64,000 nucleotides of DNA. It comes from Neovahlkampfia damariscottae. Lineage: Eukaryota > Heterolobosea > Selenaionea > Neovahlkampfiida > Neovahlkampfiidae. Of the stretch, positions 1 through 64,000 are shown piece by piece. The stretch is from NCBI GenBank assembly GCA_016618085.1, contig JABLTG010000057.1, forward strand, positions 37,942 to 101,941, given 5' to 3'. Below the pieces are notes generated by a model that searched no databases, was not told the DNA's origin, and saw nothing but the letters and a program-made list of their open reading frames with translations. How positions within the stretch are numbered: the first letter of the stretch is position 1; every line of letters starts with the position of its first letter. Made by a program: the position numbers and the translations under genes.

Positions 1-1566
1 TGAGATTCAAATGTTATTGTTGAAGTTATAGAAAAATATTTTTCAAATTTTAAAGAAGGTGTAAATACAGCACCATAAGTACCATATTTTTTCATTTTTT
101 TAATATAATTATTTAAACAACCACCTTGTTCAAATGAAAATTTTAAATTCAATTCTTGAAGAATTGCATCAACAAAATTTTGACAACTACCTTCAAATTG
201 AGACATTGGATTAGATTTATATTCATAATTAATATTCCATTCACAAATTATTTTTGATAATGATTTTACTAAATCAGTTAAATCAGAATTTAAAATTGGT
301 ATTTCTTGAATATCAACTGAAAAAAAACTTTGATGACTTTTCATCACTTTTTTTGGAATACATAAAGAACTATCATTCCATTCTAAATAAAATGGACCAA
401 CTATTAATGCTGTATGAAAAAGACCATATTCAAATGATTTTGGTTTTGCAAAATTAATAAAAGGAGAAAATATTTTTCTGAGAGTTTCATTCGTTTTGAT
501 ATTTGTAATTACTAATTTTACTTTTAATTTCTTTTCAAATAATATTTCATTTGATATATTTTGTTCATTTTCATCTGTTGAATCAACAGTTTTTAATGTC
601 TCTTTTAATTGTTTGACTAATTTATAAACACTTTCATCATTCGTACTTAAATAAGTATTTCTTAATGATTTTTCAGTAGCTAATGATTTTGATAATTCAA
701 AAATTTGATCTAAATCATTAGATTTTGTTGTTTTCTTTAATTTATTCGCAATTTTATAAGTTGCAAAATCAAAAGCTATAAACTGGTTTAATTTAATTAA
801 ATATTTTACATTTTGATAATTTCAATTCAGAAATTACTTTTAATACAATTGGTATCATTGATTGTTTCACACCAAATCTTTTTAAAATTCCTTCATCCAA
901 TAAATCTAAAATAGATCCATTAATTTCGCTATCCATAAATATTTCTTGAACATGTTTTACATCTTCTTTATTTTCTGTTAATGATAACACTAATACAATC
1001 CAATCTAATGTATAAGAAACATTCCAATGAGTAAAATCTAAAAAGTAAAGGGTAATAATATTTAATTTATGTTTACGATGAAGTTCAATAAATTCTTCAA
1101 AAGAGTGATGAAATCTAGCATCATCTTCACTTACATTTGAACTATTAAATATATGTGGGAATTTTAACCCTAAAGTTGATTGATTGGGTGTTGATTTTGT
1201 TTTTACACGTGATTTAATTGATATTTTACATTTTTCAAATGATTTTTTCCATAATTCAGATTCTTTTAAATCATTTGAATTTAACTCTAAATTTTTTGAT
1301 GCATTCAGTATTATGAAAAAAACAAATTTTTTTTTTTTCACATCAAAATCAAAATTAATTGTTGTATTTTTTTCAATTTTATAATCATTTATCCAAATAT
1401 TGCTTGCTTTTATTTTTTCATATCTCAAGAATATTTCTTTGTTTTCCGTTTGTTTTACCAAGTAAAAATGATATTTTTTTGATGTCTTTAAGCCAAGTTT
1501 TGATGTTGTTATAAGAGATAGTTCACTTTGACAAAGAATTTTTTCTTTCTCTTTTTCATTTTCCAT
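1..1566 (-). CDS. SAM-domain protein, 3' part outside window
   Basis: The gene runs off the left edge. The start ATG is at 1566-1564; the longer reading from 1569 uses GTG and is not needed. Residues of about 190-255 of exon 1 look like a sterile alpha motif (WIVLVLSLT, then INGSILDLLDEGILKRFGV), a helical protein-interaction domain. A 34-nt intron (GTAAAA to TATAG, about 778-811) joins exon 1 to a second open frame that continues to position 1 with no stop. That second part is lysine- and serine-rich and matches no family I recognise. Function beyond protein binding is unknown. The gene is divergent from the aminopeptidase at 1638 with 71 nt between the start codons. SAM call moderately sure; overall role unsure. 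Confidence 0.7.
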
Positions 1567-1600
1567 CACACTGAAAGTCGTTGAGTGTTAAACAAATTGA

Positions 1601-1605
1601 CCAAT
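1601..1605. promoter_or_regulatory. CCAAT element between divergent genes
   Basis: TTGACCAAT lies about 32-34 nt from both the 1566 (minus) and the 1638 (plus) start codons. It is one of the recurrent elements of this window. It is the reason the plus gene is started at the ATG at 1638 and not at upstream non-ATG codons. Confidence 0.5.
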
Positions 1606-1637
1606 TAAATTCTACTAGCATTTTCCTTCTTTTGTTA

Positions 1638-3552
1638 ATGGACCCAAACAGTTGTTCAAATATTCATCAAATCAAAATTTTAAACTTAGATTTAAATTTG
1701 AAAGTTAATTTTGATACCAAAGAACTTTCAGGTTTTGTTGAAATCAAAGCAAAATGTTTAGAAAAAAATATAAAAACCATTTCTTTGGACATTAGAAAAT
1801 TAAACATTGAAAAAGTAGAATCTTCAAAAAAGAAAGAGTTATCTTATGAAATTATTGATAAAACTGAATTAGGTTCAAATTTAAAAATTGATATTTCTTC
1901 AATTGTCACTGAAGAAGAGTCATTTTCAATTTTTGTTTTTTATAGAACAAGATCAGATGGAGAAGCTATTCAATGGTTATCACCAAAACAAACAATTGGA
2001 AAAAAATATCCTTATTTATTTTCTCAATGTCAAGCAATTCATGCCAGAACAATGTATAAACAAAACACATTTTAAACATTTTAGGATACCATGTTTCGAT
2101 ACACCTTCTGCAAAAGCACCATATACAGCAAAAATAACATGTCAAAAACCACTTGTTGTTGTAATGAGTGCAGAAAATATCAAAACTGAAGAAATTAATG
2201 ATAAAGAAATAACTTATCATTTTTCACAAGATATTCCAATTCCATCATATTTGATTGCAATAGGTGTTGGTAAATTAGAAAAAATACAAATTGGACCAAG
2301 ATCAGTTGTATGGTCAGAAAAAGAAATGTTGGAAAAATCAAAATTTGAATTCTCTCAAACAGAAGAATTTTTAAAAATTGCAGAATCATTTTTGATTCCT
2401 TATCAATGGAAAAACTATGATTTATTATTATTACCACCTTCTTTTCCATATGGTGGAATGGAAAATACAGCATTGACATTTGTAACACCAACATTATTAG
2501 CAGGAGATAGAAGTTTAGCCAATGTTGTTGCGCATGAAATCTCACATTCATGGTCTGGAAATTTAGTAACTAATACAACTTGGGAACATTTTTGGTTAAA
2601 TGAAGGGTTTACTGTTTATCTTGAAAGAAGAATTTTATCAAGAATGATATCACAAGAATATGCTGAATTTCATTCAATTTTAGGTTTAAAATCATTAAAA
2701 AAAGATATTGAAAATCAAATTGAAAATGGTCATGAAGATTATACAAAAATGATCCCAAAGTAATTTTCATTGGTTCTAATCAAAAGTTTAAAAAATGTTG
2801 ATCCAGATGATGTTTTTTCAAGAGTACCTTATGAAAAAGGATTTAACTTTTTATATTATTTGACAACTATTGTAGGTGGATTTGATATTTTTGAAAAATT
2901 TCTTTCAACCTATTTTAATGAAGTAAGTAATTTCATATTTAAAGGAAATAGTTTAAATTTAAATGTTTAACAAGTGATGAATTCAAAACTTATTTTTTGA
3001 ATTATTTCAAAAATATTAATGAAATTAAAGAAATTGATTGGAATTCTTGGTTTTATTCAACTGGAATGCCTCCTGTTCAAAACAAATTTAATGATATTTT
3101 ATCAAAAAATTCAATTGAATTGGCGTCTCGTTGGTCAAAAAATCAAAATGATAATTTTTCAAAAAATGACTTAGAAAATTGGTCAACTATTCAAATATGT
3201 AATTAATTTATTAATTTAATTATTTTACTCAGTATATTTTCTTGAACAATTTTTTGAATCATCAAATATTGATGATAATTTTTTAGAAAGATTAGATGAA
3301 ATTTATTCATTTTCAACAAAAAATTTTGAAATTAAATTTCAATATTTTATGTTATGTCTTAAATTTGATTATAAAAAAATTATCCCTTTAGTTGAACAAA
3401 TGTTGAGCGAACAAGGTAGAATGAAATTTGTTCGTCCACTTTATCGTTCTTTAAAGAAATTAGATAAACAAATAGCAAATGATATTTTTAATAAATATAA
3501 AGATACCTATCATGGAATAGCTTCAAAAATGATTGAAAATGATTTAAAATAA
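1638..3552 (+). CDS. LTA4H: Leukotriene A4 hydrolase-type M1 aminopeptidase
   Basis: Zinc metallopeptidase of the M1 family, LTA4H/arginyl-aminopeptidase branch, expected in the cytosol. Seen: QWLSPKQT..YPYLFSQCQAIH, the substrate motif PYGGMENTALTFV, the zinc site HEISHSWSGN followed 18 residues later by the glutamate of WLNEG, the VPYEKGF segment, and the helical C-terminal domain ending in EQGRMKFVRPLYRSLKKLD. Four introns of 31, 27, 29 and 34 nt (2054-2084, 2760-2786, 2923-2951, 3199-3232) restore the family sequence exactly at each joint. Length (about 600 residues) is normal. The start is the ATG at 1638. Whether it also has epoxide hydrolase activity cannot be told from sequence alone. 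Confidence 0.95.
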
Positions 3553-3622
3553 ATCTATTTGCTATTTTTTTTTCCACCTATCAAAAATCGACGTTTGTTT
3601 TTCTTTGAATTTGAGAACAAGA

Positions 3623-4739
3623 ATGAAAACGATTTTATTTTTAGTTTTTTTAGTTGTCATTACTTTGGCTCAAGAAAAAACACAAGAAGATCCTCCTTTA
3701 AAGGTAGAAAGGGTAAAAGAAATGTCGGTTGAAGATTTCTTGTACAAACATGCTCATAAAAGACAACCTGTTATATTTGAAGGAATAGTTGACAAATGGA
3801 ATGCCATGAAAAAATGGGATTTTGATTTTTTTTCAAAAAATTACGGAAACTTGAAAGTACCAGTTTTCAAAAATCCAGGTATGTAAATTGAGTGACACTA
3901 ACTATACCATGAAGGTATTTTCATTACTTTTAGTACTTAAACTATTTCTGAAAAGCAACTGACAAAATCAAAGTCAAAGTCAGAAAATTGAAAAATTTTC
4001 TTAAAAAATTACCTAAAAAAAGGATAGTATCACATTACCAATTTTCTAAAACCATGCCATCTCTATTAAAAGATATTGGTAAAACACCAATTTATTTCAT
4101 CGGTAAGTAATCTTTAAAAATGTAAAATAAAAAAAGGAAACTTTTTTGAATTATTTGCCAAATACAAAATATTACAAACACCTTTTGATTTTGTTTGAAT
4201 TTAAATTTATTTTAATATTCTTCAAAAAGAAATATTTATTTATTGGAGGTGAAAATGCTAATATTGGATTAAGAAGAAATATTTATGCAACAAATGGATG
4301 GAATGTAATTATAAAAGGTGAACAAGAATGGACATTAATACCACCAAGATATTCAAAATTAATTAGAAATGATCCAACTATTGATATAAAAGATTTCAAA
4401 AAAATTAAAATAATAACAAAACCAGGTGATGTTTTATTTATACCTGGAAGATGGCATTTTAAAGTTAAAACATTAAAACCATCCATTTATTTAGAATTTA
4501 ATTATGTTGATGGTTCAAATTTTCATTCAAGTTTTAATTCAATTTTACATGATTATAAATCATTTGATGTTAAATATATTAGACAATTACAAAAGAGATT
4601 TCATTCAAAAGAGATTAATGAAAATTTAAATTTATATTCAAAAATAGCAGAATATTCAGGACATGGTCAAGATGATTTTATTAAGAGTTTTATTTTAAAT
4701 GATGGTGATAAAAGAGTAGAAAAAAAAGTTGAACTATAA
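3623..4739 (+). CDS. JmjC/cupin-8-like secretory protein lacking the HxD iron site
   Basis: The protein opens with a signal peptide (MKTILFLVFLVVITLAQ). It continues with a JmjC/cupin-8 fold: VEDFLYKHAHKRQPVIFEG, VSHYQFSKTMPSLL, GENANIGLRRNIYATNGW, IKGEQEWTLIPP, PGDVLFIPGRWHFKV. In active Fe(II)/2-oxoglutarate hydroxylases the stretch before GW carries HxD; here it reads RRN, so two of three iron ligands appear lost, while the distal His (GRWHF) remains. The last residues, KKVEL, resemble a KDEL-type ER-retrieval tail. Introns: 77 nt (3879-3955, the one long intron measured here), 34 nt (4103-4136) and 37 nt (4193-4229). I predict an ER-lumen pseudo-enzyme or a hydroxylase with unusual ligands. 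No CCAAT element lies upstream; it follows LTA4H by 70 nt on the same strand. Confidence 0.75.
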
Positions 4740-4753
4740 TAAATATATATCAT

Positions 4754-5772
4754 TTATTCAGTTCGATAAAATGTAACTTCTTTTTGTTTAAAATACCTTC
4801 GTCCTTTCATATCTAATAATGCCAAATGAATAAAGTATTTTACTGAAAATTTGTTGTTTACGTTTGAATTACTTGTTGTTAGTTTCCAAGGTTCAATTGC
4901 GTTTAATTGAATTCTAACTGGAATTACTTCATCTTTTGCAGGTGTTCCATCAATAATTTCAAATTTATAAAGATATTCTTGTTCTGTATATTCAGAATCA
5001 CCAACACCTGCTGTTTCTTTACGAATTAAAGATACTTCTGCTTTATCAATTTTAACGTTGACCAAATAAAATTTCAACTTTCCATAAATAACTCCATTAT
5101 TCAAATCTAAAAAGGCATTTTCATATCGAATTGAAAGTAACACAATTTTTTCAAGACCAACTTCCTATTTAAAATTACATTTAGTTGATACAAAATATTT
5201 ACCATATTAATACCAGGATCAAGTCCACTTGGAATAGGTGAAAGACAATGTACCCAAAACTCTTGTTCTTTAACAATTGAAAATAAAGTTCTTGATATAG
5301 TAACTCTTAAATAATATCTAACATCTGCATTTGATCCACGATATGATTCATATTCTTTTTCAACTGTTTTAAATGAAAAATCAAGTGGAACTTGTGTTCC
5401 TTGTTCTTTCCATTCAATTGTACCAGGTGGTAATAATTCTTTTGAAAGATTTGTAAATGTGAAAACTTGTTTTCCTTCATGATAAAGAACTTGAATATTT
5501 GTGTTAACTTTATTTTTTTTATTTTTACCTATTTCTCCAATCAACTCAATTTTAATACCATTATGATCAAATGTTTTTTCAGGTGATAAAATTACTTGTC
5601 CAATAACTGAATCTTCTTGATGTAAAACTGTAAATTCTTGTTCTTGATTTCCAAAAGTATCATTTTTATCATCATAATGAATTGGTTTATAATTTGAATT
5701 GATTTTAAAATTGATTTTACAAGGTACAGCTGTTGAAGTTACATAATTCGAAATTTTTCCAAAGAAACTCAT
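4754..5772 (-). CDS. VPS26: Retromer subunit VPS26
   Basis: Arrestin-like subunit of the retromer, which recycles cargo from endosomes to Golgi or plasma membrane. Seen: VIGQVILSPEKTFDHNGIKIELIG, the middle strand LPPGTIEWKEQGTQVPLDF, SNADVRYYLRVTISR, the HCLSP segment, and the C-terminal half with IDKAEVSLIRKETAGVG, EIIDGTPAKDEVIPVRI and FSVKYFIHLALLDMKGRRYFKQKE. One 38-nt intron (5165-5202) joins the halves; the resulting reading NMEVGLEKI matches the family. Length about 325 residues, normal. Stop lies 14 nt from the stop of the convergent JmjC gene. A Rab7 gene, whose product recruits retromer in other eukaryotes, is elsewhere in the window. Confidence 0.95.
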
Positions 5773-5775
5773 CTT

Positions 5776-5780
5776 CCAAT
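5776..5780. promoter_or_regulatory. CCAAT element at VPS26 start
   Basis: CCAAT on the plus strand, 3 nt upstream of the VPS26 ATG; another CCAAT at about 5951-5955 precedes the F-box/Kelch gene. Confidence 0.4.
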
Positions 5781-6008
5781 AATTTGCTCCTTGTTGCTTA
5801 TTTGTTGGAAATTAAAAATCAATTTGATTGGATTAAAAATTTTGGAATGTTTAAAAATCTTTCATACTCTCGATGAAACACAGGAAAAAATAGAAATAAA
5901 TTGTGTTGACTATGTGGATCAATTTAAAATTAAAATAGATTTTTCCAGTCCAATAGTTTTAGAGATCAATAAAATATGAACAAATAGTTTTTCAACAAAT
6001 TCAAAAAA

Positions 6009-7344
6009 ATGATTTCTTGCTTCACAATTCAAGAAGATATTTCAAATTTTATTCAACTTTCAGATGACTGTTTATTCCAAATATTTTTATTTTTACAAAC
6101 AAAAGATAGTAACTTTCCAATGACTCATTCATTTTTTAGTTTTGAAAATTCAAAAAGTTTCAAAAGAATTCTTTCAAATTTTAATTAAAAATAATTTTTG
6201 GTGGATCCACGATAATTTAAAAGAAACAAATATTTTTAATAGGTTCAACTTTAATTATTTAAATTATTTAAACTTCAAATTTAATTTTTCAGAAAAAAGA
6301 AAAATTAAAAATTATACTGGAATTAAACCAAGTCCAAGATTTAGACATACTTTGACACTATTTAAGAACAAAATCATAATCATTGGTTCAAAAATTAAAA
6401 TTTAATTAATTTTTTAAAGGAGGAGATATAAAAGGTGTACAAACTGAAAGTGGGGTATTCATCTATGATATAGTAAATAAAAACTTTATAGAAAAATATA
6501 TTGCCAACAAACCATTGGGTATTTCAAAACATACAGCAAATTTATATTCAACAAATAAAGAAAATAATTCAATATTAATTTTTGGAGGTATAATTGATTA
6601 TCATATGTCAAATAGTTTATATTCTTTAAATTTAAATAATTTTGAATGGAGAAAATTAATCTTAGAAAGTAATAATTCTATACCAAAATTTAAAAATCAT
6701 ATTTCAATCTTAAGGAATGATGAATTGTTTATATTTTTTGGTTATAAAATGAATCACAGATCAAATCAAATAGAAAATGGAAATATTTATAAAATTGATT
6801 TGAAAAATTTGAAGTTTGAAAAAATTAAAACAATTGGAATAAAACCCAAAAATAGAATTGGATCAACTTATCAATTATTAAAAGATAAGGAAAATGTTTT
6901 ATTTTTTGGTGGTGGAATATTTGATTTTAATGAATCTTGGAATGAATATTATCATGATATTTTGATTTTTAATTTGAAAAGTTATGAATGGAAAACAATT
7001 GAAATTGATTCATTTCATTATCGACCATTGGGATCAACTTTTTGTTCTTCTTTTTTATTTAAGGAATTTTTTTTTATTTTTGGTGGTGGATACAAAGGAA
7101 ATAAAGTTTCAAATAAGTTATCTATTTTAAATTTAGTTGAAATGAAGTGGATAAAACCAAATTCAAGAATTCAAAGGAAATTTAATTTAATTGGTGATTC
7201 AATGGAAACTATAATTTGGAATGATCAAAAATTGGTATGACCCTTTTCTTGATTTTAACCATCTGTCAGATCATATTTGGTGGATTTTTGATTTTTCCAA
7301 AAAATGATTTTTTTGAAGTTGAAATTATGTCCAATCAAAGTTAA
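6009..7344 (+). CDS. F-box and Kelch-repeat protein
   Basis: Likely substrate receptor of an SCF-type ubiquitin ligase. The N-terminus is an F-box once a 31-nt intron (6109-6139) is removed: LSDDCLFQIFLFLQTKDILK, then VSKEFFQILIKNNFWW. It is followed by Kelch-type repeats marked by paired glycines and aromatic residues (PRFRHTLTLF, IIIGG, ILIFGGIIDYH, VLFFGGGIFDF, FFIFGGGYKG, IIFGG). Further introns: 6386-6419 (34 nt, donor GTTCAA) and 7235-7270 (36 nt), the latter recovering a last short exon ending EVEIMSNQS. About 410 residues. The target is unknown. Stop lies 8 nt from the stop of the convergent SND3 gene. Confidence 0.85.
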
Positions 7345-7352
7345 AGAAGATT

Positions 7353-7892
7353 TTATTTTTTCTTTTTTTTTTCTTTTTCTTTTTCTTTTTCTCCTTCTTG
7401 AAGACCTTCTGTTTTTTCTTGAATCCAATTTTGCATCCAACCTTGTTCAATTTTGAAAGGTCTTTGTAAATCACCTTTTCCTTCATTTCCAAAAAGATGA
7501 ATTTTAATAATCTTTTCTCCTATTAAAGTCATTGGTGTCATAACCATTTGAATACCAAAATGACGAACTGCTTGCCATTTATACCAAACAAAAAATGAAA
7601 TAGCCGCTGGCATTAATGTTTTTGTAGCTAATTCTTTCAATTGAGAGAAATCATATTCTTTTTGAGTCATTTTTTGACTTGGTTTTCCAAGACTTGCTTC
7701 TGTTATAATTTCAACATCTTCTACATTTTCACTATTTATTCTAGTGTAAACATAAAGTAAAGCCAAAGCTGTTAATGAGAGAACAGAAACATAACCAATG
7801 ATAAATAATTTCTCAATGTTTGGATTTGTAAAGTCAACTTGATTTAATAAAAGAACAACAGGAAGAACAATAAAACTACGAAGTCCGTCCAT
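7353..7892 (-). CDS. SND3: SND3/PHO88 family ER membrane protein
   Basis: Member of the Pho88 family; the yeast protein works with SND1 and SND2 in SRP-independent targeting of proteins to the ER and was first described in phosphate uptake. Seen: two hydrophobic segments (around residues 8-22 and 33-50), then the family signature EKIIKIHLFGNEGKGDLQRPFKI, close to yeast VKIHLFGKPATGDLKRPFKA-type sequence. The C-terminus is a lysine/glutamate-rich tail. Single exon, 179 residues, normal family length. Converges tightly with the F-box/Kelch gene. Confidence 0.85.
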   Translation of the reverse strand: MDGLRSFIVLPVVLLLNQVDFTNPNIEKLFIIGYVSVLSLTALALLYVYTRINSENVEDVEIITEASLGKPSQKMTQKEYDFSQLKELATKTLMPAAISFFVWYKWQAVRHFGIQMVMTPMTLIGEKIIKIHLFGNEGKGDLQRPFKIEQGWMQNWIQEKTEGLQEGEKEKEKEKKKKK

Positions 7893-7933
7893 TTAATGTG
7901 GTGATGTGTAATTGAAGGTAGGAAAATTAAATC

Positions 7934-7957
7934 ATTGGTGGAATTATTTTATCCAAT
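7934..7957. promoter_or_regulatory. ATTGG and CCAAT pair between divergent genes
   Basis: ATTGG at 7934-7938 lies 41 nt upstream of the SND3 ATG. CCAAT at 7953-7957 lies about 30 nt upstream of the ATG at 7987. Each divergent gene thus has its own copy. Confidence 0.45.
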
Positions 7958-7986
7958 TAAATCAATTTCGGAAAATAACTGAAGTG

Positions 7987-8250
7987 ATGAATGAAAAGAA
8001 AAAAAGAAAATCTGAACTTGGGCAACAAGAAAACAAAAAAATAAAGTTTGATGAATATTCACAGTTCAAACAAAAATTTGAAGAAAAATGGTAAATTTTA
8101 GTTGAGAAAATTAACAAAAAAAAAAGGAAGAAGATAATTATTGAATCAAATGAAATATTGGGTATTAAAACGAAAGAAGATATACCAATAGTTCAATTGA
8201 ATTCCGAAATTGATGAGAAAGAATCTGATGAAGATATGATTTATGTTTGA
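7987..8250 (+). CDS. Small lysine-rich hypothetical protein
   Basis: Two exons joined by a 36-nt intron (8091-8126) give 75 residues. It begins MNEKKKRKSELGQQ and has the stretch FKQKFEEKWKKII, then an acidic tail ending DEKESDEDMIYV. Basic first half, acidic end, no membrane segment, no recognised family; a nuclear or RNA-related role is possible but only guessed. The start is the first ATG; the frame is open further upstream only through non-ATG codons. It converges on the P450 gene, stops 48 nt apart. Confidence 0.6.
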
Positions 8251-8298
8251 ATATACAAAATTGAAAGAGAAATGGCAATAAATGAATCACTGTTAGAA

Positions 8299-9809
8299 TT
8301 ATAATTGTTCAAATCTTTCAAATTTTATTTTTCTTTCCAAAGCAGTAATTAAGAATGAAACTGGAGATTCCACAACATCACCATCATCAACCAAAGTGAA
8401 TTTATATCTTCTCAATAATGCAGACAAAAAGAATTTTTGTTCTGCCAATGAAAAATTATTACCAACACAAACCCGAGATCCAATTGAAAATGGAATCCAA
8501 GCGTAACTAGGAATATCATCTTCCACCCATCTTTCTGGTCTAAATTCTTCAGGATTTTTATAAACTTTATCATTACGATGAAGTGAAAACACATTTACAA
8601 TAGCTAATTTTCCCTTTTGTGCTTTAAATCCACTAATATCAACATCTTTTCCAATTTTTCTATTGATCACTGAAGCAGGAGGAAATAATCTCAAAGTCTC
8701 TTTGATTATCATTAGAATGTAATCAAATTTTTTAGTGATAGCATAATCAAGATCTTTTTCATCTGGACAAATATTTAAAATCTCTTTTCTAGCTTTATCT
8801 TGAACATCTTGATGTTTTGCCAATAATTGAATGATAAAACTTAATGTAGTAGCAGTAGTTTCATGACCAGCAACAAAGAATGCAAATATATTACTTTTTA
8901 ATTCTTCTAATGTCATATTTTCATCTTCAAATGTTGATTTCACCATAAAATCCAACATTGAATTTGATTCTTCTTGTTTTTTCATTTTTTCTTTTGAAAT
9001 TTCAATTAATCTATCTGTTAAATCATCAAATATCCTGATATTTTTTGATAATTTTGAGAGAAATGGAATGCAACTTTTGAGTTTCGAAAATAGAATAATA
9101 ATCATTGCTGATTTCATATCTAATAAACTGCCAACAAGATCATGATACGCAAGTAATTCAGTTTGATTACTATCCAAAACAGAATTAAATTCATGGCCAA
9201 ATATTGTTTTTCCTAACACGTCTAATGTCATATTTTTCATGACTTGATTAAAGTTATCCAAAATACCATCTTTTTTTGAATCAATCAATTGAAATACTGT
9301 TTTTGACTTTTCAATAAAAACATTTGAATAAAGGGATAAATCATAAAATGCTGAACATGTTTAGAAATTGATAACTGGAAACCTGGATCAATACTTTTTC
9401 TTTGACGTTTCCAATCATCACCATTTGCTCCTACCACATGTTTATTTGCAAAAAGGTGTTTAAAGTCATCTGCTACATTTGCTTCCATTGTTAATTTTGG
9501 AAAAGTAGCTGAGTCTGTTAAAATTTTTTTTGCCAACTCTGGTGAGTTTACAGAAATTCCATCCATCCAAAGCATATAACTCATATGTACATTACCATAT
9601 TTTTTATGATTTTCATGAGCAACACGAACTAAAGATTCTTTTTTTCCAAAAGGAAGCATAGCAATAAATGCATCAAAAATTGAAACTCCTTTTATCACTT
9701 CACCTTTTTCATTTGTTACTTTTGAATACTGTTTATACTCAAGAAGTTTGAAAAGAAACAAAAATAAAATGAAAAGTAATATTACTGCACACACAATCAA
9801 GTTCAACAT
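8299..9809 (-). CDS. Cytochrome P450 monooxygenase
   Basis: Heme-thiolate monooxygenase, ER-anchored by an N-terminal hydrophobic helix (residues about 3-20). Seen: WxxxR-type helix C (DDWKRQRKS), TLDVLGKTIFG, the I-helix oxygen-activation site AGHETTATT, ExxR (ETLR) in helix K, FRPERW, and the heme loop FSIGSRVCVG with the axial cysteine. The apparent frame break near 9360 is a 32-nt intron (9351-9382, donor GTTTCC, acceptor TTCAG); splicing gives SIDPAFYDL, the expected family text. About 490 residues, normal. Substrate unknown. ATTGG at 9833-9837 lies 23 nt upstream. Confidence 0.93.
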
Positions 9810-9933
9810 TTCAATCAGCCTCCTGAATAATGATTGGATAACAATTTCTCAATTTCAGAATTGAGCTTTTGTATTCAATTAAACTCCAAATTCTTTTCAA
9901 CCAATTTTTATTATGAATGAAATCCTTTCGATC

Positions 9934-10563
9934 TTAAGGGCGGAATGCCATCATTGAGTATTGTCCAAGTTGAATACATTGTTTTTCTGGAAAGAAACGT
10001 GTTGAAACTCTATCACTCTTGCATTCATTATCTGAATGGACTGAATATTCAAGTCCTCTTTTTTTTTCATTCCAAGCAGACAAAATAGAAACTGATGTTG
10101 AATTTAATTTAATACCTTTAAATAATCCAAGAGTTCTTTTTGAATCTAAACCTGGAGCTGAGCAATGAGCATCAGAAAAATAAATTGTTGTCCCTGTATT
10201 TCTATCACATTTTGTACCACCATGAGAAGTATAAGCGAATCCTTTTGGTTTCAAGTTAGGTTTTCCGCATAAAAACTTGATTGAATTATTTCCAACTCTC
10301 AAACATTTTGTTGAGATGTCTAACTTTCCTTCACAAATTTCACATTTTGAATCACATTTACTGTGTACGGTGGTTTTAGTTGAATCACAAGTATATTTCT
10401 TATATTGGTTGTCATAACCTTTGTAGCAGTTGTTTTGAAAGTAAAGAGTACCTACATATGCTTCTGTAGAACACTCAACATCTGCTGTGAATTGTTTTTG
10501 ATAAGCGTATTGACTTTGAGAAAATACAAAGAGAGCAAAGAGAATAAAAACAAGTACTTTCAT
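9934..10563 (-). CDS. Secreted cysteine-rich protein (copy 1)
   Basis: Signal peptide MKVLVFILFALFVFSQSQ followed by a cysteine-rich domain of about 190 residues in a single exon. The spacing NNCYKG...YTC...HSKCDSKCEIC...KC...FLCGKP closely parallels the protein at 23939-24553, so the two are distant paralogues. No catalytic motif or known domain recognised. Probably extracellular or vacuolar. CCAAT at 10622-10626 lies 58 nt upstream. Function unknown. Confidence 0.75.
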   Translation of the reverse strand: MKVLVFILFALFVFSQSQYAYQKQFTADVECSTEAYVGTLYFQNNCYKGYDNQYKKYTCDSTKTTVHSKCDSKCEICEGKLDISTKCLRVGNNSIKFLCGKPNLKPKGFAYTSHGGTKCDRNTGTTIYFSDAHCSAPGLDSKRTLGLFKGIKLNSTSVSILSAWNEKKRGLEYSVHSDNECKSDRVSTRFFPEKQCIQLGQYSMMAFRP

Positions 10564-10667
10564 TTTTCAAAAGAAAAAAATAACGAATTAAAAACTTTGG
10601 AGCCAACAGATATTTTTCTTTCCAATTTGGAATTGATCAAAGTACTGGGATTATCATAAGAAAATTT

Positions 10668-11465
10668 TTATAAACAAAAGCACAATGTTTCATTATCACC
10701 ATTTGAGTCTTGACTTCCTGGCTGCTTCACATCTTCATCCAAGCCAACTAATAATTTTTAAATTTTCATTTCAAACCTGGTGATGTATTGTCCAACAAAT
10801 TATCGTTTTGAAAAATTTGATAACAAATTTCTTCAAAAGCTTGTTGAATTTTTTCATTTGTTTTTGCACTACATTCAAGAAATAACATTCCATTCTCTTT
10901 CGCAAACATTTCACCCATTTTTCTTGTTACTTGTCTTGTTTCATCCTAAATAATTAAATCAAAAATTAAATTCGAAATACTAAATCTAATTTATAATTAA
11001 AATATCCAAGTTTTCAAACCTATTTTATTTCCAACTAATAATTTGACAACATTATCATAAGTTGCATAAGTTGAAAGTTCTTGCGCCCAATTTTTCATAT
11101 TTTCAAATGATTTTGGATTTGATATATCATACCTAGATAAAATTAATAAGTTTAAAGATTACACCAAGATACATGCTTGAGCTCCTCTATAATAAGAAGA
11201 AGTCAAAGTTCTGAATCTAATAAAAATTAAAAATGAGAGTTTGATACCTTTCTTGACCAGCTGTGTCCCATATAGTTAACTTTAATTTTTTATTTTGTAA
11301 GTTCATATATTTTATTTTAAAATCCACACCAATAGTTGAACCAATTTCTTCAGGAAAATTAGAGCCAGTGAATCGAAGAAGTATTGAAGATTTTCCAACT
11401 CCTGAATCTCCAATAAGTAATACTTTAAATAAATGATCATATTTTTCGTTTGTATTAACACTCAT
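10668..11465 (-). CDS. RAB18: Rab18-type small GTPase with a 5-nt microexon
   Basis: Small GTPase of the Rab18 group (ER-lipid droplet/Golgi traffic elsewhere). Seen: P-loop GDSGVGKSS, effector loop [38 protein letters not shown] and ECSAK. Five introns of 29-35 nt: 11217-11247, 11133-11162, 10986-11019, 10946-10980, 10748-10776. Between the third and fourth lies a 5-nt exon (10981-10985) that completes NKIDL; without it the guanine-binding Asp is lost and the frame breaks. The last exon replaces an early stop and ends ETLCFCL, a CaaX-like tail, as Rab18 also has a CaaX-type end. CCAAT at 11489-11493. Confidence 0.92.
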
Positions 11466-11488
11466 CTTTTTTCTTCAAGTGAAACCCA

Positions 11489-11493
11489 CCAAT
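11489..11493. promoter_or_regulatory. CCAAT element upstream of Rab18
   Basis: CCACCAATG sequence 23 nt upstream of the Rab18 ATG (minus gene), in the short interval after the TOR stop codon. Confidence 0.45.
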
Positions 11494-11579
11494 GAAATAT
11501 AAAAATAAAAAAATTTATTTTTAAAAAAAGATTTCAAAAACATAATATTACTGAAAAATCATACTATGCACAATAATCA

Positions 11580-14500
11580 TCACCAAAAAGCGCACCAACC
11601 AGAAAAACATTGAGATAAATTTATGGGAGATGTTGCTTCTTCAATTAATCTCGAAACTTGAGTTGGAACATCATCATTACCACCAAAATCTCTTCCAGTC
11701 AATTTATTTGAAATCCTTTCAATAACTGAACTAGTTTTTTTTGTCAAATCATCCTTATTCTCATTTTCCTTTGACATTTGATTTGTCTCTAATAATCTCC
11801 AATTAATCAAAGGATCATGAACAAATGCTTCAAGCATTGCCATTACTGCATCTTTATTATGTCTCATTACATCCATTACAGATTCACAAGTTGATTTAAA
11901 AATACCATTTATACCATTGATTTCCATTGCATTTATTAACATTCTAGTTAATCTAAAAGGAACTTTCTCAGGGAATTGATCTCTGTTCATTGCAACTTCA
12001 AAAGAATCACCAAAATCAACATGAACTATTTTTCCATTATTTTCTTCAATCATAATCTAAATATATTAGAATGTTAATAACAATATTACATTCTTTGGAT
12101 GTCTATCTCCTAGACCTAATAAATATCCAACAATTGACATTACAGCCAATGATCTTGTAAAATTTGTTCTTCTTTCTAACCAAATTTCTGAGCTTCGACT
12201 CTGTAGCCATAAAATTTTATATAAATCTTGACCAGATGTATTATTTTGTAAATAAGTAAAAACTTCAAGTTTTTGTAAAATTGTTAATGAATCATAATCT
12301 GGTGCTTCATTCTTTCTCATGATATATTCTAAATTTAAATTTATATTTCTATTTTCTCTGTATTTTTTGATTACTCCATGAAGAGTATTAGTATTTGAAA
12401 CCCAACCAATTAAACCAACATTTGAACTCAATACTAAAATTGAATATCTTGTAATTTTTAAATCTTTTTTTTTTAAATCAGGAACATTAAATAATAATTT
12501 ATTAACTAAATCGAAAAGTTGCATAACTCTTTCATCTAATAAAAATTAAAGAAATAACCTATTATAACCTTGACGTAAATCTTCATGTCCTTTTAATAAA
12601 AATTGATATTTCTTTCCATTTGAACCAAGAATTCTAATTTAAATAATTTCATTAATAAAATTTTAATTACCTTAATTTTCTTGGTTTTTGTTTTGATTCT
12701 ATTACTTCTAATATTTGATCAAATTTTAAAATTCGAATTGCATCCATTTCAGGTTGATATGTTCCAGGAATATTAATTTCAAGTGTATTACATTTTTCAA
12801 GTTTTGGTGAAATAAATTTTAAATCTAATGATTTCATTTGTGTTAAATTATGTGAAATTTGATTTGAAATAAAATAATAAATCTCCCATGCTTGAATTAA
12901 ATACATTAAATTTTTTGAATCCCTATATTTCAAACACCATTCCCAGGCTTCTTGAATAAATTTACCAAATTTTTGTTGAAATGAAATTTCATCTAATGTT
13001 TCTGCATTTTCAGATAATAAAGTAATTCTTTCTAATATTTCAATTGACTCTTCATAATTCTTTTTTTGAAATAATTTATATGCATTTTCTAAAGATTCAT
13101 GAAATATTTCAGACCATAAAATTGCAATTCTAATTAATTCATCACTCACTAAAGATGATTGTTCAATAATTTTTGGATGTAATAATTTCATTTGATCAAT
13201 TAATAATTTTGATGATTCTATTCTTGATTTATCAAATGATTTTGAAATTACAGTTAATGGATATGTCAATGCTAGAGGATGTGTTTTTCCAATATTCAAT
13301 AAAATTGAATGAATTATATTTTGAATTTTTTGATTTTTTGAATTTACTCTTGCTATTAATTGAGGTATAACTTGTAACCAAGAATCAACATTTACAATAT
13401 TTATATCTTCATTAAAATATAAATCAACATTTTCTTCATCTTCATATTTAAAAAATACAGATAATAATCTTAAAGTATCTTGTAATGTATTATTTCTTTC
13501 TTTTGATAATGAAATTGATTTAAAATAAGAATGAATTGCATTCTTTAAGAATTTTGATTTATTTTTAGTTTCTTTTTCTAATAAATTTGTATTAATTAGA
13601 GCATAATTATGCCATGCTTTATACCAATTCTCATCAAATTTAGTAGCCTTTTCAAAATAAAATAATTTTTCTTCTTCATTATTTTGATATAAACTACCAA
13701 GTTTTAAATATCCTCTTGATAATAATTTTGTATCATCTACTATTGAAGTAAAATATTTCAATACATTAATCCAATAATTCAATTTATTTTCATCCATTTC
13801 ATTTAAAATATATTCAAATGATAAAGAAGGATATTTTGAACTTATTAGTTTGATTAAATCATATGGATTTTTTAATGAATTTAATTGATTCATTCCTTCT
13901 TCTTCATATATACAATTTATTAATCTATTTAAAATATTCTTTCCTAATTTTATATTATTATTCTTTCTACATAATCTTGCGAAATGTAAATGACTTTTAA
14001 TATCTTCTAATGGTGATATTGCTAAATTATGAATATTTAATAAATTTGACCAATTATCAGGTACAAATTCAGTATTGATTAATCTCTTTTTCCATTTTTT
14101 TATTATCAATTGATTTTTCTCTTTTGATTGTTTTTCTTGTTTGAAATTAATAACTTCTTCCATTTCTGATAACATTTGAGATTGAAATATTTTTGAATAT
14201 GATCTTGTATATCCTTCATTAACAAGTGCAATCAAATCTTGATCAATAAATTGTCTTGTTTTATTTATGTGTTGTTTTGCACTTTTAAAATCATTTTGAT
14301 GAATAAAATAAATTGATTTAAAAAAATTAGTATTGATTTCTGGGAATTTATCAATAATCAATTTTAAATTTTTCCAATTTTTTAAATTCCAAGATGCAGT
14401 TAATGATATTGGAACTACTTGTAATTTTTCGGATTCTGATAAATAATCAAATGATTCATCACATAAATTTAATACTTTTTCCCATTCTTCTAAATTAAAT

Positions 14501-17500
14501 AAACAATTAATATAAGAAACTCTTTCAAATGATGATAATTGTTTTTGTAATTTCTTTTTTTCAAACCAATCAGATGCTTCATTCCATTTTGATAAAAGAG
14601 CATACCAAGAATATTGAATTTCTTTTGAATTCTTATTTTGTAAATAATTCATTACTCCAAGAGCAGATTCATTTTGACCTAAAGCATGATAAATAGGTAT
14701 TAATTCACCAAATTTTGTTGAATTGTTCATATATTCACGTTCACGATGATATAACGCTTTTGCATATGCACCAGCTTTAAAAGATAGTGTACCTAAAACA
14801 TTAACTGATAAAGGTAATGGATCAGTTTGATGCTCCATAAATTCAACTAAATTTAATAGAATTTGTAAAATATCTTGAGGTAAATTTGGAAAAATTAAAG
14901 CTAAAACCAATGAATTAACTAAATTCTGTTTCATATCTTCTTCTAATTCATTCCAAATAGCAAAAAATGATGCATTGAATAATTCTCTTGCCAACTAATA
15001 AAAATTAAGAATGAGATAAAAATTACTGGTTGATATATTTGAGCTAAAGTAGCACAAGCTCTTAATTCAGGTGATGGAGATTCTGACAATAAACCAATAG
15101 AAAATTGTTTCATCCAATCATTCCAATCTTCTTGAGTTGATCTTTGAGCAGCATACCATGATTTTTTTAAATTAATTTCATTTATGAACATTTTTTTAAC
15201 TTGATTTGTAACTTCATCATCATCATTTTCTTCTTCTTCACGTAATAATTTATTATAATGATTAAATTCTATTGGTAATTCTTGATTGGACAATAATTTA
15301 TAACAATATTCTTCATATTTTTGATGAAATATTTGATTTTTTATCAAAATCTTATTAATAGTTGGTACAAAAATAACAAAATCATTTTTTAATTTCAACA
15401 AAAGAAAACAAAAAATTTCCATAATTGTTGATTGTAAATCTCTTTCGTTTAGAGATCTACAACATGATATTATTATTCTTGAAGAATAATCAGTGATTAT
15501 ATTTAATGAAATACAAAGTTCATATAAAAATTTACATGAAATTAATCTAATTTGATTATTTCCATTTAATTCTAGAATATTCAAAATTGGTGATATTATC
15601 ATATCCAAATAATCATTTAAATTCTCTTTAAAAATAATAAAACATTGTAATACATTTAAAGAATATTGATCATCATTTAAATACTCTAAAAGTAAAGGTA
15701 ATAATTTTGTCAAATGAATTGAAAATGTTTCTTTTAATGCAATAGCCATTTCTTCAATAAGTTTTATAAATTCTTCAACATGTTCTTCAAAAAATTCAAC
15801 TGTAATTTCAATAATATCATCTAAAAATTCTTGTATTTTCTTTTTTGAAATTGAAACAATTGAACATAAATTATGAATCATTTGACTTCTTAAAACAATA
15901 TCTTTTGTATTTCTAATAAAAAAAAAGAATGGAAATAAAATTTCTTTTAAAAATAAAGTTGATCTTTGATTTAAATTTGTAAATATATACATTATACATT
16001 GAGCTGTATCTCTATGATATAATGATAATGATAAATTCATTAAAATTTTTGTTAAACCATTAATAGCAATAGTTGGAAAATAATCAGATAATTCAATTTC
16101 AATTTCAGGTATTATTCCACTCAAATTCTTTTCGGATTTTATTTTTAATTGATTTTGATTCAAATTTGTAAAATTTTTAATTGAATAAGGATCAATTGCA
16201 CCAATAAATCCAATTAATCTATTTGATAATATTCTCAATTCATCATCACTTTCAATTTTAATAATATTTAGTAAAGTATTTAAAATTCCAGGATGTTCAA
16301 AATATAAATCAATTACATCTCCTGAATATATTATATATTTTGTCATTGCTAAAATTGAATATTTCATTATTTTTATATTTTCATTTTCTATACATTTTAT
16401 AAATTCAAATATTAATTCTTTTTTAAATTTTAATATTCTTTGAATATCAATTGATTCACATAAACAACCAATCACTTCTAATGAACAAATAGTTATTTTT
16501 TCATCAAAATTTTGTTGTATGTATGATAATAACATTTGTAAAATTTGATCAGAATATGGTTCAATCATTCTTGGTAAAGATTGACTCTTTAAAATATATT
16601 TAGAATAATAAATATATACGCATACCAATGCATTTAAAATATGAAAATATTTTTCATCTAATTCTTTAAAAATTATTTTAATCATTTTTGAGATATTACC
16701 ATTAATTTTTGATTGTTTAATTTTTTCTAATGTTTGTATCAATAATTTTCGTAAAGGAATTAAAACTTGAGATGGTATATATTTAATTAATCTACCCAAT
16801 ACAATTATACTTTCAATTTGAATCTATTTTTTTTTTTAATTATTTTTTCGTCACTTACTTCACTATTTTCATCATTTAAACTTTGAAATAATGATTTCAA
16901 ATTTGAAGATTTAGATAAACATTCATCAAATTCTATTTTTAAACAAGAAATTGCTGTTTTTCTAACTTGATAATTTAAATCTGTAATTCCCAATGCAAGT
17001 AAACTTTCAACAACATCAATTACTATCTTTTGATATTGTTTTTTAGAAGCAAAATAACTTTTAAAATTTTTAATTAAATAATTAAAACTACCTGCAAGTT
17101 AATGAACTTTGAATTCTAATTTCTGAAAATTCATGATCTAAATATTTCAATACACATTCTTTTATGAATTCAATTAAATTAATATTATCTGTATTGAAAT
17201 CTCTAAGAGTTTTTAATGCAAAAACAACTTTTTCAATATTATTATTACATGAAACTAAAATAGTTGAATTCAATTGATGAAAAGAACATCTTGCTAAAAT
17301 ATGAGATATTGAATCAATAACTCTCTCTTGAATTGGTTTTAATAAATTTGGTATATTTTGTATAATTTCAGTAAAAATTGAAATAATATCTTCGGAAATA
17401 CCATTTATCAAAATAAATCCTTTCCATTATTGGAGGTTAAATGAAATTAATCTTACCCATCAAAGAAAGTACATGTTCATACATTAAATTTTTCAAAGAT

Positions 17501-18838
17501 TTACATAACATTGAAAGACAAATTAAAGGTTCTTTCATATATTTTTCATGAGTAATACCATCTCTAACCAATTGCATTATTGGTTTAATAAATATTAAAA
17601 TTTTATCATTTATATCATTCTTTTTTATCAAAATTCTATTTTCATTTTGATTTTCTATAAAAAATACAGTAGACATTTCCTTTAATAATATTAATAGTTT
17701 TTGATAGTTTACTATGGTTAATTCACCAAGAGCTAAATAAGTTGATCCTTTGTTTATAGGTGATTGTAATAAAAATTTCATTGAATCATCAAAATATTTT
17801 TCTAAAAATTCTTTAGGATTATATTTACCAAAAATTGGAATCAAAGCAACTTTTTGAATTTAAAAAATAAAAAATTTGTTTACCTATTGCATGTCTTATT
17901 AATGGATCACTTTTTTGTGTAAATTTTAAAACAGTTTGAGTAACTTCATTGTAGAAATTAGTCATAAAATTACCAGTTAGTAAAAGTAATTCTGCTAATA
18001 CTAATAAACAACCATGAATGATTTCATTTTTATTGCTATTTAATCCTTCTTTTACATGTTTTAATAAAGTGTAATACCATTCTACTCTTGAATTGGATGT
18101 TCTAATTGAAACTAAAGTTAATGCTTCTCTTAAACATTGTATAGAAACATTTCTAATTAATAAACTTGTTGATTTAATTCCAATCCATATTTTTATGAAA
18201 AATTCATCAACATTTGAATAAAATAGAGTTGGTGAGTTTTCCGCTATTGCTTTTAAAATTGCTAAAGCAATATATTTTCTTTTTTCGTCTGAATTTTTTT
18301 CTTGTAACCATTCCATTGCTCTTTTGTATTCAAATTCAATCCATTCTGATGCTATAGTTTTTAAAGTTTCTGTACTATTCTTTGCTAATTTTCCCAATAC
18401 TAAATTTGAAATTAATTCCGCTATTTTTGGTTCTAAAGGTAAATTCAAAATACTTCTGAGATAATTTGAAAAGTTAAATAACTTTTTTGGATCCTAAAAA
18501 AAATAAAATAAGTTTCAATATTTAATATATACTGGGTATTCAATATCAATTAAAAAAGACATAGCATAACATAAACCAATAATTTTTACATCATCATTTT
18601 TTGATTCTTTTATCAAATCTTGAAAATTAGAATGTAGTGAGTCAATTATTTCAGAAAAAAATTTTTGTGTTGAACAGTGAATAACCTAAGAAGTTAAATT
18701 TTTTTTTTTTTTTTTCACAAGTTGGGCTAAACTTTGAGCAGAAGTTCTTTGAACTGTTTCATCGTTTGAACGAAGACCTTGAAAAAATAAACTCAATTCT
18801 TTCAATTCTTGATGTTCATCATTCGTTTTTTTGCTCAT
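11580..18838 (-). CDS. TOR: TOR serine/threonine kinase (PIKK family)
   Basis: Target of rapamycin, the growth-control kinase of TORC1/TORC2. About 2,300 residues in 11 exons, introns roughly 30-40 nt. Order seen: N-terminal HEAT solenoid (FEYKRAMEWLQEKNSDEKRKY matches TOR), mid HEAT (ASRIIISCCRSLNERDLQSTIMEI), FAT domain (ARELFNASFFAIWNELEED, EFMEHQTDPLP, AGAYAKALYHREREY), FRB (ELIRIAILWSEIFHESLE), then kinase: FLLKGHEDLRQDERVMQLF across introns, GLIGWVSNTNTLH, catalytic loop LGLGDRHPKN, HVDFGD, and the FATC tail QCFSGWCAFW (TOR usually GWCPFW). Start ATG 18838 chosen because ATTGG lies 11 nt upstream and the text after it aligns with TOR; an upstream in-frame ATG exists at about 18937. TIP41, a TOR-pathway regulator, is also in the window. 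Confidence 0.97.
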
Positions 18839-19061
18839 GAAATGAATTGATTGGTGGAGTGTGAAAAAATTTTTCTTTTTGAACTTGAGATTGGGTAAGT
18901 ACTGTTGATTGAGGTTGTTAGGTGTATATATCATCATTTAGAACTCAAAAATACAGAGTCTCTGTTCTACAATTTTCATTCAATAGAATCTCAAATTGTT
19001 AAAGTCTGTAAAGATAGACTCCCGAGATAATTGATCCAATTCACAATTGACCAAATAGTCT
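18839..19061. promoter_or_regulatory. TOR upstream region
   Basis: This 223-nt interval between the TOR start and the DDX27 stop holds ATTGG at 18850-18854 (11 nt from the TOR ATG). I see no tRNA, small RNA or further ORF in it. Confidence 0.4.
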
Positions 19062-21302
19062 TTATTCTTCCATTTTTAATTTTTTCTTTTTACTTTCATT
19101 TGATTTTTCTAATTTTCTTTTTTTTGTTGAATTTACAACTTCATCACCATATTTTCTTTGATCTTGTGCTTTTCTACTTTTTACTTTACTCTTCTTTTGT
19201 AAAGAATCAACATTAATTTCTCTTGAATTTATTGTAGCTCTTGTTAATCTTTCTTTTTTAGCTTTTCCCACTGAAACATGTTTCTTTTTTTTATCTTTTT
19301 CATCTTTTTTTCTATCCTTTTTTCTAAATTTCTTTTCTTTTTCAACATCTAAAAAAAAGAGAATTAAAATTTATAATAAATCTGAGAATACTTTGAACTT
19401 CTTTTTTATCTTTTTCACTTTGAAACCAAACTCTTGCAGGTCTATTTAAAATATCTTTTTCATAAATAATTCTATTTTGAACTTTTTTTAATTCCATATT
19501 TGCTAAATTAAGTTGTTTTAATTCTTCATCTTTTTTTTGTAATTCTCTAAATTTTGGTTGTAATTTTTCAAGTCTTTTATTCCATAACAATTTTGCTTCA
19601 ATTGGAATAATTCTATGTTTAACAATATCTTCATTTTTTTTTGCTCTTTTTAAAATACTTTTTAACAAAGGTCTATCTTCTTCACCAACAAAAGAACAAC
19701 TAATACCTAATTCTCCAATTCTAGCTGTTCTACCAACTCTATGAATATAAGTTGTCAAATCACGTGCCATATCAAAATTTATTACTGTTTTAACACCTTT
19801 GATATCTAAACCTCTTGCAGCAATATCAGTACAAATTAAAAAGTTTGATTTATGTAATGCAAATGATTCTAATGCTTTATATCTCTAAAAATAATTAATT
19901 TTATTAATTAACAAAACATACCATATCTTGTGATAAATTTCCATGTAATTCAGATGCTTTTAAACCTCTTAAATAAAATAACATTTTTAATTTTCTTGCT
20001 GTTGTTTTTAAATTGCAAAAAATAATAGTTTCACTTGTATATGTTGTACTACATAAATAAAGTAATAATGCTTCTTTATGTGAATCATTTTTATCTTTCA
20101 TTTTAATAAATTCTTGTGATAAAGTTGAAGAAACATTTGCTTTATTATCAACTTGAATTCTAACTGGATTCTTCAAAGATAATTTAATTAATTTATCAAC
20201 TTTATCTGTCATTGTTGCAGAAAATAACATTGTTTGTCTATTTTTTGGACAATATTCAATAATTTGTCTAAAATGAATCAAAAGTGAATATAATATCTTC
20301 CTTACTCAAGTTCATCTTGAAATCCTAATTCAAGTAATCTATCTGCTTCATCTAAAACTAATATTTCAATATTTTCAAAACCAAATCCTTGTGTATTTAA
20401 TAAATGATCAATTAATCTTCCTGGTGTTGCAATTACAATATCAGGTTTTGTTTTTAAAGCTTGTGATTGATTTTTTAAAGGAATACCACCAACAATCAAA
20501 CATGATGTTATATCTGTATATTTACTGATTTTTTCTGTAACTTTAAAACATTGTTTTGCTAATTCTCTTGTTGGTAATAAAATTATAACTCTTGTTTCTG
20601 ATTTTTTTCTATTTCTAAACATTAATCTTTCTAAGATTGGTAATATAAAAGCAGCTACAAATATTAAACTATTTTGTTAACAACCTTACCTGTTTTTCCT
20701 GAACCTGTTTGAGCAGAAGCACACATATCTTTTTAAAAAATAATGAGAACTAACATTTAAAACTTACCTAATCCATTTAATAATGGTTTAATTGATGATG
20801 ATTGAATTGGTGTTGGTTTTTCATATCCCATTTCATTAATAGCTTTTAATAAGGGTCTTGATAAATTCATTTCTACAAAATTCAATGAATAAAACTCTTT
20901 TTTTGGTTTTGCAAAATATTGTTTATCGTATTCTTCAGTTTCTAATTCATCTTCGGATTCTTCTTCTTCTTCTGAATCATCTTCTGTTTTTTTTTTTTTC
21001 TTTTTTGTTTCTTCTTCATCGGAATCAGAAATTTCATTTATTTCTTCTTCATCTGAGTCTTCAACAACCGCAGGAATTCTAAATAACTCCTCTTCAAAAT
21101 CTTGTTCTTCTTCAATTGGAGCATCTACAAATACTCTTTCTTTAATTGTAGTATCGTTTGGATCAAATGAAAAAGTTGATTCCACTTCACCTTCTTCCAC
21201 TTCTTCTTCTTCTTTTTCATCAATATCATTTTCATATTCTATTTCATCATCTGATTCAATGGTTAAAATGTAGTCTCTTTTCTTTTTCAAAACGTTTGTC
21301 AT
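19062..21302 (-). CDS. DDX27: DEAD-box RNA helicase DDX27/Drs1
   Basis: Nucleolar helicase for 60S ribosome assembly. The N-terminus is strongly acidic ([15 protein letters not shown]), as in Drs1. Then [26 protein letters not shown] (Q motif), [16 protein letters not shown] (Walker A, carried on a separate 39-nt exon 20690-20728), [78 protein letters not shown], and the DDX27-type [15 protein letters not shown] with a lysine-rich tail. Six introns. Start ATG 21302; ATTGG at 21344-21348. Upstream frame lacks ATG support. Confidence 0.95.
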
Positions 21303-21343
21303 CTCAATGTGTGCAAAATAGAAAGTAAAGAAAGAGAGCGCTG

Positions 21344-21348
21344 ATTGG
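21344..21348. promoter_or_regulatory. ATTGG element upstream of DDX27
   Basis: GCTGATTGGTTGA lies 41 nt upstream of the DDX27 ATG, inside the 104-nt gap before the RasGAP stop codon. Confidence 0.45.
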
Positions 21349-21406
21349 TTGAATTTTGGAATAAAAAAAGTGTTCAAAAAAAATGCATCATTGATTATAC
21401 AAACCT

Positions 21407-23886
21407 TTAGTTTTTATTTCCAGATCTAACTTTGATATAAAATTTCGAAAATAAAAAATCAAAGTTCTTGAATCGTTCTGATAGTTCAATCTTTTCTAAA
21501 ATATAATTTCTTTGTGTATCTAAATCTAAATCAAAAAGTGGTTTTTCGATTAATTTTCCAGTTTTATAGTCAGTATATTTGAACAAATCAATTTGATTTT
21601 TTATCAATATTTTTGAAATCTCTGATTGAAATTTTTTGATCACAAAACTTTCTGATTTACCAGATGAAATGAAATCATTCAATAAAGATGAAACTTGATC
21701 TTTGTTCAATAAAGGACATAAAATTGAAGATAATCCTGGAAAATCATTTAATATTTCTTCTGGACAAATAATTCTAATATTAATACATTGTCTACAATAT
21801 GCAAATATTTGATTTTGTGATTTTTCATCTCTATCTCGGTATGATTTAATTTCATTCAAAAGAATCCAATTTTCAATATAACTCAATGCCATCTTCAATT
21901 CAACTATTTTAAAAGTTAAAATATTTATCATCAAACTCATATTGAAATCCTTTGCATGTTTTAACAAAGTATTTGTGATAAATTCATCAATCAAAAATAT
22001 GATGGTTTCAAAAAAGTGATTAATAATTTGTTGTTCAATATAATTATTTTTGAATATTTTCAAATATTCATCTAATATTTCAACAATTTCATGTTGAATT
22101 TTAATCCTAATTTTTAATTCAATGTTAATATAATTACCCTCTTTTATCAATGGTTTCAATAGGTTGTGCAACTAATTCAAAATTTAACATATATCTAGTC
22201 ATTGGTTTTTCTAATCTTTCATACAAATTTTCAATTAATTGAACATAACTTCTTGAAAGATATAAATGTAAAATTGATCCAAATGATGTTGATTCATTAG
22301 TCAAGATATTATTATTCAAAAATGAATAAAATTTTGGAGGATATAATATTTCTTTACTTGATGCACCTGCAAATTCAATTAATTTTTTCAATTCTAAAAA
22401 TTCTTTTTCGTATTTGAAGATTTGTATTTTTTCATTAATTGAATAATAAATCTTTTTTCTTGAGTGATACAATTGTCCTATTTGATTAATATCAAAAAAA
22501 ATAATTACCCAATGAAACATTATAATTATTTCTTTTGTTTGTTGATTGACAGTTCAAAATTCTTTGATAAAAATCTTTCATTTTTGGAATCCAATTTTTT
22601 GTTGGAGCAATCATTGGATTCATATCTAATTTAAAAATAAATAACAAAAGAAATTACATTCTTCTTTTGAAGGTTTTATAATTCCATTTGATAAATTTTG
22701 AATAATCTTTGTAATTAAAATTAAAAATCTCATTGCGTCTTGATTCAAAGGTTTATCATAAATACCGAGTTGAATAGAAGTTAATAATGATGAGTTAATT
22801 AATCTTAAAAATAAAAATCCACCAACTAAGTTCTAATTAGAAAAAAATTAAATTGTATTACTTGAAATTTCTGATGATGATAAATTAAAAGGTGCATTCA
22901 TTGATTTTGTTGGTTTTTCAAATTTCTTCTCAACATTTTCATTTAAAAATTTACAATACACTTTCATTTCTTCGCTCATGTATTCAACAGAATAAAAAAT
23001 ATAACTTAAAAAGTCGTCGCAATATTTTTCTAAATTTTTTATATTTTCTTCTAAATTTTCATTTTTTTTTATTTTTTTTGGATCAATTTCAAATTTTTTT
23101 AAGTTGTTATTAATTTTATCAATAAAAGGATATAAAATTTTTTTCAAGTAAGGAATGGAAGTTTTTTGAAAAAAATATTTCATTAATTTTGATGCTGTAC
23201 TGTTGGATCGAAACAAAGTAGTTGCATGAACTGTCATTTCAACTTCTCGTTTCACTGAATATTCTAATAATTTCATTATTTCTTCTTTTCCTTTATCCAT
23301 AAATATCAAAACTATTGATTCCAAAAAATTCTCTTTTGTTTCTTCTATTTTTAGAAATGACACATTGAATATTACCTAGTGATGTCATTTCATCTGAAAA
23401 TGAACAAATAGCTTCAAAATCATTTTCAATTAATTTTACAACTTGATTATACAATTCTTGTGTTCTATCTTTTGGTGTTGAAGAAAAACAATTTGAAACA
23501 TGTTCTGGTTTTTCTAATTTCAATAAGTTCAGTAATCTATACAAAGTGTGAATCCAATAACAACTTAAGTATATATCATCAATATTTTTCTATTTATTTG
23601 TCATTATTAATTTCTTTCAAACCTTTAAACAATAATCAATACATGTTTCAATATTTTTTAAATATATAGGATTTTCTTCAAGTGTTTTCCATTTTAAAAG
23701 GGAAAGATAAATTGGTTTTAATGAAATTGGTAATCCATTGGAAAATTCAACTGGAGCAAAAAGAATGGTTTCATCCAACAGTTCTCTTTCCATTTTCTCT
23801 TTTTTTAAAATTGTCAGTTCATCTATAATATTGTTCTGATGTCTTTCATCATCGTTGTTAAATGTGTGAATATTTTCTTCACTCAT
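21407..23886 (-). CDS. RasGAP-domain protein
   Basis: GTPase-activating protein for Ras-type GTPases. After about 170 N-terminal residues the RasGAP domain shows VHATTLFRSNSTASKLMKYF (arginine-finger loop), IPYLKKILYPFIDKI, and, after an intron, the FLR motif in FLFLRLINSSLLTS followed by RFLILITKIIQNLSNG. The C-terminal 400 residues are helical with no domain I can name. Built from several exons; the joint 23620-23590 (KKNIDDIYLSCYWIHTLYRLL) and others were checked for frame but not all edges are certain. It lacks visible C2, PH or CH domains. Start codon overlaps an ATTGG (23885-23889); a second ATTGG is at 23907-23911. Divergent from the secreted protein at 23939. Confidence 0.85.
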
Positions 23887-23934
23887 TGGTGAGTGGAATT
23901 TTTTTTATTGGAATCTGTAAGTGTGTTTGATTGG
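23885..23934. promoter_or_regulatory. Three ATTGG elements in a 52-nt divergent promoter
   Basis: ATTGG occurs at 23885-23889, 23907-23911 and 23930-23934, all in one orientation. The whole gap between the two start codons is 52 nt, so this must serve both the RasGAP and the secreted-protein gene. Confidence 0.5.
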
Positions 23935-23938
23935 ACAA

Positions 23939-24553
23939 ATGCTTCTAACAAAAATTCTTGTTTGTTTTTGTTTTGTTTTGACTTTGGTTCAAGCACAAAA
24001 ATATGCGATTGGAAAAATATTTGAGAAGCCAGGATGTAATGAAAATACTCAACTAGGGTGGACAGCTGTAGAAATGAATCGATGCTACACTGAAGGAAGT
24101 GGTGTTTATGGAAAGTTGACGTGTGAAGGTGATATAGTTCAAGCTCACATGTGTTTTGATTCAAATTGTGAATTCTGTCAAATTGGAGCAAAACGACCAA
24201 CAGGATGCAATACCGAAATTGGAATCAATTACAGTTTACAATGTGGAGACAAACCACAACAAAGAGATAAAGAAATTTATGCAAGTGTATATCAATCAAG
24301 TAGATGTGAAGGTGATATAAGAGGACATGTTGGTGTAACTCCTCGTTGTATTTCTGGTCCAGGAATTAGTGTAAGAGCTCAATGTAATGAACGTGAAGGA
24401 AGATATATTGGAGAACAATTTGACAATTTAGATTGTACACCACCTGCTAAAAGAGTTCAATATGTTCCATCTGGATGTAATAGTATTTTAGGCTTGTCTT
24501 ATTATCTTCCTCCTTGTGGAAAAAATAAGAATTCAACTAGACTTTTAAAATAA
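23939..24553 (+). CDS. Secreted cysteine-rich protein (copy 2)
   Basis: ATG at 23939 gives a clean signal peptide MLLTKILVCFCFVLTLVQAQ; the longer frame begins with GTG and is rejected. Mature part about 185 residues, single exon, with NRCYTEG, KLTCEG, AHMCFDSNCEFCQ, TGCNTE, LQCGDKP and further cysteine pairs. The CxDSxCExC core and the spacing to the CGxP motif are shared with the protein at 9934-10563. No known domain recognised. Its stop lies 4 nt from the stop of the convergent gene. The ATTGG element sits 4 nt before the ATG. Confidence 0.78.
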   Translation: MLLTKILVCFCFVLTLVQAQKYAIGKIFEKPGCNENTQLGWTAVEMNRCYTEGSGVYGKLTCEGDIVQAHMCFDSNCEFCQIGAKRPTGCNTEIGINYSLQCGDKPQQRDKEIYASVYQSSRCEGDIRGHVGVTPRCISGPGISVRAQCNEREGRYIGEQFDNLDCTPPAKRVQYVPSGCNSILGLSYYLPPCGKNKNSTRLLK

Positions 24554-24557
24554 AAAT

Positions 24558-25189
24558 TTAATAATTATTCAATAAGAACTGATTATAATTCATTGGATTT
24601 AGTGATTCAATATCTTTTCCAAAATTTTTTTCTATTTTTTCACTAATTTCTTTTGTCGCACCAGAATAGCAAGTAGTTTTGAAATATTTTTCATTTTTTA
24701 ATTTCAAAATAGATTCTTCACCATTTTTTAAATTTAATTTTTTGATTTCAATTTTTTTAAAGTTCTTTTCTTCTTTCAATTGATCTAAAACTGCATTTTG
24801 ATTTTTCAATTTTAAAATATTTTGGATATCTTTCAAAGTAAATTCTTGTATTATTTCATTTGGTTCAATAATTTCTTCCTCAATTTCATTTTCTACTTTT
24901 TTTATACTCAACTCTTTATTTTTAAATTGGATTTCTTCTTCAAATACATTTGACCATCTTTCATATCCAAATTTATCTCTAGAGTTTCTAATTCTAAACT
25001 CCATTATATTGTCATCTATTATTTTTAACTCATTTAATTTGATATTTTCAAATAAAATGTAAACTTCTTTAATTTCTTCGATTTTTTTTTCATTTTTTAA
25101 TTGTTCGTATTTTTCTTTTGTTGATTCTGCAAAAACTAAAATGAATTTTTAGTTAAATGTTTTGTCATACTTCTCCATTCTAAACCCAT
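24558..25189 (-). CDS. Hypothetical protein
   Basis: Two exons joined by a 34-nt-class intron (GTATGA to TTTTAG, within 25137-25176) give about 200 residues starting MGLEWRIFAESTKEKYEQ. The text is rich in lysine and glutamate, with short predicted helices (EFTLKDIQNILKLKNQNAVLDQL) and a conserved-looking centre RDKFGYERWSNVFEEE. No membrane segment or signal peptide. Not a family I recognise. ATTGG at 25204-25208 lies 14 nt upstream, supporting this start. Confidence 0.6.
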
Positions 25190-25203
25190 GTCTGTTTTAA
25201 TCA

Positions 25204-25248
25204 ATTGGCTGAAAATAAAAATTTAAAAATAACCGTTTGTTTTATTGG
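25204..25248. promoter_or_regulatory. Two ATTGG elements between divergent genes
   Basis: ATTGG at 25204-25208 (14 nt from the 25189 start) and at 25244-25248 (23 nt from the 25272 start). Confidence 0.45.
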
Positions 25249-25271
25249 TTCCTCAATTTTCAACGACTCTC

Positions 25272-28200
25272 ATGACCATTGTGAGACTTCGCATAAAGAA
25301 AGCAAAAAACCTCAGGGTAGCAGATTTAAATGGATTTAGTGATCCTTATGTTATTATTCATGTCTTTGAAAATAACAAAGTAGTAGAAAAACACAAGACT
25401 TCAGTTATCCAAAAAAACTTAAATCCAAAATGGAACGAAACCTTTGAACTTAAAAAATTAAACGTAAAATTATCAATAATTAATATTATTTCAGTTAAAC
25501 GATGATTCTTCTTTTATAAAATTAATTCTCAACGACAAAGATTTTTTAAAACCTGATGATGCTTTAGGTTTTTATTTGTTCAACTAATTTGAAAAATATA
25601 GGTAATTGTACGATACATAAAGAACACTTTTCAGCAATTTCCGAAAAAGAAACACCTTTCGTTTTGAACGTTCAAGGAGGAACAGGAAAAGTTTATGTAT
25701 CTCTTCAAATTGATACATCTGAAAATGTTCAAAAAGAATGGAGTCATTTTCATGATCCAAAGAAAGCAGAAAATATTGTCATTAATTTTTCCACAAAACA
25801 ATTAAAAAAAATTTCGTCAACTTTATCTACATCAATGAAAGACATTACTTCAAACAACAAAATTACCACATTTTTTTTGAATGACGATAAAACATCTGAA
25901 GATGAATTAAAATTATCAAATAGCAAAAATTGGTTCAAAACTCAAAAAGAAGTAAAACAAACTTTTTTTATTTTTCAAATTTTAGGTTTTTATTAAATTT
26001 ATTAATTATGCTCTTTTTATGGAAATTGATGTCCAAAAAATACCAGAAACATTTCAAGATTCAAAAATACTCACCCTTTTCTTGGATTCATTATCAAACA
26101 AAAAATATGTTGAAAAGATGATTGAAAAACCGACAACAAGAGTTGATATGATTGAAAATGCAGACAGACTTTTGAGTATATTAAAGAATGACTGTAATTT
26201 CAAATTTCTTACAGCGTACCCAGAGGATATAGTCGATGGAAATGTCGTTGTTATTATGCAAATTATTTGGTCAATGATTTTGAAATATCACATTAACAAA
26301 TTAGAAGATGAAATTTGTGAAGAGAGTATTGAAATTGAAGAAATGGTTGAATGGATCAATTTATCACTGGAAAAATTTGATGAAAAAGTTACAAATATTC
26401 GAACTGATTTAACAAGTGGAAGAATTTTAGTTTATCTTCTTCATAAATTTGATCCTTCTCTTGATTTAATTGAATATTTAAAAAAACCTGAATTGACAAG
26501 AATCAAAGATTGTTTTGATTTTGCAGAAGAGAAATACAAAATTCCACAAATTTTGACACCAGAACAATTACATTCAGATTTTGATTTTTTATCAAATTTA
26601 ACTTATTTTTCATATTTAAGAAATATTGATCCTGATTATCAAAATCTTCAATCAAAACCAAAATTAAAACAAAAATCATCATTTTATGTTAATCAAACAA
26701 CAGAAGACGTAATATTTTTAGAATTTCCAAAAATTCAAAAAGTTGAAGAAATTATTGAAAAAGAAGAAATAATTGAAACAGATGATGAACAAAAAACATC
26801 AATAGATATTTATAACGGATTGAAAAGAAGAAGAAGAGATTCTTTAATTAGAAAACACCAAGGAGATTATTTAAGAATTAAATCATTGGAAGGAGCAAAT
26901 TTATTACTTAATTTATCACAAGATACCAAAGTTTTATTCAGTGGAGTTGTTACATCATTAACAGATGAAAAAAAAGATGTAATTTGGGTTATCACATCTT
27001 CAAAAATTTATGAATTAGATAGAAATATTGGAAATGCAATTAAAAAAACTATTGAAATTAATGATCTCAAAAGTATTGGATTCAGTCCATTCAAAGATGG
27101 ATTATTTGTGGTCTATTCAAAGGATAATAATGATTTATTGTATGAATCAATGAGAAAATCAGAGATTTGTGAAATTCTTTCAAAAAATTACCAAAAATTA
27201 ACAGGTGGAGGAAAATTGAAAATAGTTGTCGATAAAACAATTCCATTTCATCCAAATCCAATTAATTTCAATATTATTGTTTCAAATAATCCAATTTACT
27301 ACATTATTTTCCAAGAAGATGTAAAATCAAAATTTACAACAATTTTACATGAAAAAGATGGATTTCTTTCAATCAAAATACCTATTGATCAAAAAGAAGA
27401 CAATTATGCCTGGGAAGGATCTTTGAAAGATGAAAAAGAAAGCATCTATGAAGGAAGGAAATTAAGAAATAGATCAAGTTTAAATCGTAAATTCATTGGT
27501 GACTACATGGCATTAGAAAATTCAAATAGACTTAAAAAATTCTTAAAGAAAGGATCAAAGTTATTATTTGCAGATAGAATTCAACAAATTGTTTTTGAAT
27601 TAATTACTGATACACAAGTACCAAAATCAAAACTTCCACATATCACTGCTATTTTAACAGAATCAACATTTTATCTTTTAGAAGATAAATTTGATTTGAA
27701 ATCAACCGCTTCATTTCCACTCAAAGATGTTAAATTAATCTTCATGTCAAGTTTTAATGATAATTATTTCTTGTTAAAAACAAAACATAGTGGTGATTTA
27801 TTATTCAATTCAAACAAAAAAACAGAAATCATTTCAATAATTCTAGAACATTCGAAATCAAAAATTCCAATGCAAATATCAAACAAGTAAGATCAATTAT
27901 GAACAAATTAAAACTGATCAGATTTGAATTTACAGATAGTTTGAAACAAACTCATACATTAACATTTTCTAATAATTCCAATATCAGAGAAGATTTAATT
28001 CATAGAGAAAAAGGAGAGTACACCATAAATATTTCACAAAATTATGGTAATAAATTCTTTCTTCAATTAACATTCTTTAAAAGCAAATGTGATTTTAGAA
28101 TCTGCTTATTTATATCAAAAAGGTAATTCTACACCATATGATATCACAACTTCATTTCAACAAATTAGTTTGAAACCAAATGTTTCTTATCAAACCCATC

Positions 28201-28508
28201 TTCGTTTATTTTCTAATGTTACTTTGAAAGGATGCAAATTGATTGAACAAGTCGACACAGTATTTTATTGGAACAGAACAGAATATAAAATTGGAAATAT
28301 TAGTCCAGATCTTGGTGTTTTGTTATTCATTGTTCCAAATAGAAAGGCAATTGGTTCTTTTGTCTCTTATGTTCGTGTTAAATACACATTAGTTGATGAA
28401 AATGGTAAAGAGTATTTATTTGTAAAAATAAAATACGATGGAGGAAAAAATTTACATGTTGGTGATGAAGTGAAAGATTTGTTTACTGTTGCTACTAAAA
28501 ATAAATAA
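25272..28508 (+). CDS. C2 - CH - CH - myosin-I-tail (TH1-like) protein
   Basis: Multi-domain membrane/actin linker, about 1,020 residues. Domains in order: C2 (IKKAKNLRVADLNGFSDPYV, NPKWNETFEL, continued after introns as LILNDKDFLKPDDALG); a paired calponin-homology actin-binding region (NADRLLSILKND, DIVDGNVVVIMQIIWSMIL; then WINLSLEKFD and TSGRILVYLLHKFDPS); two segments like the myosin-I TH1 tail, each opened by a basic motif (GLKRRRRDSLIRKHQGDYL and GRKLRNRSSLNRKFIGDYM); and a C-terminal region of about 140 residues (YLYQKGNSTPYDITTSF onward) that I do not recognise. Introns of about 30-35 nt at 25466, 25572, 25950, 27889 and 28043 regions keep one frame. No motor domain. Start ATG 25272, ATTGG 23 nt before. 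Confidence 0.85.
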
Positions 28509-28556
28509 AGAAAAACAATTCATTTTTGTCACATTAATCATAAGGATAAGCATTAT

Positions 28557-28984
28557 TTATTTTTTGTATTGTTGTATCAATTTTTCTTTTTTTTCAATTC
28601 TCTCTCGATAAGTAGGACTCAAATCACGAAAGTAAGCTATCAACAAAATTGATGTAGTTGATAAAGTTGTAATAGTTGCGAGTGGTGACAACTTCAAAGC
28701 TAAAAATAAATCAAATTGTGAAATAAAATACTTCTTCTTATATATGTTGATCCAACAAAACCAAGAACACCAAAGTTAACCATTGTAAAATGAAATATAT
28801 ATGGATGCTGTTTTTTATAAGAGTTCAGTATGGATTCAAATCCTTATCGTTTTAATCAATTATTTTGTTTACTTTCTTCATAATTTTTAATTGAATCTTC
28901 TTCAATGTCTTGTTTTCTCTCAGTTTTATATTTTTTCATCAAAGTACTTCTTACATCAAATTTATCATCCTTTTTGTCATCCAT
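28557..28984 (-). CDS. Small membrane protein, three exons
   Basis: Spliced product of about 121 residues, too fragmented for ORF calling. Exon 1 starts MDDKKDDKFDVRSTLMKK; a 30-nt intron (28843-28872) leads to NYEERFESILNSYKKQHPYIF; a 32-nt intron (28700-28731) leads to TLKLSPLATITTLSTTSILL. One clear hydrophobic segment (ATITTLSTTSILLIAYF) and a weaker one (NFGVLGFVGSTYI) suggest a small, possibly mitochondrial or ER membrane protein; this is inference. The end is basic (YRERIEKKEKLIQQYKK). ATTGG at 29016-29020 lies 31 nt upstream. Confidence 0.6.
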
Positions 28985-29015
28985 TTCTTGCAAGTTTATT
29001 TTTACAAAGGAACTG

Positions 29016-29020
29016 ATTGG
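29016..29020. promoter_or_regulatory. ATTGG element shared by divergent genes
   Basis: ACTGATTGGTCACC lies 31 nt from the 28984 start (minus) and 38 nt from the 29059 start (plus). Confidence 0.45.
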
Positions 29021-29058
29021 TCACCAACTTTTTTCACCAAATATTCATCCAGTGCTCG

Positions 29059-29838
29059 ATGTTCACCTTTTTTATCAATGATATTAATGAAATATTTAAC
29101 AAGAATATCCGTATTAATTTGGATATTCAAAAAGAAATCAATTTAACACTGGAAGAATTCTATTTTGGATGTAAAAAAGAAGTTTCTTTTGTGAGAAAAT
29201 TAAAAATAAAATCAAGAGAATTCCAGTCCTTAGAAAAAATAATTATTGAAATTCCAAAAGGAACAGATAATAATTCAATATTTACATTTGAAAATTTTGG
29301 AAATGAAAAAAATGGAATGAAAGGAAATTTAAATTTAAAAATTAAAGAAATACCTAATGAATTCTTTGAAAGAAATGGAAATGATTTAATATATTTCAAA
29401 AAAATAACACTGTCAGAATCATTATTAGGTTTAAAATTTAAATTGAAATTTTTTGACAAAGATTTATTGATTGATTTAAGAAATGAAATTATATCTCCAA
29501 ATTTTGAAAGAATGTAAGTTTTAATTATGTTGACAAACTAATAGAATAAATAATGAAGGAATGAATAGAAATGGAAATTTGATTATAAAATTTGATATTG
29601 AATTTCCAAAATTGAATGAAAATAAATTGAATTTATTGGAAGATATTTTGAACAATAGCATTAATTATGATATTAAACAAAATACGAAAGTTATAATTCC
29701 TCCAAATTGGTATTTAATTTTTTTTTAAAATTGTGAAGGTCCACTGTTTTGAAAAATATAATTATTAAACCATTAAATAATATAATAACCACATCAAGAA
29801 GTTATTTTTCAGATTTCTTTATTCGAAGTAAATTGTAA
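29059..29838 (+). CDS. DnaJ C-terminal-domain protein without J domain
   Basis: Matches the substrate-binding half of DnaJ/Hsp40: INLTLEEFYFGCKKEV, IIEIPKGTDNNSIFTFENFG, GNLNLKIKEIPNEFFERNGNDLIY, KKITLSESLLGLKF, and after an intron (about 29517-29545) NEGMNRNGNLIIKFDIEFP. No J domain with HPD and no cysteine zinc modules are seen in any frame upstream, and the ATG at 29059 lies only 38 nt from the promoter element, so the J domain is probably truly absent. The 3' end is spliced by a 29-nt intron (29710-29738) to end at 29838; reading through would stop at 29728. Possibly a chaperone that binds clients without activating Hsp70. Confidence 0.75.
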
Positions 29839-29992
29839 TGCAATTCTTGAAGTTTGATCAAAAAATTAAAATAATTTCCTATTCTCACTACGAAAGTCGA
29901 AAAATAATAAAACCATTTTTGTTATTTGTCTTCATAAGATAATAATGATAAGATTTGTTGAATATAAACTTCTCCAGAGGGTTTACCCTGGT
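29839..29992. other. Intergenic, imperfect hairpin beside 5S terminator
   Basis: No gene seen. The only structure is CCAGAGGGTTTACCCTGG at 29974-29991, an imperfect inverted repeat just beyond the 5S terminator. Role unknown. Confidence 0.3.
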
Positions 29993-29999
29993 AAAAAAA
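29993..29999 (-). terminator. RNA polymerase III T-run of the 5S gene
   Basis: Seven T on the minus strand immediately after the mature 3' end of the 5S rRNA, a standard polymerase III stop. Confidence 0.85.
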
Positions 30000-30117
30000 G
30001 CTTACAACACTCCCGGTTCCCAGGTGGTCTCCCACCCTAGTACTAGGAGAGCCTGTAGGAGCTTAACTTCGCAAATCGGACGGGATGCGGTGTATTCTCC
30101 TAAGTATGGCCGTAAGC
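30000..30117 (-). rRNA. 5S ribosomal RNA
   Basis: 118 nt. The first bases GCTTACGGC pair with the end GTTGTAAGC to form helix I. Internal sequences GAAGTTAAGCTCC, AGTACTAGGGTGGG and GACCACCTGGGAA are the conserved 5S loops and the internal control region for TFIIIA/TFIIIC. A T-run terminator follows directly. It is a single copy here, not in a tandem array and not next to other rRNA genes. Confidence 0.97.
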
Positions 30118-30269
30118 GTAAATGATTATTTACATGACAAAATCGTTCAGATGCAAACAACGCTGAAGAGATAAAAGGTATTTAGGGTGAACCAATGAAA
30201 ATGCATTGGTTTTCACATCAGCAACAAAACAAACCAATTTCAAACAAACCAATTTGAATCAAACAATAG
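30118..30269. promoter_or_regulatory. Complex CCAAT region upstream of the EGF/glycosyltransferase gene
   Basis: Contains a perfect palindrome GTAAATGATTATTTAC (30118-30133) abutting the 5S 5' end, a 22-nt inverted repeat AACCAATG-6-CATTGGTT (30190-30211), and two direct copies of AAACAAACCAATTT (CCAAT at 30234-30238 and 30249-30253), the last 16 nt before the ATG. Four CCAAT/ATTGG copies in one promoter is the highest number in the window. Confidence 0.5.
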
Positions 30270-32767
30270 ATGAAACTGACAACACAAATTGGAATCACTT
30301 TTTTCACTTTTTGGATCTTTGCTATCTTATTTTCATTAATATATTTTCAAAATTCAGACACCTCAGCTTTAGAAGAATCATCTTGCATTTGTAAAAATGG
30401 TGGAAAGAAAAAATTTGATTCTGAAAGGAAATGTTTTTGTAAATGTAAAAATAATTGGAAAGGAAAATTATGTGAAGGTAAAAAAAAAAAATAAACAAAT
30501 AAAAAAAAAAGAATGCAAACAAAGTGAAATAAAATGTAAAAATGGAGGTGAATTCAATCCAAAGAAATGTTCATGTGATTGTAAACAAATTCAAGAAAAT
30601 ATGAATTTTTGTAAAAATGATGGAATATTTTCAAAAATGGATTGTAGTTGTAAATGTAAAAAGAATAGTTTTTGGCAAGGAGGTAATAACGATGTATACT
30701 GATTAAATATTAAGAAAAATGTGAAAAATGCTCCATTTTGAAATGTAATAATAATGGAAAATTGAATAAAAAAAAATGTAAATGTGATTGTATTGGTCCA
30801 TCATTTGGTGAGAAATGTGAAAAGAAAAGTGTCATTTTAATTACAAATTCAATTACAAGTTCATTATTAAATAATCATATCATTGATATTTCAAATTTTT
30901 ATTTAAAAGAAGGACATAAAGTTACAATTGGATTTATAACGAATCCAATGTGTTTAAAAGAACCATGTCCCTTTCAATTATTCAAAAAATTGATGAATAG
31001 AAAAGTATATTTTAAACATATTGATGAACTGATTGGTGGAAAAGTAATTAGTAATTTTGATGAATTATCTACTTCTTATTGGGCGTTTGATTTTTTAAGA
31101 AGAAATGAAAAGGATTTTAATTTAGTTCATTTCTTTGATTTTACTGGTTTTTATTCAATTAAATTAAAAAATCAATTTGGTTTATATTTTAAAAATTTAA
31201 ATTTAGTATTTCATTCTGAAAAAGTTACATCATCAATGAAGGTTCAAAAATTAGATAATTCTCAAACCTATGAAAATAAAATTGAGAGTGAAATTCATGA
31301 AAATACTTTAAAGAATAAATTAAAAAATGAAATTGAAAATTTTATTTTCAAAAATTCAGATTTAAATTTGAATTTTCGACCATTTAAAATCAGATATCAA
31401 AAACAATTTAAAAATATAAAGCAAATAATTTTATATGGTAATTCCTTTTACGATTTTTATTTATTTAAAAAATTATCAAAAAATGAATTTAAAAATTACA
31501 ATTTAAAATTTTTATTTTTTTTAAATGAAAAAAAAGAAAGAAATTTAATTAAATTAAAGAATGATGACAAAATATCAATTTCATTTGTAAACTCATTCCT
31601 AAAATTAAAAACATGGATTTTATCAAAAGAAAAATCATTAATATTTTTAACCAAAGATGATTCGATAATTCAAATTTTAATGGAAAATAATTTTCCATTT
31701 TTGGTACCAGAAAATTCAAATTCAAAAAATTTATATTCAAAACAATTTCTTTATAATTTAAAAAACTTAAATTCAATAATTAAACAATTCTTCCATGATA
31801 AAATACAAATCAAAAAAAACTTGAAAAAAAGATTAAAATGGGAAAAGAATTTTAAATTAAAAATAAATTCATTAAATAATAAGAAAAAAAAGAAAATGAA
31901 AATTCAAGAAAGAGTAGCAATCATTGTTAGATCATCTCAAAATTTTGAAAATTTACATTATTTTATGAATTCCATTTTAGAACAAACTTATAAATTATTT
32001 GATATTGTTATTATTGCAGAAAATAATACACCTCAATTATTTCATCATTTAAGAAAAATTAAAAAACAATTTATACCATTTAATATTAAAGTTATGATTA
32101 CTTTCTCTCCAATTGGTCATCATGGTATTGGTGTATTCTTTGATCAAGGATTTGAGTATTTTAAGAAAACTCATAATTACTTTTTATTTGTTGATTCTGA
32201 GTATATAATAATGAAACCAATTTTATTAGAATCATTCATCAAATCAATTCAATTTCAAAAATTTGATATTTTAACCTCATTTTATGATATAATGCCAAAA
32301 GATAGAAAATATCCATGGCCTTGGGAAGATGAATTTTATAAAAGAAAATTATTTTTTGGCTCAATCGAAAGTGATACAGGTGGTGGTGGTGGTGTTGGAG
32401 CATTAGAAAATATTTATGGTGGTGAAGGTTTAATATTTTTGAATAAGAAGTCAATTGAAAAAGTTGGTAAATTCATAAATTTGAAGAATTGTCAAGTGAG
32501 ATAACCTTTTTTAAATAATTCATATTTTTTGATTAGGTTTGGGATTTTGTTGTTCGTTCAATCTTGAAAAATTTGAAATATGATTGTATTCCTTTATCAT
32601 TGTTTTGGACAAGACATGTTAGAAAAGATTTTAGGGTTTCATTGAAAGAAATAATAAAAGAAAAGAAAAGATATTGTTCTCAAGTTGTCTCAAAATATTT
32701 CACCAATGAAAAAGAAGAAAAAATATCTGGTATTTTACAATTTGGGATTGGAAAATATATTGAATGA
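30270..32767 (+). CDS. EGF-repeat type II membrane glycosyltransferase
   Basis: Golgi-type topology: short cytosolic start, one transmembrane helix (ITFFTFWIFAILFSLIYF), then lumenal cysteine-rich EGF/tenascin-like modules (CKNGGKKKFDSERKCFCKC; CKNGGEFNPKKCSCDC; CNNNGKLNKKKCKCDC) split by two introns (about 30477-30510 and 30682-30713). Next a Rossmann-like stretch VILITNSITSSLL...DISNFYLKEGHKVTIGF resembling the N-lobe of GT-B enzymes. Then a GT-A/GT2-like domain: RVAIIVRSSQNFENLHYFMNSILEQTYKLFDIVII, YFLFVDSEYIIM (DSE where DxD is usual), PWPWEDEFYKR, GGEGLIFLNKKS. A last intron (32495-32536) adds VWDFVVRSILKNLKYDC. About 790 residues. Donor and acceptor sugars unknown. Confidence 0.75.
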
Positions 32768-32846
32768 GAGATACCACACAAAAAGGTTTCAAGGTTAAAA
32801 GGAGAACAAACAAAGGTTTTAGAGTATAAAAAAAAAAACATAATTT

Positions 32847-35201
32847 TTATTTTTTTTTGGATTTTGGAATAGAATAATACAAATCAATGATTTCAGTTAA
32901 TTGTTTATCAATTTTTCTCATTTTTGATTTCAAAAGATTTTCTTTATCTTTTTCATCAATAAAAGGTTGTGCACCAATTGATTTTCTTGATGCATCTCTA
33001 ATTTGAGATTTTCTTAAATTTTCAAGTTCTTCTCTTCTTAATTTTAAATATTCTCTTTGATCTTCTGTAGCACTTCTTTTAATTTCATCAAGACTAATTG
33101 TACCATCACCATCTAAATCAAAACGTCTCATAATTCTTTGAACCAATTGAACATCAACACCTGTACCAAGTGCTCTTTTTAAATCTTCAACAGTTAAATT
33201 TCCACCTTTTTGTTCATGTGCTTCTGCTAATTTTTGTATTAATGCTTTATCACCTTGATCAAATTTCATTGATTCATTTGATTGAATTTTTTTTGATTCA
33301 TTTGCGTCATCATCAGGTTTTAAATATTCTTTTGCGTAATCATAAAAATAAAAAACTTGATCTAAAAACCAATCTTTAATTGCAAGAGCGGAATCAACAA
33401 CATATTTACCTTCACCTTCTGATCTTGATTCTTCAACAATTTGATCAAATTGATAAGCAATAACAGCCAAAAACATATTTAAAATTAAAAAGAAAGAAGT
33501 AATTAAAAATGCAATATAATAAATTGCAGCAAATGTTCTTGATTCTTCTCTAAAATCTGAATAAACAAAATCAGCCAATAAAAGTCTTAAAAGAGTCATC
33601 ATTACAGTTTCAAAATTTCTAAATAAATAAAATTTCATACCAAAAATTAATAAACCAGATAAAGAAAATGAAACTAATGCAATTAATAAAATGATTGAAA
33701 TAGCAATTAAATTCCAAGCTGAATCAGCTATTGTACGAACTAAAACATTTAATTTTTCAATTGCTTCAAAATATTTAAAACAAACAATAAAAGTTAAAAT
33801 AACATTAAAAGAAGAAATATATAAATCAATATAATAAATATATGCAATATCATCTAAATGTGGATAAATTAATGTTGTAATTTGAAATCTTTCTCTATCT
33901 GGATGTCCTTGCCAATATAATCTCATTACAAATGAAGTAAAATATAATGTAGCATTTAAAAAATCTAAAATATTCCAAAATGTAATTATTTTAAAATAAC
34001 GAAATAAATCTAAACTACCACTACTATGATCTCTATGAATTAAATATAACTGTTTAATTAAATTAAATATATTATATAATGAAAATAAAGGTAAAAATAA
34101 AATTAAAATAAAAATAATATAATCTCCTGTTGTTCTTAAAACTTCTAATTTAAATACTCTAAATAACCAAGTTGGTATTAAACCTCCTCCTGCTGTAAAT
34201 TCAACTACTAATTTAATTTGATTAAAATAATTTAAATTTGGATTATATGTAAATAATTCAATATATGCAACTCTTGTAAATTTATCAATCCATCCATCTG
34301 ATTGTAATTTTTTTAAAAATTGAATAGCTTCAACTTGTGAATATGAAAATGGTAATTCAACTGCATATCCATCACAATTTCCATAATATTCTCTTTCTCC
34401 TACATATGGACAACCACCACCTAATGTTTCACATTCTTGAAATTTAAATCGATTTTCAACTCCAAATGATCTTCTTGTTGTACGATCTTCTAAACCACCT
34501 TCATCTCTATAACAATTTAAATCAAAATCTAAAGTTGAATTTGGATGTTGTTGTTCATTTACACCATATCTTGGTAATGTTGTTACACATGAATTTGGTT
34601 GTGATCTTGTTTGTCTAAATCTAATTGATCCAATTTGTTTATTATAAATTTGTGCATATCTTTTTCTATTGGCTGGTAAAGGTTGTCCATTAACATCAGT
34701 TTCTTCAAATAATCTCTTTGGTATAATATCATGAATCCACTTATTTCATGATGTTTTAAAAATATATTAACTTACTTGCCAATATTCTTTACCATTCGTT
34801 ATGGTTTTAAATGTTCTTTTAATTTCTAAACCTTTTACTTCTTTTCTTAAAAGTAATGCTTTAAGACCATCATTTAACCAAAATGCATCAAAAATAAAAG
34901 AAGAAAATGTTAACCAAAGAACCATTAATACAACATATGGTAAATAACAAAATATAAAATCTCTTATAAGTGTCATTTTTTTTTGTTTTTTTCTTAGTGT
35001 ATAAATCATGAGTCCAATATCAATACCTTGACCCGCTTTTGGATTTAAAGGTTCATATGTTGTATCTTCTTCAAAAATTTGTTCTTCTCTTTTTCCACCT
35101 CTTCTTGGTTTTTTTATCTCTGATCTAGCATATTCTTCAAAGGATTTTCTTTTTTCATCCCTTGATGTTGCTTCTGTTTTATCAAGATTTAGGAAATCCA
35201 T
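32847..35201 (-). CDS. PKD2: Polycystin-2-like TRP cation channel
   Basis: Six-helix channel subunit. Order: cytosolic N-terminus; TM1 (FIFCYLPYVVLMVLWLTF); large extracellular polycystin loop with ECETLGGGCPYVG and RVAYIELFTYNPNLNYFNQIKLVVEF, the family hallmark; GGLIPTWLFRVFKLEVLR; TM2-TM6 including FWNILDFLNA and ISSFNVILTFIVCFKYF; pore region FRNFETVMMTLLRLLLADF; last helix FFLILNMFLAVIAYQFDQIV. The tail has an EF-hand (DLDGDGTISLDEI) and a coiled coil, as in PKD2. One intron of 36 nt (34740-34775 region) joins EYWQ to WIHDI. About 770 residues. Likely calcium-permeable, in plasma, ciliary or ER membrane. ATTGG at 35205-35209 is 3 nt from the ATG. Confidence 0.93.
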
Positions 35202-35204
35202 TTG

Positions 35205-35209
35205 ATTGG
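35205..35209. promoter_or_regulatory. ATTGG element between PKD2 and TIP41
   Basis: Sits 3 nt from the PKD2 start and 43 nt from the TIP41 start; the gap between the divergent ATGs is only 51 nt. Confidence 0.45.
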
Positions 35210-35252
35210 TTAAATTTTAAACGTCTTTTTTGACGAATCATTTAAAGAGAAC

Positions 35253-36136
35253 ATGTCCATCAAATTTACAACTAAAGATTTAACTGGAGCAAAACCAAAA
35301 ATTGAAAAGAATCAAATTAAAATAAAAGATTGGTTAATATCATCACAAAAAACACCAATGCTAACTCAACAAAAAATGAGTGAACTTGAAGAAAAATTAA
35401 ATGTTCACTTGTTACCTGAAATGGTTTGTTTATTAAATATTAATTCAAAAAGGTTTTTGAATCAGAGTTAAATTTTGAAAATACAACAAATAATTTTAAA
35501 TTAAAGTTTAATTATTTTGATGCTTTGAATGGATCAACAAAAGTAGTTTTAAAAAATAATAAAAATATAGTTGAAGTAAAAGTTGATTATGCATGGGAAA
35601 AGTAATTTATTATTTATTTAAATCATTCTTAAGAAAAGAAAATTTTGTTGAACGTGAAGAAAATATTGATTGGACCTTCACTTCAATTTCATCTGGAATA
35701 ATTGAAAATGAAAAAGAAATTAAAATAACACAAGAATTAATTGATTATGAATTATTAAAAGAAAAACAACCAATTTTATTTTATGAAGAAATTATTTTAT
35801 ATGAAGATGAATTGCATGATAATGGTGTGGCCAAATTTACAGTAAAATCAGTAAGACCAAAAAAAAAATAAAATAAATGAAAAGAGAGTCATGGATAGTT
35901 GTTTTTTTATCTTATCACGATGTTTTGTTAGAGTTGATAATGTTATTTTTAGAATAATTGATAATAGAATATTTCATAAATTTGGAACAAATTATCTTAT
36001 TAAAGAATCATCATTTAAAGAATCAACATTTGAAAAGTTAAAAAAAAAATTTGAAAATCCTTCTTTAAATAGTGAAATTGAAATTGAAAGAGAATTAGAT
36101 TTAATTGAAAAAAAAAACGAAAAAATTTTATTTTAA
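35253..36136 (+). CDS. TIP41: TIP41-like PP2A/TOR regulator
   Basis: TIP41/TIPRL family, which binds PP2A-type phosphatase catalytic subunits and, in yeast, acts with Tap42 in TOR signalling. Seen: IKIKDWLISSQKTPML, KLNVHLLPEM, then FNYFDALNG, VDYAWEK, IDWTFTSISSG, the signature QPILFYEEIILYEDELHDNG, and FFILSRCFVRVDNVIFRIIDNRIFH. Three introns (about 35427-35455, 35602-35633 and 35850-35884) of 29-35 nt, each needed to keep this text in frame. About 260 residues, normal. Its last 9 nt overlap the end of the convergent IF-2 gene. TOR kinase itself lies 17 kb away in the same window. Confidence 0.93.
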
Positions 36137-38230
36137 GTTTTCAAATATTTTTTTTAATTTTTCTCTTTTTATAAATTCAATTATATCTCCTTTTTGTATA
36201 TCATCATAACCTTTAACAAAAATTCCACATTCTTGTCCTTCTGAAATTTGATTTACTTCTTGTTTAAATCTATAAATAGAAGTGACTTTTAAATTTTCAA
36301 ATATTTTTTTTTTCCATCTTAAAATATTACAAAATGATGCATCTGTTGTTGCTTTACCTTTTTGAACAACACTACCAGCAATTGAAACATTCTCTTTTTG
36401 AATTTTAATTTCAAATGGTGTTTCAACAACAGCAGTACCTAAAACTGATTCTTCAAATTTATCAGGTGATAATTTTAATAATTCTTCTTTTAAATAATCA
36501 ATTAAATGATAAATAACATTATAAACTTTAATTTCAACTTGTAATTTTTTTGCAAGATTCTTTGAAATATTATCAGGTTTAGAATTCATTCCAATAATAA
36601 TTGCTTTAGTTGATTTAGCAATTTCAATATCAGATGTTGTTATTTTACCAACACCTGATTTTATCATTTTAACACTAACTTCTTTTTTTGGAAATGTTGA
36701 TAATATTTTATTAATTGCATCTAATGTACCTTGAACATCAACTTTTACAATTATTAATAATTCATTTTCTTTTTCTTCATCTTGTTCTCCATCTTTTAAT
36801 TCATCTATTTGTTCATTTTTTGGATTTAAATCAATTGCATTTTGATTTAAAATATTCATTTCTTTTTTTTTTAATCTTGATTCAATTATTTTCTTTGCAG
36901 TATATTCATCACTAACTTGAATTAAATAATCAGATGAATTTGGTATTCCTTCAAGACCAACTATTTCTGCTGCTTGAGAAGGATATACTTTTTTTAATGG
37001 TTTTTTATTTGAATCAAATAATGTTTTAATTTTACCATATGTTTCACCACAAACTACAAATTGACCAGGTTGTAAAATACCTCTTTTAACAATAGCAGAA
37101 ACTCTAACACCAATTCCATGATCAATTTTAGTTTCAAGTACAATTGCTTCTGTATTACATTCTTGTGTTGCTCTTAAATTTAAAAATTCAGCTTGAATTA
37201 AGATTTCTTTTAAATATTATTAATATAATTTATTAATCCTTACCATCAACTAATTCTTTCATTCCAATTCCTTTCATTGCTGATATTTCAATTATTGGTG
37301 TTTCACCACCATTACTTTCTAAAATGATATCATGACTCAATAAATCAAATTCAATTTTTTTTTTCATTTTTTCATTTTTCATTAAATCAATTTTGTTTAT
37401 TGCAATAATAATTTTAACACCTGCTTCTTTTGCTTGATTTAATGCTTCAATTGTTTGTTGTTTAACACCATCATCAACAGCAATAACCAAAATTACAATA
37501 TCTGTGACATTTGCACCTGCTGCTCTCATTGATGAAAAGGCTGCATGTCCAGGAGCTAAAAAAAATAAAAAAATAAAATTACAACTTACTATCTACAAAT
37601 GTTATAATTTCATCTTTTGATAATTCAAGTTGAAAAGCACCTAAATGTTGAGTAATTCCACCAGCTTCTTTTGCTACAACATTTGAATTTCTCAAATAAT
37701 CTAATAATGATGTTTTTCCATGATCTACATGTCCCATTATAGTTACAACAGGTGGTCTAGGTTTTGAAAATTCATCATCTTCAATTTCAGTTGGATAAAT
37801 ATCAAATAAAATTGATTCATCCATAATTGGTTTAACTTTTAAATTTAAACAAATATTTTTCATTAATTTTATGGATAAAAGATCATTTAAATTAGTATTT
37901 GATGGAATTTGTTTTGGAAAGTTTCTTAATAATTGACCTTGAAATATTAATAAACTTTAAAAATTTACCTGTTGTGACACCAAGTTGATTTGCAAATTTA
38001 GATAAAGATAATGGAATTGATATTTGAATTTGATCAGTTTTTGGTTGAAGTTTAGACATGGTTTTTATATTTTTTTTTTCTAAATTTTTAGCTTTTCTTT
38101 GTTCTTCTTTTTTCAATTGTTTTTCTATTTTTGAAATTGGTGCTTTTGTATTCTTTTCATCCGTAACATAATTTTGAAAATTCTTCTTCACAAATTTTTT
38201 TGAAGAAGAGAAAAATTGTTTGAACATCAT
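36128..38230 (-). CDS. MTIF2: Mitochondrial translation initiation factor IF-2
   Basis: Bacterial-type IF-2 GTPase that brings initiator tRNA to the mitoribosome. Basic N-terminus ([21 protein letters not shown]) fits a mitochondrial presequence. Then the IF-2N-like [19 protein letters not shown]1 [17 protein letters not shown]2 region [14 protein letters not shown]3 DTPGHAAF (split by an intron), G4 NKIDL, G5 SAMKGIG, domain II ([21 protein letters not shown]), domain III ([30 protein letters not shown]) and domain IV ending [19 protein letters not shown]. Four exons with introns of about 30-38 nt. About 660 residues. ATTGG 38229-38233 overlaps the first ATG, so the second ATG (38227) may be used. 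The stop codon lies inside the TIP41 coding end. Confidence 0.94.
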
Positions 38231-38233
38231 TGG
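38229..38233. promoter_or_regulatory. ATTGG element overlapping the IF-2 start
   Basis: CATTGGTCAA lies across the first IF-2 ATG and 55 nt upstream of the divergent gene at 38289, the only copy in the 58-nt gap. Confidence 0.4.
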
Positions 38234-38288
38234 TCAAAAACTCTACATTCAAACAAGAACATTTATTATCAAACAACATTAAATAGAA

Positions 38289-39150
38289 ATGAGTTTGAAT
38301 TTTTATATTTTTTTTTTTATTTTTAGGTTCAAATGAATGGCAATGGCAATATAAAGATTGTTTGAAATCAAATTCAAAGTTACCAACTTTTAAAATAGAA
38401 GGTATAAAAAAGTTCTTTGGTTTTTATAGAACTTCAATTGAATCAAGTCAATTAAAAAGAGGATGTATTATATTTTTTCAAAAAATAGATCACAGTCTTT
38501 TACATTTTGCAAATGAACTTTCAACTTCATTTAAAACTTCAGTTTTCTAATTTTTCCGACCTAACTTTTTTTAGGACCTTTTAGGAAAGAATCAAACAAA
38601 TATTTTTGTATTTGTTGCTTGTAATTCTTTAAATGAATTTGATGAAAAAACAAAACAAGCTCCAAAAAATATTCAATTATTTGCTGATATTGGAGGTAAT
38701 ATTTCTGAACAATTTGGAATGAAACCATTAATGAATTTAATTAATATAAATGATATCATTAGTGATCAATCAAAAAGAAAATATGAAAAACAAACTTTAA
38801 ATGGTACTTTCTTTTTTCAAGATGGTTTAATTATTAAATCACCTGCTTATCAACCAAAATTACAATCAAATACAATTGGAATTCTAAAAAGTTGTTTTGA
38901 ATATTTAGAAAAGAATAAATATGATTTAAATGTTGTTACTTCTAAAGGTAGTTTTGCTGAAGATTTAACTGAAAAAGAAATTCAATCAGTTTATAAAAAA
39001 TCATGGGATCTTTATTTACAAGAGTATGAACAAATGCTTGAAGATTTAGGTCAAAAGAAGAAAATTATAACTACAGAAAAAAAAAAGAAAAAAAAGAAAA
39101 AAAAAAAAAAAGTGGAAGAAGAAGTACCAAAGATACGTTCAAAATTATAA
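38289..39150 (+). CDS. Thioredoxin-fold-like protein with poly-lysine tail
   Basis: Unassigned. The first coding exon is only 4 nt (ATGA), followed by a 34-nt intron (38293-38326), giving MSSNEWQWQYKDCLKS. A second intron (about 38541-38573) joins TSFKTS to DLLGKNQTNIFVFVACNS. The middle, NIFVFVACNSLNEFDEKT, IQLFADIGGNISEQFGMKP and TFFFQDGLIIKSPAY, has the strand-helix rhythm of peroxiredoxin-like proteins, but I see no catalytic CxxC or peroxidatic cysteine. The end is a run of lysines then PKIRSKL. About 265 residues. An alternative is an unrelated family; the fold call is tentative. Confidence 0.55.
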
Positions 39151-39230
39151 TTCCATTCTTTTTAATGGACTATCAGGTAATTATGAAGAGTTTTATTTTT
39201 TCTTTCAAAAAAAAATATTTTTATTTACTG

Positions 39231-40503
39231 ACTTTAATACCACTTAAAATATATCCTCCTGTAGCTGATGTCTTCATTTCTGGATGAGTCCTCATTGGTA
39301 ATACTTGATAATCTCTCATTAAAGTTTCAGAAATTCTCAACATAACACAATCCTTTTCTAATTCTTCATAACAACTTGTCAATGCCTATTAAAATTCAAA
39401 AATAAATAATTTTTAAACCTCTGGTGAATTTGAATAAATTGCAAAATAACCATTTGATTTTAAAAATGGAAATAATTTTAAAAGTATTTCTTTATGATCA
39501 AATGTTGCAGTTGAAATGATTAAACTATCACATTTTGGTATATTTTCATCATTTGCATCATCAAATGATAAATGTTTAACATTATTTTTTAATATTTCTG
39601 TTTCAAAATTCATTTGTCTTGCTAAATGAAAATGAGTATTTCTTCCACCTCTAACATAAAGATGAATTAATTGTCCTGTTGATCCTAATCTATCCAAAAT
39701 ACAACCTGATACTAATCCAGCACATGTTTCAAATAAAAGAATTCTATTTTTTGGTTGAATATTTCCAAGTGTCATTAGTCTTGATAAAGAATCAATTCTT
39801 AAATGACTAAAAAGAAAATTAATAACTAAAATACAATTAAATTTTACGATATTTTTGATGGATTTTTTTTAAAATATAAATCAGCTAATAGGAAAATTGT
39901 TGGTTCCTTTTTTTGAATAAATTTTAGAAAAAAAATGAAAATATTTACACAGACTAAAATGAACTGATAATATTTTTTCTTTTTCCTTTTGATGTACTAC
40001 AATGTGTAATGTTTTAATTTTCTTTGAATTTACTTTTTCTTGTGAAAAATTTGTTTTTTCTGAAAAGGATTTACTTCCTTCAATTAATTTTGTAATAATT
40101 TCTTGTTTATCCATATTTTTAATTCTCATTTCATTAATATCTTCAACTGAAATACTTTGGGCTTTAAAAATTAAAAGAATTTAAAATGAAAAACAATTTC
40201 CATCGTCCACTATTGAAATAAGTAATATTAATATTTCAAACCAATATTTCTATTATCAATACCATCAGTTGAAATATGTTCATTTAAATCATCTTCTTCA
40301 GGTGCTTTTTCAGCTAACTTTAAAATTTTTTTTTCGTGGTCAATCTGGAACCAAGAAAAAAAATCTTTTCCAATTAAATTACCGAGTTGATAATATTTTT
40401 TACGCATCTTAATAGTACTATTCTTTTTTATAACTACAAAGTAATCTTCTCCATCATCAACACGAAGTACGACAGTGTCACCTTCAATAATTTTTCGACT
40501 CAT
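39231..40503 (-). CDS. TRM6: tRNA m1A58 methyltransferase non-catalytic subunit TRM6
   Basis: Partner of TRM61; together they methylate adenosine-58 of tRNA in the nucleus. Seen: IIEGDTVVLRVDDGE, GNLIGKDFFSWFQI, TKLIEGSKSFSEKTNFSQEK, ISHLRIDSLSRLMTLGNIQP, RILLFETCAGLVSGCILDRLG, GQLIHLYVRGG, and the ending LRISETLMRDYQVLPMRTHPEM plus GGYILSGIKV. Several short introns; a 15-nt microexon (40195-40209) supplies VDDGN in NIVDDGNSQS. The intron region 39890-40020 is less certain (my joint reads LSVHFSLSDLYFKKNPSKI). About 330 residues, shorter than human TRM6 because the acidic insert is absent. Starts at the ATG 40503, 12 nt from ATTGG. Confidence 0.9.
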
Positions 40504-40515
40504 AACTTTCTGTTG

Positions 40516-40520
40516 ATTGG
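40516..40520. promoter_or_regulatory. ATTGG element upstream of TRM6
   Basis: GATTGGACAA 12 nt upstream of the TRM6 ATG, in the 48-nt gap after the stop codon of the preceding same-strand gene. Confidence 0.45.
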
Positions 40521-40551
40521 ACAAAAAAAAAATAAAAAAAAATCAAACTTA

Positions 40552-43442
40552 TTATTCATCTAAATGATTCAATATTTTTGAGAATATTGTGTTAACAGTT
40601 GTATCATTTTCAATTTCAACAATATCATTTTTTAATTCTTCAAGAATATTTGATAGATTTAATTCTTTCATTTTTTGTTTTGCTAATTGATTTGATGATA
40701 ACATCATTAGTGCTCCACATGAATTTTTCAAAAACTTCAAATAAAATTCTTCATTGTTTTCATCTTTCTTATATTCAGATGAATGATTTTCAATTAATTT
40801 TATAATAACATTCAATGATTCACTTTTTAAAATAAAATCTCGAAAATCATCAAAACTTGAAATTACAAGTAAAATACCACAAATCTAAAAAAAATTTAAA
40901 ATATCTCAATATTTCAATTACATTTGTATTTAATGTTATAAAATTTGATGATTTTAATAAATTGATCAAAATTGAAATAACATCATTTTGAACTAATAAA
41001 TTACAAACAATTTCATCAGGTGAAAGTATCCAAATATTTCTAGTTACTCTTTCCAATAAAGATATTCTTTCATTGGTTGAATTTTCATTTAATTTTAAAT
41101 TTAAAAGTGAAACTAAAGTTGGAATAACATTATTTTCAACCATTAAATCCCTACTTTCTTTTTCTTCCATACAATTCTTCAATAATAATGAATATAAAGA
41201 TAATAATTTTTGTGGTAATTTTGATGATTGAATTTGTTCAAGGATTAAAGTCAAACAATTCTAATTAAAAATAATTAATGAATTTAAAAAGATATATTTT
41301 ACTGAAGAAACAATCCATTTTTTAATATTTTTTGAATTTACTGATAAATTAACAAATAATGTTCCAACTGTATATAATAATGTATAATCATTGGATAATA
41401 AAAATTCAGATAGAACAGTTAAGAAATCTTCATTAATCAAGTATGATTTAAAATCATCATTAATTTCAATAATTCTAGCTAATTCTTGACATATTTGATT
41501 TACATGTTGATTTGAATCAACACAATGAAAAACAATTGTAAAAAAGTCTGCAAAACTATAATATTAAAAATGAATAAAATTCAAACCAATCTTTATAATT
41601 CATTTCAACAGATGGAATTAAAAAATAATCAAATTTCATTAATTTAATTAAAAAATTTGAATTCAATTTAACTTTCATTTCTTTTTTATTTTTAACACAT
41701 ACCTCAACTACTTTTTTTAATTCATTAACCTAATCATTAATTTAAATTAAAATATTTACCATTCGAAATGTTTCATTTTTAAAACTAAATAGAACATCTT
41801 CTTGATGTAAATGAATAAAATATGATATTAAAATATTTAACAACTAATAAAAAGGATAGGGTTATTTGATATATATATTTTTTACATTTAATTCTTGTTT
41901 TGTTGTTTCACTATTTTTAATTTTTTCAATTATTTTTTTAGTATTTAATTTTGAATCAAAACCCTCAGTACAATAATAGGCTAAATATTTTGATAATTTA
42001 AATCTTCTTTTAATTTGATGTTCTTTTGAAGGTGAATTAATTGTATCAGGACTATCTGTATTTTCTAAAATATTTTGTTCAATAAAAAAAATATCTGAAA
42101 TTTGTTCAATATTTGTTCCAATATCTTTTTAAGGGAATTAATTCTTTTTTTAAATATTCACTTACCTTTTATTCCTAAAACTAATGATAGATTTTTAGCA
42201 AAAATATCAGCACGTGAATAATTTAATGGTATTTTCATTTTATTATTTGTTACTTTCAAAGGAAGTAAATCAGGTTTTAAATTTAATATTTTGTTTGTCC
42301 AATTATAATATTCTTCATCACCACTAAAAAAAAATTAAAATTAAAAAAATAAAACTTTAAAGATTCTAATTTAGCTCTGATATATAAAAAGTCATAAAGA
42401 AATTCTTGTGGTGATGAATTTAATGATTTTATCGATTTTTTAAATTTTTCAAATGAATCTAATTGGATCCGAACATTTGATATTAATATTTTTTCTTACC
42501 TTTTTCATTTTCATAATTTTTTGGTATTTTAAGTTCAATAAAAAAATCTTGATATTGTTCAGTATCTGATGGTAAATACATTCTTCTGAGACAAGAAAAA
42601 TATATTTTTTCATTTTCAGTTTCAATTAATAATTCAACATGATCCCAAATTGATAAATCTTTTGAAAATAAAGTTTTCTTTTTTTGAGATTTTAAAAATT
42701 GAATTGAATAATCTTCTTTTTGTTTTATTAAATTTGTTGTTGAAATTCTTTCAGCTAATTCTTTTAAATTTAATTTTTGTGATATTTCCCTTGGTGGTAA
42801 TGATATGATTGAAAGATTTTCTTTTCCATTTTCAAAATGTGTTTTAAAATATGGTAACTTTTCATTCATCTTTTTTTCTTTAAATTTTTCATCAATTAAA
42901 ATATGATATGAATTTAATTCAAATATTTTAAATCCTTTTTCTAAATCTATAATTTTTGATAATGGTACAGGTTTTCTTGCATTTGGTATTTCTTTTATTA
43001 AAACAATATCTTTTCTTTCTTTTTGATATGACCATGTTTTCATAATAGAATCAGCTTTACAACGAATAAGAATTTCATTTATAGTTGAATCTCTATCACC
43101 TGTTTCAAGTATTATCTCTTGCTTTTTAAAATTAAAAGTTAAAAAAAAAAGACTTTACTTCTTTATCCCCAAAAGCTAAAGAAATTAAAAATGAGTCTGA
43201 TGAAGGATCTATTATGATATTATTTATTTGTTCATAACTAAATTGATGTGGTTTTTTTTGAAAACTTTCATGAAATAAATAAAAAAAATGACTTCCGCCA
43301 CATAAATAAAATTCTTCAGAATTAAATCCACAAATACTTTTAGAAAACATTGAGATATTTCTTTTGTAGTTTACGAATAAAAATTAATTTCATCTTTCAA
43401 ATAATATTCAAGGTGTAATTTGGCAATTGTTTGTTCTTTCAT
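40552..43442 (-). CDS. PH-like and armadillo-repeat protein, unassigned
   Basis: Long gene with about ten short introns. Exon 1 is small (MKEQTIAKLHLEYYLKDEINFYS) and is spliced through a 38-nt intron to ICGFNSEEFYLCGGSHFFYL. The N-terminal 200 residues have alternating hydrophobic strands compatible with PH-like folds (FSYEQINNIIIDPSSDSFLISLAFG). The C-terminal half is armadillo/HEAT-like: LLSLYSLLLKNCMEEKESRDLM, NNVIPTLVSLLNLKL, QNDVISILINLLKSS, SCGALMMLSSNQLAKQKM. About 840 residues. I cannot assign a family; exon edges in 40820-42480 are approximate. ATTGG at 43480-43484 lies 37 nt upstream of the ATG at 43442. Confidence 0.6.
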
Positions 43443-43479
43443 TATTTTGGAGCTTCACCAAAGAAGGAGATGCAAAGCT

Positions 43480-43612
43480 ATTGGTCAATTGAAATTAATT
43501 CGTTAAATTTGAAAAAACTCCAAGTTGAAATAAAATATATAATATTTCGAAAAATAGAATGTTTAAATTTACATTTTTTCGTATTTAAATCATTGGTCAA
43601 AAATAAACCAAT
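43480..43612. promoter_or_regulatory. ATTGG/CCAAT elements between ARM gene and PMCA
   Basis: ATTGGTCAA at 43480 and again at 43592, and CCAAT at 43608-43612, 24 nt before the PMCA ATG. No ORF is supported in this 194-nt gap. Confidence 0.45.
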
Positions 43613-43636
43613 AGTAAAGTCTTTCGAAAAACAGTT

Positions 43637-46600
43637 ATGTCTTCTGAGTTTGCTATCAGCACGAAGGATATTGAAGAAATCATTTCAAAAAGGACTCCTG
43701 AAGTCATTAAAGCGAAAGGCGGTTATGAAGAAATCGCAAGAAATTTAAGAACTGACCTCAAAGACGGAATTGATCCAGATGAAAGATCAAACAACTTCCA
43801 TGAAAGAAAAAAATGGTAAGCATTAATATTTAATTAATGTATAGTTTTGGTGAAAATATTTACCCACAAGCTCCTGGAAAATGGTGGATCAAACTTTTTA
43901 TTGACGCTCTATTTGGAGATCTCATGCTTATTATTTTAATGGTTGTAGCTGTTGTATCTATGGTTCTTGGTATCGCATTTCCAGAACATGAAGAAGAAAG
44001 ACCTTTTGGGTAATTTATAAAAAATAATTTAACATAACGTTTTTTTAAAGTTGGATTGAAGGATTTGCTATTTTATCAGCTGTTGCTATTGTATCAACAG
44101 TTACAGCTACAAATGATTGGGATAAGGATAGAAAATTCCGTAAACTAAATCAAGCTTCAAAAATTCAACCTGTAACTGTTATTAGAGGAGGACAACCAGA
44201 ACAACTGGTGACAACAGACCTTGTAGTTGGTGATATTATTTCACTTGATACAGGTGCTGCTATTCCAGCTGATGGTTTATATCTTTTTGGTTATGATTTA
44301 AGAACTGATGAGTCAGCGATGACAGGTGAATCAGTAACAATTCATAAAAATAGAGAAAAAAGTCCAGTCATGTTATCAGGATGTACTGTTGCAGAAGGTA
44401 CAGGTACTATGCTTGTATTAGCTGTTGGTGCAAGATCTGAATGGGGAAAAACTTTAGCTCAACTTAATGAAAGTGATCAAGAAGATACACCACTTCAAGA
44501 AAAACTTGATGCTTTAGCTATTTTTATTGGAAAAATTGGAATTACAGCAGCTACTTTAACATTTATTATTTCATGTATTGGATGGTTAATCACAAAATTA
44601 ATTGATGGTGCACATTTTAGTGGATCTGATATCAATGTTATTGTTCGTTACTTTATTGTTGCTATTACAGTTATTGTTGTTGCTGTTCCTGAAGGTTTAC
44701 CTTTAGCTGTTACTATTTCACTTGCTTATTCAGTTGGTAAAATGATGAAAGAACAACAACTTGTACGTCATTTAGCTGCTTGTGAAGTTATGGGTGGAGC
44801 TACAACAATTTGTTCAGATAAAACAGGAACTTTAACAATGAATAATATGACAATAGTTGCTGGTTATTTTGGAGGAAAATATTATGAACAAAGTCATGAA
44901 GCGGATACTACAAATATTCCAGAAGCAACAAGTTTAAATAGTACACTTGTTGAAATTATTAAACAAGGTATTTCTGTTAACTCAACTGGTAATCTTGGAA
45001 AAGAAGAAATTACAAAATCACATCCAATGTTTGGTAATTCAAATTATACACCAAAAACATTACTTATTGGAAATAAAACAGAAGGTGCACTTTTAAAATT
45101 AGTCAATGAAAATTGGGGTAGTTCATATCTTGATATTAGAAAATCATTTCCAAATGAATCAGATAAATTAGACTCAGATAAATCATTTCTTGAATTTAGA
45201 ATTCCATTTAGTTCAGCACGTAAACGTATGACAACAATTGTTTGTGATAACGGAAAATTTATTTTACACACAAAAGGTGCTGCAGAAACTATTGTTGGTT
45301 TATGTACTAAAATTTTAAGAGAAGATGGAACAGTTACAGAATTAGATAAAGATGAAAAAATGGCAATGTTAAATACAGTTTCAGAAATTGCATCAAATGG
45401 AATTAGAACAATTTGTATTGCTTATAGAGAATTAGGTGATGAAAAAAAAGAATGGGATGAAACTATGGAAGAAGATTTAATATTTTCATGTCTTGTTGGT
45501 ATTGAAGATCCTCTTAGACCAGAAGTACCTGCTGCTGTTAAAAGATGTAAAGGTGCTGGTATTAAAGTTAGAATGGTTACAGGAGATAATAAACTTACTG
45601 CTCAAAAAATTGCTCAACAATGTGGCATTTATCAACCAGGTGATGCTTTTGATGAATATAAAGTATTAGAAGGACCAGAATTTAGAGAAATTGCAAAGAA
45701 TTCAGAAAAAGATCCAGAAAGATTTGATTTAGTTTTAAAACATTTACAAGTTTTAGCAAGATCTTCACCAACTGATAAATTAACACTTGTTAAAGCATTA
45801 TCTGAACGTGGTGATGTTGTTGCTGTTACAGGTGATGGTACAAATGATGCTCCTGCTTTAAAAGCTGCTGAAGTTGGTTTAGCTATGGGAGGTGGAACAA
45901 GAGTTGCACAAGAAGCTGCTGATATTATTATTCAAGATGATAACTTTGCTACAATTGTTACAGCTTGTAAATGGGGTAGAAGTATTTATGAAAATATTAG
46001 AAAATTTTTACAATTTCAATTAACTGTAAATGTTGTTGCTCTTAGTTTAATTTTTATTTCATCAATTACAGCATTTATTGTTCCAACTTCAGATGGAAAA
46101 GGTGCATCATTACCTTTAACTGCTATTCAACTTTTATGGTTAAATTTAATTATGGACACAATGGCTGCACTTGCATTAGCTACAGAACCACCAGAAGATT
46201 CATTACTTGATAGACAACCATATGGAAAAACAGAAAGTTTAATTACACCTTATATGTGGGTTGCAGTTCTTGGTCATTCATTTTATCAATTAGTTGTTTT
46301 ATTTTTAATTTATTTCTTGGGAGAAAGAATTGGACTTTCACAACCAGAATATGCTATTTTTGAACCTAAACTTTATACAGCTGAACAAGTTAATAATTCA
46401 CTCATTTTTAATACATTCGTTTGGTGTCAAATTTTCAATGAATTTAATTGTAGAAAAGTACATAAAGCAGATCTTAATATTTTCAAAAATCTTCATAAGA
46501 GTTTCTTATTTATGTTTGTTATTGTTGTTTCAATAATAGTTCAAACACTTTTTGTTCTTTTAGGATATTTTACTTATGCAAATCTTTTCCTTAAAACAAC

Positions 46601-46811
46601 TGGAAATACATGGTATCAATGGATTGTTGCAATTGGAATAGGATTTTTATGTATTCCATATCATTTCTTGGTTATTAAACCAATACAAATTGGAATGGTT
46701 TTAGGTGAAAGAATTTTTGAAAAATCAAAAAAATCAACACAATCAGAAGATATTGATCGTGATCATGAATTGGTAGAAGAGAAAAGTTTATTAGTTGAAG
46801 AAAAATTATAA
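43637..46811 (+). CDS. PMCA: Plasma-membrane-type Ca2+-ATPase (P2B)
   Basis: Calcium pump using ATP through an aspartyl-phosphate. Two short introns (about 43816-43844 and 44010-44050) precede a single long exon. Seen: FGENIYPQAPGKWW, TM1-TM2, the actuator TGES, PEGLPLAVTISLAYS in TM4, phosphorylation site CSDKTGTLTMN, nucleotide-binding KGAAETIVGLC, DPLRPEVPAAV, GDGTNDAPALK, TM5-TM10 with NVVALSLIF and LLWLNLIMDTMAALALATEPP. That last segment has N and D but not the full SERCA ligand set, typical of PMCA. The C-terminal tail is short, acidic and without an evident calmodulin helix. About 1,000 residues. Confidence 0.96.
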
Positions 46812-46816
46812 AAATA

Positions 46817-48358
46817 TTATTCTTCTTTTTTTAATGCTTTCACTAAATTTTGAATCTCTTTTTCTTGATTTTCTTGTTGTTCATTCTTTTTTACTTTCCA
46901 TTCAATTTTTTCATTTTTTAAAAATCCATCTTTTTCAACTAAATACAATAATTCATTTAAAATTAAAAGTGATTTTAAATTTTCATTTTCATTTTTTAAA
47001 ATTTCAAATCTTGATGAATTTTCATGTCTAGAAATTAAAGGTGAAATATCAAAAAAGTTTTGTTTTGTAAATTTATATAAATTGGTTTGTGAAAATGAAT
47101 TTGAATCTAAATTTAAATTGATGGATGATAAATATTTTCCAATATCAATTTCAACAAAAACCAATTTACAAAATCTTTCATATGAAATTTTAAATGCTCT
47201 ATAATGTAATGAAAGTGATTCTTCAATCTTTGTTGCAATATCATCTTTTTCATTTCCTTCAAAACGTGATTTACCCCATTCAGGTGATGTTGGTGATACT
47301 TTATCAACTTCAAATGCATTAACAAATGCATCAATAAAATCAATATCACTTGGATCATCAATTTGTCTTAATTTTTCAATTTCGTTTTCTTCTTCTTCTT
47401 CTTCATTTTTAAAATCTAATAAATTTAATTTTTCTTTTTCTTCTTCTTTTTCTTCTTCTTTTTCTACTACTCCTTCTTCATCTTCAAAATCAAACATTTC
47501 ACTATTTTCAGGATTGAATACTAATTAGTTTTAATCTTTTCTTTTTTTTTTTTTACCTCTTTTAATATGAAGAATTTTTGAAACGATTTCTCTTAGTTCT
47601 AATACTTGAACTAATTTTCTTTTTAATGAATCATTTAATAAATGTTGTGGAATGAGTGATGGCATTTCTGGTTCTCTTAACTTACGTAAAATATTTAATT
47701 TCTCTTCTCCGTCTTCATCTGCTGCTGTTTTTAATCTAAATTCACGAAATGTTTGACTTTCTAATTGTAACTTTCTCATTTTTTTAATCATTTTAAATGC
47801 ATCCAAAGCTGTTAAACATTTACCTTCTTTTTCAGCATCTTGATTTAACATATCAATTTCTCTTTTATTTATTCTTTGAATTCTTTCATGTTCATCATCC
47901 CATTCTTTCAAAGCTATAAAAAATAAAGTAAATAAAAGAAACTTGTTGTCTAACCTTCACTTTCACTTATTTTTTTTGTTTTCATTATTTCTTTTATTCT
48001 TTTAACCGCTTCATCAACAGGACGATTTGTAAACCACCATGGTGCTATTTTATTAAATTATTTTTTTTATATTTTTTACTTGGACCAATTCCTATTTTAT
48101 TTGTTAACTTTTTTATTTTATTTTACCAAATCTTGATAATTCTTGACCTGATGTAGTTTTAGTTTCAATTTTTCTTCTAAGTTTATCATCTGGAAATACT
48201 ATTTTTCCTGGATTTGCTTGTTTTTGTGTAATTTTTGGTGGTGGAACAGCTTTCATTGCATCATAAAATTGTGGTGGTAAATATGATCCTTTATGTTGTG
48301 CAAGAGCTTTATAATGTTTATATAAATCATATCCTGCTATTTTGGATTTGTATCTCAT
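46817..48358 (-). CDS. mS23-like mitochondrial ribosomal protein with long acidic extension
   Basis: Five or more exons. N-terminal part: GSYLPPQFYDAMKAVPPPK, GKIVFPDDKLRRKI, then PWWFTNRPVDEAVKRIKEIM and EALKEWDDEHERIQRINKRE. This matches the layout of mS23/Rsm25 (PP motif, V/Y-ED-LR segment, then a helix with R/E repeats), so I call it mS23-like with moderate confidence. A 12-nt microexon (48080-48091), flanked by two 35-nt introns (48045-48079, 48092-48126), supplies GIGP. After an intron near 47528-47562 the frame continues for about 235 residues of glutamate-rich and helical sequence (VFNPENSEMFDFEDEEG) not known in mS23. Stop is 5 nt from the PMCA stop. CCAAT at 48393-48397. Confidence 0.65.
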
Positions 48359-48392
48359 TCTCTTAACAAAAAAATAATTGAAAACAGTTAAC

Positions 48393-48397
48393 CAATA
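48393..48397. promoter_or_regulatory. CCAAT element upstream of mS23-like gene
   Basis: AACCAATAAA 34 nt upstream of the ATG at 48358; a long 5' ORF reading through it lacks support. Confidence 0.4.
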
Positions 48398-48580
48398 AAA
48401 TGTTCTGAATTTTAAATTTTTTTTTCCATTCAAAAAAAAATTATTTACTTTTGACAGACTTAATAATAGAAAAAAACAATCAGAGTAACAATTGTGTTCG
48501 GAAATTTGAATAAAATGAGTTTTTGAAAAGAAACAAATACAAATCAAATTATTTATTCAAACTCTTGAATATGTATCAAA

Positions 48581-48899
48581 TTAAGAGTTTGGATATTGTT
48601 CATTGAAAGACCCAGTTTGTGATGAATCTTCTGATAAACTTGTTCTCCACTTTTCGTCATATTTTTCTTCTTTTGTCTCACTTATAATACCAAGTTGTTC
48701 ACCTACAAAAATATTTAAAATTATCAATGTCCTTACCCCATGTGTAGAAGGTAGATTTGAAAGCATCAAGAATAAAAGTTGTAATGGTATAATCTTCTTC
48801 TTCTGGTTGTTTGTCACTACTTTTATTCTCCACTACTTCATTATTCAAAGAATCATTGTTTTTTTTTGTAGTATCTTCTCGTTCAATGTTACTTGACAT
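48581..48899 (-). CDS. Small acidic hypothetical protein
   Basis: Two exons joined by a 34-nt-class intron (GTAAGG to TTGTAG, about 48702-48736) give about 95 residues starting MSSNIEREDTTKKNN. The centre TTFILDAFKSTFYTWGEQLG could form one amphipathic helix; the rest is polar and serine/glutamate-rich. No family recognised. CCAAT (TGACCAATAG, 48934-48938) lies 34 nt upstream of the ATG. Confidence 0.6.
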
Positions 48900-48933
48900 A
48901 AATCTGATGTCAGTTGTAGAAAGACAATTTTGA

Positions 48934-48938
48934 CCAAT
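48934..48938. promoter_or_regulatory. CCAAT element upstream of the 48899 start
   Basis: TGACCAATAG 34 nt upstream. The divergent Rab7 gene has its own ATTGG at 49054-49058, 41 nt before its ATG. Confidence 0.4.
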
Positions 48939-49099
48939 AGAACGAAAAATAAATACACTTTCTAAAAGAAAACTCCGATTTTCGATTTTTGTTTCAATGT
49001 TAAAAAACAATGCAATTTTGACTCAGATTATTTTTTTTTTGAAATTGCACTGATTGGACCAAATTGTTCTAAAAACAAATTATTATTCAACCGAAAGAA

Positions 49100-49909
49100 A
49101 TGAACAAAGTTCTGAAAAAAGTTGTAATATTGGGCGATAGTGGAGTTGGTAAGTTGACTAAATACATTAATTTTTCAAGGAAAAACTTGTTTAATGAATC
49201 AGTTTGTTTGAAATTTATTTTTTAAAAAAAACCTCAGGTGAATCAAGAGTTTACAAATCGTTATAAAGCAACAATAGGAGCAGACTTTGAGACATCGACA
49301 ATAAAAGTTGATGATAGAATGATTGCACTTCAAATTTGGGACACAGCAGGTAAATAAATAGAAAAATGAAAACTAACTTTTTAAAAAGGACAAGAAAGTA
49401 TTTTATGTTTTTTTAATTTAATTTTTTAAAAGGATTTCAAAGTTTAGTTGAGAGTTTTTATCGTGGTGCTGATGCTTGTCTTCTTGTATTTGATGTAAAC
49501 GTTGAAAGTACTTTTAATAATTTATCAAATTGGAAAAGTGAGTTTTTAGTAAAAGCATTTCCTCCAAACTCAAATGATTTTCCATTTGTTGTTGTTGGTA
49601 ATAAAGTTGGTAAGTTTTAATTAAGTTTTAAAATAAAGATTGTGATGAAACAAGAGTAATTTCATGTGATAAAGCAACAAAATGGTGTAATTCTCAAGGA
49701 TTTCCATATTTTGAAACAAGTGCAAAAGAAGGAGTAATTAATTTATTATATTTTTTAATTTATAAAAGACAAATGTAATTGAAGCGTTTCAAGTTTTAGC
49801 AAGAAAGAGTTTAGGAGTTGAAAAAGAACAAGATGAAGATCATTCTCCAATTAATTTTGAAGATATAAAAAATGATAAAACTCCATGTTCAGGTTATTGT
49901 GGAAACTAA
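49100..49909 (+). CDS. RAB7: Rab7-type small GTPase with a 9-nt microexon
   Basis: Late-endosome/lysosome Rab. Seen: [84 protein letters not shown] and FETSAKEG. Six introns of about 28-39 nt cut the gene: inside the P-loop, after MNQF, inside TAGQER twice, after NKV and after AKEG. Exon 49389-49397 is 9 nt (GACAAGAAA) between introns 49350-49388 and 49398-49432 and encodes the Q-E-R core of switch II. The C-terminus reads TPCSGYCGN, so cysteines are near but not at the end; this is not a standard Rab prenylation signal. Functional partner of retromer (VPS26 also here). Confidence 0.94.
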
Positions 49910-49946
49910 AATTGTAAAAAGAACAAAAAATAAAAAATATTTTCGT

Positions 49947-49951
49947 CCAAT
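49947..49951. promoter_or_regulatory. CCAAT element upstream of RBM5/10-like gene
   Basis: GTCCAATCA 21 nt upstream of the ATG at 49973, in the 63-nt gap after the Rab7 stop codon; same-strand neighbours therefore each have their own element. Confidence 0.45.
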
Positions 49952-49972
49952 CATTTTTTCTTTTTCTTACAA

Positions 49973-51716
49973 ATGAGTCGATCAAGGTCAAGGTATTTTG
50001 ATTCTGAAAGAGATTATCATTATAATGATTCTGACTCAAAATATTACTCAGAAAGGAGTTATTCAAGAAGGAGGTATTCAAATAGTCCAGAAAGAAGGAG
50101 AAAATATTCAAATAGTCCTATAGATAAAAGATATGATTCAGTATCACCTGAAAGATATAATTCACCAAAAAATAGTTGGAGTGATTCTGAAGAATGTATA
50201 GAGACAATGAGTATAATATTAAAGAATTTGGATTTTGATATTACAGAAGATTCAATCAGAACAGAAATATTCAAAATAACTCAAATAGGACCATCAAATA
50301 TTACAATTTTGAAAGGTAAAATTTAGAAATTATATTTATATCAAAAGACAAATATACACGAAAGTGTACAGGAATTGGTTTTTTAGATTTTGATTCATTA
50401 GAATCTTGTAATGAAGCACTAAAATTAATGATAGAATTTGGTGATAAATTATCAATTGGAAATTCAAAAAATGTATTGTATAAAAAAACAAAACCTCTAA
50501 AGAAGAAAGAATATAATGAAAAAGAATGGATTTGTAGTCATGTAAGAAAATAAAAAATAAATAAAAATAAAGTGTACAGCTCAAAATTATGGTCATGGAA
50601 ATAAATGTAGAATGTGTCATAAAAGAAAAATTGAAAAAGAAGAAAAAGAATCATGTGAATTAATTATAAGAGGATTAGATGAAACTGTAACAGAAAAGAC
50701 TGTAAAATTCAAATATATTTATTTTTATTTAGTTATATGAATCATTTAGTATTTATGCTGAACCAATACAAACAAAAGTTGTTAGAGATTATATTACCAG
50801 AGAATCAAAAGGATATGGATTTATTGAATATTCAAATACAAAAGAAGCATGTTTAGTAAAAGAAAATTCAATTGGTTTAAAAATTAATGGATTTGAAGTA
50901 ACAATCGGGTTTTCAAAGAGGTTACATGTTACAGAAGAAGAAAAATATGTAGATAAAAAAATTGAAAATTGGAAATCATTTTATGATTATAAAATGGATG
51001 AAAATGATGGAAAAACGGGATATATATTAGATGAAAAATCAGGATATTATTATAATTCAAAATTAAAATATTATTTTGATCCTACAAGTGGGTATTATTT
51101 TGATACAAAAGAACAATTTTGGATGTACTTCAATTCTGACACAAAAGAATATATTAAATGTGAAAAAGTTGAGGAAGATAAAAAAGATGAAGTTGAAGAT
51201 TTAGTAAAAAAGACAGAAGAAGGAAGTATCAAAAATGAACAATTTGAAAAATGGAAAAAAAAATCAAAAGAAATTGAACAAGAATCTCATTTTATTGAAA
51301 AACAAATTATAAAAAAAGAAAGTGTTGATTATAATTTACCTAATGTAAAATCATCTGTGAAAAAAGATAAAGTTGTAAATAAATCAACAAAAAAAGTTAG
51401 AAGAACTCAAAAATTATTAGGATTAAATTCTAAAACTGCAAAATTAGTTAAGAGTGGAAAATTAATAATTCAACAAAATTTAGAAGATAAACCTATTGAA
51501 TCATCAAATATTGGAAATAAAATGTTAAAAATGATGGGATATAAAGAAGGAGAAGGATTAGGTAAAAAATCTGATGGAATTGTTGAACCTATCAAAGTGG
51601 AAAAGAAAGATAATTCAAAGGGAATTGGATTTCAAAAAAGTTATGGAAAAGTTGGGGATTCAAAAAAATTAATACAACAAATGAGAATAAAAGAAAGATA
51701 TGATTCTTTGAAATAA
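49973..51716 (+). CDS. RBM5/RBM10-like splicing factor (RRM-ZnF-RRM-OCRE-G-patch)
   Basis: Pre-mRNA splicing regulator. Order: RS-rich start (SRSRSRYFDSERD, RRRYSNSPERRR); RRM1 (SIILKNLDFDITEDSI, GIGFLDFDS); RanBP2-type zinc finger WICSHCTAQNYGHGNKCRMC; RRM2 (ELIIRGLDETVTEKTLYESF, SKGYGFIEYS); OCRE repeats (DEKSGYYYNSKLKYYFDPTSG, then YYFDTKEQFWMYF); G-patch NKMLKMMGYKEGEGLGKKSDG. This full order is that of RBM5/RBM10. Three introns of about 30-34 nt (near 50315, 50540 and 50703). About 550 residues, shorter than the human proteins. Its stop is 6 nt from the convergent RhoGEF stop. Confidence 0.93.
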
Positions 51717-51722
51717 AATATT

Positions 51723-54700
51723 TTATTTTTTTTCTCTTTCTTGTAAAAGTGTATCTAATAATTTTTTTGAAATATCTCTTTCATTTTTGAGTTCTTTATT
51801 ATATAAATTGACCAATGCCTCGTAATGATTTTTTAATCTCTCAACTTCTTCATATGAATAAACTCTTTCTGGTACTTTTATAAAACTGTTTGATGACATT
51901 CTTGATGGACTGGTTTTTGGTGAAACTCCCAATTTTTTTTGATGTTCAAAAAATTGTATTTTTTGTAACATTGGAGATTCTCTTGGTGTTGCAATATGTT
52001 TATTATTAGGTGTTGGTGTTGGTGTTCCTGGATATTGATCATCTGACAAATTATTTGTTGTTGGTAAATCTTCTTCGTTTTGTTCTGAAGATTGTTCAGA
52101 TGTTTCATCTTGTTCAACTGAAATACTAATTTTTGGTTGTGATTTTTTTTTTTGTTTTTTAAATTCATCAACTTCTTTTTGATGTTTTTTTTTCATATCA
52201 GATACTTCTTTTTCAGCTTCCAAAAGAAATGTTTTTGCATCTTCAACAGATTTTTCTTGAATAATTTTAGCTGCTGATTCTGCATGTTTTAAGATTTGTT
52301 TTGATTCTTTATCAGCAGATTTTAAAATTTGATTTGCATCTTTTTCTGCTTTTTCTATAATTTCAGCAGCTGAAATATCAGCTTTATTTAAAATATCTTG
52401 TGCTTCTTTGTCTGCAGCTTCAATTAATTTTTTTGTTTTTTCAGATTGAATTTGAGTTAATGATTTTCTTTTATCATTGTTAGTAGTACCATTTTCAGAT
52501 GATGATAATTTACTAATTTTATTTTCAGTAATTTCAATTAATTTTTGAGATTCTTTTTTTGCATTTTCTAAAATTTCTTTTGCTTTTTCTTCACCTTTTT
52601 TTATAATTTCTTCTGCTTCTTTTTTTGCTTTTTCATCAACATTTGATTTTACAACTTTTAATTCTTCAATTTGAGTTTTTAAAAAAACATTTTCATTTTT
52701 TAATTCTTCATTTGCGTTACCCAATTGAATTAAAGTTTCATTCTTTTTTAAAATTTCTTCATTTGAAACTATCGATTGAGTTTTTCTTGGAGTTTGTATT
52801 TTAGTTTCGGTTGAATTGGAAGATTCTTTTTGATTTTGATTTTGGGATTGAGATTGATTTTGTATTTGTATTTGTTGTTGTTCAATTTCTTCTTCTTTTT
52901 CTAATGATTTTGTTTCAAATTCTAATTTTAATTTTTGAATTTCATTTTCATAATGATTTTTAACTTCTTCTGAAGTCATTAAATCAAAATCAATTTCATT
53001 TTTAATTTCATCTTTTAAATCTAAATAAGTTTTTAAATCTAAACAAGAAGATCCATCATCAAAATAAGAATTTAATGAATCTGTATCTTTTCTTAAAAAA
53101 CTTAATAAAATATCACTTCCAGTTGAATTATGTTCAATTAATGATGATAATTGAATTGCACCTTTTTTTAATCTTTTATTACAATGTGATATAAACTCTT
53201 TTGATTTTGAAATATCTTCTTTTATATTTAAAATTTGATGTAAAATTAATTTTTTATCTTCATAAATTAAAAGTTTTTCATCTAATTTTTTAAATTTTTC
53301 TTCTTTTGCTTGTAATAATTTTTTATATTCTTGTACTTTTTTTGAAATTTCTTGTTTATTTTTTATTTTTTCTTTTACAAATTCTTCAAGAGATTCAACA
53401 CTTTCTTCATTTATTTTTTGTTCTGATTCTTTTAATTTTTCATATTCATCTTTTCTAACTTTTTGAATTTCATTGGTCCATTCTCTAATATCTAATTCTC
53501 CTTTTTCAAAACCTTGAAAATGTAATGTTTCACCATGTGTCCAAGAATTTAAAAATAAATCTAATGGATTTTCTTTTTTTTCAATTGAAGTAAAAACTAA
53601 ATGAATATTCAATCTTAATATTTCATTTTCTTCATCTTCTTCAATATCATCTAAATGTGTTGGATCATTACAATTTGCAACCAATAAAATATCAGTAAAT
53701 AAATAAACATCACAAATTATCCATTCACCTTTTAAATTATATTTTAAATGTCCTTCTTTAACTAAATGACGATGTGGTTGAATTATACTTCTAACAAGTG
53801 TATGTTTTACTTTTTCACTTGAATGTGAATGTTCACTTGTTCCACCCATTTGTGCTGAATTTGATATAAAATTTGTAAATTTCTTTTGAATTTGTTTTAA
53901 TGTTTTTTGTGAATCTTTTTGTCTTTTTTGTTCATTTAAATGTGATGCAACATCTCCAATTAAAACAATTGATTTTTGAAGTAATGCATAATCAAAATGA
54001 CCTCTTGGTGTTGTTCTTAATAAATCATCTAATAATAATTTATATCTTGGTACACGTTGAATTGGTTTAATTAATAATGATCCTAAATCTTCACCTTCAT
54101 TCTTTTTTACTGTTTTTATAAATTGTTCAACATTTTTATCTTCAGTTTTTAATCTTTTTAATTCTTTTTGTGCATCATCAAAATTATTAATATAAATTGT
54201 ATATAATTTTAAAAATGGTGTAAATTTAGTAAAGGTTTCTCCGACTGTCATTTTCTTATCTTGTTTTTTTGGTTCTTCATGTTTTTTTTTACCAAAATTT
54301 ATACCTTTCTTTTTTACATCTTTTTCAGGTGTAGAATTCATATCTTTATATCCAAAAACATTTTTTAAATTTTGTAAAAGTAAACGATTAAATGGTAAAA
54401 TTGTTGTAACTTGAAATTAGAATAAAATAAAATCTAACCATTGCTAAAAATAATTCCTGCTTGTTTTTGATTGAATACTTTTTGATATTTCATAACAGCT
54501 TCAGTTTTTTCTAAAGATTTTACATAACTTTCTTCAGTTGATATAATTTCTTTTATAATATTGATTCGTTTTTTTTGTGATTTTGCTAGAACTAAAAAAA
54601 ATATATATTATATTTTTTCTTTACCTTTAATTTTTTTTTTTAATTGAAAAAATCTCCATGCTCTTTGAATTTTGTCTGCAGCAGTATCTTCTGGACTAAG

Positions 54701-54748
54701 TTGTTTTTTTTGGTTCTTATTTTTTGCGTTATTCTTTTTTTTGCCCAT
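51723..54748 (-). CDS. RhoGEF (IQ - DH - PH) with long coiled coil
   Basis: Activator of Rho/Rac GTPases. Start ATG 54748 (MGKKKNNAKNKNQKK); IQ motif AADKIQRAWRFFQLKKK; DH domain from INIIKEIISTEESYVKSLEKTE to SLLIKPIQRVPRYKLLLDDLLR and DVASHLNEQKRQK; PH domain LVKEGHLKYNLKGEWIICDVYLFTDILLVAN. The remaining 500 residues are coiled coil, with a striking run of short repeats (AEEIIKKGEEKAKEILENAKK, then EAQDILNKADISAAEII, ANQILKSADKESKQIL). Introns lie at about 54597-54625 and 54410-54440. About 980 residues. ATTGG at 54783-54787 lies 34 nt upstream. Confidence 0.9.
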
Positions 54749-54782
54749 AGAAAAATGTTGCTTCGGTTATGGGGTATTTGTG

Positions 54783-54830
54783 ATTGGTCGATAATATAAA
54801 CTTGTAATTGGTTAATTGTCTTGAACCAAT
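54783..54830. promoter_or_regulatory. Three CCAAT/ATTGG elements between divergent GEF genes
   Basis: ATTGG at 54783-54787 and 54807-54811 and CCAAT at 54826-54830, the last 5 nt from the plus start at 54836. The 87-nt gap separates two GTPase-exchange-factor genes. Confidence 0.5.
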
Positions 54831-54835
54831 AAAAA

Positions 54836-57800
54836 ATGACTTCAATAGAGGAAGAAGAAAAATTGTCTAGCACTGACAACCCTCAGGTCATTGAATCTCA
54901 AGAAGATAAAATTGATAATTTAATTGATGAAGAAGAAGAAGAAGAGCAGGTTGCGAATCCAAAAATTGGATGGATGAACTTAAAATTTGCAAAATTTAAA
55001 GTTGTTGAAGAAAAAATTGAAAAAGGTTTGTTTAATTTTAGAATTAAAAATTAAAGACTCAATATTTCAATCTGATCTCGATTGTAAAATTTCTTATTCA
55101 AAATTACCCGAAAAATTTCGTAAAGAATCTGATTCAAATATATCTTTTGAAAAAGAACTTGAACCTTATCAAAAATACAGTTATGATTATTTAATTAATG
55201 GTAATCTTGTAAAAGTGGAAAGACCAAATAGTTTTAAACAAATTCCTACTGGACAAAAACCACAACAAAAAGAAACACCAGATGATGGTTTGGTGAACTT
55301 TAGATCTTTTATGCAAGAATCACGTTTACCAGATACTGAAGAAGAAATAGAAGAAAAAAAGAAAGAAATAAAAAAATCACAACAATCAACTGAATCTGAA
55401 GAAAAAATTAGTTTTTCACTTCAAACTGAGAAAGACATTGAAAATAAAAGAGATTATGTCACAGAAGAGTTTTCAAAAGTCAGATTTTTGTTTCTTTTTT
55501 TTAATATTCAACATTAGTTACCTAAAAATTTATTACATAACCCTTTTCATGTTTGGAATAATGTTGAAGTTACTTCATGTGAAAGATCAATTGATTTAAT
55601 TCCGTATCGTGACTCAAAGTGAGTATTTTATTTTAATTTAACTATTTATGGAGGGATACAAAAATTCGTTTTAAATTAAACAAATTTGAAGTATCTGTTG
55701 GAAATTTTGAACCTTTGTTTTGTAAACTATCTCTTTATGATGCAAAAAATGAAGTTTTTTTAACTGAAAGTCATCACTTTTTTTTGAATGTATCTGCTGA
55801 AGAAGTTGCTCATATACCAAATTTTCCAAAAGAATTTATCACAGATAAAAAAGAATCTCTTGTGTTTTCAATACCAGGAGTTCATTCAAACATTTATATT
55901 GTTTTTTTTGTTGAAAGAATCTTTCAACAAAATTCTCAAAATGAAAATTATTTGAAAAAAAAAATAAATTTACAAAGTTCAAAAGAAAGTGTAACAGAAT
56001 CATGGGAAACAACACCAATATTAAGACAACCACTTTTTTGGACATTTGAACCTTTATTTGAAGTTGATGTCCAAGAAAAAAAGAAAAAAAGTAGTGACAG
56101 AAATACAGTTGAAAAAGTATTTTTAAGACAAGGACCAAGAAAGATATCAAAACTTTATTCAAATATTGGAGAATTTAAATCTAGAATTAAATTATATGAA
56201 GCACTCATTTCAAATTCTAATTTTGCAACCAAAAAAGCCAAATTAATTCCTGGATTTATAGGTATAAATGTTGAACAAGTTGTTGATGATAAAATTTTAA
56301 AAGAAGAAAAATTACTTTTAAAATTTCACAAAGATTATGAGTCTTTGTATAACTTGCATTTTCAACACTTTTTAATGGTTGAATTAACATCTGCAAATCT
56401 TTCAAGTGTTTCTGGAAATAATGTTGCTATTCAAATTTCATTGAGAGAAGATGATGATTTAACAAAAGCACCATTGAAAAAAATACATTCAAGATTTTCA
56501 CCTGAGTCATGGAAAGAAAAAGATTTTAGTACAATTACGCATCATCAAAAGGCACCTCAATTTTTTGATGAAATTAGAATAGATCTTCCTTTCAATTTAA
56601 CAAAAAATCATCATATTTTATTTGAATTTTTAGAAGTTGAATTTGATAAACAAAATGTAAAAGAATTATCATTACGAACAATTGGATATTCAATTGTGAA
56701 AGTTGTCACTGATAATTTAATTAATGGTCATTTTATTGAAAATATTTATAAAGAATTACCACCAAAATATCTTGAAAAATTGGATACTTTGGAACCAATT
56801 GATAAAAAAAAGAAGACATTCAAATTTACCTGTCATAGTCATACAACGGCACTTCCAAAATGTCCAATTACAATTCAATTTTTAAGAATGTGTCCATTCT
56901 TTTTTGAAAAAGATCAAACTGTAATGTCACTTGAATTATTTGATTATATTTCATCATTTCTTTTACCAAATGCAATTACAGCTTCAAAAAATATGATGAA
57001 ATGTAATCTCGAAAATGTTTATCCAAATTTACCTTCAATTTTGAATATTTCATTATATATTTTAGCAAATGGAAAAGAAGGTACTCCAGAACAAAAAGAA
57101 AAAGATCCAAAATTTACTGAAAAAATGAGGGATGTATCAAAATCAGCATTTGATATTCTTTTATCTTTATCAAGTGGAATTATAAAATATTTTCCATCTT
57201 TGGGAAATAGAAATACTGATTTGGACTCATATTTAGAATATATTTTAAATATTCCATCAATGTCAATTGTTCCACTTCATCATACTATTACAGAACTTTG
57301 GTTGGAAAAATTGAATACAATTATCAACGAAGATTCAAAACTTTTAACAAAAGGTGAAGTATCTGAATCATTTAGAAAGAGTAGTAGTTCAGAAATACCA
57401 AAAAAAAGAAAAGAAAGAGGTGTTTCATTATTTGGTAACAAAAATGATAAAAAAAAGATTGAAAGTGTTCAAAATTCTGTCAAAGATATTAAATTAGTTG
57501 ATAGTCGTGAAACTATTCATTTATCTTGGTTTATGTTTGAATTATTATCAAAAATACTTTTCTTATATTCAAAAGTTTCACCTGATAAATCAAAAAAACA
57601 TAATTATTCATCTGAAGATCTTGGAAAAGATGATAAATTTTTTGATAATTTACATTTTTCAGGTGTATTAGAAACACTTTTAAAAAAGACAGTTGAAATT
57701 GGAGGGGATGTTGCAATCAAAACGAATCATGCATTATCTTTATTTATTAAAGATCTTTTAACAATTTCATTTCAACCAAATATGATTGATAGTAATTTTA

Positions 57801-60101
57801 GAACAAATACACTCAATTTATTATTGGAATATTTGAAACATTTAGATTGGAGAAATTCAGAATTAGCTTTTAATATGAAACTTGATTTTGTTGAACTTAT
57901 TTTGGATCATGAAAATTTTGTTGAAATGTCATGGAAATTAGAACAAGGAACATTATCAAAATGTTGTATTCAAATTTTATGTGATTCTTTCATTAATGAT
58001 CAATATAGAACAAGAGTAAAAAAAAAAGTTAAATTTTAATTTTTTTTTAAAAAGACAATTAACATTATGTATCAAATATTTTCAAAATGGGATATGGCAG
58101 AAAAATATCAAAATATTGAACAAAAAAATGCAATTTCAGTTCTTTTATTACCATTACTTGATTTTATAATTGATGATGAAGAAGTTATAAAAGGAATTGA
58201 TAAAAGTACAGCAAAAGATGAAAAAATAACGAAAAGATTTTGGCCAGTTTTTCTTCAAATTTTTAATAATTGCGAAAAAACTAAATTTAATGAATGGTTA
58301 AATAGTAAATCAGTTGAATCATTAGAAAGATTTATATTATTAGTTCCAAAAACTATAAAAGGATTAAAAGATATTCAAGATAAAAATTATATTAGAACAT
58401 GTAAATTTGTTGGATTAAAATTAATTTCAACAATTTCAAATGCATCAGAAAAAAGAATAAGAGAAAATGATGAATATTTAATTTTAGAAAGAATTGTTAA
58501 AGTTTTAGTTAATTATCTTGATAAAAATTCACCAAATTTAGATAAATTAAATTTAGAAGAAGATGATGTTTTCTTTTTAACAATTTTAAATGAAATTATA
58601 AACAAATATACAGATGTTTTATGTTCACAAAAATTTTCATCAAAAACATTTATGTGGAAATGGATTGTTGGTATTTTAATAAAACCATTAGATTTTCCAT
58701 TATCTGAAACTAAAAATTTAGTTTTAATTCATGGTTTAAATATTTTAACAAAACTATATGAAAATGAAATTAAAACAATGTCAGCAGATAGATTAATTAT
58801 ACCATGTGACTCAGATGATTCAATTGTATTTCAAGATCAAAATTTTATTAAAGCAGCATCACTTGATAAATTAATTGAAAGAATGACATATGAAAAACAT
58901 CCAGAATTAAAATTTAAAGATATATTTTTATTAACTTATAGATCATTTACTACACCTTTTATTTTACTTGATAAACTTATTCAAAGATTTAGACAAGCAA
59001 TTTTAGTTGATCCAGAAGGAAGTGATAAAATTACACTTAGAGTTTTAAATTCAATTAAATTTTGGGTTGATAAATATTTTTATGATTTTGATAATATTTT
59101 AGTTACAAGATTAATTAAATTTTTATCAGATGAAGTTTCATTATCTCCAAAATTAAGAATATTTTGTAAAACTTTAAAAAGAAGTTTAGCTGTAAAGTTA
59201 ATTACAGATGATGCAATTGCAACTTCTGATTACAATTTTAAAGATCAAGCAGAAGATCCAGTTTTACCAAAAAATTTTAATAGAGATGATAAAAATTTTC
59301 CATTTGTTTTATTATCCTGGGATTCAAAAGAAATTGCAAAACAAATGACAATACTTGAAAGTATTTTATTTAAAAGTATTGCACCAAAAGAATGTTTATC
59401 AGGATCATGGGCAAAACCAAAAACAAAACATTTACATGCACCAAATATTGTTGCTTTAACAGATCGTTGGAATCGTGTAACTGAATGGGTTTCTTCAACA
59501 ACAATGAATGAACCAGATATGAGAAAAAGAAAAAGAATTATTCAAAAATTTATTGATATTGCAAATGTAGATTTTTAATTTTATTTTCTAATTTTTTCAA
59601 AAATAGGAATTAAGAGGTTTAAATAATTATCATGGTGTTACAGAAATTATTGCAGGACTACAAACAGTGGCAGTTCATAGATTAAAAAAAACATGGGCAT
59701 CTTTACCAGAACAATCAATTGAATTATTTAAAACATTGTCAGAGTTAATTGATAGTCAAGGTGCTTATAAAGCAATGAGAGATGAACTAAAACAATCAAC
59801 ACCACCTTGTATTCCACCAATGGCAATGTATTTGAAAGATTTAATTTTTATTGAAGATGGAAATCCAGATGAAATTAAAAGTCAACCAAATCAAGTTCCT
59901 CTTGTTAACTTTTTTAAAAGAAGAAAAGTAGCAGAAGTTATTTTAAAAATGAGAGAATATCAATTATCTCCTTATAATTTTGTTCAAGTACCTTATTTGA
60001 GAGATCTTTTAGGTTCAAAATTATTTGAAGAAGGTAAATTATTAACAGAAGATCAAATGTGGAAAAATTCACTTAAATTTGAACCAAGAGAAAATAAATA
60101 A
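54836..60101 (+). CDS. DOCK-type (DHR-1 and solenoid) protein ending in a RasGEF domain
   Basis: About 1,670 residues. The N-terminal half is DOCK-like: [15 protein letters not shown], then a DHR-1/C2 domain with [68 protein letters not shown] and [10 protein letters not shown] helical solenoid follows ([28 protein letters not shown]). Where DOCK proteins carry DHR-2 this one has a RasGEF-N ([30 protein letters not shown]) and a CDC25 RasGEF catalytic domain ([70 protein letters not shown]). Introns (55028-55056 area, 55480, 55619, 58018-58053, 59571-59610) are 26-40 nt, and each joint keeps the frame; the joint at 58018 falls inside DOCK solenoid sequence, arguing against two genes. Confidence 0.88.
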
Positions 60102-60154
60102 AAAATCTTCTATTTTTTTTAACCAATCGGAGTAAATATTTTCAAAAGTTGAAA

Positions 60155-61457
<1,303 letters not shown>

Positions 61458-61577
61458 TACTAATTGTCCAAATAAAAGAAGTTAATAATTATTCAGAAAA
61501 ATTTATCTCCCAACAAATTCCAATTTGGTCATTTCTGTTTCCCATTTTGGAAAGTCAATTTATAAAAGTGCTCTTTA

Positions 61578-61582
61578 ATTGG
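61578..61582. promoter_or_regulatory. ATTGG element upstream of RGS-START gene
   Basis: TTAATTGGTCAAC 20 nt upstream of the ATG at 61603; it excludes the longer frame that starts from non-ATG codons. Confidence 0.45.
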
Positions 61583-61602
61583 TCAACGTGACAAATTCAG
61601 AA

Positions 61603-62997
61603 ATGGAACAAAAATTCGACAAGACAAAATTCCTTGTGCACTTTGATTCAATTTATTCAAACAAAAAGATGGGACTTGCTTTCAGAACTTATCTAGAAAC
61701 CGAACACAGTTCAGAATCATTTGATTTTTTGACCAGTGTAAAAAGCTTGGAAACAATGAAAGATGAGAAACAACTTGTAAAACAATGTTTAGAAATTATT
61801 CAAACGTTTATTGTTGTTGACTGCAAGCACGAGTTGAACATTTCATCAGAGCTTAGAGAAAAGACATTAAAGAACTTTGAAAAACAAAAAGAAATAAACG
61901 ATAAATGGGTGTTAGACATGAGTCCTGTTGAAGTATTTTCAGAATGTTTTAGAGTTATTGCTGGTGTTTTAAGACATGATTCTTTCAAAAGATTCGTTAG
62001 AACTGAAGAGTGTGAAAAAATTATGATACAATTCAAACATGACAGCTCAGTCATTTCACCTGCAATTACGAATTTATTTTCTTATAAAAACGATTACTTT
62101 ACTCACCCACACATTGATGACAAAGATTTTGACTTTTTCAAACTTCTTCTTGAAGACAATTATAATTGGAAGGTAGGAATTTTTTTTTCTAAAAACAATT
62201 AATTTTAGTTGGTCGGTTCAAAAGTTAAAGAACAAGTGAATGCATTTATTTCAGATACAAATTATTTACCAGAAGCAAAAATTTCAACGACTGTAAATGT
62301 GGTTAAATTTGAAACTGTACTCAATTGTACATTTGATCAAGCACTTTTGAGTTACTTTTCAAATGAAATGATGATGAAATCAGATCCAAATTGTGGAAGA
62401 ATTAGAAATATGGATTATTTTGAATATGATGATTTGGTGAAATTATATAAGGAACAAAATAAGGAAGATGAAATTAAGCAGTATAAAAGAGATTTAAGTA
62501 TTTGTGCATTAGATTTTGCTTTACCATATCCATTTGATCCAAGATTTGCAAATCGAGCTGATTCAGCTCATTATGATCCAGAAACAAAAACATTTCTAAG
62601 AGTTGGAAAGAATTATTACGAAGATGGACAATTTGGAAAACCAATTACAGTTGAAATGGTAAAAAAAAGAGGTACAAAACCAAAAGTAATGAAAGCTTAC
62701 ACTTTTTTTATGTTTTCTGCTACAATGTATCAAAAAATAGATGAAAAGAAGGTTCTCTATAAGAATATTGTGTTAATGGATTTTGGTGGTTGGGGTTCAT
62801 CTAAAATGATGATTTCAAAAATCATTAAAAGTAGAAAAGAAAAATTTAAGGGAACTATCATTAAAATGGCTCAAGAATTTCCTGATGATATAAAAATCGC
62901 TGATCATGCAGAAAAGCTTTGTAGAAAAGAAGATGGAAAGGTTACTGATGGTTTTGGAAAGTTGCTTGGAAACACTGAATTTGGGAAAGATTATTAA
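61603..62997 (+). CDS. RGS domain plus START-like lipid-binding protein
   Basis: About 450 residues. N-terminal RGS (GTPase-activating for G-alpha): MGLAFRTYLETEHSSESFDFL, ISSELREKTLKNFEKQ, VFSECFRVIAGVLRHDSFKRFV. After a 35-nt-class intron (about 62174-62208), the rest resembles a START/SRPBCC cavity domain: LVGSKVKEQVNAF, TVNVVKFETVLNCTFDQALLSYF, KAYTFFMFSATMYQKID, LYKNIVLMDFGGWGSS. The START reading is from fold-like pattern only and is less sure than RGS. Suggests a G-protein regulator that senses or carries a lipid. Heterotrimeric G proteins themselves are not in the window. Confidence 0.75.
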
Positions 62998-63064
62998 ATA
63001 AACATTTTATAATTTGATTTTGAACAACCTTCATCTGTTTTTCTTTTTTCTTTTTGGAATTTCT

Positions 63065-63827
63065 TTATTTATTTTTTCTTTTTTTTTTTTGTGAAGAATT
63101 TGTGAATGATCCTTTTCTCTTGTTTTCATTGTCAAACACAATATCATCATTTTTTCCATCATCTCTCTCAGATTTAAGTTCCTACAGAATTGAAATTTAA
63201 TGTTTTGCTAAAAAATTTCACATTTTTGGGAATTGACATTTTAATGAACTCTTTGAATCTTTTATCATCCTGATTTTTTGTCCATCACTTAAAATAATCA
63301 ACAAAACATTATTTTTCATGAATTTTTTGTCATTTATTTCAATTTTTCCTCATTCTGTTGTTAAACTTTCTGTTTTATTTGTAGATTCGATTCTTTTCTT
63401 TTTGATTGAACTAGAATTTTAAAATAATCTTCAAACGTTTGAGGGTTGGATATTAAAGGTAATTTTATTCCGAGTCTGTCCATGGTGAACCTTTTCCATT
63501 CATAAAACAGTACAATTTCAAACAAGGTTTTATTTGGTTCAAGGAACCAAATCGAAATTGAGCACAAATGTATTTATAAATGCATTTTTTTTTCTTTTCA
63601 ATCATATAACGTGGTCTGTTGGTGAAAGTCGGTGGTAAAATAACTCCAGTAATTTTTTTTTTTAAATCATCAATGTGTTCACATTCTTCAAATTCGTCGA
63701 ATAATTTCATTTTGAAATTCTTTTTTTTCATAGTATTCAATTGAATTTGTTCAGATCTAGAGAACATATCTAAAGACCACTCCCAACTTTTAAAAAACAA
63801 TTGAATTCTAATTGTTCAAAACCTCAT
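63065..63827 (-). CDS. Hypothetical gene beside the telomere
   Basis: The first coding exon appears to be 5 nt (ATGAG, 63823-63827), followed by a 36-nt intron (63787-63822), giving MSWEWSLDMFSRSEQIQL. Then KMKLFDEFEECEHIDDLKKK, GVILPPTFTNRPRYMIEKK and CIYKYICAQFRF. The joint near 63490 to the next segment (MDRLGIKLPLISNPQTFEDYF) needs a short intron whose edges I cannot fix; further exons give VLLIILSDGQKI, DDKRFKEFIKMSIPKN and a lysine-rich end reaching 63065. No family recognised. No CCAAT element; only about 17 nt separate the ATG from the telomere tract. It may be a gene or a decaying one. Confidence 0.45.
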
Positions 63828-63843
63828 TCTCTTGCTGTTCCTA

Positions 63844-64000
63844 GGTTTTGGGTTTTGGGTTTGAGTTTTGGATTTTGGGTTTTGGGTTTGGGTTTTGGGT
63901 TTGGGTTTTGGGTTTGGGTTTTGGGTTTGGGTTTTGGGTTTGGGTTTTGGGTTTGGGTTTTGGGTTTGGGTTTTGGGTTTGGGTTTTGGGTTTGGGTTTT
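63844..64000 (+). repeat. Telomeric repeat, alternating TTTTGGG and TTTGGG
   Basis: From about 63880 the sequence is a perfect 13-nt unit TTTTGGGTTTGGG repeated to the window edge. The first 35 nt are imperfect (TTTTGGG twice, TTTGAG, TTTTGGA). The G-rich strand runs 5' to 3' toward the right, the orientation of a natural chromosome end. Confidence 0.85.

What the first reader, a model, noticed from the sequence alone, without database searches (positions are those of the whole stretch)
54836..60101. DOCK protein whose catalytic DHR-2 is replaced by a Ras exchange domain
The protein has a DOCK-like N-terminal half (DHR-1/C2 with [20 protein letters not shown], helical solenoid), then RasGEF-N and CDC25 RasGEF domains. 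DOCK proteins known to me activate Rac/Cdc42 through DHR-2; here the same lipid-binding scaffold would place a Ras/Rap activator at the membrane. The exon joint at about 58018-58053 lies within the solenoid, so a fusion of two annotated genes is less likely.
Basis: partly seen in the sequence, partly recalled or inferred. Interest (0 to 1): 0.8.

Follow-up and report, generated by a model that had tools for sequence, protein, structure and literature searches.

The report
DOCK scaffold carrying a Ras activator
A gene of an amoeba-like protist joins the long front part of a DOCK protein, normally an activator of Rac and Cdc42, to the enzyme part of a Ras activator, and the same swap recurs in a family of related genes, so one known scaffold seems to have been re-used to switch on a different class of signalling proteins.

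Summary
Confirmed, and larger than reported. Window 54836-60101 (+) is one gene: six exons, one open 1,698-codon frame, with DOCK-C2/DHR-1, RasGEF_N and RasGEF and no other Pfam match at E<=1. Residues 227-1190 run collinearly with DOCK11 350-1444 (E 7e-73), ending before its DHR-2 at 1597; residues 1279-1696 match the SOS catalytic cassette. It is no gene-model artefact: two paralogues in the same genome hold C2 and a complete RasGEF in one uninterrupted frame. Of 11 DOCK-C2 loci, 5 pair with RasGEF, 5 with DHR-2, 1 with neither. The protein database holds 23 such proteins (2 from this genome), including Naegleria, Willaertia and a jakobid, none with DHR-2. One branch parts RasGEF-type from DHR-2-type scaffolds (97/96), consistent with a single swap in early Discoba. 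No paper describing the architecture was seen, but annotated sequences are public.

The parts
54836..60101 (+). whole gene, exons 54836-55025, 55042(or 55057)-55478, 55518-55618, 55654-58015, 58055-59566, 59607-60101
   Evidence: one open frame of 1,698 codons after removing five GT-AG introns; alternative acceptor for intron 1
54836..55568 (+). acidic, poorly conserved N-terminus (aa 1-226), introns included
   Evidence: no Pfam match; outside the profile-profile match to DOCK
55569..56287 (+). DOCK-like module before DHR-1 (aa 227-454)
   Evidence: hhalign to DOCK11 350-607, E 9.1e-19 when aa 1-461 are tested alone; DOCK6 275-359 by phmmer, weak on its own (i-Evalue 0.26)
56357..56857 (+). 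DHR-1 / DOCK-C2 domain (aa 478-644)
56996..58534 (+). DOCK-type helical solenoid (aa 691-1190)
   Evidence: hhalign of the solenoid alone (691-1286) to DOCK11 864-1444, E 9.7e-27; helices in both models
   Evidence: GT-AG, 39 bases; alignment to relatives continues across it
58847..59119 (+). RasGEF_N / REM motif (aa 1295-1385)
   Evidence: PF00618 1.7e-20
59330..59924 (+). RasGEF (CDC25) catalytic domain in two exons, intron 59567-59606
   Evidence: PF00617 2.8e-58 on the spliced protein; 59330-59566 and 59607-59924 in the genome search
59802..59864 (+). catalytic helical hairpin segment of Ras[24 protein letters not shown]
   Evidence: coordinates; aligned with RasGRF1, CDC25 and SOS2 chains and with the family

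Best explanation
The gene encodes a Ras-family guanine nucleotide exchange factor built on a DOCK-type chassis, by sequence nearest to the DOCK-C/D branch. Shown by sequence: the module before DHR-1, DHR-1 and the helical solenoid are homologous and collinear with DOCK; DHR-2 is absent; a complete REM + CDC25 cassette of the SOS/RasGRF/CDC25 type stands in its place, with the hairpin segment conserved. Also shown: it belongs to a family with members in heteroloboseans and a jakobid, whose scaffolds form one side of a well supported branch. Inferred: one replacement of DHR-2 by a RasGEF cassette in an early discoban, followed by duplications. Inferred mechanism: the chassis recruits and restrains the enzyme at a membrane, by DHR-1 and solenoid contacts, and the CDC25 domain loads Ras or Rap with GTP there. 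Because DHR-2 is missing, it should not act on Rac/Cdc42 and should lack the DHR-2-mediated dimer of DOCKs (that dimer is recalled). Ras is slightly likelier than Rap as the substrate. How this member reaches its membrane is open, since the DOCK8-type basic pocket is not kept.
Against: No expression, exchange or lipid data. The L1-loop basic residues that DOCK8 needs (R570, K576, R581; passages) align with S, V and N/gap here, so the membrane step may not be lipid-driven. Foldseek TM-scores for the DOCK5 matches are modest (0.36-0.42) and model confidence is middling (mean pLDDT 72.7 and 76.5). The exon-5 model, which holds the later solenoid, lists only SOS among its top 50, at E 4e-5 or weaker and TM under 0.3, and no DOCK. 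The best structural match is DOCK5, not a DOCK-C/D member, so the C/D affinity rests on sequence and on the C2 tree, whose support is moderate. Substrate choice rests on similarity ranks only.
Confidence: 0.8

Rival explanations
1. Two neighbouring genes, a truncated DOCK and a RasGEF, are joined only in the gene model.
For: The window gene has an intron inside the solenoid and no RNA was available. One public model in this family, P0025, does seem to include an upstream gene wrongly (against the C43 frame).
Against: In C43 and C35 the DOCK-C2 and the complete RasGEF lie in one uninterrupted frame. Six relatives shown align on across the window's joints. The architecture recurs in 23 database proteins, 2 of them from this genome.
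Confidence: 0.02
2. The RasGEF domain is there but catalytically dead; the protein is a scaffold or a Ras-binding adaptor.
For: Pseudo-GEFs of this fold are known (recalled); the PDB profile search lists two relatives of that kind, SH2 domain-containing protein 3C and BCAR3, at low scores. In the window the hairpin has P-M-A where SOS has F-F-G.
Against: REM and full-length CDC25 domains score far over cut-off. The hairpin and the NFxKRR segment otherwise keep the pattern of RasGRF1, CDC25 and SOS.
Confidence: 0.15
3. The chassis does not bind phosphoinositides; DHR-1 and solenoid serve protein contacts or autoinhibition, and membrane contact comes from elsewhere (for example from bound Ras).
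For: DOCK8 pocket residues missing in the window protein and in its nearest relatives P0001 and P0002.
Against: DHR-1 fold retained. Several relatives keep basic residues in that loop (P0034, P0003, P0053, own C285), so the ancestral type may have bound lipid.
Confidence: 0.4
4. The N-terminal half is a generic C2 + HEAT/ARM arrangement, not descended from DOCK.
For: C2 plus solenoid also occurs in PI3K chains, which fill much of the Foldseek list.
Confidence: 0.02

Closest known systems
DOCK-C/D proteins (DOCK6-8, DOCK9-11, zizimins)
   Same: module before DHR-1, DHR-1 and helical solenoid in the same order
   Different: no DHR-2 lobes; no DOCK_C-D_N (PF11878) and no PH domain, both present in the DOCK11 and DOCK9 proteins scanned; RasGEF cassette instead
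SOS1/2, RasGRF1, yeast CDC25
   Same: REM + CDC25 cassette, aligned over the SOS catalytic region
   Different: SOS bears histone-fold, DH and PH domains upstream (recalled; RhoGEF and PH listed for P0057); here the upstream part is a DOCK scaffold
Public, unstudied relatives: Naegleria gruberi P0031, N. lovaniensis P0032 and P0042, Willaertia magna P0035, ANDGO_07803 P0034
   Same: same three domains in the same order, no DHR-2
   Different: longer stretches before the C2 domain; named only as 'rasGEF domain-containing', 'C2 DOCK-type domain-containing', hypothetical, or 'Ras guanine nucleotide exchange factor J'

Membership tests
DOCK family of Rho GEFs | DHR-1 (C2-type) domain | tested here: met
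DOCK family of Rho GEFs | helical solenoid and N-terminal module collinear with DOCK | tested here: met
   hhalign E 7e-73; solenoid alone 9.7e-27, N-terminal part alone 9.1e-19
DOCK family of Rho GEFs | catalytic DHR-2 (lobes A-C) | tested here: not met
   no DHR-2 lobe in the spliced protein at E<=1; no lobe A or C hit at this locus in the genome; profile match to DOCK11 ends at 1444, DHR-2 begins at 1597
DOCK family of Rho GEFs | exchange activity on Rac/Cdc42 | not testable with these tools
   needs biochemistry
DOCK-C/D N-terminus | DOCK_C-D_N (PF11878) or, in DOCK-D, PH domain | tested here: not met
   absent, present in P0022 and P0050, absent also in the DHR-2-bearing P0064 and P0049
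CDC25-type RasGEF | RasGEF catalytic domain with REM (RasGEF_N) | tested here: met
   PF00617 2.8e-58, PF00618 1.7e-20
CDC25-type RasGEF | catalytic helical hairpin | tested here: met
   aligned segment conserved with RasGRF1, CDC25, SOS2 and family, apart from P-M-A for F-F-G of SOS; residue roles recalled
CDC25-type RasGEF | GDP/GTP exchange on Ras or Rap | not testable with these tools
   needs biochemistry
DOCK8-type PI(4,5)P2-binding DHR-1 | basic residues equivalent to R570, K576, R581 | tested here: not met
   window has S, V and N/gap by my reading of the alignments (residues from PMC7893821 passages)

The most novel reading that the evidence does not exclude
The DOCK chassis (N-terminal module + DHR-1 + solenoid) is a GEF platform whose enzyme can be exchanged: early discobans replaced DHR-2 by a REM-CDC25 cassette once and then multiplied the result beside ordinary DOCKs. 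In these cells the spatial cues that drive Rac/Cdc42 in animals would drive Ras or Rap through the same scaffold, possibly with parallel Ras and Rac outputs from sister chassis in one cell.
Probability: 0.5. Interest if true: 0.75.

Novelty: new variant of a known kind. Interest (0 to 1): 0.62.

Why it matters
DOCK proteins are described as activators of Rac1 and Cdc42 with two conserved domains, DHR-1 and DHR-2 (PMC8305018, passages). A family in which the chassis is kept and the enzyme exchanged for a Ras activator suggests that the chassis is a separable targeting or regulatory unit. It makes directly testable what DHR-1 and the solenoid contribute apart from DHR-2, and it bears on how Ras and Rac signalling are wired in early-branching, crawling protists.

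Tried and rejected
Hidden DHR-2: rejected. Gene-model fusion: rejected by uninterrupted paralogue frames. Generic C2 + HEAT protein: rejected. The promoter and terminator scan uses bacterial patterns and was not used. The structure search with the exon-5 model gave only weak SOS matches and no DOCK in its 50 rows. The Ras-family profile count (154 matches, 150 of 290 candidates scored) also rings in 12 of 14 control prokaryotes, so it says little about Ras itself. Substrate identity could not be settled: similarity ranks only. The window gene's own public protein model was not among the hits; a split or fused model outside the length filter would explain it, untested.

Literature: no paper describing a DOCK/DHR-1 plus RasGEF protein was seen in ten searches (listings with starts of abstracts; three returned nothing, and searches listed 20 of 72 and 10 of 62 papers). 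Passages were looked at in PMC7893821, PMC11589745 (no occurrence of RasGEF or DOCK as whole words), PMC9283941 (one RasGEF mention in a figure legend, no DOCK) and PMC8305018. Listed papers on Dictyostelium and Physarum signalling (PMC1914345, PMC4758236) were not opened. Subscription papers and preprints are not in that library. The three homology searches reach only relatives that share exact 5-residue words and fall in a length range, so absence outside Discoba is not shown.

Full report
Observation. The region 54836-60101 (+) was spliced by hand at five short GT-AG introns (a first attempt, started one base off and was out of frame). The result is one reading frame of 1,698 codons from ATG to stop. 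A scan of alternatives shows that intron 1 is better placed at 55026-55056 (31 bases, 1,693 aa) than at the 16-base span I first used; nothing downstream changes. Pfam gives three families and no more at E<=1: DOCK-C2 478-644, RasGEF_N 1295-1385, RasGEF 1456-1640.

What the back half is. The exons carrying REM and CDC25 match SOS1/2, RasGRF1 and yeast CDC25 best, Rap and Ral exchangers less. The hairpin segment [21 protein letters not shown] at 59802-59864 follows the pattern of the known enzymes except for P-M-A where SOS has F-F-G; the catalytic role of the hairpin is recalled. The genome codes the Ras/Rap-type effector loop YDPTIEDSY (motif recalled) at 10 places, with 0 in the reversed control. 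The Ras family profile gives 154 exon-level matches, but this profile also matches 12 of 14 control prokaryotes and includes Rab, Rho and others.

Not an accident of one locus. The same 20.4-Mb genome has 12 DOCK-C2 matches, which I count as 11 loci because the two on C5 are adjoining halves. Five have a RasGEF match on the same strand 2.3-3.2 kb on (C43, C35, C252, C285 and the window's C260). Five have DHR-2 about 2-2.6 kb on (C306, C198, C221 at 172 kb, C5, C241). One has neither (C221 at 190 kb). None has both by these searches; a sixth DHR-2 locus (C36) has no detected C2. In C43 (1,770 aa) and C35 (1,402 aa) the C2 domain, RasGEF_N and the complete RasGEF stand in one uninterrupted frame; in C285 an 1,868-codon open frame holds C2, RasGEF_N and the first 52 positions of RasGEF. 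In C252 the domains lie in successive frames.

Relatives. Three protein searches returned 24, 26 and 16 proteins. Of these, 23 distinct ones carry DOCK-C2 with RasGEF_N and RasGEF; I scanned all 23 and found the three domains in each and no DHR-2 lobe at E<=0.01. Five have named sources: Naegleria gruberi, N. lovaniensis (two), Willaertia magna, and ANDGO_07803, whose tag I take from recall to be Andalucia godoyi, a jakobid (taxonomy). Two are this genome's own: P0025 is identical to the C43 gene over the query but its public model also contains an upstream stretch, and P0027 agrees with the C35 gene by the sequences printed. The other 16 are metagenome, transcriptome or unnamed entries. Six relatives shown align on across the window's joints 4 and 5; P0034 has an insertion of about 30 residues beside joint 4.

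Descent. On the scaffold (32 rows, 1,183 columns) one branch parts the 26 RasGEF-type from the 6 DHR-2-type rows, support 97/96, in 98% of 200 bootstrap trees; four rows are long, eight have odd composition, and only one of the own DHR-2-type loci (C306) was put in. On C2 alone (34 rows after leaving out hits under 120 residues, which dropped own C241 and C221 at 190 kb; own C221 at 172 kb gave no hit, C36 was not tried) the same split has 83/80 and 86%. That tree includes two divergent own DOCKs, C198 and C5, which I take from recall of the sequence to be DOCK-A/B-like; the RasGEF type sits beside DOCK9/11, P0064 and own C306 (88/73). In one search heterolobosean and own sequences fall in three clades: window with Willaertia (100/100); C285 with N. 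lovaniensis P0042 (100/100); C252, C43 (P0025) and C35 (P0027) with N. gruberi P0031 and N. lovaniensis P0032 (88/88). The jakobid lies with P0051, P0052, P0033 and P0053 (87/86). The simplest reading is one replacement before heteroloboseans and jakobids parted, then duplications. Root and date are inferred. The window's organism is most likely a heterolobosean, by these trees only.

How it may work. Inferred: chassis for placement and restraint, CDC25 domain for Ras or Rap exchange. In DOCK8, R570, K576 and R581 bind PI(4,5)P2 (PMC7893821, abstract and passages). The window and its nearest relatives P0001 and P0002 lack them, while P0034, P0003, P0053 and own C285 keep basic residues in that loop. 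So lipid targeting may be ancestral and lost, or replaced, in this branch.

Novelty. The domain combination is present in public annotation, unremarked as far as ten literature searches show (listed under Tried and rejected). I rate it a new variant of a known kind.

Noticed in passing
window 51726-54341 (-): A divergently transcribed neighbour frame encodes the C-terminal two thirds of a Dbl-type RhoGEF domain (PF00621, 1.5e-27, profile positions 65-180 of 180).
   Followed up: partly
window 60457-61260 (+) and 61579-62199 (+): Downstream neighbours: a thiolase exon (PF00108, PF02803) and an RGS domain (PF00615, 2.5e-18).
   Followed up: partly
L059 (G000 C221, about 190 kb, minus strand): A DOCK-C2 match with further open frames but neither DHR-2 nor RasGEF detected: perhaps a chassis without an enzyme, or a diverged DHR-2.
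   Followed up: partly
L065 (G000 C36, about 31 kb, minus strand): DHR-2 lobes A and C without a detected DOCK-C2 domain.
   Followed up: no
P0025 / L055: The public EukProt model of the C43 gene also contains an upstream, apparently unrelated stretch with hydrophobic, membrane-like segments, a likely false fusion.
   Followed up: partly
G000 whole genome: 43 exon-level RasGEF matches in 20.4 Mb, a large Ras-exchange repertoire.
   Followed up: no
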